Source of the DNA: Picrophilus oshimae DSM 9789
GTDB lineage: Archaea > Thermoplasmatota > Thermoplasmata > Thermoplasmatales > Thermoplasmataceae
Direction: 5' to 3'
Assembly: GCF_900176435.1 (NCBI RefSeq)
Contig: NZ_FWYE01000002.1
Coordinates: forward strand, 248,001 to 312,000
DNA length: 64,000 nt
Positions within the stretch are counted from its first letter, which is position 1, and every line of letters starts with the position of its first letter. Below the pieces are notes generated by a model. The model ran no database searches and was not told where the DNA came from. It saw nothing but the letters and a program-made list of their open reading frames with translations. Of the stretch, positions 1 through 64,000 are shown piece by piece. The position numbers and the translations under genes are program-made.

Positions 1-866
1 TTTAAATTAAATAGTGAAACCGTTCTCCCAGGTTTTATTGAGACACCGGAGAATATGCATTTTCCAAGACCGGAGAGCACATCTCCTACAAGATCATAGC
101 GGCCTATACTGCTGCCACCGGTTATTATCATAATATCACAGTTGTTTATATTTTTATTAATTATATTCATTATCTCATTTTTATCGTCCCTGGAGATAAA
201 TGGACCGATTACATCAATGTATGGCATTGAATAGAATGATTTTAGCATGTAACCTGTTGAATTCCTAACTGAATTATAATAAACCTCGTCCCCGGTGTTT
301 ATAATGCATAGTTTTATCTTTTTATAAACGTCTATTTTTTCTATTTTTACCGCTTCCATTGCCGCAATGTGCTGCGCCTCTATTAATGAATCCTTTTTGA
401 TTATGTTAAATCCAGGATATAGATCCTCGCCCATTTTAGAGATGTTCTCATTCATATTTAAATGCCTGTAAACCATTATTGAATCGCCGTGGTTCTCCGT
501 GTCCTCGGCCTTTACAACAGCATTTGAATTTATTGGAATGTATGATCCTGTGTACACCTCGGCACATTCACCATGGTCTATTGATCCTGGCACCTGCCCC
601 GGCCTTACAGTATATTTTATATCCAGCCTGGCAGGATTTTCAATTGAGGCATTCATGGTATCATCAGATATTATTGCATAGCCATCAACAGCGCTCTTAT
701 CATTATCTGGAACATATTCATTTGATAATACATCTGATGCCGAGATCCTGTTTAATGCACTGGCAATGCACAATGTTTCGGTTTTGATTTTTAATTTCAT
801 GCTTATTTTTCCCAGGGCATCGTTATAACTTATAAAATTTTCAAATCCCCTCATTATCCTTTTCAT
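1..866 (-). CDS. moeA: Molybdopterin molybdenumtransferase MoeA (3' end outside window)
   Basis: Inserts molybdenum or tungsten into adenylated molybdopterin in the cytoplasm. About 288 residues are visible and the gene runs off the left edge. A VDGYA motif lies near residues 60-64 (family MDGYA), TGDE near 191-194, and the MoaB/MoeA-fold signature TGGSSIGRYD near 249-258. The last visible residues (SIKPGRTVSL) match the loop that follows this signature. The start is taken as ATG at 866. An in-frame ATG at 854, preceded by AAAAGGA, is an alternative that drops four residues. It is divergent from thiD across about 100 bp. The C-terminal MoeA domain cannot be judged. Confidence 0.88.
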   Translation of the reverse strand, partial: MKRIMRGFENFISYNDALGKISMKLKIKTETLCIASALNRISASDVLSNEYVPDNDKSAVDGYAIISDDTMNASIENPARLDIKYTVRPGQVPGSIDHGECAEVYTGSYIPINSNAVVKAEDTENHGDSIMVYRHLNMNENISKMGEDLYPGFNIIKKDSLIEAQHIAAMEAVKIEKIDVYKKIKLCIINTGDEVYYNSVRNSTGYMLKSFYSMPYIDVIGPFISRDDKNEIMNIINKNINNCDIMIITGGSSIGRYDLVGDVLSGLGKCIFSGVSIKPGRTVSLFNL

Positions 867-966
867 TTAATTTATTATTATTCAATAAAATATTACCTTT
901 TTCCATTTTTACCTTAAAAAATTTTTAAATAGCATTGAACGATTTAATATTACGATACCAAGGGTA
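867..966. promoter_or_regulatory. Divergent moeA/thiD promoter region
   Basis: The stretch is AT-rich with no ORF. On the plus strand the box TTTTTAAAT at 922-930 is a good archaeal TATA element. A start site some 25-27 nt downstream falls near 952-955, so the thiD message would be almost leaderless. No TPP riboswitch core was seen here. The moeA promoter is less clear; AT-rich runs at 885-900 on the minus strand are candidates. Confidence 0.5.
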
Positions 967-1737
967 ATGACTGTTGCCTCCACTGATTCCGGTGGTGGTG
1001 CAGGTGTAATGGCAGACCTAAAAACAATGACTGCGCTCAAGGTTTTTGGAACGGCAGTTATAGTATCATTAACTGCCCAGAACAGCGTATCTGTAAGATC
1101 TATATATGAGCTCCCTGAACAGTTTATACGGGATCAGTTCTATGAAATACTGAGCGATATCGGAACAGATGCAGCAAAGACAGGCATGCTTTTTTCTGAG
1201 AATATAATAAACACGGTTTATGATGAGATGAAATCATATAATGTAAAAAATATAGTTATAGATCCCGTAATGGTCTCAAAAACCGGTGCCAGATTACTAA
1301 AGGAGGACGCAATAAAGGCACTTGTAAATAAATTAATGAAGATAGCAACACTTGTTACGCCTAATATACCGGAGGCTGAGGTAATAACCGGCATGAGGAT
1401 ATCGGATCTAAATGATATGAAGAATGCCGCATTAAAAATATATAACATGACCGGCGCATCAGTGCTTATTAAGGGTGGCCATATGGAATCAAGTGTATCA
1501 GAGGATGTACTTTATAACGGTGAATTCTCATTTTATTCTGATAAAAGAATAAACACAAAGAACACGCATGGAACAGGCGATACACTTTCATCTGCAATAG
1601 CATCATACCTTGCAATGGGAAAAACACTTGAGGATTCCATTTCAATGGCCAAGGAGTATATCGAGGGTGCTATTATAAATTCATTTCCCATGGGCAGGGG
1701 ATACGGCCCATTAAACCATTTCTGGAGGATACCATGA
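967..1737 (+). CDS. thiD: Hydroxymethylpyrimidine/phosphomethylpyrimidine kinase ThiD
   Basis: Phosphorylates HMP and HMP-P to HMP-PP for thiamine synthesis; ribokinase-like fold. The N terminus reads VASTDSGGGAG (family IAGSDSGGGAG), PVMVSKTGARLL follows at mid-length, and the C-terminal anion hole/catalytic loop is HGTGDTLSSAIA. At 256 residues it is about the usual length of single-domain ThiD, with no ThiN or ThiE fusion. The first ATG is at 967, but the codons before it (ATA CCA AGG GTA from 955) encode residues matching the usual N-terminal strand (PRV-MTVAS). The biological start may therefore be an ATA at 955. It opens an operon: its TGA overlaps the next ATG (ATGA at 1734). Confidence 0.9.
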   Translation: MTVASTDSGGGAGVMADLKTMTALKVFGTAVIVSLTAQNSVSVRSIYELPEQFIRDQFYEILSDIGTDAAKTGMLFSENIINTVYDEMKSYNVKNIVIDPVMVSKTGARLLKEDAIKALVNKLMKIATLVTPNIPEAEVITGMRISDLNDMKNAALKIYNMTGASVLIKGGHMESSVSEDVLYNGEFSFYSDKRINTKNTHGTGDTLSSAIASYLAMGKTLEDSISMAKEYIEGAIINSFPMGRGYGPLNHFWRIP

Positions 1738-2738
1738 CAGGAAAGATATCAAGAGAATTTTTTGAAAGCAATATAATAAAAAGGCTTGGTTTTTTAAGAG
1801 ATGAGGTTGTAGTACCGCCTGAAAACGGTGTTGATGTTGGCATTGTAAGGCTTGGGAATGGCTACCTGGCCGTTACAACAGATCCGTTTTACATCGATCC
1901 TGTTTTTGGTTTAAAAAAGGCCGCATGGTTTGGGTTTCATATACTGCTTTCAGATATTTACACATCTGGCATACCAGCCATGTACATGAGCATAGACCTT
2001 AATCTGCCACAATCAATGAGCGATGATGAGTTCAATGAGATCTGGACGGTAATAAACGATGAGTCAAAAAAGTACAATGTTATGGTGGTCACGGGTCACA
2101 CTGCCAGGTACGCAGGCGTCAGTTATCCAATGATTGGCGGTGTTACATTAATGGGCTATGGTGATAGATATATAACAACAAAAAATGCAGGTGATGGCGA
2201 TATAATAATAATGACAAAGACATGTGCACTTGAGGCATCATGCATATTATCTTACACATTTCCAGAATATATAGAAAAACATCTTGGCATGGATACATTA
2301 AAAAAACTAAATGATCTATTTTATAAAATGACATGCGTTAACGAGGAGATTTTATCCATTGATTTTGGTCTTGATAAGATAACATCTATGCATGATGCAA
2401 CCGAGGGTGGAATAATAAATGCATTGTATGAGATAGGAAAGGCTTCCGGTCATGGTGTAATCGTGAATAAGAATAACATAAATATAGATGAATCAGTTTC
2501 AAGGGTAACAAAGCTTTTCAACATAGACCCGTTGAGATCCATAAGCGAGGGCACTCTGTTAATAACCGTAAAGAGGAATTTTGCAGATGAATTATTATTA
2601 AAACTTAGATCTGCCGGTATAGATTCATACATAATAGGCGAGTTAAAGGGTGATGAGATAAAATTCGATACGGGCGAGATGATAAAACCAGGTGATGACC
2701 AGATCTGGGATGCCCTGTCAAGGGATGATTTAAGATGA
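1734..2738 (+). CDS. AIR synthase/HypE/ThiL-superfamily protein, possible thiamine-monophosphate kinase
   Basis: This protein of 334 residues has the PurM/ThiL/HypE two-domain ATP-binding fold. Visible pieces are DVGIVRLGNGYLAVTTDPFYIDP near residues 33-55, LLSDIYTSGIPAMYMS, VVTGHTARY near 118-126, GDIIIMTK near 156-163 and HDATEGGIINALYE near 222-235. The TTDPFYIDP and VTGHT pieces look more like HypE/AIR-synthase-related proteins than canonical ThiL, which has a GDDAAV loop. No hyp or hydrogenase genes are nearby. It sits between thiD and thiE with ATGA overlaps on both sides. TMP kinase is inferred from that context and could be wrong. Confidence 0.7.
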   Translation: MTGKISREFFESNIIKRLGFLRDEVVVPPENGVDVGIVRLGNGYLAVTTDPFYIDPVFGLKKAAWFGFHILLSDIYTSGIPAMYMSIDLNLPQSMSDDEFNEIWTVINDESKKYNVMVVTGHTARYAGVSYPMIGGVTLMGYGDRYITTKNAGDGDIIIMTKTCALEASCILSYTFPEYIEKHLGMDTLKKLNDLFYKMTCVNEEILSIDFGLDKITSMHDATEGGIINALYEIGKASGHGVIVNKNNINIDESVSRVTKLFNIDPLRSISEGTLLITVKRNFADELLLKLRSAGIDSYIIGELKGDEIKFDTGEMIKPGDDQIWDALSRDDLR

Positions 2739-3349
2739 AACTTAGTGGCCTTTATCTGGTAACAAAGGATTATTACAATAGAAACTTTTTTAACATTGTC
2801 GAGGAAAGCCTCTCGGCAGGGGTAAACATATTGCAGTACAGAGATAAGACGAATCCATATAATATAAAGATAGAGGCCGGAAGAAGATTAAAGAATCTGG
2901 CCTACAAATACAATGTGCCATTTATTGTTGATGATTCGCCGGTGCTTCTGGACATACTTGACGCCGATGGCATACATATAGGAAAGGACGACCCGCCATT
3001 TGAATACATAAAAGAAAGGTTCCCTGGCAAAATCATAGGCGTTTCAACATACGGTGATATTAACCTTGGAATTAAATATGAAAGGCTTGGCGCAGATTAC
3101 ATAGCCTTTGGATCATTTTTTAAAACGAGCACAAAGGATGATGCGGAAATGTGTGATATCAATATTCTTAATAATGCATCAAAATTCAATATACCGGTCT
3201 TTGCCATAGGTGGAATAAACACCAGAAACGTTGATGAGCTTTTAAAATACAAAATAAGCGGCATTGCGGTTGTCTCGGCGATCTTTGATGCAGCGAATCC
3301 AGGAGAGGCCACAAGGACATTTCTTGAGAAACTAAGAAAAATATTATAA
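2735..3349 (+). CDS. thiE: Thiamine-phosphate synthase ThiE
   Basis: Joins HMP-PP and HET-P to give thiamine monophosphate; a TIM barrel of 204 residues, the family length. Recognisable elements are LYLVTKDYY at the N terminus, VNILQYRDK for the first phosphate-binding region (residues 30-38), DGIHIGKDD near 74-82, GVSTY, GADYIAFGSFFKTSTK near 111-126, PVFAIGGI near 148-155 and GIAVVSAIF near 172-180. ATG overlaps the preceding TGA (ATGA at 2735), so it is translationally coupled within the thi operon. A winged-helix gene follows after 21 nt. Confidence 0.93.
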   Translation: MKLSGLYLVTKDYYNRNFFNIVEESLSAGVNILQYRDKTNPYNIKIEAGRRLKNLAYKYNVPFIVDDSPVLLDILDADGIHIGKDDPPFEYIKERFPGKIIGVSTYGDINLGIKYERLGADYIAFGSFFKTSTKDDAEMCDINILNNASKFNIPVFAIGGINTRNVDELLKYKISGIAVVSAIFDAANPGEATRTFLEKLRKIL

Positions 3350-3370
3350 ATACATTTATATTTTCACATC

Positions 3371-4144
3371 ATGAAATTGGAACAGGCATTTATAACGCAG
3401 ATAATGATACTCATGAGCATAAGGAATGGCAAGAGAAGGCCATCCGAGATTGCCAGAGATGTTAATATTACGCTTCAGGGTGTAATATATCATTTAAAGA
3501 TACTGAGATCAAATGGATATATAGATGATGATAATAATATAACATTAACGGGTTTTAATTATCTTTACAATGGATTAAGCGATATGGAGAATTTTTTCAA
3601 ATCAAATCTAATGGAAATGGATTCAATAATGACATGGGAGGCAATAGCCGCCTGTGATTTAAACAAAGATGAAAGGGTTTACCTTTACATGGACAATGGC
3701 TATCTATATGCCAAAAAGGATAAAATGGATGGTGCAACAGGTATTGCCGCGATTTCAACAAAAAAAGGTGGATGCACCGGTGTAACATCAATAAACGGCA
3801 TAATAAAGCTCAACGTTGGCTCTGTTGATATAGCACAGATAAGCAACGTTGAGGAGAATGTTAATTACAAAATTTTAACGGATAGATTAAAAAATATAAT
3901 AGAGAGTAAAAAATATCATTTTAAAGGGGTGCTTGGCGAGTATGCCTTTACGGTTCTAAAACAGTCAAATATAAGGCCTGATTTTGAGTATGCCCCAATA
4001 GAATCCGGTTACGATGCCGCCCGCAGGGGTTTTAGCACGATAATAGTAACGTCTAAAAGAATGATGCACTTTTACATGGACAGAATAAAGGAAATGCAGA
4101 AACAGTATCCTGAAATAAACATAAACATGTTTACTATTGATTAA
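3371..4144 (+). CDS. Winged-helix transcriptional regulator with C-terminal sensor-like domain
   Basis: Residues 10-60 form a winged helix (IRNGKRRPSEIARDVNITLQ then VIYHLKILRSNGYI). The rest (residues 80-257) resembles the C-terminal domain of an archaeal HTH family (DUF7839-like, from memory), with GGCTGVTSINGIIKLNVGSV near 136-155 and SGYDAARRGFSTIIVT near 215-230. These glycine-rich loops could bind a small ligand. It is not a ThiN domain, so it is not a standard archaeal ThiR. It follows thiE by 21 nt and may share its transcript, although an AT-rich stretch around 3350-3365 could serve as its own promoter. Regulation of the thi operon is inferred from position only. Confidence 0.65.
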   Translation: MKLEQAFITQIMILMSIRNGKRRPSEIARDVNITLQGVIYHLKILRSNGYIDDDNNITLTGFNYLYNGLSDMENFFKSNLMEMDSIMTWEAIAACDLNKDERVYLYMDNGYLYAKKDKMDGATGIAAISTKKGGCTGVTSINGIIKLNVGSVDIAQISNVEENVNYKILTDRLKNIIESKKYHFKGVLGEYAFTVLKQSNIRPDFEYAPIESGYDAARRGFSTIIVTSKRMMHFYMDRIKEMQKQYPEININMFTID

Positions 4145-4240
4145 TATATTTTTAATAATATATCATTAAATAAATAGTTATTTTTTATCAGTGCTTACAA
4201 TTATTATAATGAATATGAAATAAAAAATTAAACGCCCCAT

Positions 4241-4312
4241 TTTTATAAATATTTAAATACAACATTCATATTATGAGTGATTGTTAAGAGGTGAAAAAGA
4301 TTATGGAGGACG
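4241..4312 (+). promoter_or_regulatory. speH promoter and leader with two short upstream ORFs
   Basis: TATA-like boxes TTTATAAAT and ATTTAAATA lie at 4242-4259. The leader contains a four-codon ORF (ATG at 4273, stop TAA at 4285-4287). A strong Shine-Dalgarno GAGGTGA at 4288-4294 is placed 8 nt before an ATG at 4303. That ATG opens a 25-residue ORF ending at TAG 4380, out of frame with speH. The speH ATG at 4313 has its own GGAGG (4305-4309) only 3 nt upstream, inside the start of that ORF. Confidence 0.55.
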
Positions 4313-4705
4313 ATGAAAGTGGCAGTAGGGGTACATATTATTGCGGATTTATACGGTGTAGATGCAAGGTTAATATCTAGCTCCGAGGCAATATCACCAA
4401 TAATGGAAAATGCCATTCAGGAAGGCCATTTAACAAAGATCTCATCTGAATATTATCAGTTCCGGCCGATGGGTGCAAGTGGGATAGCCCTTCTGGCTGA
4501 GTCCCATCTGTCTTTTCATACATGGCCTGAGTATGGGCTTGTAACCCTTGATATATACACCTGCGGCGATAGAAGCAATGCAGACAGGGCATTTGATTAT
4601 ATTATAAAGGTTTTGAAACCGACATCTGTTGATTATCGCAAGATGGAAAGAGGATCACAGATAAAGGAAGATGTAAGGATTACAGATCCACAGATGATGC
4701 TTTGA
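4313..4705 (+). CDS. speH: S-adenosylmethionine decarboxylase proenzyme (prokaryotic SpeH type)
   Basis: A pyruvoyl enzyme making decarboxylated AdoMet, the aminopropyl donor for spermidine. At 130 residues it has the size of the small prokaryotic class. The N terminus VGVHIIADLYGVDARLI matches the family (G-H-hydrophobic-YG-D). The self-processing site is LAESHLSFHTWPEYG, with cleavage before the serine of ESHLSFH, giving beta and alpha chains. Start ATG 4313 is fixed by this family N terminus and by GGAGG at 4305-4309. The unusual leader is listed separately. The next gene begins at TTG 4702, overlapping the stop. Confidence 0.95.
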   Translation: MKVAVGVHIIADLYGVDARLISSSEAISPIMENAIQEGHLTKISSEYYQFRPMGASGIALLAESHLSFHTWPEYGLVTLDIYTCGDRSNADRAFDYIIKVLKPTSVDYRKMERGSQIKEDVRITDPQMML

Positions 4706-5613
4706 GGCCCGGCCCATTTTATATATTAATCTTGTTTAATTTAATCTTCTTTGTATTTTTCATATTTAATTATGAATATATTGATTATTACCTTTTGATC
4801 CCCGGGATAATATTACCAATAATAACGTTTGATTATGCCGGCGATATGCTTACTGATTTTGCATATGCAATAGGAAATAAATTAAATTTTACAGGCGGCA
4901 TGGTCGGTATATATATAATATCATTTTTCTCTGTTATAGATGAGCTTATAACAGCATCTATGGCTGCCTTTTACAGGTATGGCAGCATAAGCTTCGGAAC
5001 GATTGAGGGATCAAACTTTATAACGCTGCTGTTTTTCATTTTTATTATACCATTTTTAAAGGATGATAAAAAGGGCTATTTAATAGATATATTATTTCTT
5101 ATATTTATATCATTAATAATCCTTTTAATATCATTATATTTATCATCGATAAACATAATATTTTCAATAGTTCTTATTGTAATCTTTGTAATTTACATAC
5201 TTGCTGTTAACAGAAATGAGAAGAAGAATGACGTTGTTGAATATTATCCAGTTGATTATCTATCAATTGCAGCCATCTTTATGGTTTTTACGTCATCATA
5301 CATGCTTGTTAAATCAGTTGATATTGTCTCATATGTTTTCAGTATAAACGGCTTTTTATCGTCATTTATAATAATAGGAATTGCAGGATCGATACCTGAG
5401 CTTGTTTTAACCTATATGGCAATAAAGAAAGATATGATTGCATCGTCGAGAATACTCACAGGAAGCACAGTTTATAAGTTCAGCCTTGTTCCTGGAATTG
5501 CGGCAATGCTTGGAACAGTTTATATAAGTCACTCATATTATTACACGTTATCAATAATATTTATGGGCCTTCTTATTGTTATCATCTCGATGTTTCAGAA
5601 GCCCCAGAACTGA
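4702..5613 (+). CDS. Divergent sodium/calcium (cation) exchanger family membrane protein
   Basis: A polytopic membrane protein of 303 residues with about ten hydrophobic segments. Two regions resemble the alpha repeats of the CaCA exchanger superfamily: FFSVIDELITASMA then GTIEGSNFITLL near residues 74-108, and GIAGSIPELVLTYMA then SSRILTGSTVYKFSLV near 230-264. The second keeps the family P-E pair; the first has I-D-E instead of the usual P-E. The N-glycine-S-N motif survives only in the first repeat. Ion specificity cannot be read. The start is TTG at 4702, which overlaps the speH TGA, so coupling is likely. No better start exists before the first conserved helix. Its 3' end overlaps infB by 19 nt tail to tail. 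Confidence 0.6.
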   Translation: MRPGPFYILILFNLIFFVFFIFNYEYIDYYLLIPGIILPIITFDYAGDMLTDFAYAIGNKLNFTGGMVGIYIISFFSVIDELITASMAAFYRYGSISFGTIEGSNFITLLFFIFIIPFLKDDKKGYLIDILFLIFISLIILLISLYLSSINIIFSIVLIVIFVIYILAVNRNEKKNDVVEYYPVDYLSIAAIFMVFTSSYMLVKSVDIVSYVFSINGFLSSFIIIGIAGSIPELVLTYMAIKKDMIASSRILTGSTVYKFSLVPGIAAMLGTVYISHSYYYTLSIIFMGLLIVIISMFQKPQN

Positions 5614-7337
5614 TTAATCTTTCTCTTTATCTTTGTTATTTCATCGAGCGTCTTCATTATATTATCATCAAGCTTTTCAGACCTTAACTGCTTTGCAACG
5701 TTTTCAGGTATATCGACGTACAGTGTTTCCCCAGGGAATATATGCCTGTTAAGAACAACACCGTCTATGGCGCAGGATACCTCGGCAGGTGCATCAACAA
5801 ACTGCCTGCTGACATCTCCGTCCCTCAGACTTTTTATTGTTCCTGCATATTTATTGTTATCATCTATTAATGTATCGCCAACCTTTACGCGGCCTGAGAG
5901 AACCTTTATGCCAACGATAACTGGCTTTGCAGCTCTGAATATATATTCTGGCATTATTACAATCTTTGATGGAACTGGTATGTTGCTTTTTCTCTGCTCC
6001 TCTAGATCGTGCTTCCTTTTTGCAAGCCACTTCTGTGCATCATCAACAAGAGAATAAATGACATTGCCTGTTATTATGCCTATATCAGATGATGCGGCCT
6101 CCTGAACGGCATCGTCAAGAACTGAAACATTAAAGCCAATAATAATCCTATCAAGGGGATCGTTCAGTGTTGAAACGTCGGTTACATCATGTTTTGTTAT
6201 ATCGCCTATCTCGGCTGATCTTATATTTATCGATGCCTGCTCAAGCTCATAGGCAATGGCCTCAAGTGAGCCCAAAGCCTCGGCCTTGACCGTAACACCA
6301 TGCTCAGAAATTTTTATATTTGGCTTTGATTCGTTTATTATTGTTTTAAAGGCCTCATCCTCGCTGGTGTTTTCATCTATTTTTATCATGGACGTTCCGG
6401 CTATTACAGGTATTTTATCGGTTATAAGCACCCTTATACCGGCAGCCGCCACAACCTTTTCACTTTCCTTCAGGCCCCTGTTTGAGTTTACAAGTATTGC
6501 CTTTACCCTTGTCCTTGCCGGACCGTTTGACGTGTTCACCGCGATGGTATCGCCCCTCTTAAGCATGCCCTGATAAAGTATTGTGTCCAGTGTTATTCCT
6601 ATTGATTCCTCTATTTTTACCTCAATAACTGTTCCAAGTGTCTTTTCGTATGTAAGCCTTATCTCGTTCTCAAGGAACTTCTGGGCAAGACCTGATAGAA
6701 CCATTAATATATCTGCTATTCCAATCTTCAATTTTGCACTTACCGGGACTATGGCAAAGGTCTTTGAAAAATCACTTATTCTGTCATAGCGATCGGCATT
6801 TATGCCGTATGTGTAAAGGTCGCTTATTAATTTATATATTCTGTTGTCAAGCTCCTCTATGTACTCCCGCCTCTGCATTTTTATGGCATTTGCAAATGAT
6901 GTATTCGAGGTATTTACAAAATATGGAACGGCATCTATTTTATTTGCTGCTATTATAAAAGGTGTTTTAAATTTCTTTAATATATCTATCGATTCGATGG
7001 TCTGTGGTTTTAATCCCTCGTTAACATCAATAACCAGTATTGCTATATCTGCAAGTGCACCACCCAGGGAACGCATGTTTGAAAATGCCACGTGACCCGG
7101 CGTATCAATAAATAAAAGCCCGGGAATCTTTATTGGTATGTTTTTAAAAGCTGTTTTTATTTCCCTTTCAAGTATATTATATGATATCTCGGTTGCGCCA
7201 ATTTTTTGTGTTATTCTTCCAGCTTCCTTTTCGGCTATTGATGTGCCCCTGATATCGTCTAACAGCGTTGTCTTTCCATGGTCAACATGACCAAGCACGC
7301 ATACAATTGGTTCCCTGAGGCTTTTTATTGCTTCCAT
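5595..7337 (-). CDS. infB: Translation initiation factor aIF5B
   Basis: A GTPase promoting ribosomal subunit joining and initiator tRNA placement. About 580 residues, the archaeal eIF5B/IF2 length. G motifs: GHVDHGKT at 16-23, DTPGH at 78-82 and NKID at 132-135, followed by the usual domain II-IV pattern (SIGITLDTILYQGMLKRGD; ITGNVIYSLVDDAQKW). The start is ATG 7337, preceded by GGA 6 nt upstream. A TTG at 7343 overlapping the ndk stop would add two residues. Last gene of the rpl7ae-rps28e-rpl24e-ndk-infB operon, an arrangement typical of archaea. Confidence 0.96.
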   Translation of the reverse strand: MEAIKSLREPIVCVLGHVDHGKTTLLDDIRGTSIAEKEAGRITQKIGATEISYNILEREIKTAFKNIPIKIPGLLFIDTPGHVAFSNMRSLGGALADIAILVIDVNEGLKPQTIESIDILKKFKTPFIIAANKIDAVPYFVNTSNTSFANAIKMQRREYIEELDNRIYKLISDLYTYGINADRYDRISDFSKTFAIVPVSAKLKIGIADILMVLSGLAQKFLENEIRLTYEKTLGTVIEVKIEESIGITLDTILYQGMLKRGDTIAVNTSNGPARTRVKAILVNSNRGLKESEKVVAAAGIRVLITDKIPVIAGTSMIKIDENTSEDEAFKTIINESKPNIKISEHGVTVKAEALGSLEAIAYELEQASINIRSAEIGDITKHDVTDVSTLNDPLDRIIIGFNVSVLDDAVQEAASSDIGIITGNVIYSLVDDAQKWLAKRKHDLEEQRKSNIPVPSKIVIMPEYIFRAAKPVIVGIKVLSGRVKVGDTLIDDNNKYAGTIKSLRDGDVSRQFVDAPAEVSCAIDGVVLNRHIFPGETLYVDIPENVAKQLRSEKLDDNIMKTLDEITKIKRKINQFWGF

Positions 7338-7339
7338 AA

Positions 7340-7762
7340 TCAATCCATAATCTCATTTTCATTAAAAAAGATTTTATACTCATGCTCATATGATTCCAAT
7401 GAATCCGATGCATGAACTATGTTCCTTTCAATATCAAGTGAAAAATCACCGCGTATTGTTCCTGGTGCTGCCTTTGAACCGTCCGTTGCACCGGCGAGCA
7501 TTCTTGAGGATGCTATGGCGTTATTTCCCTCGACAATCATGGCCACAATGGGGCCTGATGTTAGATAAGAAACGAGATCGTCAAAGAATGGTTTTAATCT
7601 GTGAACGCTGTAATGATCTTCTGCCTGCTCTCTGGTTACACGCATCATCTTTAATGCCTTTATCGCAAGGCCCTTCCTTTCAAACCTTGATATTACCTCG
7701 CCTATTAAGTTCCTTTCAACACCATCAGGTTTTACAAGTATTAAACAGCGCTCCATAATCAT
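7340..7762 (-). CDS. ndk: Nucleoside diphosphate kinase
   Basis: Transfers the gamma phosphate from ATP to other NDPs through a phosphohistidine. The N terminus is [17 protein letters not shown] and the active-site signature is NIVHASDS near residues 113-120, with the catalytic histidine in it. [18 protein letters not shown] is the nucleotide-binding stretch. At 140 residues it is near the family length. ATG at 7762 overlaps the rpl24e TGA (ATGA), indicating coupled translation. A second in-frame ATG two codons later is equally compatible with the family start. Confidence 0.96.
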
Positions 7763-7959
7763 GCCTTCTTTGTCATTGCCTTTATTCTATGATACTCGTT
7801 CGTCCACTTTACCTTTCTTGGAACCCTCTTGAGCTTTACCATATTCTCCTTGCATTTCCTTGAGCAGAAATTTAGTACGCTTCCGTCCTTCCTTACATAA
7901 AGAAATCCGGAGGCGGGTTCAATGGATTTTCCGCAAAATGAGCAGTTTCTAACATCCAT
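7759..7959 (-). CDS. rpl24e: 50S ribosomal protein L24e
   Basis: A zinc-ribbon ribosomal protein of 66 residues. The four cysteines are CSFC at residues 6-9 and CSRKC at 32-36, the L24e metal site, followed by a basic tail ([16 protein letters not shown]). It lies 4 nt after rps28e and overlaps ndk by 4 nt, as part of the translation operon. Confidence 0.95.
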
Positions 7960-7963
7960 GATA

Positions 7964-8173
7964 TCACCTTATAGATAGCTTCCTTGCCTCTCTTGCAGTC
8001 TCCCTGAGCATGAGCACGTCTCCGACCTTGACCGGGCCAAGGACGTTTCTTGCGATGATTCTGCCCTGGTCCTTTCCGGAAAGGACGCGGACCTTAACGG
8101 TTGTGGCCTCCCCGGTCATGCCCGTACGGCCCATGATCTCAACAACCTCGGCTGGCGTTGCATCGTCTTCCAT
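7964..8173 (-). CDS. rps28e: 30S ribosomal protein S28e
   Basis: An S1-like OB-fold small-subunit protein of 69 residues. The sequence [20 protein letters not shown] and the C-terminal [11 protein letters not shown] are typical of S28e. Second gene of the operon, 5 nt after the rpl7ae stop. It is noticeably more GC-rich than its surroundings, as ribosomal protein genes here tend to be. Confidence 0.96.
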
Positions 8174-8178
8174 TTAAA

Positions 8179-8562
8179 TCACTCCTTATTCTCTGATTTT
8201 CCGGACTTTGCATCGTTTATCTGTGAAACTATCGATTTGTATGCATCATCATTTTTTCCATAGTCAACTATTGATACCGATGCCGCAGATGCAATGCCAA
8301 CCTTGAGTCCAAGATCGGATTTCTTTTTTACATATACATATGGTACCTTTCTTTCCTCACATAATGTTGGAAGATAGTAAACAACCTCTGCAGGTGATAC
8401 ATCCTCGGCTATAACAACAAGCTTTGATTCTCCCCTCTCTATTGATTTTACTACCTCATTGGTACCCTTTCTTACCTTGCCCGTCTTGTATGAATTTTCA
8501 ACCATATCCAGAACTGCCTTCTCTAGCGTTTCGGGAGTCTGAAATTTTACATAAGATTCCAT
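8179..8562 (-). CDS. rpl7ae: 50S ribosomal protein L7Ae (also kink-turn RNA-binding subunit of sRNPs)
   Basis: Binds kink-turns in 23S rRNA and, in archaea, box C/D and H/ACA guide RNAs and RNase P. The family core KGTNEVVKSIERGESKLVVI followed by AEDVSPAEVVYYLPTLCEE is intact, ending in GIASAASVSIVDYG. 127 residues, the family length. First gene of the operon. Its ATG at 8562 has a strong Shine-Dalgarno (GGAGG read on the minus strand at 8570-8574), so this message has a real leader. Confidence 0.96.
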   Translation of the reverse strand: MESYVKFQTPETLEKAVLDMVENSYKTGKVRKGTNEVVKSIERGESKLVVIAEDVSPAEVVYYLPTLCEERKVPYVYVKKKSDLGLKVGIASAASVSIVDYGKNDDAYKSIVSQINDAKSGKSENKE

Positions 8563-8634
8563 ATTTATTCCTCCTTCATGTTCTTAAAAGGTATTGTATT
8601 CAATGATATAAAGATTAGTAATTAAAATATTAAT
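8563..8634 (-). promoter_or_regulatory. Promoter and ribosome-binding site of the rpl7ae operon
   Basis: Read on the minus strand, a TATA-like CTTTATATC near 8598-8606 is followed by a leader containing GAAGGAGGA just before the L7Ae ATG. The long Shine-Dalgarno contrasts with the leaderless look of many other first genes in the window. An L7Ae-binding kink-turn in the leader was looked for and not convincingly seen. Confidence 0.5.
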
Positions 8635-9459
8635 TTATATTTCAATGCCTACCCTGTACATTGGAGGCCTGTATCCACCATTTATATTATTCTTTTTGTA
8701 GAAGTACTCATAGTATGCATTTGGAAACTGGTATTTTCCAAGCTTTTTCATTAATGGTATTACATCATTTTTTTCTATTTTAAGTGCCATTTCCCTATTG
8801 TTTTTATACTCATGGTAAAGCCTTACTATACCATCACTGAAATTTGTGGTTCCGCAGACCCCTCCTGAAGCACCCAGCTCAAGAGATGTAAAAAGTAGAT
8901 CGTCCTGGCCCTGGAAAACTGCAAAATCATCATCTGATAATGATAGCATCTCCATGAAGCCTCTTATATCGGCAGAGCTGTCCTTTACGCCTTTTACAGA
9001 TGAAAACTCCGATTTTAGGTTCTTAACAGTTTCTGGATCGATTTTATTTGTAAACTGCGGTATATTATATATTAAAAGGTCCATATCGTTTGATGACAGT
9101 ATCTCTTTATAGTAATGGTATATTGCCTCCTGGTTTAGCTTAATATAATATGGCGGCATTAAAACGGCAGCCTCTATGCCTATATCCATGGAGAATTTCA
9201 TTAGCTCATTAACCTCATTTATTGAAGAAGAGCCAACGCCTGCCATTATGGGTTTTTTTGAATTCTCCCTTACAAACTTCAAAAAATCCTTTCTTTCCTT
9301 TAATGTAAAATATGGAAAGACTCCTGTGGAGCCCATTGGAAAAAGATAATCAACGTTTATGCCCTCCAGGTATTTTATAAGAATGTTTGTTGCATTGTAA
9401 TCTATATTTCCATGGGCATCAAGAGGCGTTATCATGGGACATACTATACCCTTGTACAT
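8635..9459 (-). CDS. 2-keto-3-deoxygluconate aldolase-type enzyme (DHDPS/NAL family)
   Basis: Class I aldolase of 274 residues in the dihydrodipicolinate synthase superfamily. GSTG near residues 43-46 is the carboxylate-binding loop (GTTG in relatives). Tyr131 lies in YNIPQFT, and the Schiff-base lysine is Lys159 in GVKDSS. In archaea of this group such enzymes cleave 2-keto-3-deoxygluconate to pyruvate and glyceraldehyde in the non-phosphorylative Entner-Doudoroff pathway; a KDG-specific aldolase is known from Picrophilus torridus. Whether this is that protein cannot be verified here. There is no lysine-biosynthesis context. Monocistronic; the MFS gene upstream ends 39 nt before it. Confidence 0.82.
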   Translation of the reverse strand: MYKGIVCPMITPLDAHGNIDYNATNILIKYLEGINVDYLFPMGSTGVFPYFTLKERKDFLKFVRENSKKPIMAGVGSSSINEVNELMKFSMDIGIEAAVLMPPYYIKLNQEAIYHYYKEILSSNDMDLLIYNIPQFTNKIDPETVKNLKSEFSSVKGVKDSSADIRGFMEMLSLSDDDFAVFQGQDDLLFTSLELGASGGVCGTTNFSDGIVRLYHEYKNNREMALKIEKNDVIPLMKKLGKYQFPNAYYEYFYKKNNINGGYRPPMYRVGIEI

Positions 9460-9498
9460 ATCAATTCATTTTATTATTAAATAAATATTTTATGGATA

Positions 9499-10665
9499 TT
9501 ACATTGCCTTTGGCTTTGCAACCATTATGCTGTTGTTTCCATATTCCTTGAATAGCAGTATGGTTGAAAGAATAACCGGAACAACTAGAACCAGAAATGT
9601 CATAGAATAGCCTATGTAATCCTCTATGAATCCGAAGAATACAGGTATTAACATAAATAGTATGTTATTAAAGGCCATGAAGTATGAATTTGCGGCGCTC
9701 CTCTCCTCAGGTGTGGTACCCCTGGATATTATTATTGTTGATATTGGAAATATTGATCCGTGTGGGATTCCTAGGGCCATCATGATTACAACAAAGAAGG
9801 CAAAGGCAGGCACAAATGGGAACAGGATCAGTGCTGATACTGTTATTAATATCGATATTATAAGCGGCAGTCTTATGTTCTTAAAGGGCCTTATGCTCAT
9901 GTAAAGCCTTGTCATGAACGATACAGAGAAGAAGTATATATAAGATGAGTATGCAAGTGATCTGCTTATATGAAAATGTGATATTGCAAATATCGTAAGG
10001 AAAACTGTTATTGCCGCAAACGGTACATTGTACGTTGTTATCGTTAATATTCCAGCCTTTAGGCCCTTTGATCTTATTGCTGATTTATGGTTTTCATTCT
10101 TTATCTCCGGGAATTTCATAAGCATTGATATGAAAAGACCGGTTATGGCTATTGGTAGAAAGTATATGAATATTAATCTGTAGCCTATGAATGTTAAAAG
10201 GTAATCCTCCAGGCTTGGTCCTATTATAAGGCTTAGACTCAGGCCCACCGAATAAACTGCAAGAAGCCTTTCCCTTGATTTTTGATCGGCCATCAGCGAT
10301 GCTGCATTTATCATGTTCGGCATTATTATACCGTATGCAAGACCGGCAATGGCAGATGCTATCCATACAGATATATCATTTGCGTAATAGTACATTATTA
10401 AAACAATGACAACGGCAAGGTTTGCAATAATAAACGATGTTCTCCTCTGTTTTGAGTTTAATCTTGGATTTACCATTGAGGTTACTATAAAGGTAAATAG
10501 ATAAACACTTGCGGATATTATGCCAACAAGCACCGATGAAAAGTATAATACCTTGTTTGATAAAAGCGGCAGGGTTGTAACAATCATGTTATTAACAGAC
10601 CTCATGGAGAAGGTCATCAGTATTGTAATGAATATGACGTATATGATATTATTATACTTATTCAT
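9499..10665 (-). CDS. Major facilitator superfamily transporter
   Basis: A membrane carrier of 388 residues with about 12 hydrophobic helices in two halves. The loop NPRLNSKQRRTSF near residues 67-79 is in the position of the usual basic loop between helices 2 and 3, and GTTPEERSAANSYF near 315-328 is a typical loop of the second half. The substrate cannot be deduced. It lies upstream of, and on the same strand as, the KDG-aldolase-like gene (39 nt), so a role with sugar acids is possible but unproven. Divergent from the SDR gene at 10780. Confidence 0.75.
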   Translation of the reverse strand: MNKYNNIIYVIFITILMTFSMRSVNNMIVTTLPLLSNKVLYFSSVLVGIISASVYLFTFIVTSMVNPRLNSKQRRTSFIIANLAVVIVLIMYYYANDISVWIASAIAGLAYGIIMPNMINAASLMADQKSRERLLAVYSVGLSLSLIIGPSLEDYLLTFIGYRLIFIYFLPIAITGLFISMLMKFPEIKNENHKSAIRSKGLKAGILTITTYNVPFAAITVFLTIFAISHFHISRSLAYSSYIYFFSVSFMTRLYMSIRPFKNIRLPLIISILITVSALILFPFVPAFAFFVVIMMALGIPHGSIFPISTIIISRGTTPEERSAANSYFMAFNNILFMLIPVFFGFIEDYIGYSMTFLVLVVPVILSTILLFKEYGNNSIMVAKPKAM

Positions 10666-10779
10666 GAAAACGATATTACATATTAATATTTAAAATCTTA
10701 CCAGTAAATTATTTATTAATAAATATTGCTGTGGTTAATGTAATGATTAAGCTTTTATCTCTTTTATAAATGCATTTAC

Positions 10780-11565
10780 ATGGAAAGAATACTTGTTTTA
10801 AATGGCCTTGAGAGCTGTGGCTTCAGGTTTGTAAAATCTTTCCAGGGAAAATATGATATAAAATTCCTAGAACCACTTGAATTAAAAAGATTCCTTCACG
10901 ATCTTACAATGCTTGATGATGTCTATGACGTTGTTATAAACAATATGGAGATAGGCTTCTTTAATACAAGAAACTATGATTACATGAACGATATAAATGT
11001 AAGATTAAATGAATATATATCAACAAGATTTAAAAAGGCGAAGATAATATTAATGTCCAGCCAGTTTGTTTATAAATCATCAGAGGCTTTAAAGGATGAG
11101 GATTATACTACACAGCCTGAAACGGAGTATGGTAAAACGAAGCTTGAGGCAGAAAAAATAATAAAAAAACATGATTCTTACATTATAATAAGGCGCGGCT
11201 TTTCATACGGTAAATGTACAATGAACCTTTACATGGATATAATAAATGCCCTGAGGTCACACACGCCAATCAAGCTTAACAGCAATGTTTACATAAATCC
11301 TGTTTTAAACAGCGATCTTGCTGATATAACAGAGATGCTTATTGATGATGATAATGATATATACAATGTTGCCGGGGATGAATACATGACGCTTTACGAT
11401 ATGGGAAATATTATATGCAACTATCTTAAGGAGAGCTGTAATTTTATAAAGATATCATATATTAAGAATCTAAACTACGCCATAAGCTCTGAAAGAATAA
11501 AGAAAAAGTATAACTACAAATTTTTTAACATATCTGATGATGATATTTTAATAATGCAGAGATGA
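10780..11565 (+). CDS. NAD(P)-dependent sugar epimerase/reductase-like protein (extended SDR, RmlD type)
   Basis: An extended short-chain dehydrogenase of 261 residues resembling dTDP-4-dehydrorhamnose reductases. MSSQFVY near residues 92-98 supplies the catalytic serine, and Tyr117-x-x-x-Lys121 in YGKTKLEAE is the SDR catalytic pair. The N-terminal dinucleotide-binding loop reads LNGLESCGFRF, a degenerate form of GxxGxxG, so cofactor binding may be altered. No other dTDP-sugar genes are near. Four nt separate it from the unknown gene downstream, which suggests one transcript. Confidence 0.7.
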   Translation: MERILVLNGLESCGFRFVKSFQGKYDIKFLEPLELKRFLHDLTMLDDVYDVVINNMEIGFFNTRNYDYMNDINVRLNEYISTRFKKAKIILMSSQFVYKSSEALKDEDYTTQPETEYGKTKLEAEKIIKKHDSYIIIRRGFSYGKCTMNLYMDIINALRSHTPIKLNSNVYINPVLNSDLADITEMLIDDDNDIYNVAGDEYMTLYDMGNIICNYLKESCNFIKISYIKNLNYAISSERIKKKYNYKFFNISDDDILIMQR

Positions 11566-11569
11566 TAAC

Positions 11570-12082
11570 ATGATTGTTGTGTCGACAATAGGAAAGATGC
11601 ATGAAAGCATACCAGGATACGACTATAAAGAACTTGTGAATTACATAAAGACATTTAATAAAAGGGAGGTACTCGTATCATATCTAAAAGATGATCCGGG
11701 AAAATACGATGATTTCACTGAAATATCTTACCTGAAAAATGCAGGATTTGATCTATATTTCATCGGCGAGGAGCTTTACAGGCCGGTTACAGTTATAAAC
11801 AGCCCTGAAAGCCTTGTTAGAAGCAATTTAATTGATATGATAAATACCATGGTTTACTCATACTTAAAGGGCTACTGGAAGGATGCTGAAACTGTCAATT
11901 CAGAATTCACCGACAGGATATTCAGTGCAAAGCATAAATTTATAATGAGCGTTGAACCAGATATTGAATTAAAATACTGGGTACCAATGCATAAAAAAAT
12001 AATGGAAAAAGCTGAAAATAAAGACGCAATACTTTTATCGGATGTTGAGAGCGCCTACTTTTATCGTGGTTTTAACCAATAA
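11570..12082 (+). CDS. Conserved-looking protein of unknown function
   Basis: Not recognised. 170 residues, soluble, no membrane segment and no obvious signature motif. It starts with a hydrophobic strand (MIVVSTIGKM) and is acidic overall, with a tyrosine-rich middle (MVYSYLKGYWKD). It follows the SDR gene by 4 nt, so the two are probably co-transcribed and may act together. Its 3' end overlaps the gene on the other strand by 11 nt. Confidence 0.6.
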   Translation: MIVVSTIGKMHESIPGYDYKELVNYIKTFNKREVLVSYLKDDPGKYDDFTEISYLKNAGFDLYFIGEELYRPVTVINSPESLVRSNLIDMINTMVYSYLKGYWKDAETVNSEFTDRIFSAKHKFIMSVEPDIELKYWVPMHKKIMEKAENKDAILLSDVESAYFYRGFNQ

Positions 12083-12533
12083 CATTTATTTTATCAACGA
12101 AATTGCATTTTACTATTACCTTTGCCTTGCTAAGCTTCTTTGGTATATTTAAATTTTTTACCTGGATTATGCCAGAAACGTACCTGTCAAACGAGTCGTT
12201 ATCAAGATCTTTTAGCGTTAAATTATCTATGTTTCTAAATATAACCTTTCTGTTTAATTCCTCAAGATCAACCTTTGAGATCTCAAGCTCCTTTATATTC
12301 TCTATGTACTGTGAGGAACCCTGCTTTAACCCATCCATAAAGCTCTGAGATATTGTCCTTGCGTTTTCGACCGAACTTATAAAATTCTTATAGGCCTCGT
12401 CTGTTATCTGGCCTATGGTTTTTCCAGTCTCCATGGCTATCTTGTGTATCTTCTTGTATATATCTGAGCTAACACCCTTTACAGATATTGTTCTTATTTC
12501 AATCTCATCCTTCTTCTCATCATTGTTTGCCAT
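12072..12533 (-). CDS. Unknown protein with ribbon-helix-helix-like N-terminal region
   Basis: 153 residues. After an acidic start (MANNDEKKDE), residues 11-52 read IEIRTISVKGVSSDIYKKIH then KIAMETGKTIGQITDEAYKNFI, the strand-helix-helix pattern of ribbon-helix-helix proteins. The C-terminal half (residues 90-153) has regularly spaced hydrophobic strands (RNIDNLTLKDLD, GIIQVKNLNIP, AKVIVKCNF) that could form a beta stack. DNA binding is inference. Four direct octamer repeats lie immediately upstream of its TATA box, which would fit autoregulation. Confidence 0.6.
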   Translation of the reverse strand: MANNDEKKDEIEIRTISVKGVSSDIYKKIHKIAMETGKTIGQITDEAYKNFISSVENARTISQSFMDGLKQGSSQYIENIKELEISKVDLEELNRKVIFRNIDNLTLKDLDNDSFDRYVSGIIQVKNLNIPKKLSKAKVIVKCNFVDKINVIG

Positions 12534-12560
12534 AATACATCATCCCAATCAGCTATTTAA

Positions 12561-12592
12561 GTTTACTGGTTTACCGGTTTACCGGTTTACTC
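12561..12592 (-). repeat. Four tandem octamers next to the promoter of the gene at 12072-12533
   Basis: On the plus strand GTTTACTG, GTTTACCG, GTTTACCG and GTTTACTC follow without spacers (on the minus strand, CGGTAAAC-type units). Immediately on the promoter side is CTTAAATAG on the minus strand, a TATA candidate about 20-28 nt before the ATG at 12533. The array abuts the stop codon of the DUF1805 gene. Position and regularity suggest an operator, with several monomers or dimers binding side by side. Confidence 0.6.
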
Positions 12593-12878
12593 ATAGTTTA
12601 TCTATTATATCCATTATCCTGTCTCCTGGTTTTATACCAAGGCTCCTTGCCGCATCAGTGCATGCATTTACTGTTGTGTTCAAAACATCGTTTACATCAT
12701 TGACACCGGTTACACGTACTGCAACATCATTCAATGAGTTCGCAACATCTATGTTAAGGTACCCACACATGATGTAGCCTGTTTCGCCCTTTAGTATGAC
12801 CAGGGGGGCCTTTTTGCCCAGCATCTCATTTATGTAATGATATTTTTTATTCTTTATTAATATTTCCTTTTCTATCAT
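12591..12878 (-). CDS. DUF1805 family protein
   Basis: A small soluble protein of 95 residues that matches the archaeal/Bacillus DUF1805 family from memory. The conserved stretch GETGYIMCGYLNIDVANSLN (residues 32-51) is followed by DVAVRVTGVNDVNDVLN and a C-terminal GIKPGDRIMDII. Function is unknown in the family. The start is ATG 12878. It is upstream of the RHH-like gene on the same strand, separated from it by 57 nt that hold the octamer array and a TATA box. Confidence 0.7.
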   Translation of the reverse strand: MIEKEILIKNKKYHYINEMLGKKAPLVILKGETGYIMCGYLNIDVANSLNDVAVRVTGVNDVNDVLNTTVNACTDAARSLGIKPGDRIMDIIDKL

Positions 12879-12947
12879 ATTAGTTAATATAGAATAATAA
12901 TTTTAAACTTTCGTGATTTTAATATATTATTTAGAGATACATAATAA

Positions 12948-13877
12948 ATGGCATCAACATTTAAAATTACATTTTTGGGAACTGGTGGTTCTGTACCAAA
13001 ACCTGGCAGGGGCCTTCCAGCAATAGCCGTCCAGGTTGATAATATAGTAAATCTCTTTGACTGCGGCGAGGGTACACAGAAGCAGTTTATGAAATCCGGG
13101 GTTTCATTTATGAACGTAAAAAATATATTTATATCACACTTCCACGGTGATCATTTCTTTGGTCTGCCAGGCCTTCTAAGCACGTTTTCATTCAATGGCA
13201 GGAGCGATGATTTAAACATCTTTGGCCCGCCCGGAACAATAGATGAGATAAAAAAGGTTTTGTCCTTAATAGATTTTAAAATAACATATAATATAAAAAT
13301 TGCCGAGATGGAGGAAAATAAAAAATATGATTTTGATCTCTTCGATGTGTACGCAATAAAAAATGATCATACAAAGTATGGTTATTCATACAAATTAAAG
13401 GAGAAGGACCTTATAAAGATAAATAGAGAAAAAGCAGATAGCATTGGATTCCCAAAAAACAAACTCGAGTTATTAAGAAACAATGGTGAGTACTATTACA
13501 TGGGTAAACGCTATTCCATATGGGACGTTGCAGATGGTATAAAACCAGGACGTTCAATTGTCTACAGCGGTGATACAAGACCATTCAATGACATGTTAAA
13601 ATTTGCCAGCAATTGCGATGTGCTTATACATGATTCTACTATGGACGCATCAATAGAAAACCTTGCAAATGAATATGGTCACAGCACTGCAAGGCAGGCA
13701 GCGGAAATAGCATTAAAGGCCAATGTAAAAAGGCTTTTTTTATTTCATTATAGTTCAAGATACAATGATTTAAACCTGCTATTAAACGAGGCTAAAAGTA
13801 TATTCAATGATAGTTATCTCAGCAGGGAGATGCTTGAATTTAATGTTGACAAGAAAACAGAATTGATTAAAATCTAG
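12948..13877 (+). CDS. rnz: Ribonuclease Z (tRNA 3' endonuclease)
   Basis: Removes 3' trailers from pre-tRNA. A metallo-beta-lactamase fold of 309 residues. Metal ligands: HFHGDH at 64-69, the Asp in YSGDTRP, and the histidine of FHYSSRY near the C terminus. GTGGSVPKPGRGLPA at the start and a GHSTARQAAEIA segment are typical of RNase Z. The long-form exosite is not evident. A TATA-like AATATATTATTT at 12921-12932 leaves almost no leader before ATG 12948. Its stop overlaps the opposite gene by 4 nt. Confidence 0.93.
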   Translation: MASTFKITFLGTGGSVPKPGRGLPAIAVQVDNIVNLFDCGEGTQKQFMKSGVSFMNVKNIFISHFHGDHFFGLPGLLSTFSFNGRSDDLNIFGPPGTIDEIKKVLSLIDFKITYNIKIAEMEENKKYDFDLFDVYAIKNDHTKYGYSYKLKEKDLIKINREKADSIGFPKNKLELLRNNGEYYYMGKRYSIWDVADGIKPGRSIVYSGDTRPFNDMLKFASNCDVLIHDSTMDASIENLANEYGHSTARQAAEIALKANVKRLFLFHYSSRYNDLNLLLNEAKSIFNDSYLSREMLEFNVDKKTELIKI

Positions 13878-14260
13878 GCGTTCTTTATCCTTTTTAATGC
13901 GTTCTCTGTCCCGGATTCAAAATGCCTTTGAACCCTTGATGAGAGTATTGAATATATAAATGATAAACGAACATTCCATATTGATTCAAGATAATATTTA
14001 TCATTATTTTTTATAATTCTATTCAATGTGTAACCCCTTATTGGTCCCTTTAAATATTCCTCGTAGACTGCCATCCTTTCATCGTCTATTCTAAACCTTA
14101 CCTTACCTGTACCGCCGAATGCAAATTTTATTATGTATGAATCACCAGATTTTGTTATGCTGGATGTTCCATGCCAGAATTCCGGTATTCTATCTATATC
14201 TTTTATTATTGACCAGATTCTATCAGGATCATCTATATCAATGGACTTTTTAAATTCCAT
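13874..14260 (-). CDS. SRPBCC (START/polyketide cyclase-fold) family protein
   Basis: A small helix-grip protein of about 128 residues. The pattern FKKSIDIDDPDRIWSIIKDI then DRIPEFWHGT then GGTGKVRFRIDDERMAVYEEY is typical of the fold, which binds hydrophobic ligands in a central cavity. No ligand can be named. The start is taken as ATG 14260, where the first strand begins. An upstream ATG at 14293 overlaps the apgM stop (ATGA) and would add eleven hydrophobic residues. It follows apgM and ahcY and is probably last in that operon. Confidence 0.65.
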   Translation of the reverse strand: MEFKKSIDIDDPDRIWSIIKDIDRIPEFWHGTSSITKSGDSYIIKFAFGGTGKVRFRIDDERMAVYEEYLKGPIRGYTLNRIIKNNDKYYLESIWNVRLSFIYSILSSRVQRHFESGTENALKRIKNA

Positions 14261-14289
14261 GAATGAATAGTAAAAAAATGTATAAAAAA

Positions 14290-15498
14290 TCATGCACCGT
14301 ATTTCTCTGATCTGTTACTCAAAGAAAGTGCGATTTTCATTACATCAAGACCACGGATTCTTAATGAGCCGTTCCTAACAGAGGTCTCATCAAAGAGCAT
14401 AACATTATCGGATCTTATATTATTTGATGAGAACATTATAGGTACAGGATCGCCTGAATGATCGCCCAGGTTACATGGTGTGCTGTGATCACCTGTAACG
14501 ATGATTAATAGATCATCAAGATCATTAATTATTTTTGAAATTGCAGAATCAACGTTTTCTATAACAGATCTTTTTATATCAGGCCTCCTGTCATGGCCGG
14601 CTATATCAGTACCTTTTATATTTATTATGATAAAATCATATTTTTTTGCCAGTTCATGGGCCTTTTCAAAGATTCCTGAATAGTTCTCATCAACACGTCC
14701 TGTTAAATTATCCATGTTTATAATATCCATGCCTGCAAGCCTGCATATTCCTTTTATCAACGGTGTTCCTGAGATGCATGCGGCTTTTAGGTGATATCTA
14801 TCATAAAAATCCTCGAGATCTGGTACCATGCCGGCACCCCTTATTAATATCTCATTTGCTGGCATCAGCCCCTGGTTCATTCTTTTTATGTTTACCGGAT
14901 GTTTATTTAATATCTCCCTGGATTTCTTTATAAATTCATTTAATATTCTGGCTGTTTTTTCAGCTTTTTTATCCAGGGGCCTTATCTCCATGGGTCTTTC
15001 GTTTTCCCTGTGCGGATCTGAATCAGAAACCATGCTTGAAAGACCTGGACCATGCATAACGATTGCCGCCCTGTGCTCCGTTCCTGATTTTACGGTGATC
15101 TTTACATCCTCTATTTCCATTGAAACTGCCCTTGATAGTTCACAGGTGTCACTTATTCTGCCGGCACGCCTGTCCAGAACGTAGCCATCTGATACATATG
15201 CATAGTTTGCACGGAATGCCACATCGCCAGGATAAAGCTCCATGCCAAGACCAAGCGCCTCAAATGGCCCTCGGCCATTGTAATATCTTTCAGGACTGTA
15301 TCCAAGTATTGACAGATGTGATGTGTCAGATCCGGATCTGATGCCAGGACCCACGGGATCCATTAAACCGCAAATTGATTTCCTGCAGAGTGCGTTAAGA
15401 TTTGGCCTGTACGCTGCCTGAAGTGCGGTTTTTCCAAAAAACTCTGGATTTGGGTTATCCCCAAGACCATCCATGATTAATAATACAATATTTTTCAT
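14290..15498 (-). CDS. apgM: 2,3-bisphosphoglycerate-independent phosphoglycerate mutase (archaeal ApgM)
   Basis: Interconverts 3- and 2-phosphoglycerate. Alkaline-phosphatase superfamily, 402 residues. Metal-site segments are LLIMDGLGDNP at residues 6-16, the SGSDTSHLSILGY segment with the catalytic Ser/Thr region near 55-67, GTDIAGHDRRPDIK and the C-terminal TGDHSTPCNLGDHSG. It follows ahcY with a 30-nt gap on the same strand. With enolase in this window it covers two adjacent steps of lower glycolysis. Confidence 0.94.
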   Translation of the reverse strand: MKNIVLLIMDGLGDNPNPEFFGKTALQAAYRPNLNALCRKSICGLMDPVGPGIRSGSDTSHLSILGYSPERYYNGRGPFEALGLGMELYPGDVAFRANYAYVSDGYVLDRRAGRISDTCELSRAVSMEIEDVKITVKSGTEHRAAIVMHGPGLSSMVSDSDPHRENERPMEIRPLDKKAEKTARILNEFIKKSREILNKHPVNIKRMNQGLMPANEILIRGAGMVPDLEDFYDRYHLKAACISGTPLIKGICRLAGMDIINMDNLTGRVDENYSGIFEKAHELAKKYDFIIINIKGTDIAGHDRRPDIKRSVIENVDSAISKIINDLDDLLIIVTGDHSTPCNLGDHSGDPVPIMFSSNNIRSDNVMLFDETSVRNGSLRIRGLDVMKIALSLSNRSEKYGA

Positions 15499-15528
15499 TA
15501 AAAGAATATCATTAAAAACTTTTAAAGG

Positions 15529-16755
15529 TTACGTTCCCTCTTTAAAGGAGTTCATGTACATTATCTGCTCATCTGTTAACTTATCTATCTTTATGCCAAG
15601 GGCATTTAACTTTATCTCCGCAACGTTTTTATCTATATCTTCTGGAACGGGATAAACCCTTTTTTCAAGCCTGTCATGGTTCTTTACTATGTACTCTGCT
15701 GTTAATGCCTGTATTGAAAAGCTGAGATCCATGATTTCAATAGGGTGACCCTGCCCTGCTGCAAGGTTTAGAAGCCTGCCGTCAGATATAATATTTATTC
15801 TATTTCCGTTTTCCAGCCTGTACTCTGTTATATAATCACGAACCCGCTCCTTTGATATATTTTTTGACTCTATTGATTCCATGTCTATTTCATTGTTAAA
15901 ATGGCCGGCATTTCCAAGTATTATTCCGTTCTTTGCCTTTAATAGTGCACTGTATGGAACAACATTTTTCATGCCGGTTGCAGTAAAAACGATATCAGAG
16001 TATTTTACAGCGTTTTCAACGGTGTCAACTGAAAAACCATCCATAAGTGCCTCAACAGCCTTAACGGGATCGACCTCTGAAATGGTTACTATTGCACCAA
16101 GGCCCTTCAGACGCATTGCTATGCCACGGCCAACCCAGCCATAACCTATTACACAGATCCTCTTGCCAGCTATCAGTATGTTCGTTGCGTTCATAAAGCC
16201 ATCAAGCGCGCTCTGACCTGTACCGTATCTGTTATCAAATAAATGCTTCATCTTTGCATCGTTTACATCAAACATTGGGAATTTCAATGCGTTGCTTTTT
16301 TCCATGGCCTTTAATCTAACAACGCCCGTGGTTGTTTCCTCGTTTCCGCCCATGATGTTTTTGTAGAGCTTTTCATCTGAGCTGACCAAATTTGTTAAAT
16401 CGCCACCATCGTCTATTATTATATCAGGTTCTGGATCGACAATCTTATTTAAATAATCGTAGTACTCCTCCTGGGTTTCACCCTTTCTTGCAAAGACCGG
16501 TATATTATAATCATTTTTAAGTGATTCAACAACATAATCGTCTGAGCTTAATGGATTGCAAGATGCCATTTTTATATCGGCACCGCCTTCCTTTAGTAGT
16601 ATTGCAAAAACGCCTGTTTTCGCCTCAACATGAAGCGCCATAGCAATCCTTATGCCCTTAAAAGGCTTTTCCTCAATAAACCTCTGCCTTATATTTGATG
16701 TTATATCCATGTGTTCTCTTGCCCATTTAAGCCTCAGGTAGCCTGTATTTGCCAT
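15529..16755 (-). CDS. ahcY: S-adenosylhomocysteine hydrolase (adenosylhomocysteinase)
   Basis: Splits S-adenosylhomocysteine to adenosine and homocysteine with bound NAD. Substrate-side motifs: ALHVEAKTG near residue 40, DDGGDLTNLV near 115-125 and NDAKMKHLFDNRYGTGQS near 160-178. The NAD Rossmann loop is GYGWVGRG, and GHFNNEID follows. 408 residues, the archaeal length. The start is ATG 16755; a TTG two codons upstream is less likely. It probably heads a transcript with apgM. Confidence 0.95.
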   Translation of the reverse strand: MANTGYLRLKWAREHMDITSNIRQRFIEEKPFKGIRIAMALHVEAKTGVFAILLKEGGADIKMASCNPLSSDDYVVESLKNDYNIPVFARKGETQEEYYDYLNKIVDPEPDIIIDDGGDLTNLVSSDEKLYKNIMGGNEETTTGVVRLKAMEKSNALKFPMFDVNDAKMKHLFDNRYGTGQSALDGFMNATNILIAGKRICVIGYGWVGRGIAMRLKGLGAIVTISEVDPVKAVEALMDGFSVDTVENAVKYSDIVFTATGMKNVVPYSALLKAKNGIILGNAGHFNNEIDMESIESKNISKERVRDYITEYRLENGNRINIISDGRLLNLAAGQGHPIEIMDLSFSIQALTAEYIVKNHDRLEKRVYPVPEDIDKNVAEIKLNALGIKIDKLTDEQIMYMNSFKEGT

Positions 16756-16787
16756 ATACAAGTATTATTAACAGATTAAAAATATTT

Positions 16788-18602
16788 CTAATCCAGTGCA
16801 GGCTTTTGAACCGACCCTATTCTTAAAAGGACGTCACGCTCTGTTATCATGCCAATACATTTTCCGCTATCATCTGTAACAGATAGAACCGGTACTGTGT
16901 TTTCCTTTAAAAGCCTTACCGCATCTGTTATATCATCATTTACATTTATATTTACAGGCTTGTATATCTTCATATGATAGACCTTGCCGTTATCTATTTC
17001 ATACTGTGGAAGGAGCAGTATATCAACAAGGTAAAGTGTTCCTATGGCCCTTGAATAGCTGTCGACAACTATTGCGGCAGAAACGTTCTTGGATATCATC
17101 TTTTCCATTGCACTTTTTAGTGTGTCACTTAACCTTAGTATGCATGAATTCCCTGGTATAAGTGCATCACCGACACTCACCTTTAAAAGATTCTCTGCAA
17201 CGATCTTCCCCTCCTTTGAAACGTCCGGCATGTATGGCGTCTTTGTAACTATGCTTTTAACCTCTGATAGGATAAAGCCTATTACTATCCATGTTAAAAA
17301 GATCGTTGTATAATATGGCACTGTTGAGTATGCAGAATATATTAAAACAACGGCACTTATCAATGCACCTGTAATTGCAAGTATAAACTCATCAAAGTAT
17401 TTAAAATATGAAAAAAAGCTGTTAGCACCGCGCATGATCAGGCGCCTGCCGCGCCTTAAGCCTATTCTTATTAACGATGAATCCGTTATAAGATGTATAA
17501 AAAGGCCGGCAAGCGATGATATTGTACCAAGAACTATGAATGTTATCTCAGCTGATATGAAATGAAACATGGCCAGTGGTATCAATATAAAAATTATGCT
17601 TGTAAATGCCGTTGCTATTACAGGATTGTCCTTTATTCTGAATGAAAAAAACGATGGGAAGCTCTTATCGTAGCCCATTCTGAATAGAGTCCTTGATGTT
17701 GCCGCACCAAATGACAGTAATGCAAGAATTCCGTCGTTTATTGTTGCTATGGCGGCACCATAGTAAAATATGTAACCATACCTTGAAAAGTTATTTTTTA
17801 ATATTTCTATTACAGGAAGCTGGTAATTAACCGGTATTATAATATGATTCTGAAGAATTAAATTTGAAATTGCATAAACCATGACTGTTGCAAGTATGCC
17901 GCCGCCAAGTATCACGGCTATAACGCTTCTGCCAACTGTCTTTTTTGCATCCTTGACCTCACCCGAGACAGGTGTTATTGAGCCGTAGCCTGTTGGTATT
18001 CCCATCGCAAACAGTATGCCAAGGAAGAAATCACCGGCACCAATATGATAAATTCCGGGATTGGGCAGGTAAACACGCCCGTGTGTCAGGAATAATGAAT
18101 ATACAACAATTGCAATCATGAAGGATACCTCTATGGCAACAGCGTACAGGGCATACTTTGATGAGAGCTTAACACCAAGCATTAGAAATATGATCGATGG
18201 TATCATAAGTATGGCAAAAACCAGATATGGATTTATTCTAAATACTGTTGATATGATAAAAACCGATCCGGATAGGTATGCAAGGCCAAAGAGTGTTGAA
18301 TAAAAGATGTAAACCCAGCCTGTATCAAAGCCAAGCCTCTCTGACAGCGTTTGAAATGCATAGGTGTAATAACCACCTGATGATGTAAATCTCTTTGACA
18401 GCTGGGTAACTGCAACACCATTTATTAGAACAAGCAATGTTCCAATGATCATTACAAGAGGTGCATCGTAGCCGGCAAGGGTTATTGCAAAGGCACCATA
18501 ACTTAAAATGCTTAAAAGCGGGGACATACCGCCAAACGACAGAAAGAAAAGATCCTTAAATGACAATGTTCTTTTTAATTCTCCCTTTGCATTACCGCCC
18601 AT
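16788..18602 (-). CDS. Amino acid/polyamine (APC) permease with C-terminal tandem CBS domains
   Basis: 604 residues. Residues 1-450 have the APC permease pattern (SFGGMSPLLSILSYGAFA; SSGGYYTYAFQTLSERLGFDTGW) with about 12 helices. After a linker of some 25 residues (EVKSIVTKTPYMPDVSKEGK), a soluble tail from about 475 to 600 contains two CBS motifs: SCILRLSDTLKSAMEKMISK then VVDSYSRAIGTLYLVDIL, and INVNDDITDAVRLLKENTVP then VTDDSGKCIGMITERDVLL. CBS pairs bind adenine nucleotides, so transport may respond to energy or AdoMet status. It lies 33 nt upstream of ahcY on the same strand; co-transcription is possible. Confidence 0.85.
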   Translation of the reverse strand: MGGNAKGELKRTLSFKDLFFLSFGGMSPLLSILSYGAFAITLAGYDAPLVMIIGTLLVLINGVAVTQLSKRFTSSGGYYTYAFQTLSERLGFDTGWVYIFYSTLFGLAYLSGSVFIISTVFRINPYLVFAILMIPSIIFLMLGVKLSSKYALYAVAIEVSFMIAIVVYSLFLTHGRVYLPNPGIYHIGAGDFFLGILFAMGIPTGYGSITPVSGEVKDAKKTVGRSVIAVILGGGILATVMVYAISNLILQNHIIIPVNYQLPVIEILKNNFSRYGYIFYYGAAIATINDGILALLSFGAATSRTLFRMGYDKSFPSFFSFRIKDNPVIATAFTSIIFILIPLAMFHFISAEITFIVLGTISSLAGLFIHLITDSSLIRIGLRRGRRLIMRGANSFFSYFKYFDEFILAITGALISAVVLIYSAYSTVPYYTTIFLTWIVIGFILSEVKSIVTKTPYMPDVSKEGKIVAENLLKVSVGDALIPGNSCILRLSDTLKSAMEKMISKNVSAAIVVDSYSRAIGTLYLVDILLLPQYEIDNGKVYHMKIYKPVNINVNDDITDAVRLLKENTVPVLSVTDDSGKCIGMITERDVLLRIGSVQKPALD

Positions 18603-18715
18603 GAAATCAGGATAAGTATATAACCACCTGTTAATAAATTTTCCATGTTGTATCTTAAAATTATGTTTTTATTAATAATACAAAAACAATATTTAAATTA
18701 AGTTTATGTATATAT

Positions 18716-19033
18716 ATGGATAGGCTATTAATTATTATTGTTTCCGGGGATAAGGAAAGGGCCATGCTTGGCATGAACTTCGCAATGCATACAACCATTG
18801 ATACGAAGCTTGTGCTTTTCGGTCCATCCGAGAATCTTGTTACAGAGGATGACGATGCAAGGAACATGGCATCAAAGCTGATTGAAAATGGTATTATAAC
18901 AACGGCCTGCATTAACTATGTAAAAGATAAGCCTGCTGAATCAAAATTAAGAGAGATGAGGATAGTGCTTGAGCCTGTTGGTAAAATAATCTCGGATTAT
19001 ATAAAGGATGGCTATGTACCTGTAACATTTTAA
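18716..19033 (+). CDS. Small DsrE-like fold protein of unknown function
   Basis: 105 residues. The start LLIIIVSGDKERAMLGMNFA, then KLVLFGPSENLVTEDD, resembles the DsrE/DsrF-type alpha/beta fold seen in small sulfur-relay and related proteins. The family cysteine is not in its usual place, the only one being in TTACINYV near residue 64. Sulfur transfer is therefore not supported. The gene stands alone before an MFS carrier on the same strand (46 nt), with its own AT-rich promoter (TATTTAAAT near 18690). Confidence 0.5.
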   Translation: MDRLLIIIVSGDKERAMLGMNFAMHTTIDTKLVLFGPSENLVTEDDDARNMASKLIENGIITTACINYVKDKPAESKLREMRIVLEPVGKIISDYIKDGYVPVTF

Positions 19034-19079
19034 TAAATTCATTTAAAAAAATTTATTTAGGTATTCCTAATATTGTTTC

Positions 19080-20309
19080 ATGAATAAGGATGCCAGAACG
19101 ATTTTTGCAAGTAATTTTGCGACTGCCATACTGGGTTTTGGCATCTTTATAGCAACCTACGACATAGCCGCCATTTCAATATCAATTCTTGTTCTTGAAA
19201 GAACATGGCATATAAGTAAATTTCTTGCAGGATTTCTTGGAGCATCCACACTGATTGGTGCGGCCTTTGGCGCTTTAATCGGCGGCCACATGGCGGATCT
19301 TTTTGGAAGGCGTGGTCTTTTAATATATGATTTTATAGGTTACTTTCTGGCATCGATTCTAAGCGCCGTTTCCATAAATTACTGGATGCTTTTTACATTC
19401 AGATTTTTTATAGGTTTAACAATAGGGGCAGATTACGCCATAGTCTTTCCATACATATCAGAGATGAGACCAAAAAATAGGGTAAATAGGGATATGGCAA
19501 TTGTCATGCTTGCAGCCAATTTTGGAATGATCATAGCATACGGTTCTGGAGGGCTCTTTTTAGGCCTTGGTAACTATGGCTGGAGGTACGTCCTTGCCCT
19601 TGGCGGTTTTATTGCGCTGCCTGCGATTTTCCTTAGATATAAAATACTTGAATCAGGGCACTGGAGAAGATTAAAAAAGCTACCGTTTAGATCCTTTTCA
19701 GACCATGAGAAAAGAAGTATAGTATTTTCATCTGCAGCCTGGTTTGCATATCAGGTTGGGGATCAGGGCCTATCAATATTCTTACCAACAATAATGGCCT
19801 TTATTCTTGGCTTTGGATTTGTAAATTCATCATACTACAGTTTAATTGTAAAGGCAGTTACAATACCCGCGGCACTTTTAACTGTTTACACAATAGATAA
19901 ACTTGGTAAAAAATTTTTGCAGGCGTATGGTTTTCTTGGAAGATCAATAGCACTGCTTTCCCTTGGTTTTATAATAATATACGGGCTTGATATAAGATAC
20001 TATGGTATCGTGCTATTATTGCTGGCATACTTCTTCGGCGCTGCTGGCCCTGACAAGACTGTTGTTATAAGCCCTGTGGAGAACTTTAGATACGAGGTCA
20101 GATGCACCGGTGAGGGTATATCTGAATCCTTCGGAAGGATTGGCGGGATCTTTGGTGTTCTTGTCTTTGGCTTTCTTGCAACGTACACGGGCATTGGTCC
20201 GGGAATACTTGTTTTTGGAATACTGGATCTATTCGGCTTTATAATAAGCGCGTTGTTCATGTCAGGCACGATAAAATACAGGGAATACATTAATAATGTA
20301 AAAACATAA
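19080..20309 (+). CDS. MFS transporter of the metabolite:proton symporter/sugar porter type
   Basis: 409 residues with 12 predicted helices. GGHMADLFGRRGLLIYD near residues 62-78 is the signature loop between helices 2 and 3 (G-x-x-x-D-x-x-G-R-R), and RFFIGLTIGADYAIVFPYISE near 104-124 matches the helix 4 pattern of sugar-porter-like carriers. The substrate is unknown. A TATA-like AATTTATTTAG near 19049-19059 puts transcription start close to ATG 19080. Confidence 0.8.
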   Translation: MNKDARTIFASNFATAILGFGIFIATYDIAAISISILVLERTWHISKFLAGFLGASTLIGAAFGALIGGHMADLFGRRGLLIYDFIGYFLASILSAVSINYWMLFTFRFFIGLTIGADYAIVFPYISEMRPKNRVNRDMAIVMLAANFGMIIAYGSGGLFLGLGNYGWRYVLALGGFIALPAIFLRYKILESGHWRRLKKLPFRSFSDHEKRSIVFSSAAWFAYQVGDQGLSIFLPTIMAFILGFGFVNSSYYSLIVKAVTIPAALLTVYTIDKLGKKFLQAYGFLGRSIALLSLGFIIIYGLDIRYYGIVLLLLAYFFGAAGPDKTVVISPVENFRYEVRCTGEGISESFGRIGGIFGVLVFGFLATYTGIGPGILVFGILDLFGFIISALFMSGTIKYREYINNVKT

Positions 20310-20336
20310 ATATGTTGCTTATATTTTACATTTATA

Positions 20337-20834
20337 ATGGAAGACGAGGAGATAAAAAGAAGACTTATAGAAAACAATGAAATGTTAACGGTTTTGGAGC
20401 ATTTTCAGGTGGCAAAGGTTGATTATGCAAAGAATATTATGAGGTACACAGAGATACCAAAGATGAAGATAAGCCATTATCTTGGAATACTTTATGACAT
20501 GGGTCTTTTGGAAAAATACACGAATACATCCATAAAGAGGACCGATGCAAAATTAAAGAAGAGTGCCGAGGTTCACAAGCACCATACATACTATCAAATG
20601 ACCAATAAGGCGCACTACATATTAAAAGACCTTGATGCAAGGGAGTACATAAAATATGTAACACCGGAGGATTTAAAAATATTGAAGTACAAAAAGGCCA
20701 GGGATGAATTTTCAGATAGCAGGGAAAAGCTTGTTAAGATGGGCCTCCTGACAAAAAAGTATGAGCTAACAGAGATCGGACAGCAGGTTCTTGATCTCGC
20801 ATTGAGGAGGCAGATTAAAATACCAGAAAATTAA
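20337..20834 (+). CDS. DUF2250 winged-helix protein
   Basis: 165 residues. The N-terminal half (MLTVLEHFQVAKVDYAKNIM then IPKMKISHYLGILYDMGLLEKY) is a winged helix of the archaeal DUF2250 type. The C-terminal part repeats a similar wing (DEFSDSREKLVKMGLLTKKY then LTEIGQQVLDLAL). Probable DNA-binding protein of unknown target. It lies between an MFS gene and tRNA-Gly, 27 nt after the MFS stop. Confidence 0.7.
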   Translation: MEDEEIKRRLIENNEMLTVLEHFQVAKVDYAKNIMRYTEIPKMKISHYLGILYDMGLLEKYTNTSIKRTDAKLKKSAEVHKHHTYYQMTNKAHYILKDLDAREYIKYVTPEDLKILKYKKARDEFSDSREKLVKMGLLTKKYELTEIGQQVLDLALRRQIKIPEN

Positions 20835-20846
20835 TACAGTATAGAT

Positions 20847-20919
20847 GCGACTGTGGTGTAGCCTGGTATCACAGTGGCTTCCCAAGCCACTAACCCGGGT
20901 TCAAATCCCGGCAGTCGCA
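20847..20919 (+). tRNA. tRNA-Gly (anticodon CCC)
   Basis: A full cloverleaf of 73 nt: acceptor GCGACTG pairs with CAGTCGC; anticodon stem GTGGC/GCCAC encloses loop TTCCCAA (anticodon CCC); variable TAAC; T stem CCGGG/CCCGG around TTCAAAT; discriminator A. No intron is present and the CCA end is not encoded. It begins 12 nt after the DUF2250 gene stop. Confidence 0.96.
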
Positions 20920-20937
20920 TAAAAAATGATTAAAAAA

Positions 20938-21111
20938 TTATGATATTACCTCAAGATTCTTTATCCTGGCTGCAGAGATCTCAATGTTCCGGTCTGAAAT
21001 AATAACATAATAGCCATACCTGTTTTTTCTAACAGTTCCATAGATCCTTGAACCTGTTATATTATCTGTAAATGCTATTCTCTTGTTATTATAATCCTTT
21101 ATGTTTATCAT
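20938..21111 (-). CDS. Small conserved-looking protein, 57 residues
   Basis: An ORF of 57 codons plus stop filling the gap between tRNA-Gly and the gene at 21201. The product starts MINIKDYNNKRIAFTDNITG and contains GTVRKNRYGYYVII then SDRNIEISAARI, an alternation of polar and hydrophobic residues consistent with a small beta barrel (SH3/Sm-like). On the minus strand a TATA candidate ATTTAAATAATAC lies about 25 nt before its ATG at 21111, so it would be leaderless like many genes here. No family was recognised. Confidence 0.55.
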   Translation of the reverse strand: MINIKDYNNKRIAFTDNITGSRIYGTVRKNRYGYYVIISDRNIEISAARIKNLEVIS

Positions 21112-21200
21112 AAATGCATAATTTTAATGTATTATTTAAATTTTGTTTATTATGATTAAACAACAGAAAAGCTTTAAATGTAAATAAACATCTTTTAACA

Positions 21201-21761
21201 ATGCCTGTTTATGAAACGAATGAATATGAGATTATAAACGGACCGGCCAAAAAGGTTGACGGCGAAAAATATGGAACGATGTATTTAACCAATTTCAGAA
21301 TAATATATGAAATATCAGGAAGAAGATCATTCTTAAAGGCCGTACCATCAAGAACAGATTTAATATTAAAATTAACGGACGTTGTAAACGTATCATATGC
21401 AAGCCCGAGGCTTAAACTAAAATCCAGCCTGAGAATAGAATATAATTCAGACAATTCAATAAAGGCCGTTGATTTTTACGTAAAGGATGCAGTAAGATGG
21501 TTTAACGAGATAAAGAAGGCATCTGAAAGGGCAAAAAGGGAGGAGTTTGAAAATATTCAGAGAATGGAAATGGAGAAGCATTTAAGGGAAATGGAGCTTG
21601 CAAGGGCAAAAACGCCAAACGTGGGTGTTGCATTTATATCAGGAAATAAATCCATGAACAGTCATTCCACGATGCCTGCCCTGCAGTACTGCCCGGTATG
21701 CAATCATGAGCTGTCAGGAAATGAGAGGTTCTGCCCTAACTGCGGTTACAGGCTCTCCTGA
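21201..21761 (+). CDS. PH/GRAM-like domain protein with C-terminal zinc ribbon
   Basis: 186 residues. Residues 1-110 have the strand pattern of a PH/GRAM-type domain (KYGTMYLTNFRIIYEISGR is the typical G-x-x-x-L-T-N-x-R segment). A charged helix rich in Glu, Lys and Arg follows (residues 112-140). The tail is a double CxxC ribbon, CPVCNHELSGNERFCPNCGY near 164-183. It may be a membrane-surface or adaptor protein; no enzyme motif is visible. TATA-like GCTTTAAAT at 21171-21179 places transcription start at the ATG. The 3' end overlaps the opposite gene by 16 nt. Confidence 0.65.
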   Translation: MPVYETNEYEIINGPAKKVDGEKYGTMYLTNFRIIYEISGRRSFLKAVPSRTDLILKLTDVVNVSYASPRLKLKSSLRIEYNSDNSIKAVDFYVKDAVRWFNEIKKASERAKREEFENIQRMEMEKHLREMELARAKTPNVGVAFISGNKSMNSHSTMPALQYCPVCNHELSGNERFCPNCGYRLS

Positions 21762-22675
21762 AGTTCTACAATCTCATCTATGTTTGATTTTATCCTGCTC
21801 CAGAGCCTGCTGTGCTTTTTTAAATATGTTAATTCCTTTTTACTTATCTTTATCTTTTCAACTGCGTTTTCAACAGTGTAAAGCTCATAATCCTTTATAA
21901 TTATGGATTCAAGTATTGCCTCCATAACAGCAACATAGTTGTTTCTTGCCCTTGTTTTGTATGGTTTTATCCTGGAGAATTTGCTTAAAATATATGATAT
22001 AATAACAAGAAATGGATTTTCATCTATTAAATCCAAGGAATCCTTTAAATTGTAGGAGCCGCCTATGATTAGATCCCTGGTACCAAGCAACCTTTCCAGT
22101 AAGCCGCCAAGGCCTTTTAATCCAGGGTAATCATGATCCGATATTATTTCAAACCTGCTTGATGGATAAACTATGAAGCCATAGCTTGCGGCCAGCCTTG
22201 CAAAGAGATCAAGATCCTCGCCATTTCTTAGCTCCTTCCATGAGCCGCTGGTCTCCAGGGTTTCCCTGCTTATTATTATAAAATCAGATATTAATGCCTT
22301 CTTGTTCCTTGATGATATAAATTGTGATATTATATCTGCCTTTTCAATGTTGTATTCTATTAACGGATTGAATATTATTATGTAATCTCCAGAGCTGAAG
22401 CTTGATGACTGCCTCTTTCCCTGACCATAGTTCCTTGATGCGAGCCTGACATTTTTAAATCTTGAGCTGTCATAATTTATGTCTATGTCAGAGCTTAATA
22501 TGATCTCATATTCAAGCCCGATCTCCTCGCCAATGTTTTCAATACTCCTTATGGATCTTATTACCTCATCACGGTGGCCGATAAGGGCGGAGCAGAAAGA
22601 GATCTTCAACGTGTGCCTTGGAACCTTAACATCTATTATCCTCTTAGGTCTGAGTTCCAGATTTTTGTCTGGCAT
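21746..22675 (-). CDS. Glycosyltransferase-like protein (GT-A fold, family 2-like)
   Basis: 309 residues. HTLKISFCSALIGHRDEVIR and EIILSSDIDINYD (residues 21-70) resemble the nucleotide-sugar-binding half of family 2 glycosyltransferases, with SSGDYIIIFNP near 93-103 in the place of the usual D-x-D strand and NGEDLDLFARLAASYGF near 170-186 in the place of the E-D acceptor motif. The DxD itself is reduced to I-F-N-P, so the donor site is atypical. The C-terminal 90 residues are charged and helical. Substrates are unknown. Confidence 0.5.
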   Translation of the reverse strand: MPDKNLELRPKRIIDVKVPRHTLKISFCSALIGHRDEVIRSIRSIENIGEEIGLEYEIILSSDIDINYDSSRFKNVRLASRNYGQGKRQSSSFSSGDYIIIFNPLIEYNIEKADIISQFISSRNKKALISDFIIISRETLETSGSWKELRNGEDLDLFARLAASYGFIVYPSSRFEIISDHDYPGLKGLGGLLERLLGTRDLIIGGSYNLKDSLDLIDENPFLVIISYILSKFSRIKPYKTRARNNYVAVMEAILESIIIKDYELYTVENAVEKIKISKKELTYLKKHSRLWSRIKSNIDEIVELQESL

Positions 22676-22739
22676 AGAACAAACACCATGTTATTAATTA
22701 TAATATAAACTGACTCATAAAGTTATTGTTAAATTAATT

Positions 22740-23339
22740 TTATATGTGCCCCTGGACAAGATTTTTGTATGTTTTCCACTCCTTTCTAACAATATTATCT
22801 ATATTATCATGATTTATAATTGAATGTTCAAGGAATCTCAATGTTTTTGGATCCGATGGGTATCCGGAACCAAAATCACCGTAAATTGACTTAAGTTTTT
22901 CTATTTCATTATCCCTTAAAACCTTTGCAATGATTGATGCGGCAGACACTATTTTAATGTCGCGATCAGCATGGTGTCTGCATATAACCTCCTTACCTGT
23001 TCTATCCTTTAAAATCCTTTCAAGCCTGGATTCATTTACATCAAAACAGTCTATGTATATTTTTTCACATTCTGCTTTTAATATAAGTTTTTCAGCGTAT
23101 TGTTCCTCAAGATTGTTTAATGAATGCTTTTTAACGGCATCATCGATCTCCGCGGGATTTATTATATAATATTTATGATAAAGCCCTGAAACATCATTGA
23201 ATATCAATGATCTTTTATTCCTTGTAAGAAGCTTTGAGTCATTAACATAAAAATTTATATCATCGGCGCAAACCATGGCCATGACCATTGGACCTATAAC
23301 AGGTCCACGGCCGGCCTCATCTATACCGCATACACACAT
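22740..23339 (-). CDS. rnhB: Ribonuclease HII
   Basis: Cleaves RNA in RNA/DNA hybrids. 199 residues. The catalytic signature CGIDEAGRGPVIGPMV (residues 4-19) gives the first Asp and Glu. The remaining acidic residues are in IYIDCFDVN near 96-104 and HHADRDIKIVSAASIIAKVL near 118-137. The C-terminal GSGYPSDPKT is also typical. Read on the minus strand, it follows an unknown gene with a single-nucleotide gap. Confidence 0.95.
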   Translation of the reverse strand: MCVCGIDEAGRGPVIGPMVMAMVCADDINFYVNDSKLLTRNKRSLIFNDVSGLYHKYYIINPAEIDDAVKKHSLNNLEEQYAEKLILKAECEKIYIDCFDVNESRLERILKDRTGKEVICRHHADRDIKIVSAASIIAKVLRDNEIEKLKSIYGDFGSGYPSDPKTLRFLEHSIINHDNIDNIVRKEWKTYKNLVQGHI

Positions 23340-23340
23340 T

Positions 23341-23805
23341 TTAAGCCTTTATTAGATTTGAGGCCCTCTTATAAAGTATGTGCCTTATCAATAGATACGC
23401 ATTGAATAGATCCGGGGTAAACCTGTGCATATAATCATCCTTTCTGGACAGCCTTTCATAATAGTACATCGTGTTAACAGCATCAAGGCATCCCTGGAAT
23501 GCCGTTATTGCAGCGGTGTTCCCACTCTTCAGTATTTTATAATCGTCCTTCCAGCCCTTCTCATTTTCAATTTCGTTTAAAAATTTATAGTCGGGCTTGC
23601 TTTCACCGGTTATTATATAATTCTGAAGCTTTTCGAGAAGATCTAAAATCTTTAGATAGTTTTCCCTGTATTCACCATCAATCTTTGAAAGAATGGAAAG
23701 CCTTGACGCAAGGCTGTAATTACCTGTGAAAAATAGCTGTATATCAGAATCGTATGGCTCATCCTTATCATTTATAAGGCAGTGAAACGTTGGAAATTCT
23801 GTCAT
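23341..23805 (-). CDS. Unknown protein co-transcribed with rnhB
   Basis: Not recognised. 154 residues, soluble and mostly helical (repeated leucine/isoleucine heptad-like spacing in ENYLKILDLLEKLQNYII). It ends one nucleotide before rnhB starts, so the two must be co-transcribed and probably translationally coupled. A perfect inverted repeat lies 6-28 nt upstream of its ATG. Confidence 0.6.
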   Translation of the reverse strand: MTEFPTFHCLINDKDEPYDSDIQLFFTGNYSLASRLSILSKIDGEYRENYLKILDLLEKLQNYIITGESKPDYKFLNEIENEKGWKDDYKILKSGNTAAITAFQGCLDAVNTMYYYERLSRKDDYMHRFTPDLFNAYLLIRHILYKRASNLIKA

Positions 23806-23810
23806 ATTTC

Positions 23811-23833
23811 TTTATCTAACAAAAATAGATAAA
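23811..23833. promoter_or_regulatory. Perfect inverted repeat at the promoter of the 23341-23805/rnhB operon
   Basis: Arms TTTATCTA (23811-23818) and TAGATAAA (23826-23833) are separated by 7 nt and lie 6-28 nt upstream of ATG 23805. They overlap the likely core promoter. On the plus strand the repeat is followed by a T-run, so it also looks like a terminator hairpin, but no plus-strand gene ends there. Confidence 0.45.
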
Positions 23834-23946
23834 TTTTTTTATCATCAAAGGTAATCGATACTATTTTCTTTTTAATTTTTCTAAAGTTTTAAGGATACGA
23901 TATGAACCATTAAAAAGGTTTATTTATCTCCTAATGATTTTTAGCT

Positions 23947-25494
23947 ATGTTCTATAATGAAAACACATACATAAAAATGAAGGCCTCTGGAAAAGAGGAT
24001 GAATTTGATAAAAAGTATGAGGAGGCACTTGAATCTGTAAAGGGCTATTTTGGAAAGGAGTATCCAAATATAATAATAAATGACGTAAATGAGGAGAAAA
24101 AAATAAAGGACATATCACCAATAGATGAGAGCGAGCTTGCAGAGTTTCAGCTTGCATCAAAGGAGAGCATTGAAAGGGCCATAGATATTTTAAGCTCTGG
24201 TTATAAAAAATGGTTTCAGGTACCGTATGATGCAAGGGTGAATATAATAGAAAAAGCTTTGAGGATGCTCCAGGAAAGAAAATTTGAATTTGCCGCATTG
24301 CTTACATATGAAAACGGAAAAAACAGATACGAGGCCATGGGCGATGTTGATGAGGCAATAGACTTTATGAAATATTATTCTATGAGCATGATAGAGAACC
24401 ACGGGTTCATAAAATTTACAGGAAAGGCATATGAAAACGAAGAATCAATGAGTTTTATGAAACCATATGGTCTTTTTGCAGTTATATCCCCATTTAATTT
24501 CTTTTCCATAGGTGTTGGCATGACCACCGGACCCTTGATAACAGGCAATGCCGTGCTGTTAAAACCAAGCAGCGATATACCATTATCGCTTTATCTATTT
24601 GTAAGATTATTAATCGAGGCGGGCGTTAATAAAGATGCAATAGCCTTTGTCTCTGGAACAGGAAGCCTCATAGGCGATATAATAACAGAAAATAAAAAGG
24701 TCTCCGGTGTGGTTTTTACAGGCTCAAGGGATGTTGGCCTCAGAATATTTAAAAATGCCACAAAGTATGGCCCAAAGCCTGTTATAACAGAAATGGGAGG
24801 CAAGGACGCCGTTATAATATCAGATAAGGCTGATTTAAAAAAGGCCGTTGAGGGCTGTGTAAGATCATCCTTCGGCTTTGCAGGCCAGAAATGCAGCGCG
24901 TCATCATTAATATATGTCCATGAAAAGATCTACGATGAGTTCATTGAAAAATTTGTTGAGAGAACAAAGAGTATAAAGGTTGGTGACCCAAGGGAGAAAT
25001 CAACGTTTATGAACCCTGTTGTTAACAAAGATGCATATGAAAAATACAAGAAGATGTGTGAGACATACTTCAAGGAGGGGAAAATATTAACAGGCGCAAG
25101 AATCATGGATAGAAAGGGTTACTACGTTGAGCCCACAGTAATCACAGATTTAAAACCGGATTCTTACATAGTAAGGAATGAGATATTTTTACCTGCAGTT
25201 GCAATTATAAAGGTAAAATCCATAGATGACGCGATAAATGATATAAATTCTATGGACTATGGGCTTACAGGTGGAATTTTCACAGAGGATCCAGAGGAGT
25301 ACCAGCATTACTTTGAAAGTGTGGATGTTGGCGTTGTATACGCAAACAGGGCAGCAGGTGCATCAACCGGCGCAATGGTGGGCTCACAGCCATTCGTCGG
25401 CTGGAAGCTAAGTGGAAGCACTGGCAAGGGAACTGGATCATTTTATTATCTAACGCAGTTTTTAAGGGAGCAGTCCATTACCATAGCCCACTAA
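23947..25494 (+). CDS. Aldehyde dehydrogenase, probable 1-pyrroline-5-carboxylate dehydrogenase
   Basis: NAD(P)-dependent oxidation of an aldehyde to the acid. 515 residues. SPFNFF near 181-186, GSRDVG near 259-264, catalytic Glu282 in TEMGGKDAVII and nucleophile Cys316 in GFAGQKCSASS are all present. The C-terminal AAGASTGAMVGSQPFVGWKLSG and the long N terminus are typical of P5C dehydrogenases, which make glutamate in proline and arginine breakdown. Another aldehyde substrate such as glyceraldehyde cannot be excluded. No proline dehydrogenase is adjacent. The last 33 nt overlap lipB on the other strand. Confidence 0.85.
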   Translation: MFYNENTYIKMKASGKEDEFDKKYEEALESVKGYFGKEYPNIIINDVNEEKKIKDISPIDESELAEFQLASKESIERAIDILSSGYKKWFQVPYDARVNIIEKALRMLQERKFEFAALLTYENGKNRYEAMGDVDEAIDFMKYYSMSMIENHGFIKFTGKAYENEESMSFMKPYGLFAVISPFNFFSIGVGMTTGPLITGNAVLLKPSSDIPLSLYLFVRLLIEAGVNKDAIAFVSGTGSLIGDIITENKKVSGVVFTGSRDVGLRIFKNATKYGPKPVITEMGGKDAVIISDKADLKKAVEGCVRSSFGFAGQKCSASSLIYVHEKIYDEFIEKFVERTKSIKVGDPREKSTFMNPVVNKDAYEKYKKMCETYFKEGKILTGARIMDRKGYYVEPTVITDLKPDSYIVRNEIFLPAVAIIKVKSIDDAINDINSMDYGLTGGIFTEDPEEYQHYFESVDVGVVYANRAAGASTGAMVGSQPFVGWKLSGSTGKGTGSFYYLTQFLREQSITIAH

Positions 25495-26118
25495 ATCAAC
25501 ATTTTTGTATATGTTTTTTTCTTTTATATCAAATTCTTTTTCTATTGATTGAATAAGCCTTTCCCTTACAGAATTTATATTAAATGGCCTTCCGGAGATT
25601 CTCTCCATTGATGTCATTATGTCCGGTGAAAAGTTGCATGGCATGATTCTGTTAAATTTTGAAAGATCTGTATTAACATTTAATGCCATGCCATGAAAGG
25701 TGGAAAATCCCCTTATTGCTATGCCTATTGAACATATCTTTCTATCTTCATGCCATACGCCTGTTTTTTCATTAAGCATTGGATAAGATTCAATATTATA
25801 ATATTTAAGCGTGTTTACAACAGAGTTCTGTATTTTTTTTATCAGGTCAAGGGCATTCATTTTTCTTTCCCTTAGATTTATTATAAAGTATACAACAAGC
25901 TGTCCTGGCCCATGGTATGTTTCGTAACCACCACGCTCAACCCTTATAATGTCGTCATTGCCCCTGTAATGAACACCGGCAGTGTATACATCGTTGTGTT
26001 CTAAAAATATAAATGTATCATCTATTTTATCGTTGTTTCTTAGATCAACAAGTTTTCTTTGAAAATAAAGTACAGGTTTATATTCCATTGGGGTTTCAAA
26101 GATTATAAAATCTGGCAT
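25462..26118 (-). CDS. lipB: Octanoyltransferase (lipoyl synthesis) LipB
   Basis: Transfers an octanoyl group from carrier protein to lipoyl domains. 218 residues. The signature RGGYETYHGPGQLVVY, the catalytic lysine in EDRKICSIGIAIR and the catalytic cysteine in RIMPCNFSPD are visible, with GFSTFHGMALNVNTDL between them. The start is ATG 26118 (MPDFIIFE) or ATG 26124 two codons earlier; longer versions add an unrelated hydrophobic stretch and run into the divergent gene. No lipA or 2-oxoacid dehydrogenase gene is near. Confidence 0.9.
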   Translation of the reverse strand: MPDFIIFETPMEYKPVLYFQRKLVDLRNNDKIDDTFIFLEHNDVYTAGVHYRGNDDIIRVERGGYETYHGPGQLVVYFIINLRERKMNALDLIKKIQNSVVNTLKYYNIESYPMLNEKTGVWHEDRKICSIGIAIRGFSTFHGMALNVNTDLSKFNRIMPCNFSPDIMTSMERISGRPFNINSVRERLIQSIEKEFDIKEKNIYKNVDLVGYGNGLLP

Positions 26119-26157
26119 GTTCATAAATATTATTATAGAATAAAAAATTAATGAGAC

Positions 26158-27519
26158 ATGCATATAAGATTTATCAATGGTTTTATGTCCGGCTTTCATT
26201 TGGGCTATTTACAGAATAATAAAAATTTACCAGAAAACAGCGACTGGTACCAGTGGACACATGACAAAAATGTGAGAATGATGAACTATATCAGGGACGG
26301 ATACCCGGAGGATAATAAAATTGAATATCTCAATGATAATGTTATAAGGGATCTGCATGATAATAATTTTAATTTAATAAAAATAGACATGGACTGGCCA
26401 TCCCTATTTCCGGACGGAACCGGCGATATAAACTGCGATGTGAAATTTAATGACAAGGGTGACGTCATAGATATATCAATGAACGACAGGCTTTTTAATG
26501 ATCTAAGGAGGGCCGCCGATGATGGTATTGTTGAAAAGTATTATAATTTCATAGAAAATGCAAGGTCACATGGCATTAAAACAATGGTTACACTTTACGA
26601 TGGCGTTCTTCCATTGTGGCTTCACGATCCCCTTGATACAAATAAAAATATCTTTAAATCAGAAAGATCGGGCTGGCTAAATAAGAACATTGTTGCTGAA
26701 TTTGCAAAGTATGCATATTATATATCAAGAAGAATAAACAATGCAGATTTTTATATAACAATAAACAATGGCAATGATATTATAAATCATGGATATTTAT
26801 ACGGAAATCTTGATGGCTATCCACCAGGGATATCAGGCTACGATGCATCGATAATTTCCATGAGGAATATGGCATATTCGCATAATATTGCATATAAGAT
26901 TCTATCAGGGATAAATAAAACAGGCATATCGGTATCATATAACAATTACATACCATACGATGAGGCTTCCATTGAAATTGCAGATTACACCGGTTATTTA
27001 ATGAATAAATTGATTTTATTTAATTCTCTCTACGGTCTATTTGATAATGATCTATCAAACAGATTTGATGAGAGGAGAATAAATGAATTCCATGGTTCAG
27101 ATTTTATTGAGATTGATTACTCAGGAAACATTTGTACAAAATACACAGGCCAGGATGTATTGCCCTTGCCTTTAAGATTTACATTCATGCCTGTCTGCCC
27201 TGATAATAATGTTGAGCCCATGATGGAAAGGGCCATTTACGATTTATATTCATCATTTAAATTCGATCTATTTACAGGTGAAAAGTTTCCTGGAAATGAT
27301 GATAAAAGATTGGAATTTATTAAAAGATCACTAATTGATGTTCATAAATCAATGAATTTCGTTAAAATCATTGGGAATATCTACTCAACGCTGTATGATG
27401 GCTATGAGTTTTCAAAGGGCTTTGCCGAACGCTGCGGTATGATTGACATAAAAAATAATAAAAAGGATTCATTTTATCTTTATTCGAAAATAATCAATGA
27501 CGGAATAGATGAAAAATAA
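26158..27519 (+). CDS. Glycoside hydrolase family 1 homologue lacking catalytic glutamates (putative pseudoenzyme)
   Basis: 453 residues, alignable by eye with archaeal GH1 beta-glycosidases such as Sulfolobus LacS: FINGFMSGFHLGYLQN (start), DWYQWTHD near 29-36, LPLWLHDP near 151-158, GYPPGISGYDAS near 220-231 and DGYEFSKGF near the C terminus. The acid/base motif T-x-NEP reads TINNG at 201-205, so Glu is Asn204. The region expected to hold the nucleophile motif TENG reads FTGEK at 372-376. The His of the HWxLP motif is Asp (YDGVLP). The frame is intact over the full length, so this is not simple decay. tenA follows by 30 nt, probably on the same transcript. Confidence 0.75.
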   Translation: MHIRFINGFMSGFHLGYLQNNKNLPENSDWYQWTHDKNVRMMNYIRDGYPEDNKIEYLNDNVIRDLHDNNFNLIKIDMDWPSLFPDGTGDINCDVKFNDKGDVIDISMNDRLFNDLRRAADDGIVEKYYNFIENARSHGIKTMVTLYDGVLPLWLHDPLDTNKNIFKSERSGWLNKNIVAEFAKYAYYISRRINNADFYITINNGNDIINHGYLYGNLDGYPPGISGYDASIISMRNMAYSHNIAYKILSGINKTGISVSYNNYIPYDEASIEIADYTGYLMNKLILFNSLYGLFDNDLSNRFDERRINEFHGSDFIEIDYSGNICTKYTGQDVLPLPLRFTFMPVCPDNNVEPMMERAIYDLYSSFKFDLFTGEKFPGNDDKRLEFIKRSLIDVHKSMNFVKIIGNIYSTLYDGYEFSKGFAERCGMIDIKNNKKDSFYLYSKIINDGIDEK

Positions 27520-27549
27520 AAAATAAATAAATATTTTCAATTAAGATTT

Positions 27550-28179
27550 ATGAAATTATCTGATGTTTTAAACGATAAATACATAAAAAGCACTGTTGCA
27601 TCAATAATGAACCATCCGTTTATAAACGAGATGTCCTATGGAACATTAAGCGATGAGAAATTTAAATATTATTTAATACAGGATGACATATATTTAAAAT
27701 ACTATAAGGAAGCGGCATCTGTTATATACAAAAACACCGGGAATGATGATATAAAAGAATTATATGAGATGATTGGCATGGAGGAGCCTGAATTCCATTT
27801 AAAGATGCTTGAGATGTTTAAAATAAACAAAGAGGATATAAATGATTCGATGCTAAATTACACAAATTATTCATATATAAATCATCTTAAAAGGTGGTCA
27901 AATGAAAATGATGTTAAGGGCATGCTTGCAATGTTCCCGTGCCAGTGGACATACGATTTAATAGCGCAAAACACAAAAATAAACGATGATAGATTCAAAT
28001 TCTGGTTCGATTTCTATAAAAATGATAGATACCATGAGATCACAGAGAAGTACCTTTCAATAATGGAAAAACTTGATTTCGATGATTTATATCTCATGAT
28101 AATAAGATACGGCACATTGTATGAATTAAGATACTGGGACGATGCATATTATTCTAAAAGCGATTATATATCATCATAA
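27550..28179 (+). CDS. tenA: TenA family aminopyrimidine aminohydrolase (thiaminase II)
   Basis: Salvages base-degraded thiamine by hydrolysing aminopyrimidines to HMP. 209 residues, all-helical. The active-site Asp is in YYLIQDD near 40-46, the nucleophile Cys131 in FPCQWTYD, and the Glu/Tyr pair in LYELRYWDDAYY near the C terminus. Its product would feed ThiD in the same window. It follows the GH1-like gene by 30 nt and overlaps cdc6 tail to tail by 16 nt. Confidence 0.9.
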   Translation: MKLSDVLNDKYIKSTVASIMNHPFINEMSYGTLSDEKFKYYLIQDDIYLKYYKEAASVIYKNTGNDDIKELYEMIGMEEPEFHLKMLEMFKINKEDINDSMLNYTNYSYINHLKRWSNENDVKGMLAMFPCQWTYDLIAQNTKINDDRFKFWFDFYKNDRYHEITEKYLSIMEKLDFDDLYLMIIRYGTLYELRYWDDAYYSKSDYISS

Positions 28180-29390
28180 TTTGTCCTTAGCTTTGACTGC
28201 CTTACAATCCTTGATCCCTGAAAGTTTTTAAAATTTTCATCCTCCAGTATATAATTTTTTATGGCCACCGGCTGTGAAACCTTTATCAGCTTTGTTCTTC
28301 CATACCTGCCCATGCTCCTGGTTGTGGTTACTATTAATCCTAGATCATCCAGGGATGACATTAAATCTGATATTCTTCTTGTTGATAATGGTTGAAGACC
28401 TATCTCGGCGCATATGTTTTTATAATTTTCATAGATTTCACCGGTAACCGCTATATCTGAGCTGACCTCCTGGGTTAGTATTGCGCTTAAAAGCACCATC
28501 TTCGAGTGGATTGGCAGTGTCTTCACAGATTCCTTTAATATGTTCATTTCAAAGCGCTCCCTTGCCATGTATATATCATCTATCGTTACCCTTTCCCTGT
28601 TTTCTCTAATACAGTATTCTATTGCTATTCTTAATAGCTCTATGGCCTTTCTTGCGTCTCCATGTTCCTGGGCGCCAATGGCAGCGCAAAGATTTATTGC
28701 CGAGTCTTCTATGAAACCATTCTTTATAACGCCGTTGATCCTGAATTTTAATATATCGCGGAGCTCGTCTGCATTATACGGCGTAAAAATTATGCTCTCG
28801 GCGTTGAGCCTGCTCCTAACACGCATGTCAAGCTTGTTTATAAACGACGAGTCGTTTGTTATACCTATAATTGAGCCCTCTGTATCCCCCAGAAGCTTTA
28901 AGATTACATAAAGTGAGTCGCTGCCGTTCTTTGATAAAAGCCGGTCTATCTCATCAAGTATTATTAATGTATACAGGTTTCTTGATTTTATTCTTTTAAC
29001 AAGCTCGTAGTATATCCTGTCAAATGGCAGTCCAAGATTTGGTATCTGCTCCTCCCCGATAAAGGAATTCACCATATGAACCATAATTGAATAGTGAGAA
29101 TCATAGATCTCGCAATTTATGTAATGAATTGAAACGCGGTCGCCGGCCGCACTCCTGAGCATGTTCGTTACATTAATTGCGGATGATGTTTTTCCAGATC
29201 CTGACTGGCCATAAAGTAGAATATTCGATGCAATGCCGCCATGCATGATCGAGCTCAGGGATCTTGCCATAAGCTCAATCTGCTGCTCCCTATGGGGTAG
29301 ATTGTCAGGTATGTATGAACTGCTAAGCGTTTTTAAATTACCGATAATATAATCATCAGACCTTGAATATTTAATAAAGGGATTGTCCAT
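28164..29390 (-). CDS. cdc6: Orc1/Cdc6 replication initiator
   Basis: Origin-binding AAA+ ATPase that loads MCM. 408 residues. Walker A GQSGSGKT at 61-68, Walker B with DEID at 146-149, sensor 1 IIGITND, and a C-terminal winged helix (RRISDLMSSLDDLGLIVTTT). The start is ATG 29390; GTG 29396 is an alternative. Origins are often next to cdc6 genes in archaea, but only about 47 bp separate this gene from folC and no origin-recognition-box array was seen. Confidence 0.95.
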   Translation of the reverse strand: MDNPFIKYSRSDDYIIGNLKTLSSSYIPDNLPHREQQIELMARSLSSIMHGGIASNILLYGQSGSGKTSSAINVTNMLRSAAGDRVSIHYINCEIYDSHYSIMVHMVNSFIGEEQIPNLGLPFDRIYYELVKRIKSRNLYTLIILDEIDRLLSKNGSDSLYVILKLLGDTEGSIIGITNDSSFINKLDMRVRSRLNAESIIFTPYNADELRDILKFRINGVIKNGFIEDSAINLCAAIGAQEHGDARKAIELLRIAIEYCIRENRERVTIDDIYMARERFEMNILKESVKTLPIHSKMVLLSAILTQEVSSDIAVTGEIYENYKNICAEIGLQPLSTRRISDLMSSLDDLGLIVTTTRSMGRYGRTKLIKVSQPVAIKNYILEDENFKNFQGSRIVRQSKLRTNYDDI

Positions 29391-29437
29391 AGGCACCAGC
29401 GGTTATAAGTTATTAGGTCAATATACTAAAATATTTT

Positions 29438-30745
29438 TTAACCAATTTCTTTACTGATTTTTTTACCAATATCTATAAATGGAAGGATGCCAACCTTTTC
29501 CCTTGACATTATATCGCCTATTAAATACATTGATCCACAGACAAGAATGCAGTCACTGTTTTTTAATGAGTAATCATATGCCGATAAAGGGTCCTTTATT
29601 ATCTTTACATCCCTGTATATTGATGATGCAATATCCTTTATATTATCCGGGTCCAGGGCCCTGTCCGGCTCATTCGGCATTGTTAAAACTATTTTATCTG
29701 ATAGCTGCCTCATAATTGTTAAAAATGAAAAGACGTCCTTGTCAGAAAGCATGCCAATTAACAAAAGCGGCTTCTTTTTTATGAATTTTTTGAACGATGG
29801 TACCAGATTGCTTGCTGCCGGTGGATTATGTGCAGAGTCTATTATTACCAGCGGGGATGCCCTTATGATCTCCATCCTGCCATGCCATATGGCCTTATCT
29901 ATACCGCTTTCAACATCATGCTTATTTATACTTGTATCCATGTTTTCCAGTGCTGCAACGGCCGTTTTTATATTTTTTACCTGGTAGAGCCCCAGATTAT
30001 TTGATTCTATATGATACTCGTTTAACGGCGTTTTTAAATCAAAGACCATCTTAAAATTGTATAGCTCAGGCTCCGTGCTTTTTGAGTAATCCTCGGATAG
30101 TATCAATTTTGATTTTCTCACCTGTGATAATTTTTTTATCTCTGCCAGAACCTCAGGCTTTTTATCCTGCAGGACAACGGGTATTCCGGGCTTTATTATA
30201 CCACCCTTCTCATATGCTATGGATGTAAGCGAGCAGCCAAGCTTCTGGTAGTGCTCGTAACCTATCTGGCCTATTATGCTTATCTCCGGAATTATAATGT
30301 TTGTTGAATCAAGACGGCCGCCAAGGCCAACCTCTATTGCAGCATAATCAGCATGCATATCATAAAAATACTTAAAGGCCATGACCGTTGTTGTCTCAAA
30401 AAATGTTGGATTCATTTTTATTTTTGATAGCTTATCTATATATTCCCTGTTTTCAGAGATAAAATTTATTATATAATCATCGCTGATCATTTCCTTATTA
30501 AATATAATTCTCTCGTTAAATTTTATAAGATGTGGTGACGTGTATAATCCTGTATTATATCTCTGCCTTAATATATTATATATGTAGCTTGATATTGAAC
30601 CCTTTCCATTGGTTCCTGCAATATGTATCTTTTTATATTTATCCTGTGGATTGCCAAGATGTTCTGCAAAGGCCCTGGTTGTATCAAGGCCAAGCTTTAT
30701 ACCCTCACGCTTTAATTCGTAAAGATAGTTTAAAATATCGTCCAT
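29438..30745 (-). CDS. folC: Folylpolyglutamate synthase/dihydrofolate synthase FolC
   Basis: Adds glutamate to folates. Mur-ligase superfamily, 435 residues. HIAGTNGKGS at 41-50 is the P-loop, TSPHLIKFNERI the omega-loop region, IEVGLGGRLDSTN the second signature, and IDSAHNPPA the linker motif into the C-terminal domain. Presence of FolC with Fhs, FtcD and FchA points to a tetrahydrofolate-type carrier in this organism. It lies upstream of cdc6 on the same strand (47 nt) and is divergent from the gene at 30825. Confidence 0.93.
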   Translation of the reverse strand: MDDILNYLYELKREGIKLGLDTTRAFAEHLGNPQDKYKKIHIAGTNGKGSISSYIYNILRQRYNTGLYTSPHLIKFNERIIFNKEMISDDYIINFISENREYIDKLSKIKMNPTFFETTTVMAFKYFYDMHADYAAIEVGLGGRLDSTNIIIPEISIIGQIGYEHYQKLGCSLTSIAYEKGGIIKPGIPVVLQDKKPEVLAEIKKLSQVRKSKLILSEDYSKSTEPELYNFKMVFDLKTPLNEYHIESNNLGLYQVKNIKTAVAALENMDTSINKHDVESGIDKAIWHGRMEIIRASPLVIIDSAHNPPAASNLVPSFKKFIKKKPLLLIGMLSDKDVFSFLTIMRQLSDKIVLTMPNEPDRALDPDNIKDIASSIYRDVKIIKDPLSAYDYSLKNSDCILVCGSMYLIGDIMSREKVGILPFIDIGKKISKEIG

Positions 30746-30824
30746 TGAATGCTAATGTTTATTCAATATAAAATTTTAATCTATTTAAAGATTTAATTTA
30801 AATACTGTTTTTAACTACTTTTCC

Positions 30825-31730
30825 ATGGATGATATTACAAACCAGATAATAAAGATAATAAAAAATGGTTACTACACTTACAACCTAAAGGTTTCTGATA
30901 TAATGGGCATGGTATCATCTATAACAGGCATGGATAGGGATTTGATATTGCAGGAAAATAAATGGAGCATGGATCAATCAATATATTCAATAGAATATAA
31001 AAATGTGGATATAACAATATTTAAATTGATAATATCGTATTTTAAAGGAAATCCATTTATAAATGATTTAATGATACTATCTTATTATGATAGAAAACTC
31101 TCCATGATAATCCTTGATATAATAAAGCAGAATGATTACAGAATAGGAGAAAATGATATCAGGGCTGCACTCCCTGTGCTTTCAAACAGTGATTTTTTGA
31201 ATTCTGAAGAGCTTGCAGATTATTATAATGATCTTAATTTATCATTTTCCCCTGCAAATTATAAAGATTACATTCAAATGGACTGGTTCATAGATTTAAT
31301 AATTATGCTAAAGGATGGCCTCTATGGATCAAACTACAATTACATAGAATACCTTCAGAGCTCAATTAAGGAGAGCTTTTATCTTGGCGTACTTGAACTT
31401 ATTAAAAAACAGATGCTGGCAGGGCTTGTTATAAACATAAGATCATTTTTGAATACCGGCTGGGTGAACAAAAAACTTTACGAGTATTCATTGAAAATAA
31501 AGAAGAGGGAAAAGTTATCATCATTTTATTCAATGCTTTCCATTGGAAATGATATAATGATAGGCCTGGAATTTATAATAGGCAGCTTTGAGTTTCTCCC
31601 GGCAGGAAATTACATACTTGGTGTTTATTTATTCATAGCAGGAAGTTCACAGCTGCTTATTAGGCCTGGCATAACAATAGCCAGGAATATACATTTAAAC
31701 ATGATACACAGAAAAAAGATACGCATATAA
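30825..31730 (+). CDS. Unknown protein with C-terminal YrhK-like membrane hairpin
   Basis: 301 residues. Residues 1-230 are soluble, acidic and helical with no recognised motif. Near 240-290 two hydrophobic segments (IMIGLEFIIGSFEFLPAG and LGVYLFIAGSSQLLIRPGIT) resemble the YrhK domain, a small membrane hairpin with the G-S-x-x-x-L-I-R-P pattern. The N-terminal part would then be cytoplasmic. Function unknown. TATA-like AATTTAAATAC near 30797-30807 gives a near-leaderless message. Confidence 0.5.
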   Translation: MDDITNQIIKIIKNGYYTYNLKVSDIMGMVSSITGMDRDLILQENKWSMDQSIYSIEYKNVDITIFKLIISYFKGNPFINDLMILSYYDRKLSMIILDIIKQNDYRIGENDIRAALPVLSNSDFLNSEELADYYNDLNLSFSPANYKDYIQMDWFIDLIIMLKDGLYGSNYNYIEYLQSSIKESFYLGVLELIKKQMLAGLVINIRSFLNTGWVNKKLYEYSLKIKKREKLSSFYSMLSIGNDIMIGLEFIIGSFEFLPAGNYILGVYLFIAGSSQLLIRPGITIARNIHLNMIHRKKIRI

Positions 31731-31764
31731 AGAATTTTTGAAGTTTTGAATAATGATATAAAAA

Positions 31765-32622
31765 TCATTCAAAAAGGCCGAAAACGATCTCAAAGTATAG
31801 CAACATTGATATAACCATGCTTGCTGCAAGAATTAACCATGACAGCCCAAATGGATGTGATATCAAAAATGGCTCTATTATGCCTGCAGCAGATATTGCT
31901 ATCAGCGTAAATATCCATAAAACAAGCCGTTTATTATTGTATGAAAGGTTCTTCCTGTTTTTAAATATATAAACAACAATAAGATAAAGAACAATAAACA
32001 TAATAATTGAGTATGATATAACAAGCGGGAATTCAATAAATCCATGGAACATTGCAGGATCAGATACCTGCATTAATAATAAAAGTATGCCGGCAAAACG
32101 GCTAAACGCCTTTAATTTTACTATTATAAAAAATAGCATTTCAGTAACCATTGGTATTAAAAAAAGTATGTATGTTATCGATGAGCCAAAGAATGATACA
32201 TATTTTATGTAATTTATATTATTAAAAAGATAATTCCCGGAAAGCGCAAAAAGAAGAAGTGCCATGGATATTTCATTCCATGTTAACAGTATTGAACCAT
32301 TGATCATGAGCTTTCTATCATATTTTGCTGTTTTACGCCTTATGTATCTTACAAGTATGTATAAAAGTGCTACTGTCGTTGTATCCATTGCTATATTAAT
32401 GGCTATTACGGCATCAACCAGGTTTTTATATGTTATAAAATAGTAAAGAAGTGCATCAAGCATGCTGGCCATCATGACAAGTATAATTAATGATATTGAA
32501 TGTGATAAAAATGACATGTTTTTTGATAAAGATACTGAGTATTCAAGTATCCATATTATCAAAGGCGTCATTATGACCTCGGTAAGTATTATATATATTA
32601 GATTGTGCATGTGCAGCACCAT
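31765..32622 (-). CDS. Polytopic membrane protein paired with the Fe-S membrane protein
   Basis: 285 residues with about eight hydrophobic helices and short basic loops (YIRRKTAKYDRK; FKNRKNLSYNNKR). No cysteine motif and no heme-binding pattern stand out. It follows the larger membrane ferredoxin gene by 20 nt on the same strand, so it is likely its partner subunit. Several helices look similar in character to those of that protein, but homology was not established. Confidence 0.6.
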   Translation of the reverse strand: MVLHMHNLIYIILTEVIMTPLIIWILEYSVSLSKNMSFLSHSISLIILVMMASMLDALLYYFITYKNLVDAVIAINIAMDTTTVALLYILVRYIRRKTAKYDRKLMINGSILLTWNEISMALLLFALSGNYLFNNINYIKYVSFFGSSITYILFLIPMVTEMLFFIIVKLKAFSRFAGILLLLMQVSDPAMFHGFIEFPLVISYSIIMFIVLYLIVVYIFKNRKNLSYNNKRLVLWIFTLIAISAAGIIEPFLISHPFGLSWLILAASMVISMLLYFEIVFGLFE

Positions 32623-32642
32623 ATTATGTTTTTATATAAATT

Positions 32643-34592
32643 TCACTTTGTTGCATCAAGGTTCTCATTCTTTGTTATTTTTTTCCTTAAATATTGCCTT
32701 ACATCGTAAAAGAATATATTATCGTTTGGACATGCTTCAAGGCAGTCCCCAATGCCAATGCATCTTGAATCTTTATAATAACCATTTTTTATAAAACTGC
32801 CTGGCATTTCATGGTTTCCAACGGGACATGCTGTTGCGCAGTCCTTTGTTTTGCATGTAAGGCACGCTGACGGATCTTTCACCTTCAATCTGAAGAAGCC
32901 GAACCTTGAAATGAATCTGTTGAAATTGCCCCAGTGGCAGTATCCTGTATTTATGCATGCATATGAGCCGAGAACGGGCATTGTTATAAAGACGAGATAC
33001 CATAAAACACCGAAATAAAATATGTAAAGCATGTATTCCGGGTCTGTACCATATATATAAAGCGATGTTGCATGTATTGAGTCCAAAAATGATATAACTG
33101 CGGCCATGCCTATCGATGAATAGACCATCAATGAGATTATTCTGTAAATTAGCTTCCCGGATCTGTTTGACAGTGTTATTGATTTTGATATTTTCCCGGA
33201 TCTGTTAAACTTTTTCATTGAATCGTAGAATGTTCCCTGGTACATAACAGGTGCCGTGCAAAATACAGAGCACATCTGTCTTGATCCAAAGAAAAATGAT
33301 AATAAACCGCTTATAACATATGTTAATACTATTGGTATGATCAGATCAGGGGCAACAGGGCCGCCAGAGCCAATACCCATGCTCCAGCCTATAAAAGGTA
33401 TTTTGGAATTGTTCGGTATAATAAACGATGGTATTAACACACTGTAAATGGCATAGGCACAGAGCATTAATATTAATCTTATTCTGTTTTCAGGATGCGC
33501 GCTCTTAAGCCTGAAAACAACAAGGGAGCCCATCTCAATGCCCATCATTATTAAAAACCATGTTGATAGTGCTGTTATCCCAAAAAATGCTATAAAATCG
33601 TATAATGACGATGCCATTATATTATAAAATGTACCTGATACCGCTGCAAGGTTCATTGAAGATATAAATGGTGTCGCGCCATAGTACTGTGCATCGAAGG
33701 TTGCACCCATAAAGAACTCTGAAACAAAAACCATGATCATGTATATTAATGACCATCTTCTATTGGCTATCCAGAAGAACTTTTTATCGTTGAAGCTGTA
33801 TCTAAGTATGCCGTTAAGATATATTGACATGTAGATTATCATAGATATTGATATCAATATCAATGATCCATTGTACTGCCATAGAAATATCGAACCCATC
33901 ATAAGGCTGTAACCTGTCAAAAGCCATATTATATACCTTCCAGAGGAACTGCTAATTGATTGCTTTCTGTAAAGGTGCTCGAACATGTATATAAAAAACC
34001 CGGTCATTATTGCCCCTGAAAGGTATATTGATACTGGAACCCAGAAACCGGAAAAGATAACAGGCATTAAAAGCATTACCGCGGCCTGCACGGAAAAAAC
34101 AATGATCATAAATTTATTTATATCCTTTCTTAAAAGAAACGCGCTGAGAAACATCTCAAAGGCCATTGGAAAAACAAACCAGTAGCTTGATAATGAATAT
34201 ATTACAGAATATAAATTTAAAGAGTTTTGCAACCCCGATATAAGATTAAAATCAAGACTCATTATTATTTCATCAAGTATTACAAAGATTCCTGTATAAA
34301 TGTAAAGGAAGGTTTTTGAACCTGATCTTTCATTCATTACATCAGATAAAAATTTTCCAAGGAATGGTATAACCTCAATCATCATTGCAAATGCTGATAC
34401 CTCGGCGGCCCTTACAATTGAGATTTTAAACATATAATAGAAAAGCGGACCTATGAGCATGCTGTTCATCATGGACAATAAAAGATAAACAATGAACCTC
34501 TGAAGCTGTGATGATGCCTTCCTTGCATAGGCTATTGCATAGGCCATGGCCAAGGCCATAAGGGCCGTAAATAACCACAGAATATATAACAT
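32643..34592 (-). CDS. Integral membrane protein with C-terminal ferredoxin-like Fe-S domain
   Basis: 649 residues. Twelve or more helices occupy residues 1-560. A loop RQMCSVFCTAPVMYQG near 437-452 recalls the cysteine loop of NapH/CcoG-type membrane ferredoxins. After the last helix come GYCHWGNFNRF, then SACLTCKTKDCATACPVG and CIGIGDCLEACP in the last 70 residues, enough cysteines for two [4Fe-4S] clusters. A membrane quinone- or thiol-linked electron carrier is the natural inference, with donor and acceptor unknown. It is divergent from dys, with operator-like repeats between them. Confidence 0.72.
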   Translation of the reverse strand: MLYILWLFTALMALAMAYAIAYARKASSQLQRFIVYLLLSMMNSMLIGPLFYYMFKISIVRAAEVSAFAMMIEVIPFLGKFLSDVMNERSGSKTFLYIYTGIFVILDEIIMSLDFNLISGLQNSLNLYSVIYSLSSYWFVFPMAFEMFLSAFLLRKDINKFMIIVFSVQAAVMLLMPVIFSGFWVPVSIYLSGAIMTGFFIYMFEHLYRKQSISSSSGRYIIWLLTGYSLMMGSIFLWQYNGSLILISISMIIYMSIYLNGILRYSFNDKKFFWIANRRWSLIYMIMVFVSEFFMGATFDAQYYGATPFISSMNLAAVSGTFYNIMASSLYDFIAFFGITALSTWFLIMMGIEMGSLVVFRLKSAHPENRIRLILMLCAYAIYSVLIPSFIIPNNSKIPFIGWSMGIGSGGPVAPDLIIPIVLTYVISGLLSFFFGSRQMCSVFCTAPVMYQGTFYDSMKKFNRSGKISKSITLSNRSGKLIYRIISLMVYSSIGMAAVISFLDSIHATSLYIYGTDPEYMLYIFYFGVLWYLVFITMPVLGSYACINTGYCHWGNFNRFISRFGFFRLKVKDPSACLTCKTKDCATACPVGNHEMPGSFIKNGYYKDSRCIGIGDCLEACPNDNIFFYDVRQYLRKKITKNENLDATK

Positions 34593-34627
34593 AATAACAA
34601 AATTTAAAACGGGCGTTTAAAAGTAAT

Positions 34628-34680
34628 TGTAGAAAATCTTCTACAAAAGACTTCTACAAATATTTATATTATTTATATAT
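34628..34680. promoter_or_regulatory. Operator-like repeats and TATA box upstream of dys
   Basis: TGTAGAAAATCTTCTACA at 34628-34645 is an inverted repeat with 7-nt arms around AATC. The right half recurs as a direct repeat: CTTCTACAAA at 34638-34647 and 34651-34660, 13 nt apart. A TATA-rich stretch at 34661-34680 follows directly, 10-29 nt before the dys ATG. Half-sites upstream of the TATA box are where archaeal activators bind. Confidence 0.6.
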
Positions 34681-34689
34681 AAAGGTACA

Positions 34690-35625
34690 ATGGACAGAAA
34701 TGAACTTCTTAAGGAACCTGTAAAGGATATATCAATAAAATCAGAAACAACAATTTCAGAGCTAATAGGCATGTTTGGAAGGAGTGGCGGTTTCACTGCA
34801 AAAAAGATTTATGAGGGCTATGAGATAATAAAGGAAATGTTTAATGATGATGAAACAACATTTTTGTCCTTCCCGGCAGACATTATATCTACTGGTACCA
34901 GGGGCATAATAAATGAGCTTGTAAAAAGGAAGCTTGTTGATGTTATTATAACAACAAACGGCACACTTGATCACGATATAGCTAGAACCTATAGAGATTA
35001 TTACGCAGGTACATTCAATTTCAGTGATGCCATGCTCAGGGATCTTGGCATAAACAGGCTTGGCAACGTCTTTGTACCTGATGAAAGCTACGGTTCAATA
35101 ATAGAGGAAAAGGTCATGCCCATTCTTGATGAACTTTACAAGGAAAAGAAGGAATGGTCAGGATATGAGCTTATATGGGAGCTTGGAAAGAGGATAAACA
35201 ATGAATCATCGATAATCTACAATGCATATAAAAACAGGATACCGGTTTTTATACCCGGTATGACTGACGGCTCCGTTGGCTCACAGCTATGGTCATTCTA
35301 TGAAATGAACAGGGACTTTAGAATAAATCTTTTAGAGGATGAGCACAAATTGTCTGATATAATCTTCGATGCAAAGAAGACCGGTGCAATAATGATCGGC
35401 GGCGGTATTTCAAAGCATCACACAATATGGTGGAACCAGTTCAGGGATGGCCTTAACCAGGCGGTGTATATAACAACGGCACAGGAATATGATGGTTCTT
35501 TATCCGGTGCAAAGCTTGAGGAGGCCATATCCTGGAAGAAGGTCAGGGAGGATGCAAGGTTTGTTAACATATATGGCGACGCCACGGTTATACTCCCATT
35601 GATTGTTGCGCCATTCTTAAAATGA
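34690..35625 (+). CDS. dys: Deoxyhypusine synthase
   Basis: Transfers the aminobutyl group of spermidine to a lysine of aIF5A. 311 residues, NAD-dependent. SFPADIISTGTRGII near 60-74, TTNGTLDHD near 88-96, PGMTDGSVGSQLW near 189-201, GGGISKHHTIWWN near 237-249, and the catalytic lysine in EAISWKKV (Lys284 by alignment with the human WGK). Links to speH in the same window, since spermidine is the substrate. The start ATG 34690 follows a strong TATA region. Confidence 0.94.
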   Translation: MDRNELLKEPVKDISIKSETTISELIGMFGRSGGFTAKKIYEGYEIIKEMFNDDETTFLSFPADIISTGTRGIINELVKRKLVDVIITTNGTLDHDIARTYRDYYAGTFNFSDAMLRDLGINRLGNVFVPDESYGSIIEEKVMPILDELYKEKKEWSGYELIWELGKRINNESSIIYNAYKNRIPVFIPGMTDGSVGSQLWSFYEMNRDFRINLLEDEHKLSDIIFDAKKTGAIMIGGGISKHHTIWWNQFRDGLNQAVYITTAQEYDGSLSGAKLEEAISWKKVREDARFVNIYGDATVILPLIVAPFLK

Positions 35626-35636
35626 TAAAAATAATT

Positions 35637-36959
35637 TTATTTTAATGGTGTATTTTTTGTCTCAGGCGCAAGCAAAAGAGTTATAATCAGACCTATGAAT
35701 TCAAAGGCTGCAAAGTATATTACTATTGCCTTAAGACCAAACAGCGCATCGATAAATGGAAATGAAAATACGGCAAGTATTGATCCGAGCCTTGAAAATG
35801 ATGTTGAAAAGCCCATGGCACTTGCCCTTATTCTTGTCGGAAATATTTCAACAGGATAATCATACGTCATTGGGCTTGGTCCTATATTATGGAAGAAGTG
35901 AACCAGTCCGAAGGCGCTGAATGTGAATAAAAACGTTATTGATATAAATTCATTTATAAAAAAGAATGATATCAGAACTATCAATGAGCCCAAAAAGCCA
36001 ATTATTAAAAGCGGCCTCCTGCCGATGCGCTCAACATAGTATATGGCTATTATAAAGCCGATAAAAACAGGAACGGATTCTGCCATGCCTGAAAAAACAA
36101 CGTATAAATTGGTGTAAACAGAGCTTATCTGCGTTGAGAATATTAAAGGTGAATATGTCCATATACCATAGCTGACAACATCATATGAGAACCATGCTAT
36201 TGAAACAAAGATTGTCATTAATATGTATTTTTTGCTGAATATATCGGATAATTTACTTTTACCCTTTTCCAGCTCCGGAATGCCCATGAAATGGAAACCG
36301 GTTTCGCTCTCTATTTTTTTGTCGAGGTTTTTAAGTGCATTGTCACCGAATTTTTCCTTCAGCCAGTACGGCGTCTCCTCAAGACTGTTCCTTGAGAAGA
36401 GAACTATTAATGGAAAAACAGCACCTATAATATACATATAGCGCCATGCATATGGGCCGGTGAAAAGCACAAGGGGTATTGCAACTATTAAAAATATTAA
36501 AGAGCCTATGGAGAATGAAAATATATTAAAGACAAGGTATTTGCCACGTTTTTCCTGCGGTGAATATTCAGCCTGTATTGATGAGCTCACAGGATAATCC
36601 GCACCTATGCCTATTCCGGCCAGAAACTGGAAAATTGAAAACTCTATGTAATTTACAGAAAATCCTGTTATGAAGATAAATATGGAAACAAATATTAAAT
36701 CGTATAAGTATATTGATTTTCTGCCATATTTATCTGCAAGATGGCCAAATATTACACTTCCAACAAAGACACCCATTATTGATGATATACCCATTATTGA
36801 GATCTCATAGCTGGATAGATGCATCTCCGGTATTAAATATAAAAGGGCATATGAAAAAACGGTTAATGTATAACCATCCATAACTATACCCATTGATGAG
36901 AGTATGGTTATTCTTCTCATGAATTTTACAGGATTTCCATGATAACTAACATATTCCAT
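35637..36959 (-). CDS. MFS transporter of the sugar/metabolite porter type
   Basis: About 440 residues with 12 helices. FGHLADKYGRKSIYLYD near 75-92 and FLAGIGIGADYPVSSSIQAEY near 113-134 are the typical helix 2-3 loop and helix 4 signatures, and YPVEIFPTRIRASAMG near 368-383 is the second-half signature. The large loop between halves (residues 200-240) is hydrophilic. Substrate unknown. The start is ATG 36959; the TTG five codons upstream is weaker. It is convergent with dys. Confidence 0.82.
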   Translation of the reverse strand: MEYVSYHGNPVKFMRRITILSSMGIVMDGYTLTVFSYALLYLIPEMHLSSYEISIMGISSIMGVFVGSVIFGHLADKYGRKSIYLYDLIFVSIFIFITGFSVNYIEFSIFQFLAGIGIGADYPVSSSIQAEYSPQEKRGKYLVFNIFSFSIGSLIFLIVAIPLVLFTGPYAWRYMYIIGAVFPLIVLFSRNSLEETPYWLKEKFGDNALKNLDKKIESETGFHFMGIPELEKGKSKLSDIFSKKYILMTIFVSIAWFSYDVVSYGIWTYSPLIFSTQISSVYTNLYVVFSGMAESVPVFIGFIIAIYYVERIGRRPLLIIGFLGSLIVLISFFFINEFISITFLFTFSAFGLVHFFHNIGPSPMTYDYPVEIFPTRIRASAMGFSTSFSRLGSILAVFSFPFIDALFGLKAIVIYFAAFEFIGLIITLLLAPETKNTPLK

Positions 36960-37001
36960 GAAGGTATATCGCAAAATAATATAAAATATTTTAGTAACTA
37001 C

Positions 37002-40000
37002 TTATTTTTGAGTTTTAATAACCAGGTACTTTTTGCCATCCATATCCTCTTCAATTTCTATAATGCCATTTAATCTCAAATTTTTGATCTCCTTTTTTAA
37101 TGCATGCCTTGATATGCTGTGCCTTCTGCATGTTTTATATATAACGGAGAGCGGTTTTCCATTCATTGAATTTATAAAATCGCCTATATTTTTATTTTTG
37201 TATCTTAATTTATAATATGCAATAAAAGATGCCAGGATGATTAATATTATTAAAATGTAATAAACCGGAGACCCTGTAACAATAATGTATCTTGTATAAT
37301 AAACTGTTTTGCCGTCAAAGCTTAACCTTGCTGTAATGTTGTTGTAACCCAACGGCATTTTATATTTTATAATGCTGCCGGAACCAATGTATTTTCCATT
37401 TAAGAACCATGAAATAGAAACGTTTTTTGTATTTATGCCATTAAGAATTAAACTCAAAATGCCATTGTTATAATCTATACTGTATTTGTATATTTTAATA
37501 AAGTAATTTATGCCTGCATTGATTTCAACTCTCGATTCCGTTTTAAACAATGACTCTGCTGTTATGTTTATCCTGTAAAGACCGTTTTTATTAAATGTTA
37601 TATTAAAATATGTGTATCTACCAGGATTGACTATAATTCTTGTTTTATTCATGTAATCTATTATTAATTTATATGGTTTTACCGGATAATGTGTGTATAT
37701 CCTCATGTACAGTGTGTTGTTTGAAATTCTATGGTAAACCGTAATAATTGGCGTTTCAGTAAAATAATATACAATAATATGAAATGAGTTGTAATTACCT
37801 GTTTTTGAATAATACTTTACATTGAATTCATAAATTTTGTTACTTAATGTTAAATGTATTGAGCCATTGAAGTATTCATTGTTTATATAATATTTATAAT
37901 CTTTATTTAGGCTTATGTTAAGGTATGGTTTATTAATATAATATGTGCAATTTTTATAAACTTTGGGTATTGAATTATTAACGTAGAAATAATATGTATA
38001 TTTTGATTTTAGGCCATTTATTCCTGATAAATTTAATATCAAAATATAAATCCCGTTTCCATGAAAATTTCCAGAATTACCTGTTATATTTATATAATAG
38101 CTATTTGTAAAATTTTTAGAATTGTATGTAAAAATTGTTTTATTATTAAAAATAATTGATGCATTTAACTCTGCAGGCATGTTCACCTTTATTGAGATGT
38201 TCATTGTATTGTTATCTGAATTGCCATAGAATGATAGATTGTCTGTATTTACATGATATATTATTCCTGGTTTGTATGTTATCACAGTTATATCATATTC
38301 AGGGCCTTTAACCGTAATATTTCCTCTTAAAATTATGTAAAATGATACATTGTACAATCCATTTTTCAGTGATACATTTATATAATCATTGAATGTTTTA
38401 TACGTATTATTATTTATTTTAACAATATATGATGTTGCATTTTTTATTTTATTCCATGTGATGTTTATTTTACCTGAATTAAAGTATTCATTATTTTTTA
38501 TGTTTGTTTTCATCACCGGAATTGCCATTACATGGTATGTTACATTTTTGTAATAAAGTAAATTATATTTATCCAGTGTTGTAAATCTCAATGTAATATT
38601 TCCAGTGTAATTGCCAAGGGATAGATTAAAGCTTGAATTTCCATTAAAGGTTAAGTTTACATTTCTGTATTTAACATTAATGTATTTTAAATTAAACTCA
38701 GAAACATAGAACCTTACCGTCTGATTGTATATAACATATGAATTGTTCTCTGGATAAACATAGATACCGGGATACTTCAATGAATAGATCTTTAATGATC
38801 TTTCACAGGTATAACCTGCGGTATTTGTTACATTTATAAAGGCATTGTATATACCCTGGCCCACATTGCTAAGATTTAATTTCATAAATTTATTTATATT
38901 AAATGATCTTGAATTAAAGCTTAAAACTGATCTATAAGGAAGGTATGATGATACGTTTAAGTATATTAAATTGTAATCAAAATATTTTTTTACGGTTATA
39001 TTATCTATCTCTGGATGATATGCAGATAGATAATCATTCTTATAATATATATAAAATGTGCTGTTTTTAAATGATAGAATCGCGCCCCCATCAATTGATA
39101 TATTTTTATAAATCTTCGTTTTGCCGGAACTTGAATAAAGATATGAATTGTAAAAAAATGATGTGCCATTATATAAAATCAGTGGGCTGACTGAAATGTA
39201 TGGCATTTTTGGAAGCATGTTTATGTATATTCCATTGGATGATATTAACGGCCAGAGTGCACTTCCGTCGTTTATATATTCTATTGTTGATTTTGAGACG
39301 TTTATATAATAAATATTAACGATCTCATTATTTAAAAATTTTGATAGATAAATGGAGCCTCTTGATTTGTATATAATAAACAATGACTTATCATGGTACG
39401 CTCCTATGACGGTGCCGTTTATATTTATTATATTTTCATTATAATATATGGCTGTTTTATTTATAAATATAATATTGTTTGAATCACGGTATGCGTATAT
39501 ATATCCATTATTTTTAAAATACCTTATTTTAAAGGCTGCATTTGTTTTTGATATCGTTACCATTGAGATGTTATTTTTTATTAAAAACAGGGTTATGTTC
39601 CCTGAGTCCTGATAGAATAAACTGCCAGATACATTATTTAATTTACCATAATAACTTTTATTATAATAGTTATATGCAATTAAACTTTTATTGTTTATAT
39701 AAAAAACAGTGTTCAATGACCTTGCAAGAAAGGCGTTTTCAATATTTTTATCCACATTAAATGAGATGCATTTATAGTCATTTAAGCTATTATTAAATAT
39801 ATTATACGGTATGGATTTATAATTGTATATCGTTTGATCCGAGTACTGCCCGCCAAACATTATTGAAAGGTTGCCTGTATATATCTTTTTTAATTGAATG
39901 TTATATACATCATTATTAAATGCAAGATATACATGTTTTGAATTGTTTGAAATAAATATTTTAAAATAATAGATATGATTCATTTCTGACAGGTTTATTG

Positions 40001-40364
40001 AAGCATAATCTGAATTGCATATTAATGTGTTGTAGCAGAGATATGGACCGTATGATATATTTAATAATGTTTCATTGTTTTCTGAAAGCAGGATCGAATT
40101 CTCTGTTCTGCCATAATCATAGCAGTTATTCCATGATATGCCAAATGAATATTCTGTATAATTGCCAGATGGATAGTCAAACCTTAAATATGATGGTTTT
40201 TGGCATTTTGTCATAAATGTAATTGAATTATTATTACATTTAATGATATCATTTTCATTTTTATTTACTATTGATACATATGGACTGCCGGCATGTGAAT
40301 CGTGAAGGCTTAGAGCAGGCATGCACATAATTATTATTATGGCAAATACAAAAATGCCCCTCAT
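37002..40364 (-). CDS. Giant surface protein anchored by one C-terminal helix with a cytoplasmic winged helix
   Basis: 1120 residues. Residues 1-20 (MRGIFVFAIIIIMCMPALSL) are a signal peptide. The next thousand residues are rich in Asn, Tyr, Ile and Ser with dozens of N-x-S/T sequons. The N-terminal half has repeats of strand-like blocks that could form a propeller (for example NNIIFINKTAIYYNENIINI); the second half looks like a string of Ig/fibronectin-like modules. One hydrophobic helix at about 1033-1055 (PVYYILIILIILASFIAYYK) is followed by 65 residues, INSMNGKPLSVIYKTCRRHS then RHALKKEIKNLRLNGIIEIE, that read as a winged helix. This architecture suggests an outside-in sensor that contacts DNA, or a wHTH used for protein contacts. 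A palindrome lies at its own promoter. Confidence 0.7.
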   Translation of the reverse strand: MRGIFVFAIIIIMCMPALSLHDSHAGSPYVSIVNKNENDIIKCNNNSITFMTKCQKPSYLRFDYPSGNYTEYSFGISWNNCYDYGRTENSILLSENNETLLNISYGPYLCYNTLICNSDYASINLSEMNHIYYFKIFISNNSKHVYLAFNNDVYNIQLKKIYTGNLSIMFGGQYSDQTIYNYKSIPYNIFNNSLNDYKCISFNVDKNIENAFLARSLNTVFYINNKSLIAYNYYNKSYYGKLNNVSGSLFYQDSGNITLFLIKNNISMVTISKTNAAFKIRYFKNNGYIYAYRDSNNIIFINKTAIYYNENIININGTVIGAYHDKSLFIIYKSRGSIYLSKFLNNEIVNIYYINVSKSTIEYINDGSALWPLISSNGIYINMLPKMPYISVSPLILYNGTSFFYNSYLYSSSGKTKIYKNISIDGGAILSFKNSTFYIYYKNDYLSAYHPEIDNITVKKYFDYNLIYLNVSSYLPYRSVLSFNSRSFNINKFMKLNLSNVGQGIYNAFINVTNTAGYTCERSLKIYSLKYPGIYVYPENNSYVIYNQTVRFYVSEFNLKYINVKYRNVNLTFNGNSSFNLSLGNYTGNITLRFTTLDKYNLLYYKNVTYHVMAIPVMKTNIKNNEYFNSGKINITWNKIKNATSYIVKINNNTYKTFNDYINVSLKNGLYNVSFYIILRGNITVKGPEYDITVITYKPGIIYHVNTDNLSFYGNSDNNTMNISIKVNMPAELNASIIFNNKTIFTYNSKNFTNSYYINITGNSGNFHGNGIYILILNLSGINGLKSKYTYYFYVNNSIPKVYKNCTYYINKPYLNISLNKDYKYYINNEYFNGSIHLTLSNKIYEFNVKYYSKTGNYNSFHIIVYYFTETPIITVYHRISNNTLYMRIYTHYPVKPYKLIIDYMNKTRIIVNPGRYTYFNITFNKNGLYRINITAESLFKTESRVEINAGINYFIKIYKYSIDYNNGILSLILNGINTKNVSISWFLNGKYIGSGSIIKYKMPLGYNNITARLSFDGKTVYYTRYIIVTGSPVYYILIILIILASFIAYYKLRYKNKNIGDFINSMNGKPLSVIYKTCRRHSISRHALKKEIKNLRLNGIIEIEEDMDGKKYLVIKTQK

Positions 40365-40401
40365 ATTTCGGTATAAACAATAATTTAAAATTTTTTATGT
40401 T

Positions 40402-40414
40402 TTACACAGTGTAA
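40402..40414. promoter_or_regulatory. Perfect palindrome at the promoter of the giant surface protein
   Basis: TTACACAGTGTAA is a 13-nt perfect palindrome with a central A, 38-50 nt upstream of ATG 40364. A TATA candidate (ATTTTAAATTATT on the minus strand, near 40380-40393) lies between it and the start, so the palindrome is on the upstream side of the core promoter. Confidence 0.5.
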
Positions 40415-40450
40415 TATATAAAATTTGGGTTAAATAAAAAATAAAAGAGA

Positions 40451-41461
40451 TTAATACATCTTAAGAACGGCCCTGCCGTTTACCTCGCCATGCTTTAAGG
40501 CCTTTAAAGCCTCATTTGCCTCCTCCAGTTTATATGTTTTCGATTCGACCTTTATTTTACCATCTGCTGCAAGCTTTAATACCTCGTTCATATCCTGCCT
40601 TGTGCCGATCTTTGATCCCTTAATTTTTAACTCCCTTGTAAAATCAAACTCACCCTGGTTGCCACGAACTCCCTGAACAACAACACCGCCGTCCTTTACA
40701 AACTTTATTGAGTTCTTTATTGCAGCATCGGCAGGCGCAAAGATTATTGCAGCATCTGCAGTCTTTGCGAGCATGTCGGCATTTTCATAGTTGCGGTCCA
40801 TGATTACAACATCATCGGCGCCCATCTTATATGCAAGATCCTCATGGTTCTTTGATGTTGTTACAGCAACAACCCTTGAACCGTAAAGCTTTGCTATCTG
40901 CAGTGCTATGTGACCGACACCGCCTATTCCAACTATGTAAACGGTCTTGTCTGGCGATAGTTCTGCTTTTTTTACCGCAGTATATGCTGTAACACCCGGG
41001 CAGAATAATGGTGCATTAACCGGGTCTATGTTTGATGGAACCTTATTAACGTACCTTGAATCGGCTATCATGTATTCTGCATAGCCGCCATCAACGGTTT
41101 CACCAGTCCATTTACCATATGGGCATAGATGCTCCCTGCCGGATAAACAGTACTCACACTTTCCACATGCACTGTAAAGTGGCTGAAGACCGACTATATC
41201 ACCCTTCTTTAAATCTGTAACATTATCGCCAAGCTCCTCAACGCGGCCGATTATCTCGTGGCCCGGAATTATATTTGATTTTCCAGGAAGACCGTACTGA
41301 ACCCAGTCCCCCTCTATCATATGCAGATTTGAATGGCATACACCACAGGCAAGGTTTTTTATCAAAATTTCAAAACCCTCTGGCTTCTTTATATCAACGT
41401 CCTTGTATTTTAATGGATTTTCCTCCACTTTTCCTACCTTTTCTAGTACCATTGCCTTCAT
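40451..41461 (-). CDS. Zinc-dependent alcohol dehydrogenase (MDR family)
   Basis: NAD(P)-dependent oxidation or reduction of alcohols and aldehydes. 336 residues. The catalytic zinc ligand is Cys39 or Cys42 in ACGVCHSN, with PGHEIIGRVEELG near 67-79. The structural zinc site is CGKCEYCLSGREHLC near 94-108, all four cysteines present. The Rossmann loop is VGIGGVGHIALQ near 173-184. The substrate is unknown. It is divergent from the peroxiredoxin gene across a long AT-rich region. Confidence 0.9.
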   Translation of the reverse strand: MKAMVLEKVGKVEENPLKYKDVDIKKPEGFEILIKNLACGVCHSNLHMIEGDWVQYGLPGKSNIIPGHEIIGRVEELGDNVTDLKKGDIVGLQPLYSACGKCEYCLSGREHLCPYGKWTGETVDGGYAEYMIADSRYVNKVPSNIDPVNAPLFCPGVTAYTAVKKAELSPDKTVYIVGIGGVGHIALQIAKLYGSRVVAVTTSKNHEDLAYKMGADDVVIMDRNYENADMLAKTADAAIIFAPADAAIKNSIKFVKDGGVVVQGVRGNQGEFDFTRELKIKGSKIGTRQDMNEVLKLAADGKIKVESKTYKLEEANEALKALKHGEVNGRAVLKMY

Positions 41462-41576
41462 AATAATTGTTATGTTTTTATTATGTTTAAATTTTTTTGT
41501 TTTTTCTTATTTTTAATATATTTAACTATAAATTTCATATAGATGATATTTTTATACGGAAACGATATACCATATT

Positions 41577-42047
41577 ATGGTAAACGAAAATGAAAAGGCG
41601 CCTGATTTTGAGGCACCAGACATGAATCTAAAGATGGTAAGGCTGTCAGATTTTAAGGGCAAAAATGTTGTCCTTGCATTCTTTCCTGGGGCATTTACAT
41701 CCGTATGCACGAAGGAGATGTGCACTTTTAGAGATTCCATGGCAAATTTCAATAAACTGAATGCAACTGTACTTGGAATAAGCGTTGATGCCCCATTCTC
41801 GCTTGCAGAGTTTGCAAAACAGAACAATTTAAAATTTGATTTAATAAGCGATTCAACAAGGGAGATATCAAGAAAATACGATGTTTTGTACAATTCATTC
41901 CTGAATATAAAGAATCTGCAGGCATCAAAGAGATCCGTCTTTGTTCTTGACAGGGATGGAACCGTAAGATACAAATGGGTAAGCGAGGATCCTGGCAGGG
42001 AGCCTGATTACAAAAAGATAGAAGAGGTATTATCAAGCCTGAATTAA
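41577..42047 (+). CDS. Peroxiredoxin (AhpC/TSA, thiol peroxidase)
   Basis: Reduces hydrogen peroxide and organic peroxides in the cytoplasm. 156 residues. The peroxidatic cysteine is Cys44 in FFPGAFTSVCTKEMCTF, and Cys49 five residues later is a possible resolving cysteine in the BCP manner. ISVDAPFSLAEFAKQNNL and the C-terminal RYKWVSEDPG are typical. It stands alone with its own promoter and is convergent with the DUF1634 gene (12 nt). Confidence 0.93.
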   Translation: MVNENEKAPDFEAPDMNLKMVRLSDFKGKNVVLAFFPGAFTSVCTKEMCTFRDSMANFNKLNATVLGISVDAPFSLAEFAKQNNLKFDLISDSTREISRKYDVLYNSFLNIKNLQASKRSVFVLDRDGTVRYKWVSEDPGREPDYKKIEEVLSSLN

Positions 42048-42059
42048 ATTTTTATAATT

Positions 42060-42461
42060 TTATATAACGTATTTTGGTATCACCAGCATTGCAAAGAATA
42101 AATCAAAGAGAACTATTGATGCCATTGCAACATATAGATAATTTTTGTCCTGAAAGAATGATATCCAGCCTATGATAACAACGGTTATTGGCGTAAATAT
42201 CAGGATCCATAGGCCAAGCGTTATAAAGTATATTCCATCTATAAGACCTATTCCATGGAATATATCTCCAAGGGGTATGGACTTTGAATCAATATGGTGT
42301 GAATATGCATAGCCATAGTTTGCAAGCTGTGATAATGTAAATCCATCACCGCCATTTCTTAAAAATATTATTATAACACCAAGCAGGATGAATGAAATGC
42401 TTAATATTACACCACCGCGCAGGAAATAACTTATAACAACCTCATCATCATGGTTTTTCAT
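42060..42461 (-). CDS. DUF1634 membrane protein, partner of TauE/SafE
   Basis: 133 residues with three or four hydrophobic helices. DUF1634 proteins are repeatedly found beside TauE/SafE permeases in archaea and bacteria, and this one overlaps the permease stop by 4 nt (ATGA at 42458-42461). The motif LSQLANYGYAYSHH is in the first extracytoplasmic loop. Accessory subunit is the probable role. Confidence 0.75.
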   Translation of the reverse strand: MKNHDDEVVISYFLRGGVILSISFILLGVIIIFLRNGGDGFTLSQLANYGYAYSHHIDSKSIPLGDIFHGIGLIDGIYFITLGLWILIFTPITVVIIGWISFFQDKNYLYVAMASIVLFDLFFAMLVIPKYVI

Positions 42462-43459
42462 TTAAATCCCCTCACTGATAAATTACCATTGACCTTGTGC
42501 TGCTGATTTAAATAGAGCACAGATATTAATATTATTGCAATTGCTATTGATATGTAAAATTGCACGTTCAATGGTATCAGCGCAAATATTGAAAATTTAA
42601 CCGTGTAAAATCCCTTAAGGATCATCTCTATGCCAAGAAATGATAGTATCGCAAAAAACACCCAGCGTACGTTTCTGTTAGTTATTCTGACAAGAACCTT
42701 GGCACCGAGGAATGAGCCGACAAGAACACCTATGGCTGTTGCTGCTGCTATGAATGGCTCGATGTATCCTGCATACCAGTAAATTGAACTTCCGGTTGCT
42801 GCCGTTATGCCTATCATGAAGTTGCTTGTTGTTGTTGTAACCTTCATTGGCAGGTTCAGTGCCCAGTCCATGCCAAGAACCTTTAACGCACCGGAGCCTA
42901 TGCCGAGCAATCCTGAAATAACACCTGCAAAGAACATTATGATCTCTGCAAGGTACCATCTAACGCCCTGATAGCTTATCTCCTTCTGAAGCCTTGAATC
43001 ATAGTATTTTCCTGTTAATTGAAAAAGCCTTGTGGTCCAGTCAGGTTTCATTTTTATTGGCTCCTCGGAGCCTATCCTTCTTATCGTTGGTATCAACGAG
43101 AATAATAAAACTATGCCAAAAATAACATAAACAATCCAGTCCAGTTTATGATCATATATATAAACGGCCGTTACGGAGCCGACAATTGCACCAATAGTGG
43201 TTGCTATTTCAAGGCCTATGCCTATCTTTATGTTTGCTATCTTCTGCCTTGTGTATGCGCTTGCAGAACCTGCACTGGTTGCTATCGTTGATATTAAACT
43301 TGCGCCTGTTGCAAATATTATTGGTATTCCATAGAACAATGTTAGAACAGGAACAAGAACGGTGCCGCCGCCAAGACCGGTTAATGATCCTATAAATCCT
43401 GCTATTATTGATCCTATGACTATCGTGAGAAACTTAATGATTATAAATATTATAGACAT
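42458..43459 (-). CDS. TauE/SafE family anion exporter
   Basis: 333 residues with eight or nine helices. GFIGSLTGLGGGTVLVPVL near 21-39 and the later VISGLLGIGSGALKVLGM form the repeated glycine-rich signature of the two halves. Family members move sulfite, sulfoacetate or other C-S anions; the actual substrate here is unknown. A soluble loop of about 55 residues between the halves (RRIGSEEPIKMKPDWTTRLF and onward) is longer than usual. The pair with DUF1634 forms an operon. Confidence 0.85.
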   Translation of the reverse strand: MSIIFIIIKFLTIVIGSIIAGFIGSLTGLGGGTVLVPVLTLFYGIPIIFATGASLISTIATSAGSASAYTRQKIANIKIGIGLEIATTIGAIVGSVTAVYIYDHKLDWIVYVIFGIVLLFSLIPTIRRIGSEEPIKMKPDWTTRLFQLTGKYYDSRLQKEISYQGVRWYLAEIIMFFAGVISGLLGIGSGALKVLGMDWALNLPMKVTTTTSNFMIGITAATGSSIYWYAGYIEPFIAAATAIGVLVGSFLGAKVLVRITNRNVRWVFFAILSFLGIEMILKGFYTVKFSIFALIPLNVQFYISIAIAIILISVLYLNQQHKVNGNLSVRGFK

Positions 43460-43513
43460 TATTTAGGTATTTTTTTAACTTATTTATTATTTTTTAAAAT
43501 ATCTTTAAATAAT

Positions 43514-46072
43514 TTATGTTAATTCATTTAAAACAGCCTTAAATAATGGTTCTTTTGATTTTTCACTGTAAAGCCGTTCTATAAATTTTTCAGGGTCATT
43601 TTTGTAATCTATGAAATTGTTTATATATGATTTTAATTTTATTATATTTTTATCGCCTGGATTTTTATACATTATTGCCCTGTCAACCTTTCCGGTGTTT
43701 ATGTTTCCACGAAGGGCTATGTATGCTATTGCAGTATCTATTAAATCCTCTGAAATATTATATGCCCTGCCAAAGAGCATTTTATATGCAGCCAGCTGCA
43801 CCATGTGCTCATTTGCATTGTTCCTGTTTTTGTCCGTTTTATAATCTATTATAAGGTATCTGGATCCTGATGAAAATATTGCATCTATCTTTCCATAGAA
43901 CTTTAAATCGTAATTTAAATCATCGAACATATCATTAATATTTATTATAATGGATTTTTCAGCGTCAACCTGTCTCAGATTAAGTTTTTCAAGCTCGTTT
44001 TTTATTGCCTGGACGTTTTTATATATTGTTTTATCATTAATGTTTAGATCGTTGTATTCTATTTCATCCCTGTACATTAGCTCCGCTATTGTGTGTGCAT
44101 TTAAACCATACTCGGCAGCAGGACTTGAAAAATTAAGATTTAATATGAAATATTTTAAAAACTCAAATGGCCTTTCAGTGTATTTTACAAGCGAGTAGGA
44201 AAGTATATTCTTTTTATTGAAATAATCGTATATTAAAGATCTGAGCCATGATTCCCTGCCCAATACATTTATTTCATTATGATTATTAATGGATCTGAGC
44301 CTGCAGAGGCCATCTATAAAATACATTGATGAGTACCCAGGATTGCATAGAATAAATAAACGGTACCTTGCCCTGGTAAATGCCACAAAGTCTATTCTTA
44401 TATCCTCGAGTTCAAGATCCTCTGAAACATCGTAATCTGTGCATGCCTTAACTATTGAAAATGATATTACGTCGATGAATTTATCATATGTCCTTTTTTT
44501 CTCGGGTATGTATATAACATTATCGTATGAAAGCCCCTTTGCGCTGTGCACCGTTGTTATGTAAATGTTTCCGCCATTACTTGTGCCGGATGAAACATCA
44601 CATAATGATAAATAATCGAAAAAATCCTTTCTTGTGGGCATTTCATCAAGTGTAAAAAAATCCTTTAATGATTTGAATATTGACAGGGCTGCATGGTAGT
44701 AATCGGCTCCATGCCTTAATGACACCGGTATTATATGATCTCTAAATATTTTCTCAATGCCTGAAAATGTTAAATCCGTTCTTAATTTAATTGTTGTGTT
44801 TGAAAAATCATATATGTTAAAGCTTTCGGGGTTCTCCCTGTACTTTTCTGATATATAAAAGGCCTCCTTTAGGTTACTGCTACCGTATATCGTAAAAAGC
44901 GCCTTTATTATATACTCCGGGTCATCATAAAAGATGCCCTTTAAAAAGGTTATAATCTCTCTTTTTGCCTCACCGGCCTGAAATGATATGCCGTCACAGC
45001 TGTATTTAATGCCGGCATCATCAAGAATCCTTGAAACTGAGAAGAGCTGCTCATTTGTTCTTACTATTATACCTATAGTTCCATCAAGATCCTTTATTAT
45101 GTCAATTATTGATGAATAATCCTCTGTTTCAATGATGTCTATCAAATCACCATCGCCCTTATCACTTGAGAAATTATTTAATTCCTCCCTGTATAAATCT
45201 ATACCTGACATGTAAGCCCCAGCGTATTTTAATATACTATTAACACTGCGATAATTCTTTGATAGCAATCTTTTATCAAAATCATCGCTTTTTATTATAT
45301 CTGAAAAGATCTTCAATGAACCGCCCTGGAAGCCAAATATGGATTGTTTTCTATCACCAACCGCGAAGATTTTATCTCCTGATAATAATGCAATTTTATA
45401 TTCAAGAATGTTAACGTCCTGCAGCTCATCCACAAAGACGTATTTGTAAATTTTATTATTAAAATGTTTCAGAAAAATGTTTAAAATATCGGTATAATCA
45501 ATACCGTTTTTGTTTTCCTCATAGTAATTGTAAACGTAAATAAAATAATCAAGCATCTTTATTTCCTCTTCCAGTGTTATATTGCCTATCCTTTTTTTAT
45601 TATAATAATATACAAGGTTTTCCCTTATTTTATCAAGATGTGTTTTTATCTCGTTAATGCCTATGCCGAAATTTTTTACAAATCTTATTGCGTTTTCAAG
45701 CTTTGGAACAAGATTTTCTATTATATAATCCATGGAATAGTTAAAAGCGTTTGACTCTTCAAGAGCCTTAAGTATAAGATACCTTGTGTAATGGTTTGAT
45801 ACTATATTTCTATTTTCTATGAAATCCTTTATGTAATTATATGCATAGCTGTGAAATGTTGTTATATTTAAATCCATTATGTTTATTTTTATATTCATCT
45901 TTTTGAGCATTGATTCTATTCTGCTCCTCATCTCATCAACGGCCCGGTTGGTAAATGTTATGCATAGTATACTTGATGGGTCCTCACCATTAAATATCAA
46001 TCCCGCAACACTTTCAGCTATTGTCATTGTCTTTCCTGTGCCAGGATTTGCGATTATCAATGTATTTTCCAT
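43514..46072 (-). CDS. UvrD/Rep-family helicase fused to a PD-(D/E)xK nuclease (AddA/RecB-like)
   Basis: 852 residues. Walker A IIANPGTGKT at 6-15, motif Ia ITFTNRAVDEMRSRI near 39-53, Walker B FVDELQDVN near 213-221, motif III AVGDRKQSIFGFQGG, motif V TTVHSAKGLSYDNVIYIPEKK and motif VI VAFTRARYRLFI are all visible. The C-terminal domain contains FYGKIDAIFSSG and YLIIDYKTDKN, the D...D-x-K core of RecB-type nucleases. The protein starts only seven residues before the P-loop, so the usual Q motif is missing. No AddB or RecC partner is adjacent. Probable DNA end processing in repair. Confidence 0.85.
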   Translation of the reverse strand: MENTLIIANPGTGKTMTIAESVAGLIFNGEDPSSILCITFTNRAVDEMRSRIESMLKKMNIKINIMDLNITTFHSYAYNYIKDFIENRNIVSNHYTRYLILKALEESNAFNYSMDYIIENLVPKLENAIRFVKNFGIGINEIKTHLDKIRENLVYYYNKKRIGNITLEEEIKMLDYFIYVYNYYEENKNGIDYTDILNIFLKHFNNKIYKYVFVDELQDVNILEYKIALLSGDKIFAVGDRKQSIFGFQGGSLKIFSDIIKSDDFDKRLLSKNYRSVNSILKYAGAYMSGIDLYREELNNFSSDKGDGDLIDIIETEDYSSIIDIIKDLDGTIGIIVRTNEQLFSVSRILDDAGIKYSCDGISFQAGEAKREIITFLKGIFYDDPEYIIKALFTIYGSSNLKEAFYISEKYRENPESFNIYDFSNTTIKLRTDLTFSGIEKIFRDHIIPVSLRHGADYYHAALSIFKSLKDFFTLDEMPTRKDFFDYLSLCDVSSGTSNGGNIYITTVHSAKGLSYDNVIYIPEKKRTYDKFIDVISFSIVKACTDYDVSEDLELEDIRIDFVAFTRARYRLFILCNPGYSSMYFIDGLCRLRSINNHNEINVLGRESWLRSLIYDYFNKKNILSYSLVKYTERPFEFLKYFILNLNFSSPAAEYGLNAHTIAELMYRDEIEYNDLNINDKTIYKNVQAIKNELEKLNLRQVDAEKSIIININDMFDDLNYDLKFYGKIDAIFSSGSRYLIIDYKTDKNRNNANEHMVQLAAYKMLFGRAYNISEDLIDTAIAYIALRGNINTGKVDRAIMYKNPGDKNIIKLKSYINNFIDYKNDPEKFIERLYSEKSKEPLFKAVLNELT

Positions 46073-46102
46073 TAAATTTGTATTATTAATTTATTAATAA
46101 TC

Positions 46103-47710
46103 TTATTGAAGGCCGGTGATGTTGCCATAATCATCTATATCAATGTTTTCTGAGGCTGGCCTTCTTGGAAGACCGGGCATTGTCATTATATTCCCAAGCA
46201 GCGGTATTATAAATCCTGAGCCTGAATTTATGTTTATACCGTTTATTTTAACTGTAAATCCTTCTGGCACGTTTATAAGCTTTGCATTGTCGCTTATTGA
46301 TGACTGGGTCTTGGCCATGCATACATAGAGATCGCTGAAATCATCCTTTATCAATTTCATGGTCTTAGCCGCATCACCTGAAAATTCGACGGAATCGGCA
46401 TTGTAGACATTCATTGCTATTTTTGATATCTTCTCCTCAGGATCATCGTTTATTCCATAAATATACCTTGGATTATAATCAGATATGCTCTTTAGAACCT
46501 TCTCGGCAAGGTCTACTGCGCCATGGCCACCATCACTGTATGCATCCGAGATCGAGAACTCTATGCCATTCTTTGTTAATATATTTGAAATGGCATTTAT
46601 CTCTGCATCCGTATCGTTTGAATGCCTGTTTATTGCCACAACAGGATTAAAACCAAACTTTTTTATATTCTGAACGTGCCACATTAAATTCTCAGAGCCC
46701 CTAAGAACGGCATTAACATCGGGCTCGTTGATTCTTCCACCACCGTGGTACCTCATTGCACGTACAGTTGCGACCAGAACCACTGCCGATAATTTAAAAT
46801 CTGATAACCTTAAAACAATGTCTATGAATTTTTCAAATCCCAGATCTGAGCCGAAACCTGCCTCGGTTACAAGGTAATCAAACATTTTTAAACCTATTAT
46901 ATCTCCAAGAATGCTTGATGTGCCATGGGCAATGTTGCCGAATGGCCCGGTGTGTATTATTGCCGGTACATGCTCTGATGTCTGCGCAATATTTGGTCTT
47001 AATGCATCAACAAGGAGCGATGCCATTGCGCCATGAACTTTTAAATCCCTTGCAAATATTGGTGCCTTATTTAAATTATATCCTATCATGATGTTTCCAA
47101 GTCTTTGCTTAAGTTCATTATAATTCCTGGATAGGGCCAGTATTGCCATTACCTCTGATGCCGCTGTTATAACATATTTATCATTCATCATAACCCCGGT
47201 ACTCCTATCACCGGAACCAACTATTATGCTCCTTAATGATCTGTCGTCCATGTCTATGGTCCTTGGAAACACTATATTCTTTGGATCTAGTTTTAATTCA
47301 TTGCCATGGTACATGTGATTGTTTATTACAGCCGATAAAAGGTTGTGTGCCGCAGAAACTGCAGGGAAATCACCGGTAAACATCAAATTTATCTTATTTG
47401 ATGGCTCCACAGTGGATTTTCCACCACCAGTTGCACCACCCTTAACACCAAAGCACGGGCCAAGGGATGGCTCTCTTATGGCTATTCCTGCATTCTTTCC
47501 AAGAAGCTTTAATGCATTTCCAAGGCCTATTGCAGTTGTGGTCTTACCCTCGCCAGCCGGCGTTGGTGTCATGGCGGTGACAAGTATCAATTTACCGTAT
47601 CTTTTATTTTTTAAATAATCAAGTACGTTTAAGTTGATCTTTGCGATGTACCTGCCATAAAGATCATAGTAGTCTTCTGGTATGTTAATAATCTCTGATA
47701 TATTCTTCAT
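46103..47710 (-). CDS. fhs: Formate-tetrahydrofolate ligase
   Basis: Makes 10-formyl-THF from formate, THF and ATP. 535 residues, close to the bacterial length. The P-loop is in MTPTPAGEGKTTTAIGLG near 47-64; IREPSLGPCFGVKGGATGGG follows near 78-97, then FTGDFPAVSAAHNLLSA and the C-terminal TMPGLPRRPA are signatures. Uncommon in archaea but known in Thermoplasmatales. It lies 30 nt downstream of fchA on the same strand, so the three genes form a one-carbon cluster. Confidence 0.95.
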   Translation of the reverse strand: MKNISEIINIPEDYYDLYGRYIAKINLNVLDYLKNKRYGKLILVTAMTPTPAGEGKTTTAIGLGNALKLLGKNAGIAIREPSLGPCFGVKGGATGGGKSTVEPSNKINLMFTGDFPAVSAAHNLLSAVINNHMYHGNELKLDPKNIVFPRTIDMDDRSLRSIIVGSGDRSTGVMMNDKYVITAASEVMAILALSRNYNELKQRLGNIMIGYNLNKAPIFARDLKVHGAMASLLVDALRPNIAQTSEHVPAIIHTGPFGNIAHGTSSILGDIIGLKMFDYLVTEAGFGSDLGFEKFIDIVLRLSDFKLSAVVLVATVRAMRYHGGGRINEPDVNAVLRGSENLMWHVQNIKKFGFNPVVAINRHSNDTDAEINAISNILTKNGIEFSISDAYSDGGHGAVDLAEKVLKSISDYNPRYIYGINDDPEEKISKIAMNVYNADSVEFSGDAAKTMKLIKDDFSDLYVCMAKTQSSISDNAKLINVPEGFTVKINGININSGSGFIIPLLGNIMTMPGLPRRPASENIDIDDYGNITGLQ

Positions 47711-47740
47711 ATATGATTATAAAATATGATTATTTAAAAT

Positions 47741-48307
47741 TCATTTTAAATTCTTTTCTATTAAGCACATCTGCAATTTAAGATCATTTATAATATCTTT
47801 AATAACCAGTAATTTAAGATCCTCTTCAAAGCTATTGTCCATGGCTTTTATATTCTCTTTTATATTATAAAATGAGGTTTTTGCCGCGGCAAATGAAAAG
47901 TAAAATGATGATAATGCATCGCTTATTAAATTTTTGTTGCCGTATTTAGCAAGAAATATTGAGTTCTCCATGTTCTTCATTGAGATGTAAATTAAATGCC
48001 ATGAGACCCTCAGGTTTTTTATTATGTTCTCGCTGTTTCTTACACCCATTTTTATATCGTTCATTATATTCAAAAATGTTTTTTCATCCTCTATTCTAAG
48101 ATTGTAAAGATCATTTATATATAATTCCGATCTTTCGATGATTCTTTTAATCTCTGGTTCTATACCTTTAAACCTTTTCTTCATACTGAACCTTGAAACC
48201 ATTATATTTAACGCCGAAGATTCAATTGCAACGAGGGCTGCCGCAGAGCCGCCACCTGGTGCAGGGCTATCACTTTTTAAACTGTTTATGTAATCCTCAA
48301 AATCCAT
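47741..48307 (-). CDS. fchA: Formiminotetrahydrofolate cyclodeaminase-like protein
   Basis: Converts 5-formimino-THF to methenyl-THF and ammonia. 188 residues, helical. The family signature SDSPAPGGGSAAALVAIESS (residues 12-31) is intact. The remainder (residues 60-188) shows the FTCD_C helical pattern. It follows ftcD with a 2-nt gap; together they replace the bifunctional eukaryotic FTCD. Confidence 0.88.
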   Translation of the reverse strand: MDFEDYINSLKSDSPAPGGGSAAALVAIESSALNIMVSRFSMKKRFKGIEPEIKRIIERSELYINDLYNLRIEDEKTFLNIMNDIKMGVRNSENIIKNLRVSWHLIYISMKNMENSIFLAKYGNKNLISDALSSFYFSFAAAKTSFYNIKENIKAMDNSFEEDLKLLVIKDIINDLKLQMCLIEKNLK

Positions 48308-48309
48308 AT

Positions 48310-49215
48310 TTATGTAAATATCTTATATTCTAAAATCTTATCCCTTGTAATATTTGATTTCATGTAATAATTAAAGACATCTATCAATGCGTCCATTGGC
48401 ATTAAACCAATAAGCTCGGATTCAACAGGATAAACATTATATCTCCTGCATTCAATGGAGAGCAGCTCGAATATTTTATATATGCTGGTCTTTTTATAAT
48501 CTGTAATGTTCATTGAGATCTGAACCATCTTCCTTGCCTCTATATAAAAGGCCAGGGTTTTCAGTGTGTTTAAACCACCATCCCTGCCTCTCAGTGCGGA
48601 TGCTATCCTTCTGCCTATTTTTATATCATCTGTGCTTATGTAAATATTGTATGCAATTAGGGCTGGCCTTGCACCAATAATAACCGCACCGGCACTGCCA
48701 AGTCTATCCGGCCCGAAATCAGGTCTGTATTTATCAGTCTTTATAAGCTCTTTTAGTTCCTCATACTGAACGTTTTTATTCCTTATGTTTTCCAGATTCC
48801 GGCGTTCCGGCACCATGGCAGATTCTGAATACATGTATACAGGGATATTTAATTCTGATCCAACAAGTCTACCAAGGTTCCTTGATGCTATTATGCAATC
48901 ATCCATTGATGCTGTTATTGGAATAATTGGAAAAACATCAGTTGCACCAAACCTTGGATGCAGACCACTATGTTTCTCCATATCTATTAATGATGCGGCA
49001 GTTTTTATCATTGATAGGCCAGCCTCTATAATCCTTTCAATACCACATGTAAATGTTATAACCGATCTGTTATGCTGTGGATCAACGTTTAAATCAAGAA
49101 TCTTTACACCTTCAATGTTTTTTATTGAATCGATTATTTTTTCTATTTTGCTTATATCCCTGCCCTCGCTGAAATTTGGCACGGCCTCAACAATTTTAAC
49201 TTCTTTATCAGGCAT
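48310..49215 (-). CDS. ftcD: Glutamate formimidoyltransferase (FtcD domain)
   Basis: Moves the formimino group of formiminoglutamate to THF. 301 residues. [12 protein letters not shown] near 9-20, the [11 protein letters not shown] stretch near 44-54 and [18 protein letters not shown] near 79-96 with the catalytic His are typical. Formiminoglutamate comes from histidine breakdown; no hut genes are in view. The ATG at 49215 is preceded by a GGTGAT Shine-Dalgarno (49220-49225 on the minus strand). A palindrome lies just upstream. Confidence 0.92.
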
Positions 49216-49623
49216 TTAGATCACCATGCTTAACAAACATAATTTGTTATGTTCACTATTTATGATATTTATCATTTTGAAATTGTTCAATAATGGTTTT
49301 TGAAAATATATATATTTGCTATTTAATAAAATTTTATAAAAAGTTTCAATTGAGATGCCATTTATTTTTTGTTTCCATGATATAATTTTATTGTTATATT
49401 AATCTCGCAGCCTATTTAATATTATCCAGGAGATCTTTTAATATATTTAAATGATTGATTTAATGTATAATTATAATAGAATTTTATTTAAATTATTAAA
49501 TAATATATAGAAATGTTTTATCTATATTTTAACCATATATTTATCCTAAGGTCTTAAGAATCCAAATCAAAAAAATCTTTATATCTTGTATAGCATTGTT
49601 ATAATTCACCAGAGGGTTCAAAG
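49216..49623. other. 408-bp AT-rich intergenic region between ftcD and nrdJ
   Basis: Longest gene-free stretch in the window. At the left end are the ftcD Shine-Dalgarno and a palindrome (49236-49253). At the right end is the nrdJ promoter, with TATA-like CTTTATATC near 49577-49585 and GAGGG at 49612-49616. The middle 300 bp contain only AT-rich low-complexity sequence with scattered TATA-like runs. No ORF, RNA fold or origin repeat was seen. Confidence 0.6.
49236..49253. promoter_or_regulatory. Palindrome upstream of ftcD
   Basis: AACATAATTTGTTATGTT has 7-nt arms AACATAA/TTATGTT around TTTG, 21-38 nt before the ftcD ATG on the minus strand. Its place at the expected transcription start of the one-carbon operon suggests a repressor site. 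Confidence 0.45.
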
Positions 49624-51945
49624 ATGTTAAAAAACATTGAATACGTTATTAAAAGGGACGGAAGCAGGGTGCCTTTTGATAAGGAAAAGATTACAATGGC
49701 CATATACAAGGCAATGCTTTCCGTTAAATTCGGAAGCATGGAGGATGCCTCAAAACTAACGGACGCCGTTATAGATGAGCTGTTAAAGTCCGATGAGGAA
49801 CCAACAGTGGAAAGAATACAGGATACCGTTGAAAAGGTTTTGATGACAAAAAAGATCAACAACAGGGATTTTACAGCTGTTGCCAAATCTTATATAATAT
49901 ACAGAGAGAAGAGAAAAACAATAAGAGAGGAAAAGGAGCTCATTGGCGTAAAGGATGATTTAAAATTAACGTTAAATGCGATAAAGGTTCTTGAGGCAAG
50001 ATATCTTTTTAAGGATCAGGATGGAAAGATTATAGAGACACCAAGGCAGATGTTTCACAGGGTTGCAGTTCATCTTGCAATAATAGAGGGACTTTACGAT
50101 TACAGAAGGTATCAGAAATACAATGAAATATATCAAAATGGAACCGTTTACACATCACTGACAAGGACGCAGATCGATGAGCTAAAAAGGGCCTTTGATG
50201 AATTAAAAGCTGAGGGTGAGTTAACAGGCTCCTTTGAAGACTTCCTGGACTTTATAAAAACAAAGAGGAATCATATAAATGAATACATAGAGAAGTTCGA
50301 GGATGTAATGTCTAATCTTAAGTTCGTACCAAACTCACCAACATTAATGAATGCCGGTGGTCCGCTGGGACAGCTATCAGCATGCTTTGTTTTACCTGTT
50401 GATGACAGCATAGATTCAATATTTGATGCACTTAAATACACTGCCGAGATACACAAATCCGGTGGTGGAACCGGATTCTCATTCTCAAGACTAAGGGCAA
50501 AGGACGATATAGTTGCGTCAACAAAAGGTGTTGCCTCAGGCCCGCTATCTTTTATGAGGATCTTTGATGTAACAACAGACGTTATAAAGCAGGGTGGCAA
50601 GAGACGCGGTGCAAACATGGGCATACTTAGATATGACCACCCTGATATAATGGACTTTATAACCAGCAAGGATTCCGAGAACAAGGTCTTAAGCAATTTT
50701 AACATATCTGTTGCAGTTGAAGACGAATTCTTTGAAAAACTTGACAACGATGATTATATAGAGCTTAAGAATCCAAGAGATGGCAAGGTTGTTAACAGAA
50801 TAAAGGCCAGCACGATATGGAACACAATAATAAACCAGGCATGGAAGACAGGAGATCCAGGAATGATCTTTCTGGATGAAATAAACAAAAAGAATCCTGT
50901 GAAAAACATAGGATACATAGAATCAACGAATCCGTGTGGTGAGCAGCCACTTATGCCATACGAATCATGCAATCTCGGATCAATAAATCTTTCAAAGTTT
51001 GTCGTTGATGGCAAATTTGACTTTGACGGTTATAAGGAAACAATAGACATAGCAACACGCTTCCTTGATAACGTTGTCGATGCAAATAAGTTTCCTGTGG
51101 ATAAAATAAAGGAGATGACCAGAAAGACAAGGAAGATAGGCCTTGGACTGATGGGCTTTGCAGACATGTTAATAATGCTCGGTATACCATATAATAGCAA
51201 CGAGGCCCTTGAAATTGGAGAGCGCATCATGAAATTCCTAAATGATGAATCACACCTTGAATCACAGAGGCTTGCCGAGGAGCGCGGTGTCTTTCCAGGA
51301 TGGTACGGATCAGACTGGGAGAAACAAAACATAAAGATGAGAAACTCTACGACAACAACAATAGCACCAACAGGAACCATATCAATAATAGCCGGATGCT
51401 CATCCTCAATAGAGCCATTATTTGCAATAGCTTTTGTAAGGCATGTATTAAACGGCCAGGAATTAATAGAGATAAATCCATTGTTCGAAAACGAGCTCAG
51501 AAAACGCAACCTTTACTCTGATGATTTAATGGAGAAGGTTGCAAGAACTGGAAACCTTAGGGATATTGATCTGCCGGATGATATAAAAAGGGTATTTGTC
51601 ACCGCACAGGAAATAGATCCCGACTGGCACGTCCTTATGCAGGCGACATTCCAGAGATACTGTGATTCTGGTGTTTCAAAGACAATAAATCTTCCATATG
51701 AGGCCACACCAGATGATATAGCAAGATCATACAGGCTGGCCAAGGATCTTCATTGCAAGGGAATAACAGTTTACAGGGACAGGAGCAAGACGCAGCAGGT
51801 ACTCTATGCAGGAACTGATACAAAAAAGGAAGAAAAAAAGGAGAAGAATGAAACAATAGAGCTTTACACGAAGCTGCCTGATAAATATGTAAAATTATCA
51901 TCAACGTTCGATCCTGCATGCCCAACAGGAAAATGTGATCTTTGA
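49624..51945 (+). CDS. nrdJ: Ribonucleoside-diphosphate reductase, adenosylcobalamin-dependent (class II)
   Basis: Reduces ribonucleotides to deoxyribonucleotides. 773 residues. An ATP-cone is at residues 1-95 (VIKRDGSRVPFDKEKITMAI). Active-site parts are PNSPTLMNAGGPLGQLSACF near 238-257, the radical-site NPCGEQPL then PYESCNLGSINL near 439-457, and APTGTISIIAGCSSSIEP for the dimetal-free class II loop. The C terminus CPTGKCDL supplies the redox cysteine pair. No NrdB partner is nearby. ATG at 49624 is preceded by GAGGG eight nt upstream. Confidence 0.94.
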   Translation: MLKNIEYVIKRDGSRVPFDKEKITMAIYKAMLSVKFGSMEDASKLTDAVIDELLKSDEEPTVERIQDTVEKVLMTKKINNRDFTAVAKSYIIYREKRKTIREEKELIGVKDDLKLTLNAIKVLEARYLFKDQDGKIIETPRQMFHRVAVHLAIIEGLYDYRRYQKYNEIYQNGTVYTSLTRTQIDELKRAFDELKAEGELTGSFEDFLDFIKTKRNHINEYIEKFEDVMSNLKFVPNSPTLMNAGGPLGQLSACFVLPVDDSIDSIFDALKYTAEIHKSGGGTGFSFSRLRAKDDIVASTKGVASGPLSFMRIFDVTTDVIKQGGKRRGANMGILRYDHPDIMDFITSKDSENKVLSNFNISVAVEDEFFEKLDNDDYIELKNPRDGKVVNRIKASTIWNTIINQAWKTGDPGMIFLDEINKKNPVKNIGYIESTNPCGEQPLMPYESCNLGSINLSKFVVDGKFDFDGYKETIDIATRFLDNVVDANKFPVDKIKEMTRKTRKIGLGLMGFADMLIMLGIPYNSNEALEIGERIMKFLNDESHLESQRLAEERGVFPGWYGSDWEKQNIKMRNSTTTTIAPTGTISIIAGCSSSIEPLFAIAFVRHVLNGQELIEINPLFENELRKRNLYSDDLMEKVARTGNLRDIDLPDDIKRVFVTAQEIDPDWHVLMQATFQRYCDSGVSKTINLPYEATPDDIARSYRLAKDLHCKGITVYRDRSKTQQVLYAGTDTKKEEKKEKNETIELYTKLPDKYVKLSSTFDPACPTGKCDL

Positions 51946-52135
51946 TTTATATAAAAATATAATTATTTTTAATTTAATGTATAGAATAATTTGATAATTG
52001 CCATGTTTTTATGGTATTGCCATTATATAAAGGACATAACATAATTACTTTTATATTCATGCATTTATAGCATTTTTCTATCGTTTATAAGCGCTCGCTG
52101 ATCTTTTATTAATAAAAAATGTTAATTTTATAATG
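51946..52135. other. Gap between convergent nrdJ and GH57 genes
   Basis: 190 bp without an ORF, holding the 3' flanks of both genes. AT-rich, with short T-runs in both directions that could end transcription. An ATTGCCAT direct repeat (two copies, 19 nt apart, around 51996-52023) surrounds a CCAT/ATGG hairpin; its meaning is unclear. Confidence 0.35.
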
Positions 52136-53260
52136 TTAAAAATTATTGGAAAAGTCCCTGAGAACAGACATAAAATTCATGAATGCAATGTAAGGCGATT
52201 TATATGGATTAAAGTAATTGTGAACCTCCTGATCCTCAGGGCTGCCTGTGGACATGTAATACAAATGATCTGATGTGTTTAAATACCTCCAGATCTTCAT
52301 ATCCCCTTTGTTTTTTAATGATTTTAGATATTCAAAAGCCTCCCTTTGCATGTCGTTGCCGAGCCACGGGTTCAGATTTCTTTCTTTATCAGCCCATGAA
52401 ACATAGTTTTTTATGCTTATTGTATCATGTTTTTCATATCTATAAACCGCATCATTTATCAGCATGGTTTCTATATTATTATAATCCATGTATTTTTTTA
52501 AGTATTTCATAAAGTCAAAGATGCCTGTTTCTGCACTCTGATGCTCGCCAAAGGTTTCATAGTCCATGAACAGGTTTATTACATCTCCAGGGGATTTTAT
52601 TATCCATGATGCAAATTTATCCGCCGTTAATGGGTACTCTGGCCAGGATCTATTGGAAAATCTAAATGATATATCATCGCTCATCATAAAATTCCTTAAA
52701 AGTAGATTTAAACCTGAAACACTTTTATATATGTAATTCGGATTGTATCTTTCTATTAATGGGTAAAAACCCTCGGTTAAAATTGTTTTATACCCAAGAT
52801 CCCTTACAATGTATGATACATCATCATTATATATTAACTCGGTATTTCTAAATGTTTTTGGTTCATAGTTGAACAGTTTTTTTATAATGTTGTTATGCTC
52901 CTTTACTTCCTCTTTAAATTCATCGTAATCATATAACGATACAAGGCTGTGATAGTATGTTTCATCGATTAACTCGCAGTTTCCTGATGATACATAACCT
53001 TTTATTATATCTATTAATTCTGGATCATATTTCAGGGCCTGCTCTATAAATGTTCCTGTTATTGAAAGGTTTGATTTTATTTCATGCTCATTCAAAAACG
53101 TCGTCATCGGTCTGTAGCATTTCATGGATGCCCTCTCAAAGATCTCCCTATTTTTCTCGTCCCAGAAGTAATCGTGGTTGTAACCGATCTCGCTTATTCT
53201 GTACGGCCTCAGCCTAAATGGCTGATGCACCTCAAAATAGAATATTACACCATGCGACAT
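52136..53260 (-). CDS. Glycoside hydrolase family 57 alpha-amylase-like enzyme
   Basis: 374 residues. The GH57 start motif YFEVHQPFR near 8-16 is present, with nucleophile Glu141 in TFRNTELIYND and acid/base Asp233 in LFMDYETFGEH, so it looks catalytically competent. Probably hydrolyses or rearranges alpha-1,4-glucans in the cytoplasm (no signal peptide). Last gene of the debranching enzyme/GT4/GH57 operon; it overlaps the GT4 gene by 16 nt, a clear sign of coupling. Confidence 0.9.
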   Translation of the reverse strand: MSHGVIFYFEVHQPFRLRPYRISEIGYNHDYFWDEKNREIFERASMKCYRPMTTFLNEHEIKSNLSITGTFIEQALKYDPELIDIIKGYVSSGNCELIDETYYHSLVSLYDYDEFKEEVKEHNNIIKKLFNYEPKTFRNTELIYNDDVSYIVRDLGYKTILTEGFYPLIERYNPNYIYKSVSGLNLLLRNFMMSDDISFRFSNRSWPEYPLTADKFASWIIKSPGDVINLFMDYETFGEHQSAETGIFDFMKYLKKYMDYNNIETMLINDAVYRYEKHDTISIKNYVSWADKERNLNPWLGNDMQREAFEYLKSLKNKGDMKIWRYLNTSDHLYYMSTGSPEDQEVHNYFNPYKSPYIAFMNFMSVLRDFSNNF

Positions 53261-54375
53261 AATGATCTGTAAACCTCCAGTGTTTTCATTGCCGTTTTAT
53301 TCCAGGTAAAGAGCTTTGCCTCCATCTGGCCATTTGTTCCGAGGACCGTTCTCAATGACCTGTAATCAACAAGGTTTAAAATGTAATCTGATATTAAATC
53401 GGTATCCCAGAAATCGGCAGTTAAAACGTTTAAAAGCGATTCACCAACACCGGTTGTCCTGCTTATGATTACAGGTGTTCCGGCACTCATTGCCTCTATG
53501 ACAGACATGCCAAAGGGCTCTGAAACAGCAGGCAGTATAAATGCATCAGCATTTCTGTAATACCACATGGCAAGCTCCTCGGGCACAAAACCTGGAAAAT
53601 AGAAATTATCATATATACCATATGACTTTGATAGTTTAATCATCTCATCAAGCTGGTCGCCGGTACCGGCCATCACAAATTTTATATTATTATTTATTTT
53701 TAATGACTTGTAAGCAGCCTCAAGAAAGAATTTTGGCCCCTTCTGTGTTGTTATTCTTCCAAAGTATAGTATTATATTTGTTTTCTCATATGATCTAACA
53801 GGATTCTTTAGAAATGAATCGTCTATTCCATTGTATATAACATCTATTTTCCAAGGATTTGCATTGTAATTTTGCACTATTGTTTTTTTGGTTAAATTGG
53901 AAACCGCTATTACCCTATCGGCATTCTTTATACCGGAGCTCTCTATATCCATTATCGATTTTTGTGGGAAAAAATTTCCTGATCTGTCAAACTCTGTGCT
54001 GTGCACTGTCACTATTAATGGTATATTATATTTTTTCTTTAGGTAAATACCGGCAGGATACGTAATCCAGTCATGGGCATGTATCAAATCAACATTTTCC
54101 GGATCGAAATCCTCTATGACCCTGGAGTTATAGTACATGATCTCGTCCATAAAAGTATTAAACCTCATGGAGGAGAAATCATAATAGGATTTATAATTGT
54201 AAAATCCAACCTTTTTAACGTTGAATGGATAAACATCAAGGAGCTTTTTTGAGTATGGTACGTATAGATCTATATCGATAATATTTGACAGTATTGAGTA
54301 GAGGTTTATTGTATGTATTCCAAGGCCACCGGCAAATGCAGGTGGCAGTTCCCATCCTATTACTGAGACCTTCAT
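53245..54375 (-). CDS. GT4 glycosyltransferase, probable glycogen synthase
   Basis: 376 residues, GT-B fold. GWELPPAFAGGLGIHTINLY near 8-27 and YFGRITTQKGPKFFLEAA near 207-224 mark the two domains. The donor-site E-x7-E motif is SEPFGMSVIEAMSAGTPVI near 290-308. Resembles archaeal glycogen synthases by sequence and by its place between a debranching enzyme and a GH57 enzyme. Its ATG overlaps the stop of the debranching gene (ATGA at 54372). Confidence 0.85.
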   Translation of the reverse strand: MKVSVIGWELPPAFAGGLGIHTINLYSILSNIIDIDLYVPYSKKLLDVYPFNVKKVGFYNYKSYYDFSSMRFNTFMDEIMYYNSRVIEDFDPENVDLIHAHDWITYPAGIYLKKKYNIPLIVTVHSTEFDRSGNFFPQKSIMDIESSGIKNADRVIAVSNLTKKTIVQNYNANPWKIDVIYNGIDDSFLKNPVRSYEKTNIILYFGRITTQKGPKFFLEAAYKSLKINNNIKFVMAGTGDQLDEMIKLSKSYGIYDNFYFPGFVPEELAMWYYRNADAFILPAVSEPFGMSVIEAMSAGTPVIISRTTGVGESLLNVLTADFWDTDLISDYILNLVDYRSLRTVLGTNGQMEAKLFTWNKTAMKTLEVYRSLCRMV

Positions 54376-56084
54376 TGACCCACCAGATCCTCATGGTAGG
54401 CCCTTAAAAGTTCACCGTAACTCCAGGCCTGCATCACACAGCCCTTTGGTTTTAACGTATCGTCGAAGAGTTCCGGTATCATGTATAAACTGTAAAGATT
54501 TTTAAAGTAATTGTATAGTTCCTTTCTGTCATGACCTGATCTAACAGAGGCTGTGATGTATGGCCCCACAAGCCAGGTCCATATGGCACCATTATGGTAT
54601 GCAGAATCCCTTGAATATTGATCACCTGTATAAAATCCATGATAATTCCTATCATATTTTGACAGTGATCTCAGGCCGTATGGTGTTAAAAGCTCATCAT
54701 CTATTGTTTCCTTGTAATCATTAAAGTTATCAAGTATATTATATGGTAATGAAAAGGAAAAGATCATGTTTGGCCTTACACTTGGATCGTTATCCGTGTC
54801 CATTATAAAGTGTTTTGATATAAAAGTTTTTTTAAATTCCCTTGATACCATCTCGGCAATGCCATCATAATCATTCTTTATATGCAGCAGTTCAGAAAAA
54901 TATGACATTGATCTTAATGCATTGTACCAGAGCGCATTTATCTCCACAGGCTTTCCAGTTCTTGGCGTGAATATTTTGTCTCCGGTCTGGGCATCCATCC
55001 ATGTTAGCTTTGGCCTTTTCATTGTTACAAGATAGTTATCTAAATAATAGAGGTCGTTCCCGTTTATATATGAATTAACAATATCAACCATCTTTTTATA
55101 CATAAATTCAAGTATTGAGTTGTCCATTGTGTAATTATAATATTTATAAAATGCATATATGAACCAAAGACCTGTATCTCCTGATTCATAGTCTGGAGTA
55201 AATATCCTTGGAACCATGCCGTTCTTTATCCTGTTTGAATACTCAATAAGTATGTTCCTTGCATCGTTGAACCTCCTCTGGGTTAGAAGGATTCCTGGCA
55301 TTGATATAAATGTATCACGCCCCCATGGGCCGAACCAGTAAAATCCTGCAAGTATGTTGTTTTTAACAATAAACTTTGAGGCTTTTGCTGCAATACCCTG
55401 TTTTTTCTTGATTTTTTTTATTGATGTGTCTGATGGCCTGTCTGTAAAGATCCTTACAGTAAATTTATTCATCTTTACCGAGAAATGACCTGGCAGAAAT
55501 AGATTTTCTATATAATTGGAGCCGCGCTCCATATCAACAGGGTAATTAAAATTATAATACCATTTATTTTCCTCAATATAATCACCTGGAATATCGATAT
55601 TAAAATAATAATCACCTGATGAGAATTCATAGTATTTATTAATGCTTACATTAAAATTGTTATGATTCAATGTCAAATAGGATCTTCTAAAAGATATTAA
55701 AGGATACAATAGAAATTCATCAACGCCGTTTGAATCGTATTCTATTATCAGTGTATCATAATCATCAAGAAACATCCTTTTATATATTATCGATGACCTT
55801 ATCTTGTATATAAATTCAAGATAACCATAATCATTGAATGACTCAAGGAATTTATAGCCATCAGGATAAACAACATCATAAAAATTTGTGTCCAGATTAT
55901 AAAGCTCATTGTTTATTCTTAATACCTCAAAGAACTTATTTAGGTAATTTATTCTATCATAGTTTTCATTTATTGCCTTTACATAAATGCCATGATATGT
56001 TCTGGTATTTGCCATTGAAACTGTTGATGCACTGTATGTGCCATTTTTATTTGAGAGAATCCACTCCATTTCAAAGCTGTTCAT
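54372..56084 (-). CDS. Glycogen debranching enzyme (amylo-alpha-1,6-glucosidase family)
   Basis: About 570 residues. The N-terminal domain begins FEMEWILSNKNGTYSASTVS then NTRTYHGIYVK, typical of GDE_N. The C-terminal (alpha/alpha)6 domain contains WFGPWGRDTFISMPGI, DTGLWFIYA, and GAIWTWLVGP near the end. It trims alpha-1,6 branches of glycogen. The start is taken as ATG 56084: a minus-strand TATA (ACTTAAATAAAA near 56105-56116) sits about 26 nt before it. ATG 56102 would start almost within that box. Confidence 0.88.
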   Translation of the reverse strand: MNSFEMEWILSNKNGTYSASTVSMANTRTYHGIYVKAINENYDRINYLNKFFEVLRINNELYNLDTNFYDVVYPDGYKFLESFNDYGYLEFIYKIRSSIIYKRMFLDDYDTLIIEYDSNGVDEFLLYPLISFRRSYLTLNHNNFNVSINKYYEFSSGDYYFNIDIPGDYIEENKWYYNFNYPVDMERGSNYIENLFLPGHFSVKMNKFTVRIFTDRPSDTSIKKIKKKQGIAAKASKFIVKNNILAGFYWFGPWGRDTFISMPGILLTQRRFNDARNILIEYSNRIKNGMVPRIFTPDYESGDTGLWFIYAFYKYYNYTMDNSILEFMYKKMVDIVNSYINGNDLYYLDNYLVTMKRPKLTWMDAQTGDKIFTPRTGKPVEINALWYNALRSMSYFSELLHIKNDYDGIAEMVSREFKKTFISKHFIMDTDNDPSVRPNMIFSFSLPYNILDNFNDYKETIDDELLTPYGLRSLSKYDRNYHGFYTGDQYSRDSAYHNGAIWTWLVGPYITASVRSGHDRKELYNYFKNLYSLYMIPELFDDTLKPKGCVMQAWSYGELLRAYHEDLVGQ

Positions 56085-56175
56085 TAAAGTAAATAAAATC
56101 ATTTTTTATTTAAGTTTTTTTATGATGATCTTACTGACTAAATAGTATTAAATATTTATTTTATATATACAATGA

Positions 56176-57072
56176 ATGAAGTTCCTGGCCTTTTTTGGGC
56201 ACATAAACATTGATGTTAAAATATCTGTTCCCAGGCTGCCTATGCGGGAGGAATCAGTTGGTGTTAAAAATGTTTCTAATGAGTTTGCAGGCACTGCAGG
56301 CAATTTTGCCTTTGTAGCGGCATCCCTTGGTTTGAGCTTTGATTTGTATTCAAAGGTCGGTTCATTAACGCATAATGACTACATAAATGAGCTCAGGAGA
56401 AGAAAAATAAACATAGACCATGTTGAAATAGAGAATTCAATGGGACCAATATGCTATATACCAACAGATGGAAATGAACAGGTTGCATATATGTACCAGG
56501 GCCCAATGGATTCATGGAGGCCATCATTATCCTTTGATTATAATTATAAATATGTCCACCTTGGCACTGGCCCATCAGATGAGTACCAAAAAATAGCTGC
56601 AAACAATGAAAAATCAAGGATAGTCTTTGATCCTGGCCAGGAGATATGGTACCTTTACAATAAGGATAAAATAATAGATATAATGTCAAGGTCTTACATA
56701 TCAATGTTTAATAAGAATGAGTTTAATTACCTAAAATCAATGACTGGTCTTTCCGAGCATGAGTTAAATAATCTTAGCGATTATATAATAGTAACGATGG
56801 GTTCTGATGGTGCATCCGTTTTCCATAAAAATAATGAGTTTCATGTTCCCGCTGTTAAATCAGATTTTATATATGATACAATAGGTGCCGGTGATTCATT
56901 CAGGGCAGGCTTCTATTTTGGTATCTATAACAATTACAGCATAAATGATTCTGTTCTAATTGGAAACATTGTCGCATCAATTGCAATAAGAAGAAGAATA
57001 ATTGAATTCAATGAAAACAGGAATAATATAATAAAAATGTTTAATAATATGAAACTAAAGCAGCGAGTCTAA
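56176..57072 (+). CDS. PfkB/ribokinase-family carbohydrate or nucleoside kinase
   Basis: 298 residues. FGHINIDVKISVPRLPMREES near the start, FAGTAGNFAFVAASLGL near 37-53 (the GG hinge reads A-G-T-A-G-N), VTMGSDGASVF near 207-217 and the catalytic DTIGAGDSFRAGF near 234-246. The substrate cannot be read from sequence; ribose, fructose, KDG and nucleosides are possible. ATG 56176 lies inside another out-of-frame ATG context (AATGAATGAAG). Convergent overlap of 18 nt with cgi121. Confidence 0.85.
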   Translation: MKFLAFFGHINIDVKISVPRLPMREESVGVKNVSNEFAGTAGNFAFVAASLGLSFDLYSKVGSLTHNDYINELRRRKINIDHVEIENSMGPICYIPTDGNEQVAYMYQGPMDSWRPSLSFDYNYKYVHLGTGPSDEYQKIAANNEKSRIVFDPGQEIWYLYNKDKIIDIMSRSYISMFNKNEFNYLKSMTGLSEHELNNLSDYIIVTMGSDGASVFHKNNEFHVPAVKSDFIYDTIGAGDSFRAGFYFGIYNNYSINDSVLIGNIVASIAIRRRIIEFNENRNNIIKMFNNMKLKQRV

Positions 57073-57468
57073 ATAGCTCATAGCTGAAAATATTTCAAAG
57101 TCCCTTGATTTTAAATCCCTTACCAGAAAATTTTCTATTTCATTTAAATTTTTTAATGGTTTTAGATCGTTATCATTTTCATAAATTAATATATACTTTC
57201 CAGAATCAATAAGACCGCCAATCTCTATGGCCTTTTTTATATCCTTCTCGCCTGTTATATATGCCAGCAGAAGACCGCCCATGGATCTTATATTATTATT
57301 ATGAAGCATGTACCTTGATGCCCTTCTGTAAGCCTCAAGTATATGAACCTCTGAAAAAACCACGGCGGGATTTATAAACTGAAAGAGCGCATCCCTTGAT
57401 CTTGAATAATCAATTAAATCTTTAAAATATGATTTGTCTATAAAAAAGAATTTTAATTTAGGCTGCAT
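57055..57468 (-). CDS. KEOPS complex subunit Cgi121
   Basis: Cgi121 helps KEOPS make t6A37 in tRNA. 137 residues. The core [20 protein letters not shown] then [20 protein letters not shown] then IGGLIDSG (residues 34-89) is the family signature (H-x-x-x-A, ...LL-Y..G-x-x-I-x-x-A, ...G). It overlaps lonB by 11 nt, so it is translated with it. No other KEOPS gene is in the window. Confidence 0.8.
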
Positions 57469-59407
57469 TTGTACCTGTTCTCTGCGTTGTTATTGCCTTC
57501 TCGTTCTCGCCAAGCGTGTCATGCAGCTGCTTGAAGAAATCATCCTTTTCTGGGCTTTTAACAAGTGCAACGTTTAAAACGTCCTCTATTGTGGCCGCAG
57601 GTATTATCTCTATCCTGTTTCTATGTGCCTCGTCAAGTATGACATCGTTCAGGTTTGATAATGGTATCACAACCTTTTTCAGGCCGGCATCTATTGCAGC
57701 CTCTATTTTTGCCGTGACACCGCCTACCGGTAATACCTCACCACGAACGCTTAATGATCCGGTCATTGCTATTGTCTGATCTATTGGTATCCTTTCAAGT
57801 GCAGAGATCACTGCCGTTGCTATTGAAACACTTGCAGAGTCTCCCTCAACGCCTTCATAGGTGCCAACGAACTGTATATGTATATCAACGTCTGATATGT
57901 TTTTACCGCTGATCTTCTTTATGACTGCAGAGACGTTTTCAACAGCCTCCTTTGCTATATCACCAAGCTTGCCCGTTGCATAGACCATGCCGTTACCCTT
58001 GTGCTGTGCAGGTGTAACTTCAGCAACTATTGGCATGACTATACCGCTTAAGTCTGATAATTCCTGGGAGCCCATAACTGCAAGGCCATTTACCTTTCCA
58101 ACGGCTTCTCCCTCACCGAGGAATGTATTGTAAAGCTTTTTAACCTCTATTGCGCGGTCTGCTATCTGCTGTTCAACAGGTTTGCTCAGTTCCTTTGCCA
58201 TTGTCACATGCCTTCCGGTAACTATATCTGCCTTTTCCGCAACTGCTATATCACCGGCGACACGCACAAGTCCTCCTAGCTCCCTTAGTCTTAATGTTAA
58301 TTTACCCTTCCTGCCGGCCCTCTTCTGGGCCTCCTTTATGATCTCGACTATTGCAGATGTATCAAAAGGCGGTATCTTTTTATCCTTTGCTATTTCCTGT
58401 GCTATGAACTGAACAAGTTTCTTTCTGTTCTCATCGTTATCATCCATTGCATCATTCATGAAGACCTCGTATCCATATCCACGTATCCTTGATCTTAATG
58501 CGGGATGCATGTTCCTCAATGCATCTATGTTTCCTGCTGCAACAAGAACAAAATCGCATGGCACCGGTTCAGTCTGAACCATGGCACCTGCGCTTCTCTC
58601 GCTCTGTCCGGATATTGAATATTTTTTCTCCTGCATTGCTGTTAATAAGGCCTGCTGATCTTCAGGTCTTAACAGGTTTATTTCATCTATGAATAAAACG
58701 CCCTTATCGGCCTTATGTATATTTCCGGCCTCAACCCTCTCATGGGCTGGTGTTTCAAGACCACCAGACTGGAATGGATCGTGCCTGACATCGCCTAAAA
58801 GTGCTCCAGAATGTGCACCCGTTGAGTCAATAAATGGTGGCTTATCATTTGTGTTGTGTGATACCAGTATCTTTGGAACCATGCTTCTTTCAACCCTGGC
58901 AACAGGGTTCATTGCAAGAAGAACGTAAAGGAATGCTGCTGCAAGTATTGCGAAGAATATTATAGAATAGCTCCTGAGAACAACTGCCATTACTATTCCA
59001 AGAAGTATTATTGAGAATATTATAAAAAGAAGGCTTCTTGATCTATCCTTCCTATCACGCTCGGCCTTTATCTGGTATTGCTTTACAATCTCCTTTCCCT
59101 TGCCTGCCGGGAATGTTTTTATCTTTGGTTTATTTGGATCCTCCATATTTGGAAAGCATAGTATGTCCTCAAGTTCCTCCTTTGGTAGAAAGTCAACCAT
59201 TGACTGTGCAAGCATTGATTTTCCAGTTCCAGGATCACCTATCAGCAGGACATGCCTCTTCTGCATTGCTGCCTTTTTTATTACCTCGCCTGCCGTTTCC
59301 TGACCAATTACCTGGTTAAACAGCAGCTTAGGTACCTCGACTTCCTTGGTGGTTTTTATGCCAAGTTTTGATACCCACTCTTCAACCTCATCAACTTGAT
59401 TTTCCAC
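57458..59407 (-). CDS. lonB: Archaeal membrane-anchored Lon protease (LonB)
   Basis: ATP-dependent protease, 649 residues from GTG 59407, close to the Thermoplasma LonB length. Walker A GDPGTGKS at 57-64, two membrane helices at about 125-165 inserted in the AAA+ module, Walker [12 protein letters not shown], and the Ser-Lys dyad in EGDSASVS and [14 protein letters not shown] start is chosen because a minus-strand TATA (CTTATTTAATAAG, 59425-59437) lies 25 nt upstream and the codons further upstream match nothing in the family. cgi121 overlaps its 3' end. Confidence 0.92.
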
Positions 59408-59424
59408 ATTATGATAATTCAATC

Positions 59425-59437
59425 TTATTAAATAAGT
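59425..59437 (-). promoter_or_regulatory. lonB TATA box
   Basis: CTTATTTAATAAG is centred about 25 nt before the GTG chosen as the lonB start, implying a leaderless message and supporting that start. Confidence 0.5.
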
Positions 59438-59680
59438 TTTCCTATTAATAATTTTTAAAAATTTGCCAGATGATTTTTTTATTAAGCTAAACAAAAATTT
59501 TATTTATTATAAAATATTTAAAAATGTATAATTGCACTGATTCCTTTTAATATCAAAAAAAGACCATATGCTTGTCTATGTTTATCTTACATAGATAATT
59601 CTTTGCATATAATTTTGTCACATGATAATGCATGTTTTTTTGAATTATTTTATAAAAAATATTGTAAATTTCCATAGAAT

Positions 59681-59691
59681 AAATTTTTAAG
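59681..59691 (+). promoter_or_regulatory. Enolase TATA box
   Basis: AAATTTTTAAG is centred about 27 nt upstream of ATG 59713, so the message would begin at the start codon. This argues against the TTG at 59698, which would fall before the transcription start. Confidence 0.55.
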
Positions 59692-59712
59692 ATTATATTG
59701 TATAATGTGAAC

Positions 59713-60915
59713 ATGAATTTTGAAATTAAGGATACAAAAATAAGAAAGATCTTTGATTCAAGAGGGAATTTCAGTGCCGAGGTTACAGTAATTCTTGAGA
59801 ATGCATCCGGGACTGCCTCAGCGCCTGCAGGTGCAAGCACTGGTAAGACAGAGGTTATAGCATATCCTGATAATAACATTGATAACGGAATAGATTTCTT
59901 TTACAGGCATGTAAAAAAAGCGTTGAAGGGTTTTAACAGCATAAACCAGGAGGGTCTTGACAGAATGCTTCATGAAATAGATGGCACCGATAATTTCTCA
60001 AATCTTGGTGGCAATATAGCAACTGCAATATCAATAGCAAATGCAAAGGCCGTTTCAAATGCCCTTGGCATACCAATGTATAGATACGTTGGCGGAATTA
60101 ATTATTCAATGCCAAGACCTATTGGAAACGTTATAGGCGGTGGAAAGCATTCAAAAAATGGTACAACAATACAGGAATTTCTTGTTTCTGCCCAGGGAAA
60201 AACAGTGCTTGATTCCATATATTATAATATATTAATACATAGAAGGATTGGTGAGATTTTATCAGGCATGTTTAAAAATCAGAGCATAGGTCTTGGTGAT
60301 GAAAAGGCATGGACATGTGACATATCCGATGAGGATGCCATAGAAATAATAAAAAATGCATCTAAAGATATATCATCAGAGTATAAAATAAAGGTTTTAA
60401 ACGGTGTTGATTTTGCAGCAGATTCATTCTATGATGGCAATTATTATATTTATAAAAATAGAAAGCTTACAAGGGATCAGCAGATAGATTACGCAATTTC
60501 AATATCAAGGGATCATGGCTTTTATTACATTGAGGACCCATTAAATGACCAGGATTTTGATGGTTTTTCAGAGATAACCTCAAAGGTTGGCGACAAATCC
60601 TTAATTGTTGGAGATGATTTATATACAACAAATCCTGAAAGGATAAAAAAGGGCATTGAAAAGAGATCAACAAACGGTGTTTTAATAAAGGTTAATCAGA
60701 TAGGAACATTGAGCGATACAGCCAGGAGTGTGAGAATTGCAACAGAACATGGATTAAAAACCGTTGTATCGCACAGGAGCGGTGAAACAACGGATGATTT
60801 TATAGCACATCTCGCCGTTGCATTTGGATCGCCATTGATAAAAACAGGAACAATAGGTGGTGAGCGCCTCGCAAAATTAAACGAGCTTATAAGAATAGAG
60901 GAGGAATTAATATAA
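59713..60915 (+). CDS. eno: Enolase (phosphopyruvate hydratase)
   Basis: Converts 2-phosphoglycerate to phosphoenolpyruvate. 400 residues. [12 protein letters not shown] at the start, [10 protein letters not shown] near 38-47, metal ligands Asp in VDFAADSF, Glu in [10 protein letters not shown] and Asp in [11 protein letters not shown], the catalytic Lys in VLIKVNQIG and the C-terminal [19 protein letters not shown] are all present. Catalytic Glu/His loop [16 protein letters not shown] differs a little from the bacterial H-A-x-N form, as expected for this group. Start choice is explained under its TATA box. dph5 begins within its stop. Confidence 0.96.
60900..60914 (+). promoter_or_regulatory. 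Shine-Dalgarno and ATA initiation codon of dph5
   Basis: GGAGG at 60900-60904, inside the end of the enolase gene, is followed by 7 nt and the codon ATA at 60912-60914. This is the normal spacing for a ribosome-binding site and there is no ATG, GTG or TTG at that position in any frame. Confidence 0.6.
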
Positions 60916-61676
60916 CATTAAATATTATTGGTATTGGTCTCCGTGGGATAAACAGCATTACCATGGAGATGTACGATGTAATAAAAAAGAGTGATCTTGT
61001 TTATTTTGATATTTATACATCGATATCACCTGATAAAACCTTCGAGGATTTAATAAAAATAAATGCAAATACTTTAAAGGCAACAAGGGATGTTCTTGAA
61101 AACGAGGGTCCTATAATAGAAAGGGCTGTAACAGAGAATATTACAATAGTTGTGACCGGTGATGCACTATCAGCAACGACACATAACCAGATAAGAAGAA
61201 GTGCCATTGAAAAGGGCATTGATGTGAATATCTATGAAAATGCATCTATAATAACGGCCTTCCCATCAAGAACCGGGCTTTTTATATACAGGTTTGGAAG
61301 CATTGTATCAATGCCATTTACATCTGATAAATTCTTTCCATTGAGCGTCTATGATAAAATATACAAAAATTACATTAATAATATGCATACCTTAATCCTT
61401 CTTGATTTAAAGGATGGCAGAACAATGCCTATAAACGATGCGTTAAACAATCTTCTTGCCATGGAGGATAAAAAACATAAAGGCCTGATAAGGGAAGATA
61501 CATTGCTGTTTGCCGGTATTAAAATAGGATCATGTTATGAAAAGATATATTTTTCGAATATATCAAAAATGCTTGAACTTGACATTGAGGATTCGCCGGC
61601 ATCAATAATAATACCGGCAGAATTAAATGAAATCGAGCTCGAATTTGCAAGATCGTTCTGCATAAATGTGTTTTGA
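60912..61676 (+). CDS. dph5: Diphthine synthase Dph5, apparent ATA start
   Basis: AdoMet-dependent methylation steps of diphthamide on aEF2. 254 residues from ATA 60912. The N-terminal strand and AdoMet loop [15 protein letters not shown] aligns with the family start M-x-L-x-F-I-G-L-G-L. It lies upstream of the first ATG (60963), so an ATG start would delete it. No ATG, GTG or TTG exists in frame before 60963. GGAGG at 60900-60904 stands 7 nt before the ATA. Later motifs: [35 protein letters not shown] and [13 protein letters not shown]. The ATA overlaps the enolase TAA by 3 nt. A sequencing error is the alternative. Confidence 0.85.
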
Positions 61677-61732
61677 TATTTTATATTAATTTAAAACGAA
61701 AATAATATTTATAATAATTTGTTTACCAGATA

Positions 61733-63067
61733 ATGATTGATATAAAGCTTTTGAGGCTTAACAGCGAAATATTTTATAAATCGTGCAGGGATCGCGGGTT
61801 TGATACCAGGATCCTTGATGAGTTCTTTGAGCTTGATAATGAATGGAAGGAAAATTTAAAGCAATTGAACAATATAAAGCACGATAAAAATAGCATAACA
61901 ATGGAAATATCAAGGAGAATAAAGGCCGGGGATGATATAAATGATTTAAAGTTAAAGGTTGAATCATTGAACATTGATATACAAAGGCTTGAGGGCAGGC
62001 AGAATGAAATAGATGTAAAAAGAAACGAGATTTTAAGGTTGATACCAAACCTGCTTGCAGATGATGTGCCGAGATGCTTTGGCGATGAGAACAACAGGCT
62101 TGTAAGATATTATGGAAGGGCCAGGGTGTTTTCTGATGATGTAAAATACTTCATTGAAAACAGTGGCTCCGGAGATTACGAGGAGATTGATTACAGGCCA
62201 AAAAGCCACGTTGATTTAATATCTGAGCTTAATCTTGCTGATATAGAAAGGGCCGGCAAGATAGCAGGTGCAAGATTCTATTTTCTAAAGAACAGGCTCT
62301 TCAAACTTGAGCTTGCATTGATAAATTACGCTGTTGACTTTTTATCGCAGCGTGGCTACACGGTACTTGAGCCACCATTCATGATAAATTACAAATCAAT
62401 GTCAGGCGCAACCGATATAGAGACCTTTAAGGATACACTTTATAAAATAGAGGGGGACGATCTTTATTTAATAGCAACAGCAGAGCATCCAATTGCATCC
62501 ATGCTTCAGGATGAGATATTAATGGAGGATGAGCTGCCAATAAGGGTCAGCGGCGTATCACCATGCTTTAGACGTGAGGCGGGTGCACATGGCAAGGATA
62601 CAAAGGGCATATTCAGGGTGCACCAGTTCAATAAAATAGAGCAGTTTGTATTTTGCAAGCCCGAGGATTCATGGGATTTCTTTGATGAGCTTGTAAGGAA
62701 TTCAGAGGATATATACAAAAGCCTTAAGATACCATACAGGGTTGTAAACGTATGCTCCGGTGAGCTTGGCAACCTTGCAGCAAAAAAGTATGATATCGAG
62801 GCATGGTTTCCGGCACAGGGCAAATTCAGGGAGATTGTTTCCGCATCAAACGATACAGATTACCAGGCAAGATCCCTTAACATAAAATACAGGTCAAGGG
62901 ATGGCAACAGGTTTGTTCACACATTAAACAGCACGGCGATAGCCACCGAGAGGATACTTGTTGCAATTATGGAAAATTTCCAGGATCGTAATGGAAAGGT
63001 AATAAAAATACCAGAGGCCCTTATTCCGTATACTGGTTTTTCCGAGATAGGTGGTGATGACAATTAA
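61733..63067 (+). CDS. serS: Seryl-tRNA synthetase (common type)
   Basis: 444 residues. An N-terminal coiled-coil arm (residues 30-105, rich in Lys, Glu, Leu), then class II motifs: motif 2 SPCFRREAGAHGKDTKGIFRVHQFNKIEQ near 280-308, with TAEHPIASM earlier, and motif 3 NSTAIATERILVAIMEN near 401-417. This is the ordinary type, not the rare methanogen type. The start ATG 61733 lies 56 nt after dph5 with its own AT-rich promoter (TATTTATAATAA near 61708). The mscS-like gene overlaps its stop by 11 nt. Confidence 0.96.
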   Translation: MIDIKLLRLNSEIFYKSCRDRGFDTRILDEFFELDNEWKENLKQLNNIKHDKNSITMEISRRIKAGDDINDLKLKVESLNIDIQRLEGRQNEIDVKRNEILRLIPNLLADDVPRCFGDENNRLVRYYGRARVFSDDVKYFIENSGSGDYEEIDYRPKSHVDLISELNLADIERAGKIAGARFYFLKNRLFKLELALINYAVDFLSQRGYTVLEPPFMINYKSMSGATDIETFKDTLYKIEGDDLYLIATAEHPIASMLQDEILMEDELPIRVSGVSPCFRREAGAHGKDTKGIFRVHQFNKIEQFVFCKPEDSWDFFDELVRNSEDIYKSLKIPYRVVNVCSGELGNLAAKKYDIEAWFPAQGKFREIVSASNDTDYQARSLNIKYRSRDGNRFVHTLNSTAIATERILVAIMENFQDRNGKVIKIPEALIPYTGFSEIGGDDN

Positions 63068-64000
63068 TCGCGGAAGAAACGAGATAATAAAGATAATAGC
63101 AGAGATAATAATAGGCATTGCATTAACAATAGCAGTTGGCTTTATAATAGATTACATAATAACAGCGTTTTTACCGCATTATATATCATATGAAAAACTT
63201 ATAAATGAGGGTGTACGCGCAATAATAGTCTTTGTTATAGGCTTCATGATAGCAAGCTCCTTTATAAAATACATAGAATTGAGAATAAAAACAACAAAGG
63301 CAAGCCTTTATGGCATAGCACTTATCGTAAGGATAGTAATCTATGTAATATTAATAGCAATAGTTCTTACAATATTCCATGTCAGCGTTACAGGAATACT
63401 TGCAGGCAGTGCCATAGGCGGTGTCGTTTTAGGTCTTGCAGTTCAAACCATTGCAACAAACCTTCTTTCAGGGCTTTTTGTATCATCAACCAGCACGCTT
63501 AAATACGGTGACGTTTTAACAGTTAATTCATGGGTCTGGAGTGTAAACACAACAGGTAAGATCATCGAGGTGAAAACGCTTTTTTCCAAGATGCTAACAA
63601 AGGACGGAAACATCATAAGCATGCCAAACTCAGCCCTTTTAGGAAGCAGTGTCATAGTAGAATACAAGGATAATGATGGTTATTATAACTATCCAATAGA
63701 TATAACTCTAAACGCAGATGTCCCGCTGGACCTTGTAATATCAAGAGCATTGAAGACAATTGACAATACAAGATTTTATATATCATCAAAGAACGGGTCA
63801 ACAAACACAATACATGTAATAATAAGGTTCAGGGATGTCACAGAAATAAATGATATGATTGATAATATAAACAGGATTATAGACAGAGCATACTGGGATG
63901 TAAAGAACAACATGGTTTTGTTCGGCCCCTATGCAACGGCAATTAGTGATGATTATTACAAAATCCTGGTATCGCTGCCTGCAGATGTATCTCCGGGAAG
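63057..64000 (+). CDS. MscS-family mechanosensitive channel (3' end outside window)
   Basis: 314 complete codons are visible and the frame is open to the right edge. The start ATG 63057 is preceded by GGTGGTG and overlaps serS by 11 nt. The product begins MTINRGRNEIIKIIAEIIIG and has four hydrophobic helices. The pore helix is GILAGSAIGGVVLGLAVQTIATN near 116-138, then GLFVSSTSTLKYGDVLTV near 142-159, the beta domain start typical of MscS, and GKIIEVKTLFSKMLTKDGNIISMPNSALL. It probably releases solutes on osmotic downshift. Confidence 0.85.
   Translation, partial: MTINRGRNEIIKIIAEIIIGIALTIAVGFIIDYIITAFLPHYISYEKLINEGVRAIIVFVIGFMIASSFIKYIELRIKTTKASLYGIALIVRIVIYVILIAIVLTIFHVSVTGILAGSAIGGVVLGLAVQTIATNLLSGLFVSSTSTLKYGDVLTVNSWVWSVNTTGKIIEVKTLFSKMLTKDGNIISMPNSALLGSSVIVEYKDNDGYYNYPIDITLNADVPLDLVISRALKTIDNTRFYISSKNGSTNTIHVIIRFRDVTEINDMIDNINRIIDRAYWDVKNNMVLFGPYATAISDDYYKILVSLPADVSPG

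Follow-up and report, generated by a model that had tools for sequence, protein, structure and literature searches.

The question raised by this locus is whether a GH1 gene with altered catalytic motifs still encodes an enzyme, is retained for another purpose, or is on its way to being lost. The gene lies between lipB and tenA in a 64,000 nucleotide stretch of the Picrophilus oshimae DSM 9789 genome, here called the window (Table 1).

The GH1 gene and its neighborhood

The gene is real and belongs to the GH1 family over its full length. The frame is open throughout, and the 453 amino acid product matches the Pfam GH1 profile (PF00232) with 74.8 bits and an E-value of 6e-21 (cut-off 22.6 bits). 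In phmmer comparisons, residues 25-436 align with archaeal GH1 beta-glycosidases of solved structure, best with 4ha3 (E-value 6e-38), which bears out the original prediction of a GH1 scaffold along the whole length. A (beta/alpha)8 barrel would be expected from this match to GH1 chains of known structure along almost the entire protein; the AlphaFold2 model, built from two sequences, has a pLDDT of 35. The NCBIfam BgaS model (NF041004) requires 475 bits, and the window protein scores 160.9, below the cut-off. The only other GH1 protein of the same genome (1.53 Mb in 6 contigs) has intact motifs and scores 530.4 bits, above the cut-off. A chance open frame could be dismissed, because a sister species (contig JAKAYN010000020.1) carries the gene at 74% protein identity and in identical gene order.

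Table 1. Genes and codons at the GH1 locus of the window
Feature	Position	Strand	Remark
ThiD-family kinase	985-1716	+	
lipB (lipoyl ligase family)	25462-26124	-	divergent neighbor, conserved locus border; start set to match the sister species (L032)
GH1-family protein, altered orthologue of archaeal beta-glycosidase	26158-27519	+	453 aa; Pfam, structure-chain matches, synteny
Lys75 codon	26380-26382	+	replaces Arg invariant in 19 intact relatives
Asp148-Gly149 codons	26599-26604	+	replace sugar-subsite His-Trp
Asn204 codon	26767-26769	+	acid/base Glu place (TINNG)
Glu375 codon	27280-27282	+	retained nucleophile Glu (FTGEK)
Ser410 codon	27385-27387	+	replaces Trp426 (CIB12 numbering)
Phe418 codon	27409-27411	+	replaces Trp434 (CIB12 numbering)
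tenA (TENA/THI-4 family)	27550-28179	+	30 bp downstream of GH1; linkage conserved
gene taken by us to be cdc6/orc1-like	28164-29396	-	served for species tree
gene taken by us to be folC-like	29438-30745	-	conserved neighbor

The order of a divergent lipB followed by GH1 and tenA is common to the window and to the intact GH1 genes of a related genus. This identical place identifies the window gene as their altered orthologue. We searched the window and regions of 14 other genomes with the neighbor genes. GH1 directly adjoins tenA in 12 of the 15 regions, namely in the window, G001 and G035, where it is altered, and in nine genomes of genus g10, where the motifs are intact. In the other three (G019 and G077, both of the genus of G035, and G090) it is not beside tenA. 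In the G077 region, tenA and an ABC transporter gene are 259 bp apart (L087 7323-7582). This gap has short matches to both GH1 ends on the right strand (best E-value 3e-6), and is thus a GH1 stump left by an inner deletion. Nothing clear of GH1 is left in the gap beside tenA in G019. Hence, in this third genus, two of three genomes have no GH1 gene beside tenA, one of them with a stump only, and one species (G035) has an altered gene. As judged from these regions, the adjacency to tenA is old and conserved, and predates the loss of the acid/base residue. Since the link is older than this loss, and since tenA persists without GH1, adjacency alone is no sign of joint function.

The altered gene of G035 (L063 9156-10595, plus strand) is known from a single genome. 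Its acid/base residue is Arg (TMNRP), the His-Trp pair is replaced by Asp-Gly, the TENG motif is intact, and tenA follows after 30 bp. The GH1 genome search gave no other GH1 match in G035. Among 389 sampled genomes of the phylum, no further match scored near the altered proteins. A scan of viral contigs found no relative of the window protein. In G094 (L090 7430-8896, minus strand), the GH1 gene beside tenA has intact motifs, but its codon for Trp149 reads TGA, the single stop in the frame, which may reflect a pseudogene, recoding or a sequencing error; the residue at this site is Gly in the altered proteins. A two-gene ABC transporter is found between lipB and GH1/tenA in the other two genera (L063 7104-8842, L064 5338-7106, L086, L087), and is missing from the lipB-GH1 interval in the window and the sister species. 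The co-transcription of GH1 and tenA that the original prediction held to be probable is putative, and an A/T-rich, TATA-like stretch precedes tenA.

Residues of the active site

According to the original prediction, both catalytic glutamates were replaced. This is correct for the acid/base residue, and does not hold for the nucleophile. In phmmer alignments and in MAFFT alignments of 3, 8 and 41 rows, the acid/base Glu corresponds to Asn204, and the motif reads TINNG instead of TxNEP, as had been stated. The Glu375 of FTGEK aligns on the Glu of TENG or LENG in the same MAFFT sets and in phmmer comparisons with 4ha3 and 1qvb. Only the surrounding letters differ, the preceding T and the following N-G being replaced, and these changes had been mistaken for loss of the residue itself. 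The Glu375 column is invariant in the 8-row alignment, and is Glu in all 41 rows of the largest set, which comprises loci from the GH1 genome search, with several weaker matches, some repeat copies of places already included and L019 (which ends before the nucleophile) left aside. At the acid/base place, 38 of the 41 rows have Glu. The exceptions are the window and sister proteins, with Asn, and G035, with Arg. The sister protein (L032) shares N204-G205 and G-E-K with the window protein. Asn204, whose conservation among orthologues had been left to a survey, is thus kept in both species of the genus, and not in G035. With respect to the two catalytic residues of a retaining beta-glycosidase, the window protein has the nucleophile and lacks the acid/base Glu, as a GH1 pseudoenzyme may; it does not have the Gln that thioglucosidases carry at this place.

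The residues that hold the sugar are also largely replaced. The numbering of CIB12 and CIB13 could be used because L028 and L031 bear, at the respective positions, the residues given in the available text of PMC11376072. In CIB12 numbering, the changes in the window protein are H148D, W149G, Y321 to S322, W426 to S410 and W434 to F418, so that in place of the His-Trp pair and the two tryptophans of a retaining beta-glycosidase there are D148, G149, S410 and F418. Asn203, Glu388 (as Glu375) and Glu433 (as Glu417) are unchanged. Ser322 is also present in the sister, and Tyr is retained in G035. None of the three altered proteins has lost the Tyr next to this site, Tyr321 in the window protein. 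The altered residues are conserved between the window and the sister species except for Asp148, which is Asn in the sister, and the acidic pocket is thus incompletely conserved. In excerpts of PMC11376072, alanine mutants indicate that both Glu residues, His148 and Trp426 of CIB12, and Tyr320 and Trp431 of CIB13 matter for activity.

In 19 intact relatives, 92 columns are invariant. Both species of the window genus differ at 43 of these and G035 at 28, and 23 of the changed columns are common to the genus and G035. Neither in these columns nor in the 41-row alignment did we see a new conserved acid near the acid/base place that would be common to the three altered proteins.

Selection and evolutionary history

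The window and sister GH1 genes differ by a dN of 0.157 and a dS of 1.57, with a dN/dS of 0.10 (bootstrap 0.063-0.148), which is a rough value, as dS is near saturation; the genus is represented by two species. It is inside the range of 0.033-0.114 for seven neighbor genes, which argues against a decaying pseudogene. There is no stop or frameshift between the two species despite about 26% protein divergence, and a frame unbroken over such divergence speaks for function. The data thus support a retained, altered GH1 protein under purifying selection after the change. Pocket segments are identical at 57 of 68 positions between the two species, compared to 277 of 384 elsewhere (p 0.051), and intact pairs differ in the same direction. 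On this borderline result, the changed pocket seems not to have been left drifting, and to be at least as conserved as the remainder. Residues 1-150 (26158-26607 in the window) are only 57-61% identical between the two species, in contrast to 79-85% for the rest. This differs from intact GH1 pairs, which are well conserved over the first 75 residues.

In the GH1 tree, the window genus has a long stem of 1.7-2.0 changes per column, compared to 0.49 for four neighbor proteins, so that constraint came after a burst of change. In a rooted cdc6 tree built without G038, G040 and G046, which belong to other families, the window genus falls outside the other two genera (98/96). In the GH1 tree of all columns it groups with G035 (99/99 and 98/98), with a p-AU of 0.054 for the species arrangement; when the active-site columns are removed, neither arrangement is favored (p 0.51). 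The 23 of 92 invariant columns that are changed in both the window genus and G035 exceed the 13 expected by chance (p 6e-6). At 8 of these 23, the window protein and G035 have the same letter, where 1.8 would be expected under a rough model based on BLOSUM62 and approximate background frequencies. These comparisons are consistent both with a shared origin of the altered proteins and with parallel change. A single syntenic locus offers a natural series of intact GH1, a rebuilt pocket under selection, a single-species alteration and a stump, in which the steps that turn an enzyme into a pseudoenzyme can be tested directly, the intact orthologues serving as controls.

Possible roles of the altered protein

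Without the acid/base Glu and several residues of the sugar site, the window protein has probably lost normal hydrolysis. Ordinary hydrolysis would be unlikely in view of the chemistry established for GH1 and of the CIB12 and CIB13 mutants. We lean, on balance, towards a selected GH1 pseudoenzyme with a rebuilt pocket, probably non-hydrolytic and with a putative binding role. The common ancestor would have carried a GH1 beta-glycosidase gene flanked by lipB and tenA, and this gene would have been rebuilt in the window genus, where loss of the acid/base and sugar-holding residues would have abolished hydrolysis of ordinary beta-glycosides. The product may be a soluble cytoplasmic binding protein, in which a widened acidic TIM-barrel pocket (Asp148, Glu375, Glu417) could hold a small ligand, or the surface could bind a partner. 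The intact paralogue of the same genome might then cover the glycosidase work, although the altered protein of G035, with no other GH1 match in its genome, indicates that such cover is not general. The nucleophile Glu in all three altered proteins counts against the binding role, since a plain binder needs none. We found no report of an archaeal GH1 pseudoenzyme in a literature search.

A binding role appears preferable to a changed enzyme, which we consider a doubtful but serious alternative. In such an enzyme, Glu375 would remain the nucleophile, and the part of the acid/base residue would be taken by a substrate that carries a good leaving group, by an acid from outside, or by phosphate, a thiol or another strong acceptor. 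The best argument is the kept Glu375 itself, which persists in the three altered proteins although the T, N and G around it have changed in the window genus. There are also plant precedents in the available text of PMC1781453, both for GH1 proteins in which Gln replaces the acid/base Glu and for a purine-ring hydrolase devoid of the glucose-binding residues. However, the sugar-holding residues of subsite -1 are mostly gone, the residue at the acid/base place varies (Asn, Asn, Arg), and there is no common new acid nearby. If Glu375 still does chemistry, this would be an archaeal GH1 protein that works without an acid/base residue. The original prediction had proposed selection on a non-hydrolytic or changed role. 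The selection and the likely loss of normal hydrolysis agree with this, but the nucleophile is not lost, which leaves a changed mechanism more open, and a pure pseudoenzyme less certain, than had been thought. It is very unlikely that the protein still is a slow beta-glycosidase of the ordinary kind, drawing its acid/base group from another part of the pocket. The nucleophile, Asn203 and Glu417 would be in place for it, but the equivalents of the acid/base residue, His148, Trp149 and Trp426 have all changed, and several such single mutations impair CIB12 or CIB13 (PMC11376072, in excerpt).

The gene could also be in decay: catalysis would have been given up when the intact paralogue was enough, and the recency of the loss would be all that explains the open frame. 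The losses and the stump in the third genus, the TGA in the G094 gene with its intact motif, and the long stem of the window genus would fit such a course. It is nevertheless improbable, because it is weakened by the low dN/dS and the intact frame at near-saturated silent sites, and the altered residues, Asp148 excepted, are conserved between the two species.

The product of the conserved neighbor tenA matches the TENA/THI-4 family, with a thiaminase II TenA match below the cut-off. ThiC was matched in none of five genomes of the three genera (13 of 14 control genomes were positive), and ThiD-family matches were present in all five (window, G035, G019, G010, G092). These archaea thus seem to do without the common pathway to the thiamin pyrimidine; its salvage by TenA is plausible, and perhaps important. 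A GH1 barrel turned into a hydrolase or carrier for an N-heterocycle in this salvage, working alongside TenA with Glu375 as nucleophile, is conceivable by analogy with the soybean GH1-family enzyme and its purine ring, but very improbable. Matches to Peptidase_M20, which we take to be the family of the deformylase acting before TenA, occur in all five genomes (5 to 7 each), so that no missing salvage step points to the window protein. If this role were real, the same kind of pocket change would have been kept for it in two genera.

Comparison with known GH1 proteins

The LacS/BgaS-type GH1 beta-glycosidases of archaea (CIB12, CIB13, 4ha3, 1qvb) resemble the window protein in family, length, gene place in related genomes, and in the nucleophile Glu, Asn203 and Glu417. 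They differ from it in the acid/base Glu (Asn in the window protein), the His-Trp pair (Asp-Gly) and the two pocket tryptophans (lost), and the window protein is below the BgaS cut-off.

Klotho is an extracellular tandem-domain co-receptor, and its KL1 domain has Asn at the acid/base place and a kept nucleophile. Unlike Klotho, the window protein is single-domain and archaeal. The KL domains of Klotho are animal GH1-like domains that, in the available text of PMC8204227, are without a key catalytic Glu, as is the window protein, and are thought to bind rather than cut.

Plant Gln-type GH1 proteins differ from the altered archaeal proteins in having Gln instead of Asn or Arg, and in the window protein sugar-site residues have additionally been lost. 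In the thioglucosidase (myrosinase), ascorbate serves as an outside base. The soybean hydroxyisourate hydrolase, also of the GH1 family, keeps both Glu residues, and has HENG in place of the FTGEK of the window protein. In excerpts of PMC1781453, Gln takes the acid/base place in rice Os4bglu14 and Os9bglu33 and in the plant thioglucosidases, which thus share with the window protein the loss of the acid/base carboxylate and the kept nucleophile. The soybean enzyme, which opens a purine ring and retains the nucleophile in its HENG motif, has likewise lost the glucose-binding residues (PMC1781453, in excerpt). GH1 proteins without a catalytic Glu are thus known in animals (PMC8204227) and plants (PMC1781453).

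Follow-up and report, generated by a model that had tools for sequence, protein, structure and literature searches.

P0001, encoded in the 64,000-nucleotide stretch of the Picrophilus oshimae DSM 9789 genome analyzed here (the window), is best read as a type-I membrane glycoprotein that the Thermoplasmataceae inherit vertically and carry in single copy. Given that its topology and winged-helix tail were supported by structural modeling and by conservation, a one-component membrane sensor is our leading hypothesis, although we hold the transmembrane, outside-to-gene regulator tentatively, at a little less than an even chance. P0001 would then be a sensor of a kind so far undescribed in this group. 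An earlier note on this DNA had proposed the same function; topology, a modeled winged helix, and family-wide conservation now speak for it, while two of its arguments, an autoregulatory palindrome and the lack of a partner gene, were lost.

Architecture and predicted glycosylation of P0001

The source genome comprises 1.53 Mb in six contigs, and the ortholog in the sister genome (G095) is 65% identical to P0001 across its whole length. The gene and the parts of its product are as follows.

37002..40364, minus strand: complete ORF of surface protein P0001, 1,120 aa, with its ATG at 40364 (ORF listing and translation)
40305..40364, minus strand: signal peptide, approximately residues 1-20 (hydrophobic N-terminus in full-length orthologs; modeled helix 3-13)
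39807..40223, minus strand: jelly-roll-like N-terminal beta domain, approximately residues 48-186 (AlphaFold2 whole-protein model, moderate confidence)
39042..39773, minus strand: beta-propeller-like domain, approximately residues 198-441 (regular beta-strand repeats in the model)
37278..39011, minus strand: about seven Ig/fibronectin-like domains forming a stalk, residues 452-1029 (model pLDDT mostly 75-90; Foldseek)
37200..37268, minus strand: transmembrane (TM) helix, residues ~1033-1055 (hydropathy and a helix in the model)
37017..37193, minus strand: cytoplasmic winged helix, residues 1058-1116 (AlphaFold2, Foldseek, profile matches, conserved residues)

Hydropathy and the model confirmed the layout described in the earlier note, namely a signal peptide, an ectodomain of about 1,000 residues, a single TM helix, and a tail of 65 residues. 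The whole-protein AlphaFold2 model, built on an alignment of 36 sequences, had a mean pLDDT of 72 and a pTM of 0.32, at which the positions of the domains relative to one another carry no meaning. The structure prediction suggested in that note for the ectodomain returned an all-beta, receptor-like fold with a jelly roll, a propeller-like part, and approximately seven Ig-like domains, names that we assigned by eye from the strand pattern; pLDDT fell below 50 around residues 363-425 of the propeller-like domain. Foldseek matched the ectodomain to tandem Ig/Fn3 ectodomains (GhpA, ROS1, Robo2, MDGA1). P0001 has this arrangement in common with ROS1/Sevenless-type receptors, of which ROS1 adds beta-propellers, and with the GhpA grappling hook, but there was no sequence kinship (8-15% identity), and whole-chain query TM-scores below 0.2 indicate a shared building plan only. 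Short orthologs (711-763 aa) kept the head, the last Ig-like domain, the TM helix, and the tail, and lacked most of residues ~528-951; the tail was thus present even where about 400 stalk residues were missing.

The ectodomain carried 55 N-glycosylation sequons compared to a mean of 22.9 in 2,000 shuffled sequences (sd 4.1, max 42), which bears out the earlier description of it as sequon-rich. Across 56 orthologs, 2,958 forward sequons were counted versus 1,279 of the reversed pattern, with forward exceeding reverse in every one (56/56). Given that sequons exceeded the shuffles and that the forward pattern prevailed in all 56 orthologs, N-glycosylation of this family is probably under selection, as judged from sequon counts. 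As in archaeal N-glycosylated surface proteins, a secretion signal and sequons above chance were both found. The source genome encoded an archaeal STT3-like protein (E = 6e-51, yet below the curated cut-off), and the PF02516 model had no match in this genome. The STT3 match (L181, contig C1:176369-178138) was located within a 2,065-aa open frame, unusually long for an oligosaccharyltransferase.

The winged-helix tail, its distribution, and known regulators

Modeling of the last 65 residues, from which a winged helix had been claimed, produced one. The tail-only AlphaFold2 model, based on 30 sequences (pLDDT 83, pTM 0.65), had the helix-helix-helix-strand-strand order of a canonical winged helix, with H1, H2, H3, and a two-strand wing with a D-x-D-G turn. 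A 71-residue Foldseek query against the PDB matched winged helices (ORC2, MarR-type proteins, ST1710, MepR, SlyA, LmrR) at a probability of ~1.0, with query TM-scores of ~0.57-0.72 among the ten leading matches; none had E <0.001, which is unsurprising for 71 residues. A PDB profile search with the tail returned weak matches to the winged helices of MCM, AdcR (MarR-type), and LrpA (Lrp). Full-length P0001 had nothing significant in Pfam or NCBIfam, its tail had no DNA-binding Pfam match above cut-off, and 44 family members yielded scattered weak Pfam matches, the best to HTH_24 (E=0.0008), with MarR_2 matched weakly in 3/44. Basic residues (K/R) at positions 1073, 1077, 1080, and 1081 of helix 2 were kept in 81-88% of sequences, and K/R at 1090, D1107, and D1109 were also conserved. 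The exposed positions of helix 3 were K/R in 48% and D/E in only 3-6%, and the turn of the wing was acidic (D-x-D-G), not basic. A gap of 3-12 residues (median 9) separated the TM helix from the first buried position of helix 1.

Relatives of P0001 were found in 63/117 genomes of the order, all within one family. In a class-wide sample, the tail profile detected one strong copy per genome in 32/33 Thermoplasmataceae genomes; what it found in the other families of the order was only weak and for the most part partial. The search for paralogs with the same tail, as the earlier note had proposed, revealed no strong one in the source genome (next best E ~0.07). On the basis of these comparisons, P0001 is a single-copy ortholog conserved in the Thermoplasmataceae. 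Named relatives, retrieved by a scan with the conserved neighbor gene, belonged to Thermoplasma, Cuniculiplasma, and E-plasma records. In Thermogymnomonas acidicola (L152:10756-13377, NZ_BBCP01000008), the ortholog was split over several frames, and the adjoining GAPDH gene was also broken; given this broken neighbor, errors in the sequencing explain the split better than a pseudogene would. Our literature search on Thermoplasma and Picrophilus surface proteins found no paper treating this protein; secreted beta-propeller or "S-layer" proteins of the order are mentioned in two papers that do not identify it (PMC10354927, PMC5155288).

A second family of the class (f15) had proteins of ~600-1,860 aa with a matching tail (L154, L155, L156, L179, L180). 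The three that we read (L154-L156) had a hydrophobic N-terminus, an unrelated ectodomain, which contained PKD domains in L154 and was otherwise unassigned, one TM helix, and then the same type of tail, with L155 and L156 ending without the basic helix 2. This comparison of predicted proteins shows the TM-winged-helix ending as an apparently portable module fused to different surface domains.

Transmembrane transcription regulators (TTRs), which have TM and DNA-binding domains, are common and known in archaea, with single-pass types being the most common, and have been surveyed by identifying DNA-binding domains through Pfam profiles (PMC10269533). Like these, P0001 combines a TM helix and a winged helix predicted to bind DNA in a single polypeptide: at least one TM helix was predicted, the cytoplasmic part had a winged-helix/HTH fold (pLDDT 83, Foldseek), and no Pfam-recognized DNA-binding domain was found in the tail. 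It differs from TTRs in its C-terminal, membrane-abutting winged helix, its very large, predicted glycosylated ectodomain, and its absence from Pfam. Given that its tail has no above-cut-off match to a DNA-binding Pfam profile, the family was probably invisible to this survey and missed by it. Two Sulfolobus acidocaldarius proteins, ArnR and ArnR1, are one-component regulators that are bound to the membrane and carry an HTH domain. In ArnR this domain is N-terminal and is accompanied by HAMP-like and sensing domains, with a pair of TM helices at the C-terminus (PMC6396743), whereas P0001 has a C-terminal winged helix, one TM helix, and ~1,000 residues outside.

The ToxR/CadC type, defined by an N-terminal cytoplasmic OmpR-like winged helix and a C-terminal ectodomain, was rejected: in P0001 the winged helix is C-terminal and the ectodomain N-terminal after a signal peptide, and no Trans_reg_C match was listed. 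DUF7343 (PF24034) proteins are linked to membrane regulators and, like P0001, have an archaeal winged helix. This assignment was also discarded, as the PF24034 profile missed the P0001 gene, with two weak matches elsewhere in the same genome; for the ectodomain side of this comparison, Pfam and NCBIfam searches of P0001 returned no match. The MarR-type soluble regulators ST1710, MepR, and SlyA have the winged-helix fold in common with the tail, but membership in the MarR family was set aside, as the 65-residue tail consists of H1-H2-H3 and the wing only, without dimerization helices. The MarR wing is basic (D/R); P0001 has a D-x-D-G turn in its place and is tethered to the membrane.

Gene neighborhood and promoter

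In the window, a zinc-type alcohol dehydrogenase gene upstream of P0001 and an MFS transporter gene downstream, 42 nt past the stop codon (counted from the MFS ATG at 36959), lie on the same strand. Both neighbors were kept in the sister genome, and this synteny was not conserved outside the genus. In most other genera, the P0001 ortholog is instead found beside c2, a conserved, secreted single-TM protein of ~180 aa. We counted this linkage over the 26 loci holding both genes: in 20 the ortholog was on the same strand and no more than 130 nt upstream of c2, in 4 the two were convergent and within 35 nt, and in 2 they were farther apart (635 and 4,429 nt). The statement that no partner gene is adjacent was therefore misleading, both for the alcohol dehydrogenase and MFS genes and for c2, and the derived argument that P0001 forms a complete system without a partner fails, as orthologs usually adjoin this small secreted protein. 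At many loci, genes to which we gave names by eye also recurred, with UbiX, a Mut7-C protein, and Pelota following and GAPDH, RadA, and an HTH-containing protein on the opposite side.

The c2 gene (L049:7200-7745; L142:9145-9786; C6:17633-18157 in the source genome) was found in 51/51 high-quality genomes of the order, with the motifs GAYPGFSWSKP and FVLYFVFNRRK, and is a possible signature protein of the order. The Thermoplasma c2 had no Pfam match, and c2 of DHVE2/Aciduliprofundum-type relatives contained a calcium-loop-like motif, DxDxDGY. The source genome has c2 on a different contig from P0001, beside a secreted subtilase. This membrane-anchored protein of 1,076 aa with an Fn3 domain (L141:10344-13574, contig C6) is encoded divergently beside c2, in the place that the winged-helix protein takes elsewhere in other genera. 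L149 and L150 encode proteins of comparable size and topology at that position.

Two elements upstream of the ORF bear on the proposed autoregulation.

40402..40414, no strand assigned: 13-nt palindrome TTACACAGTGTAA, put forward as a site of autoregulation and judged a chance feature
40415..40422, minus strand: likeliest TATA box TTTATATA, immediately adjoining the palindrome and upstream of it; its TATA role is presumed

The palindrome exists at 40402-40414, as the earlier note stated, but the evidence argues against an autoregulatory role. Palindromes of the 6+1+6 form were at chance frequency in the window (30 vs. 30.8 expected) and in its intergenic DNA (7 vs. 5.0 expected); the proposed genome-wide search found TTACACAGTGTAA at this one site only; and the sister species carries TTACAATTGGTAA at this position, where the palindrome is imperfect. 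Among 38 ortholog upstream regions, a shuffle test revealed no general palindrome excess, with 3/38 reaching the 10% level, about as expected by chance. The palindrome was consequently rejected as an operator, and neither these counts nor the 38 upstream regions yielded an operator or regulon of P0001. Its placement upstream of the TATA box holds only if the box is TTTTAAAT (40390-40383); the TATA-like block AATTTTATATATTACA, identical in the sister genome and the strongest conserved promoter-like element, abuts the palindrome on the upstream side.

Possible roles: regulator, tether, or adhesion protein

As a one-component regulator, P0001 would present a glycosylated, receptor-like ectodomain outside the cell, its jelly-roll and propeller-like head borne by the Ig-like stalk, from which the single TM helix would lead into a cytoplasmic winged helix starting ~3-12 residues from the membrane. 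Binding or deformation outside would alter how the winged helix pairs, or how accessible it is, at the inner face of the membrane, and this domain would then act on DNA brought to the membrane. We infer from this architecture that P0001 may bind DNA, sense an external signal, and control target genes. The canonical fold of the tail, with its matches to MarR-type regulators and ORC winged helices, favors this reading, as do the conserved basic residues on helices 2 and 3, which fit DNA binding, the retention of the tail in stalk-shortened orthologs, and its single strong copy in 32/33 family genomes with no strong paralog in the source genome. The same ending on unrelated ectodomains in another family is expected of a portable signaling module, and archaea are known to have membrane-bound regulators of the one-component type (PMC10269533; ArnR, PMC6396743). 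On the other hand, no operator was found, the palindrome being unique and at chance level, the turn of the wing is acidic, a linker this short limits how the domain can reach DNA, and winged helices also serve as protein-interaction modules. The main contrary evidence is the divergence of the presumed DNA-reading surface: between 18 genomes, the exposed recognition-helix residues were 16% identical, below both the tail (26%) and the stalk (25%), whereas the presumed recognition helix of the HTH-containing neighbor was 56% identical in the same genomes (52% overall). Such fast divergence argues against a conserved operator.

Conserved charge with free residue identity would also fit nonspecific DNA binding or membrane contact, and for this reason we entertained two other functions. 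The main rival is a nucleoid-envelope tether, in which charge-based, sequence-independent DNA binding would hold the chromosome at the membrane beneath a surface glycoprotein. The conserved basic charge of helices 2 and 3 without conserved recognition-helix identities, a single-copy, lineage-wide occurrence like that of a housekeeping part, the linker of only 3-12 residues, and the failure to find an operator are consistent with it; the elaborate head domain is hard to explain in this way, and the endings of L155 and L156 in the other family have no basic helix 2, and we regard a tether as unlikely. Acidophilic archaea of this lineage are mostly wall-less. The broader proposal that the glycoprotein acts as a charge-binding nucleoid-envelope tether or mechanosensor, rather than as a classical operator-binding regulator, seems improbable to us. 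It is also doubtful that P0001 is an adhesion or structural surface glycoprotein whose tail binds proteins or lipids instead of DNA, with the cytoskeleton, the secretion machinery, or the inner leaflet as proposed partners. Ectodomain folds like those of adhesion receptors and grappling proteins, the linkage to another secreted single-TM protein (c2) in most genera, a membrane-near basic helix 2 that could touch lipid head groups, and weak recognition-helix conservation point in this direction, but the K/R-rich, acid-poor exposed face of helix 3 is a nucleic acid contact pattern, and the nearest solved structures are DNA-binding winged helices. A tail of random basic sequence or a mis-assembled ORF, as the lack of an above-cut-off Pfam match might suggest, is extremely improbable: the winged-helix model is confident, and intact orthologs in dozens of independently sequenced genomes rule out an artifact.

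The one-component membrane sensor therefore remains our leading hypothesis. Little is known of how these archaea relay information from outside to their genes, and counts of membrane-bound regulators have relied on Pfam DNA-binding profiles, which miss P0001. If the tether or mechanosensor reading were true, a surface glycoprotein would physically join the cell exterior to the chromosome throughout the lineage. P0001 is thus a testable candidate for outside-to-gene signaling or chromosome-membrane attachment in acidophilic archaea.
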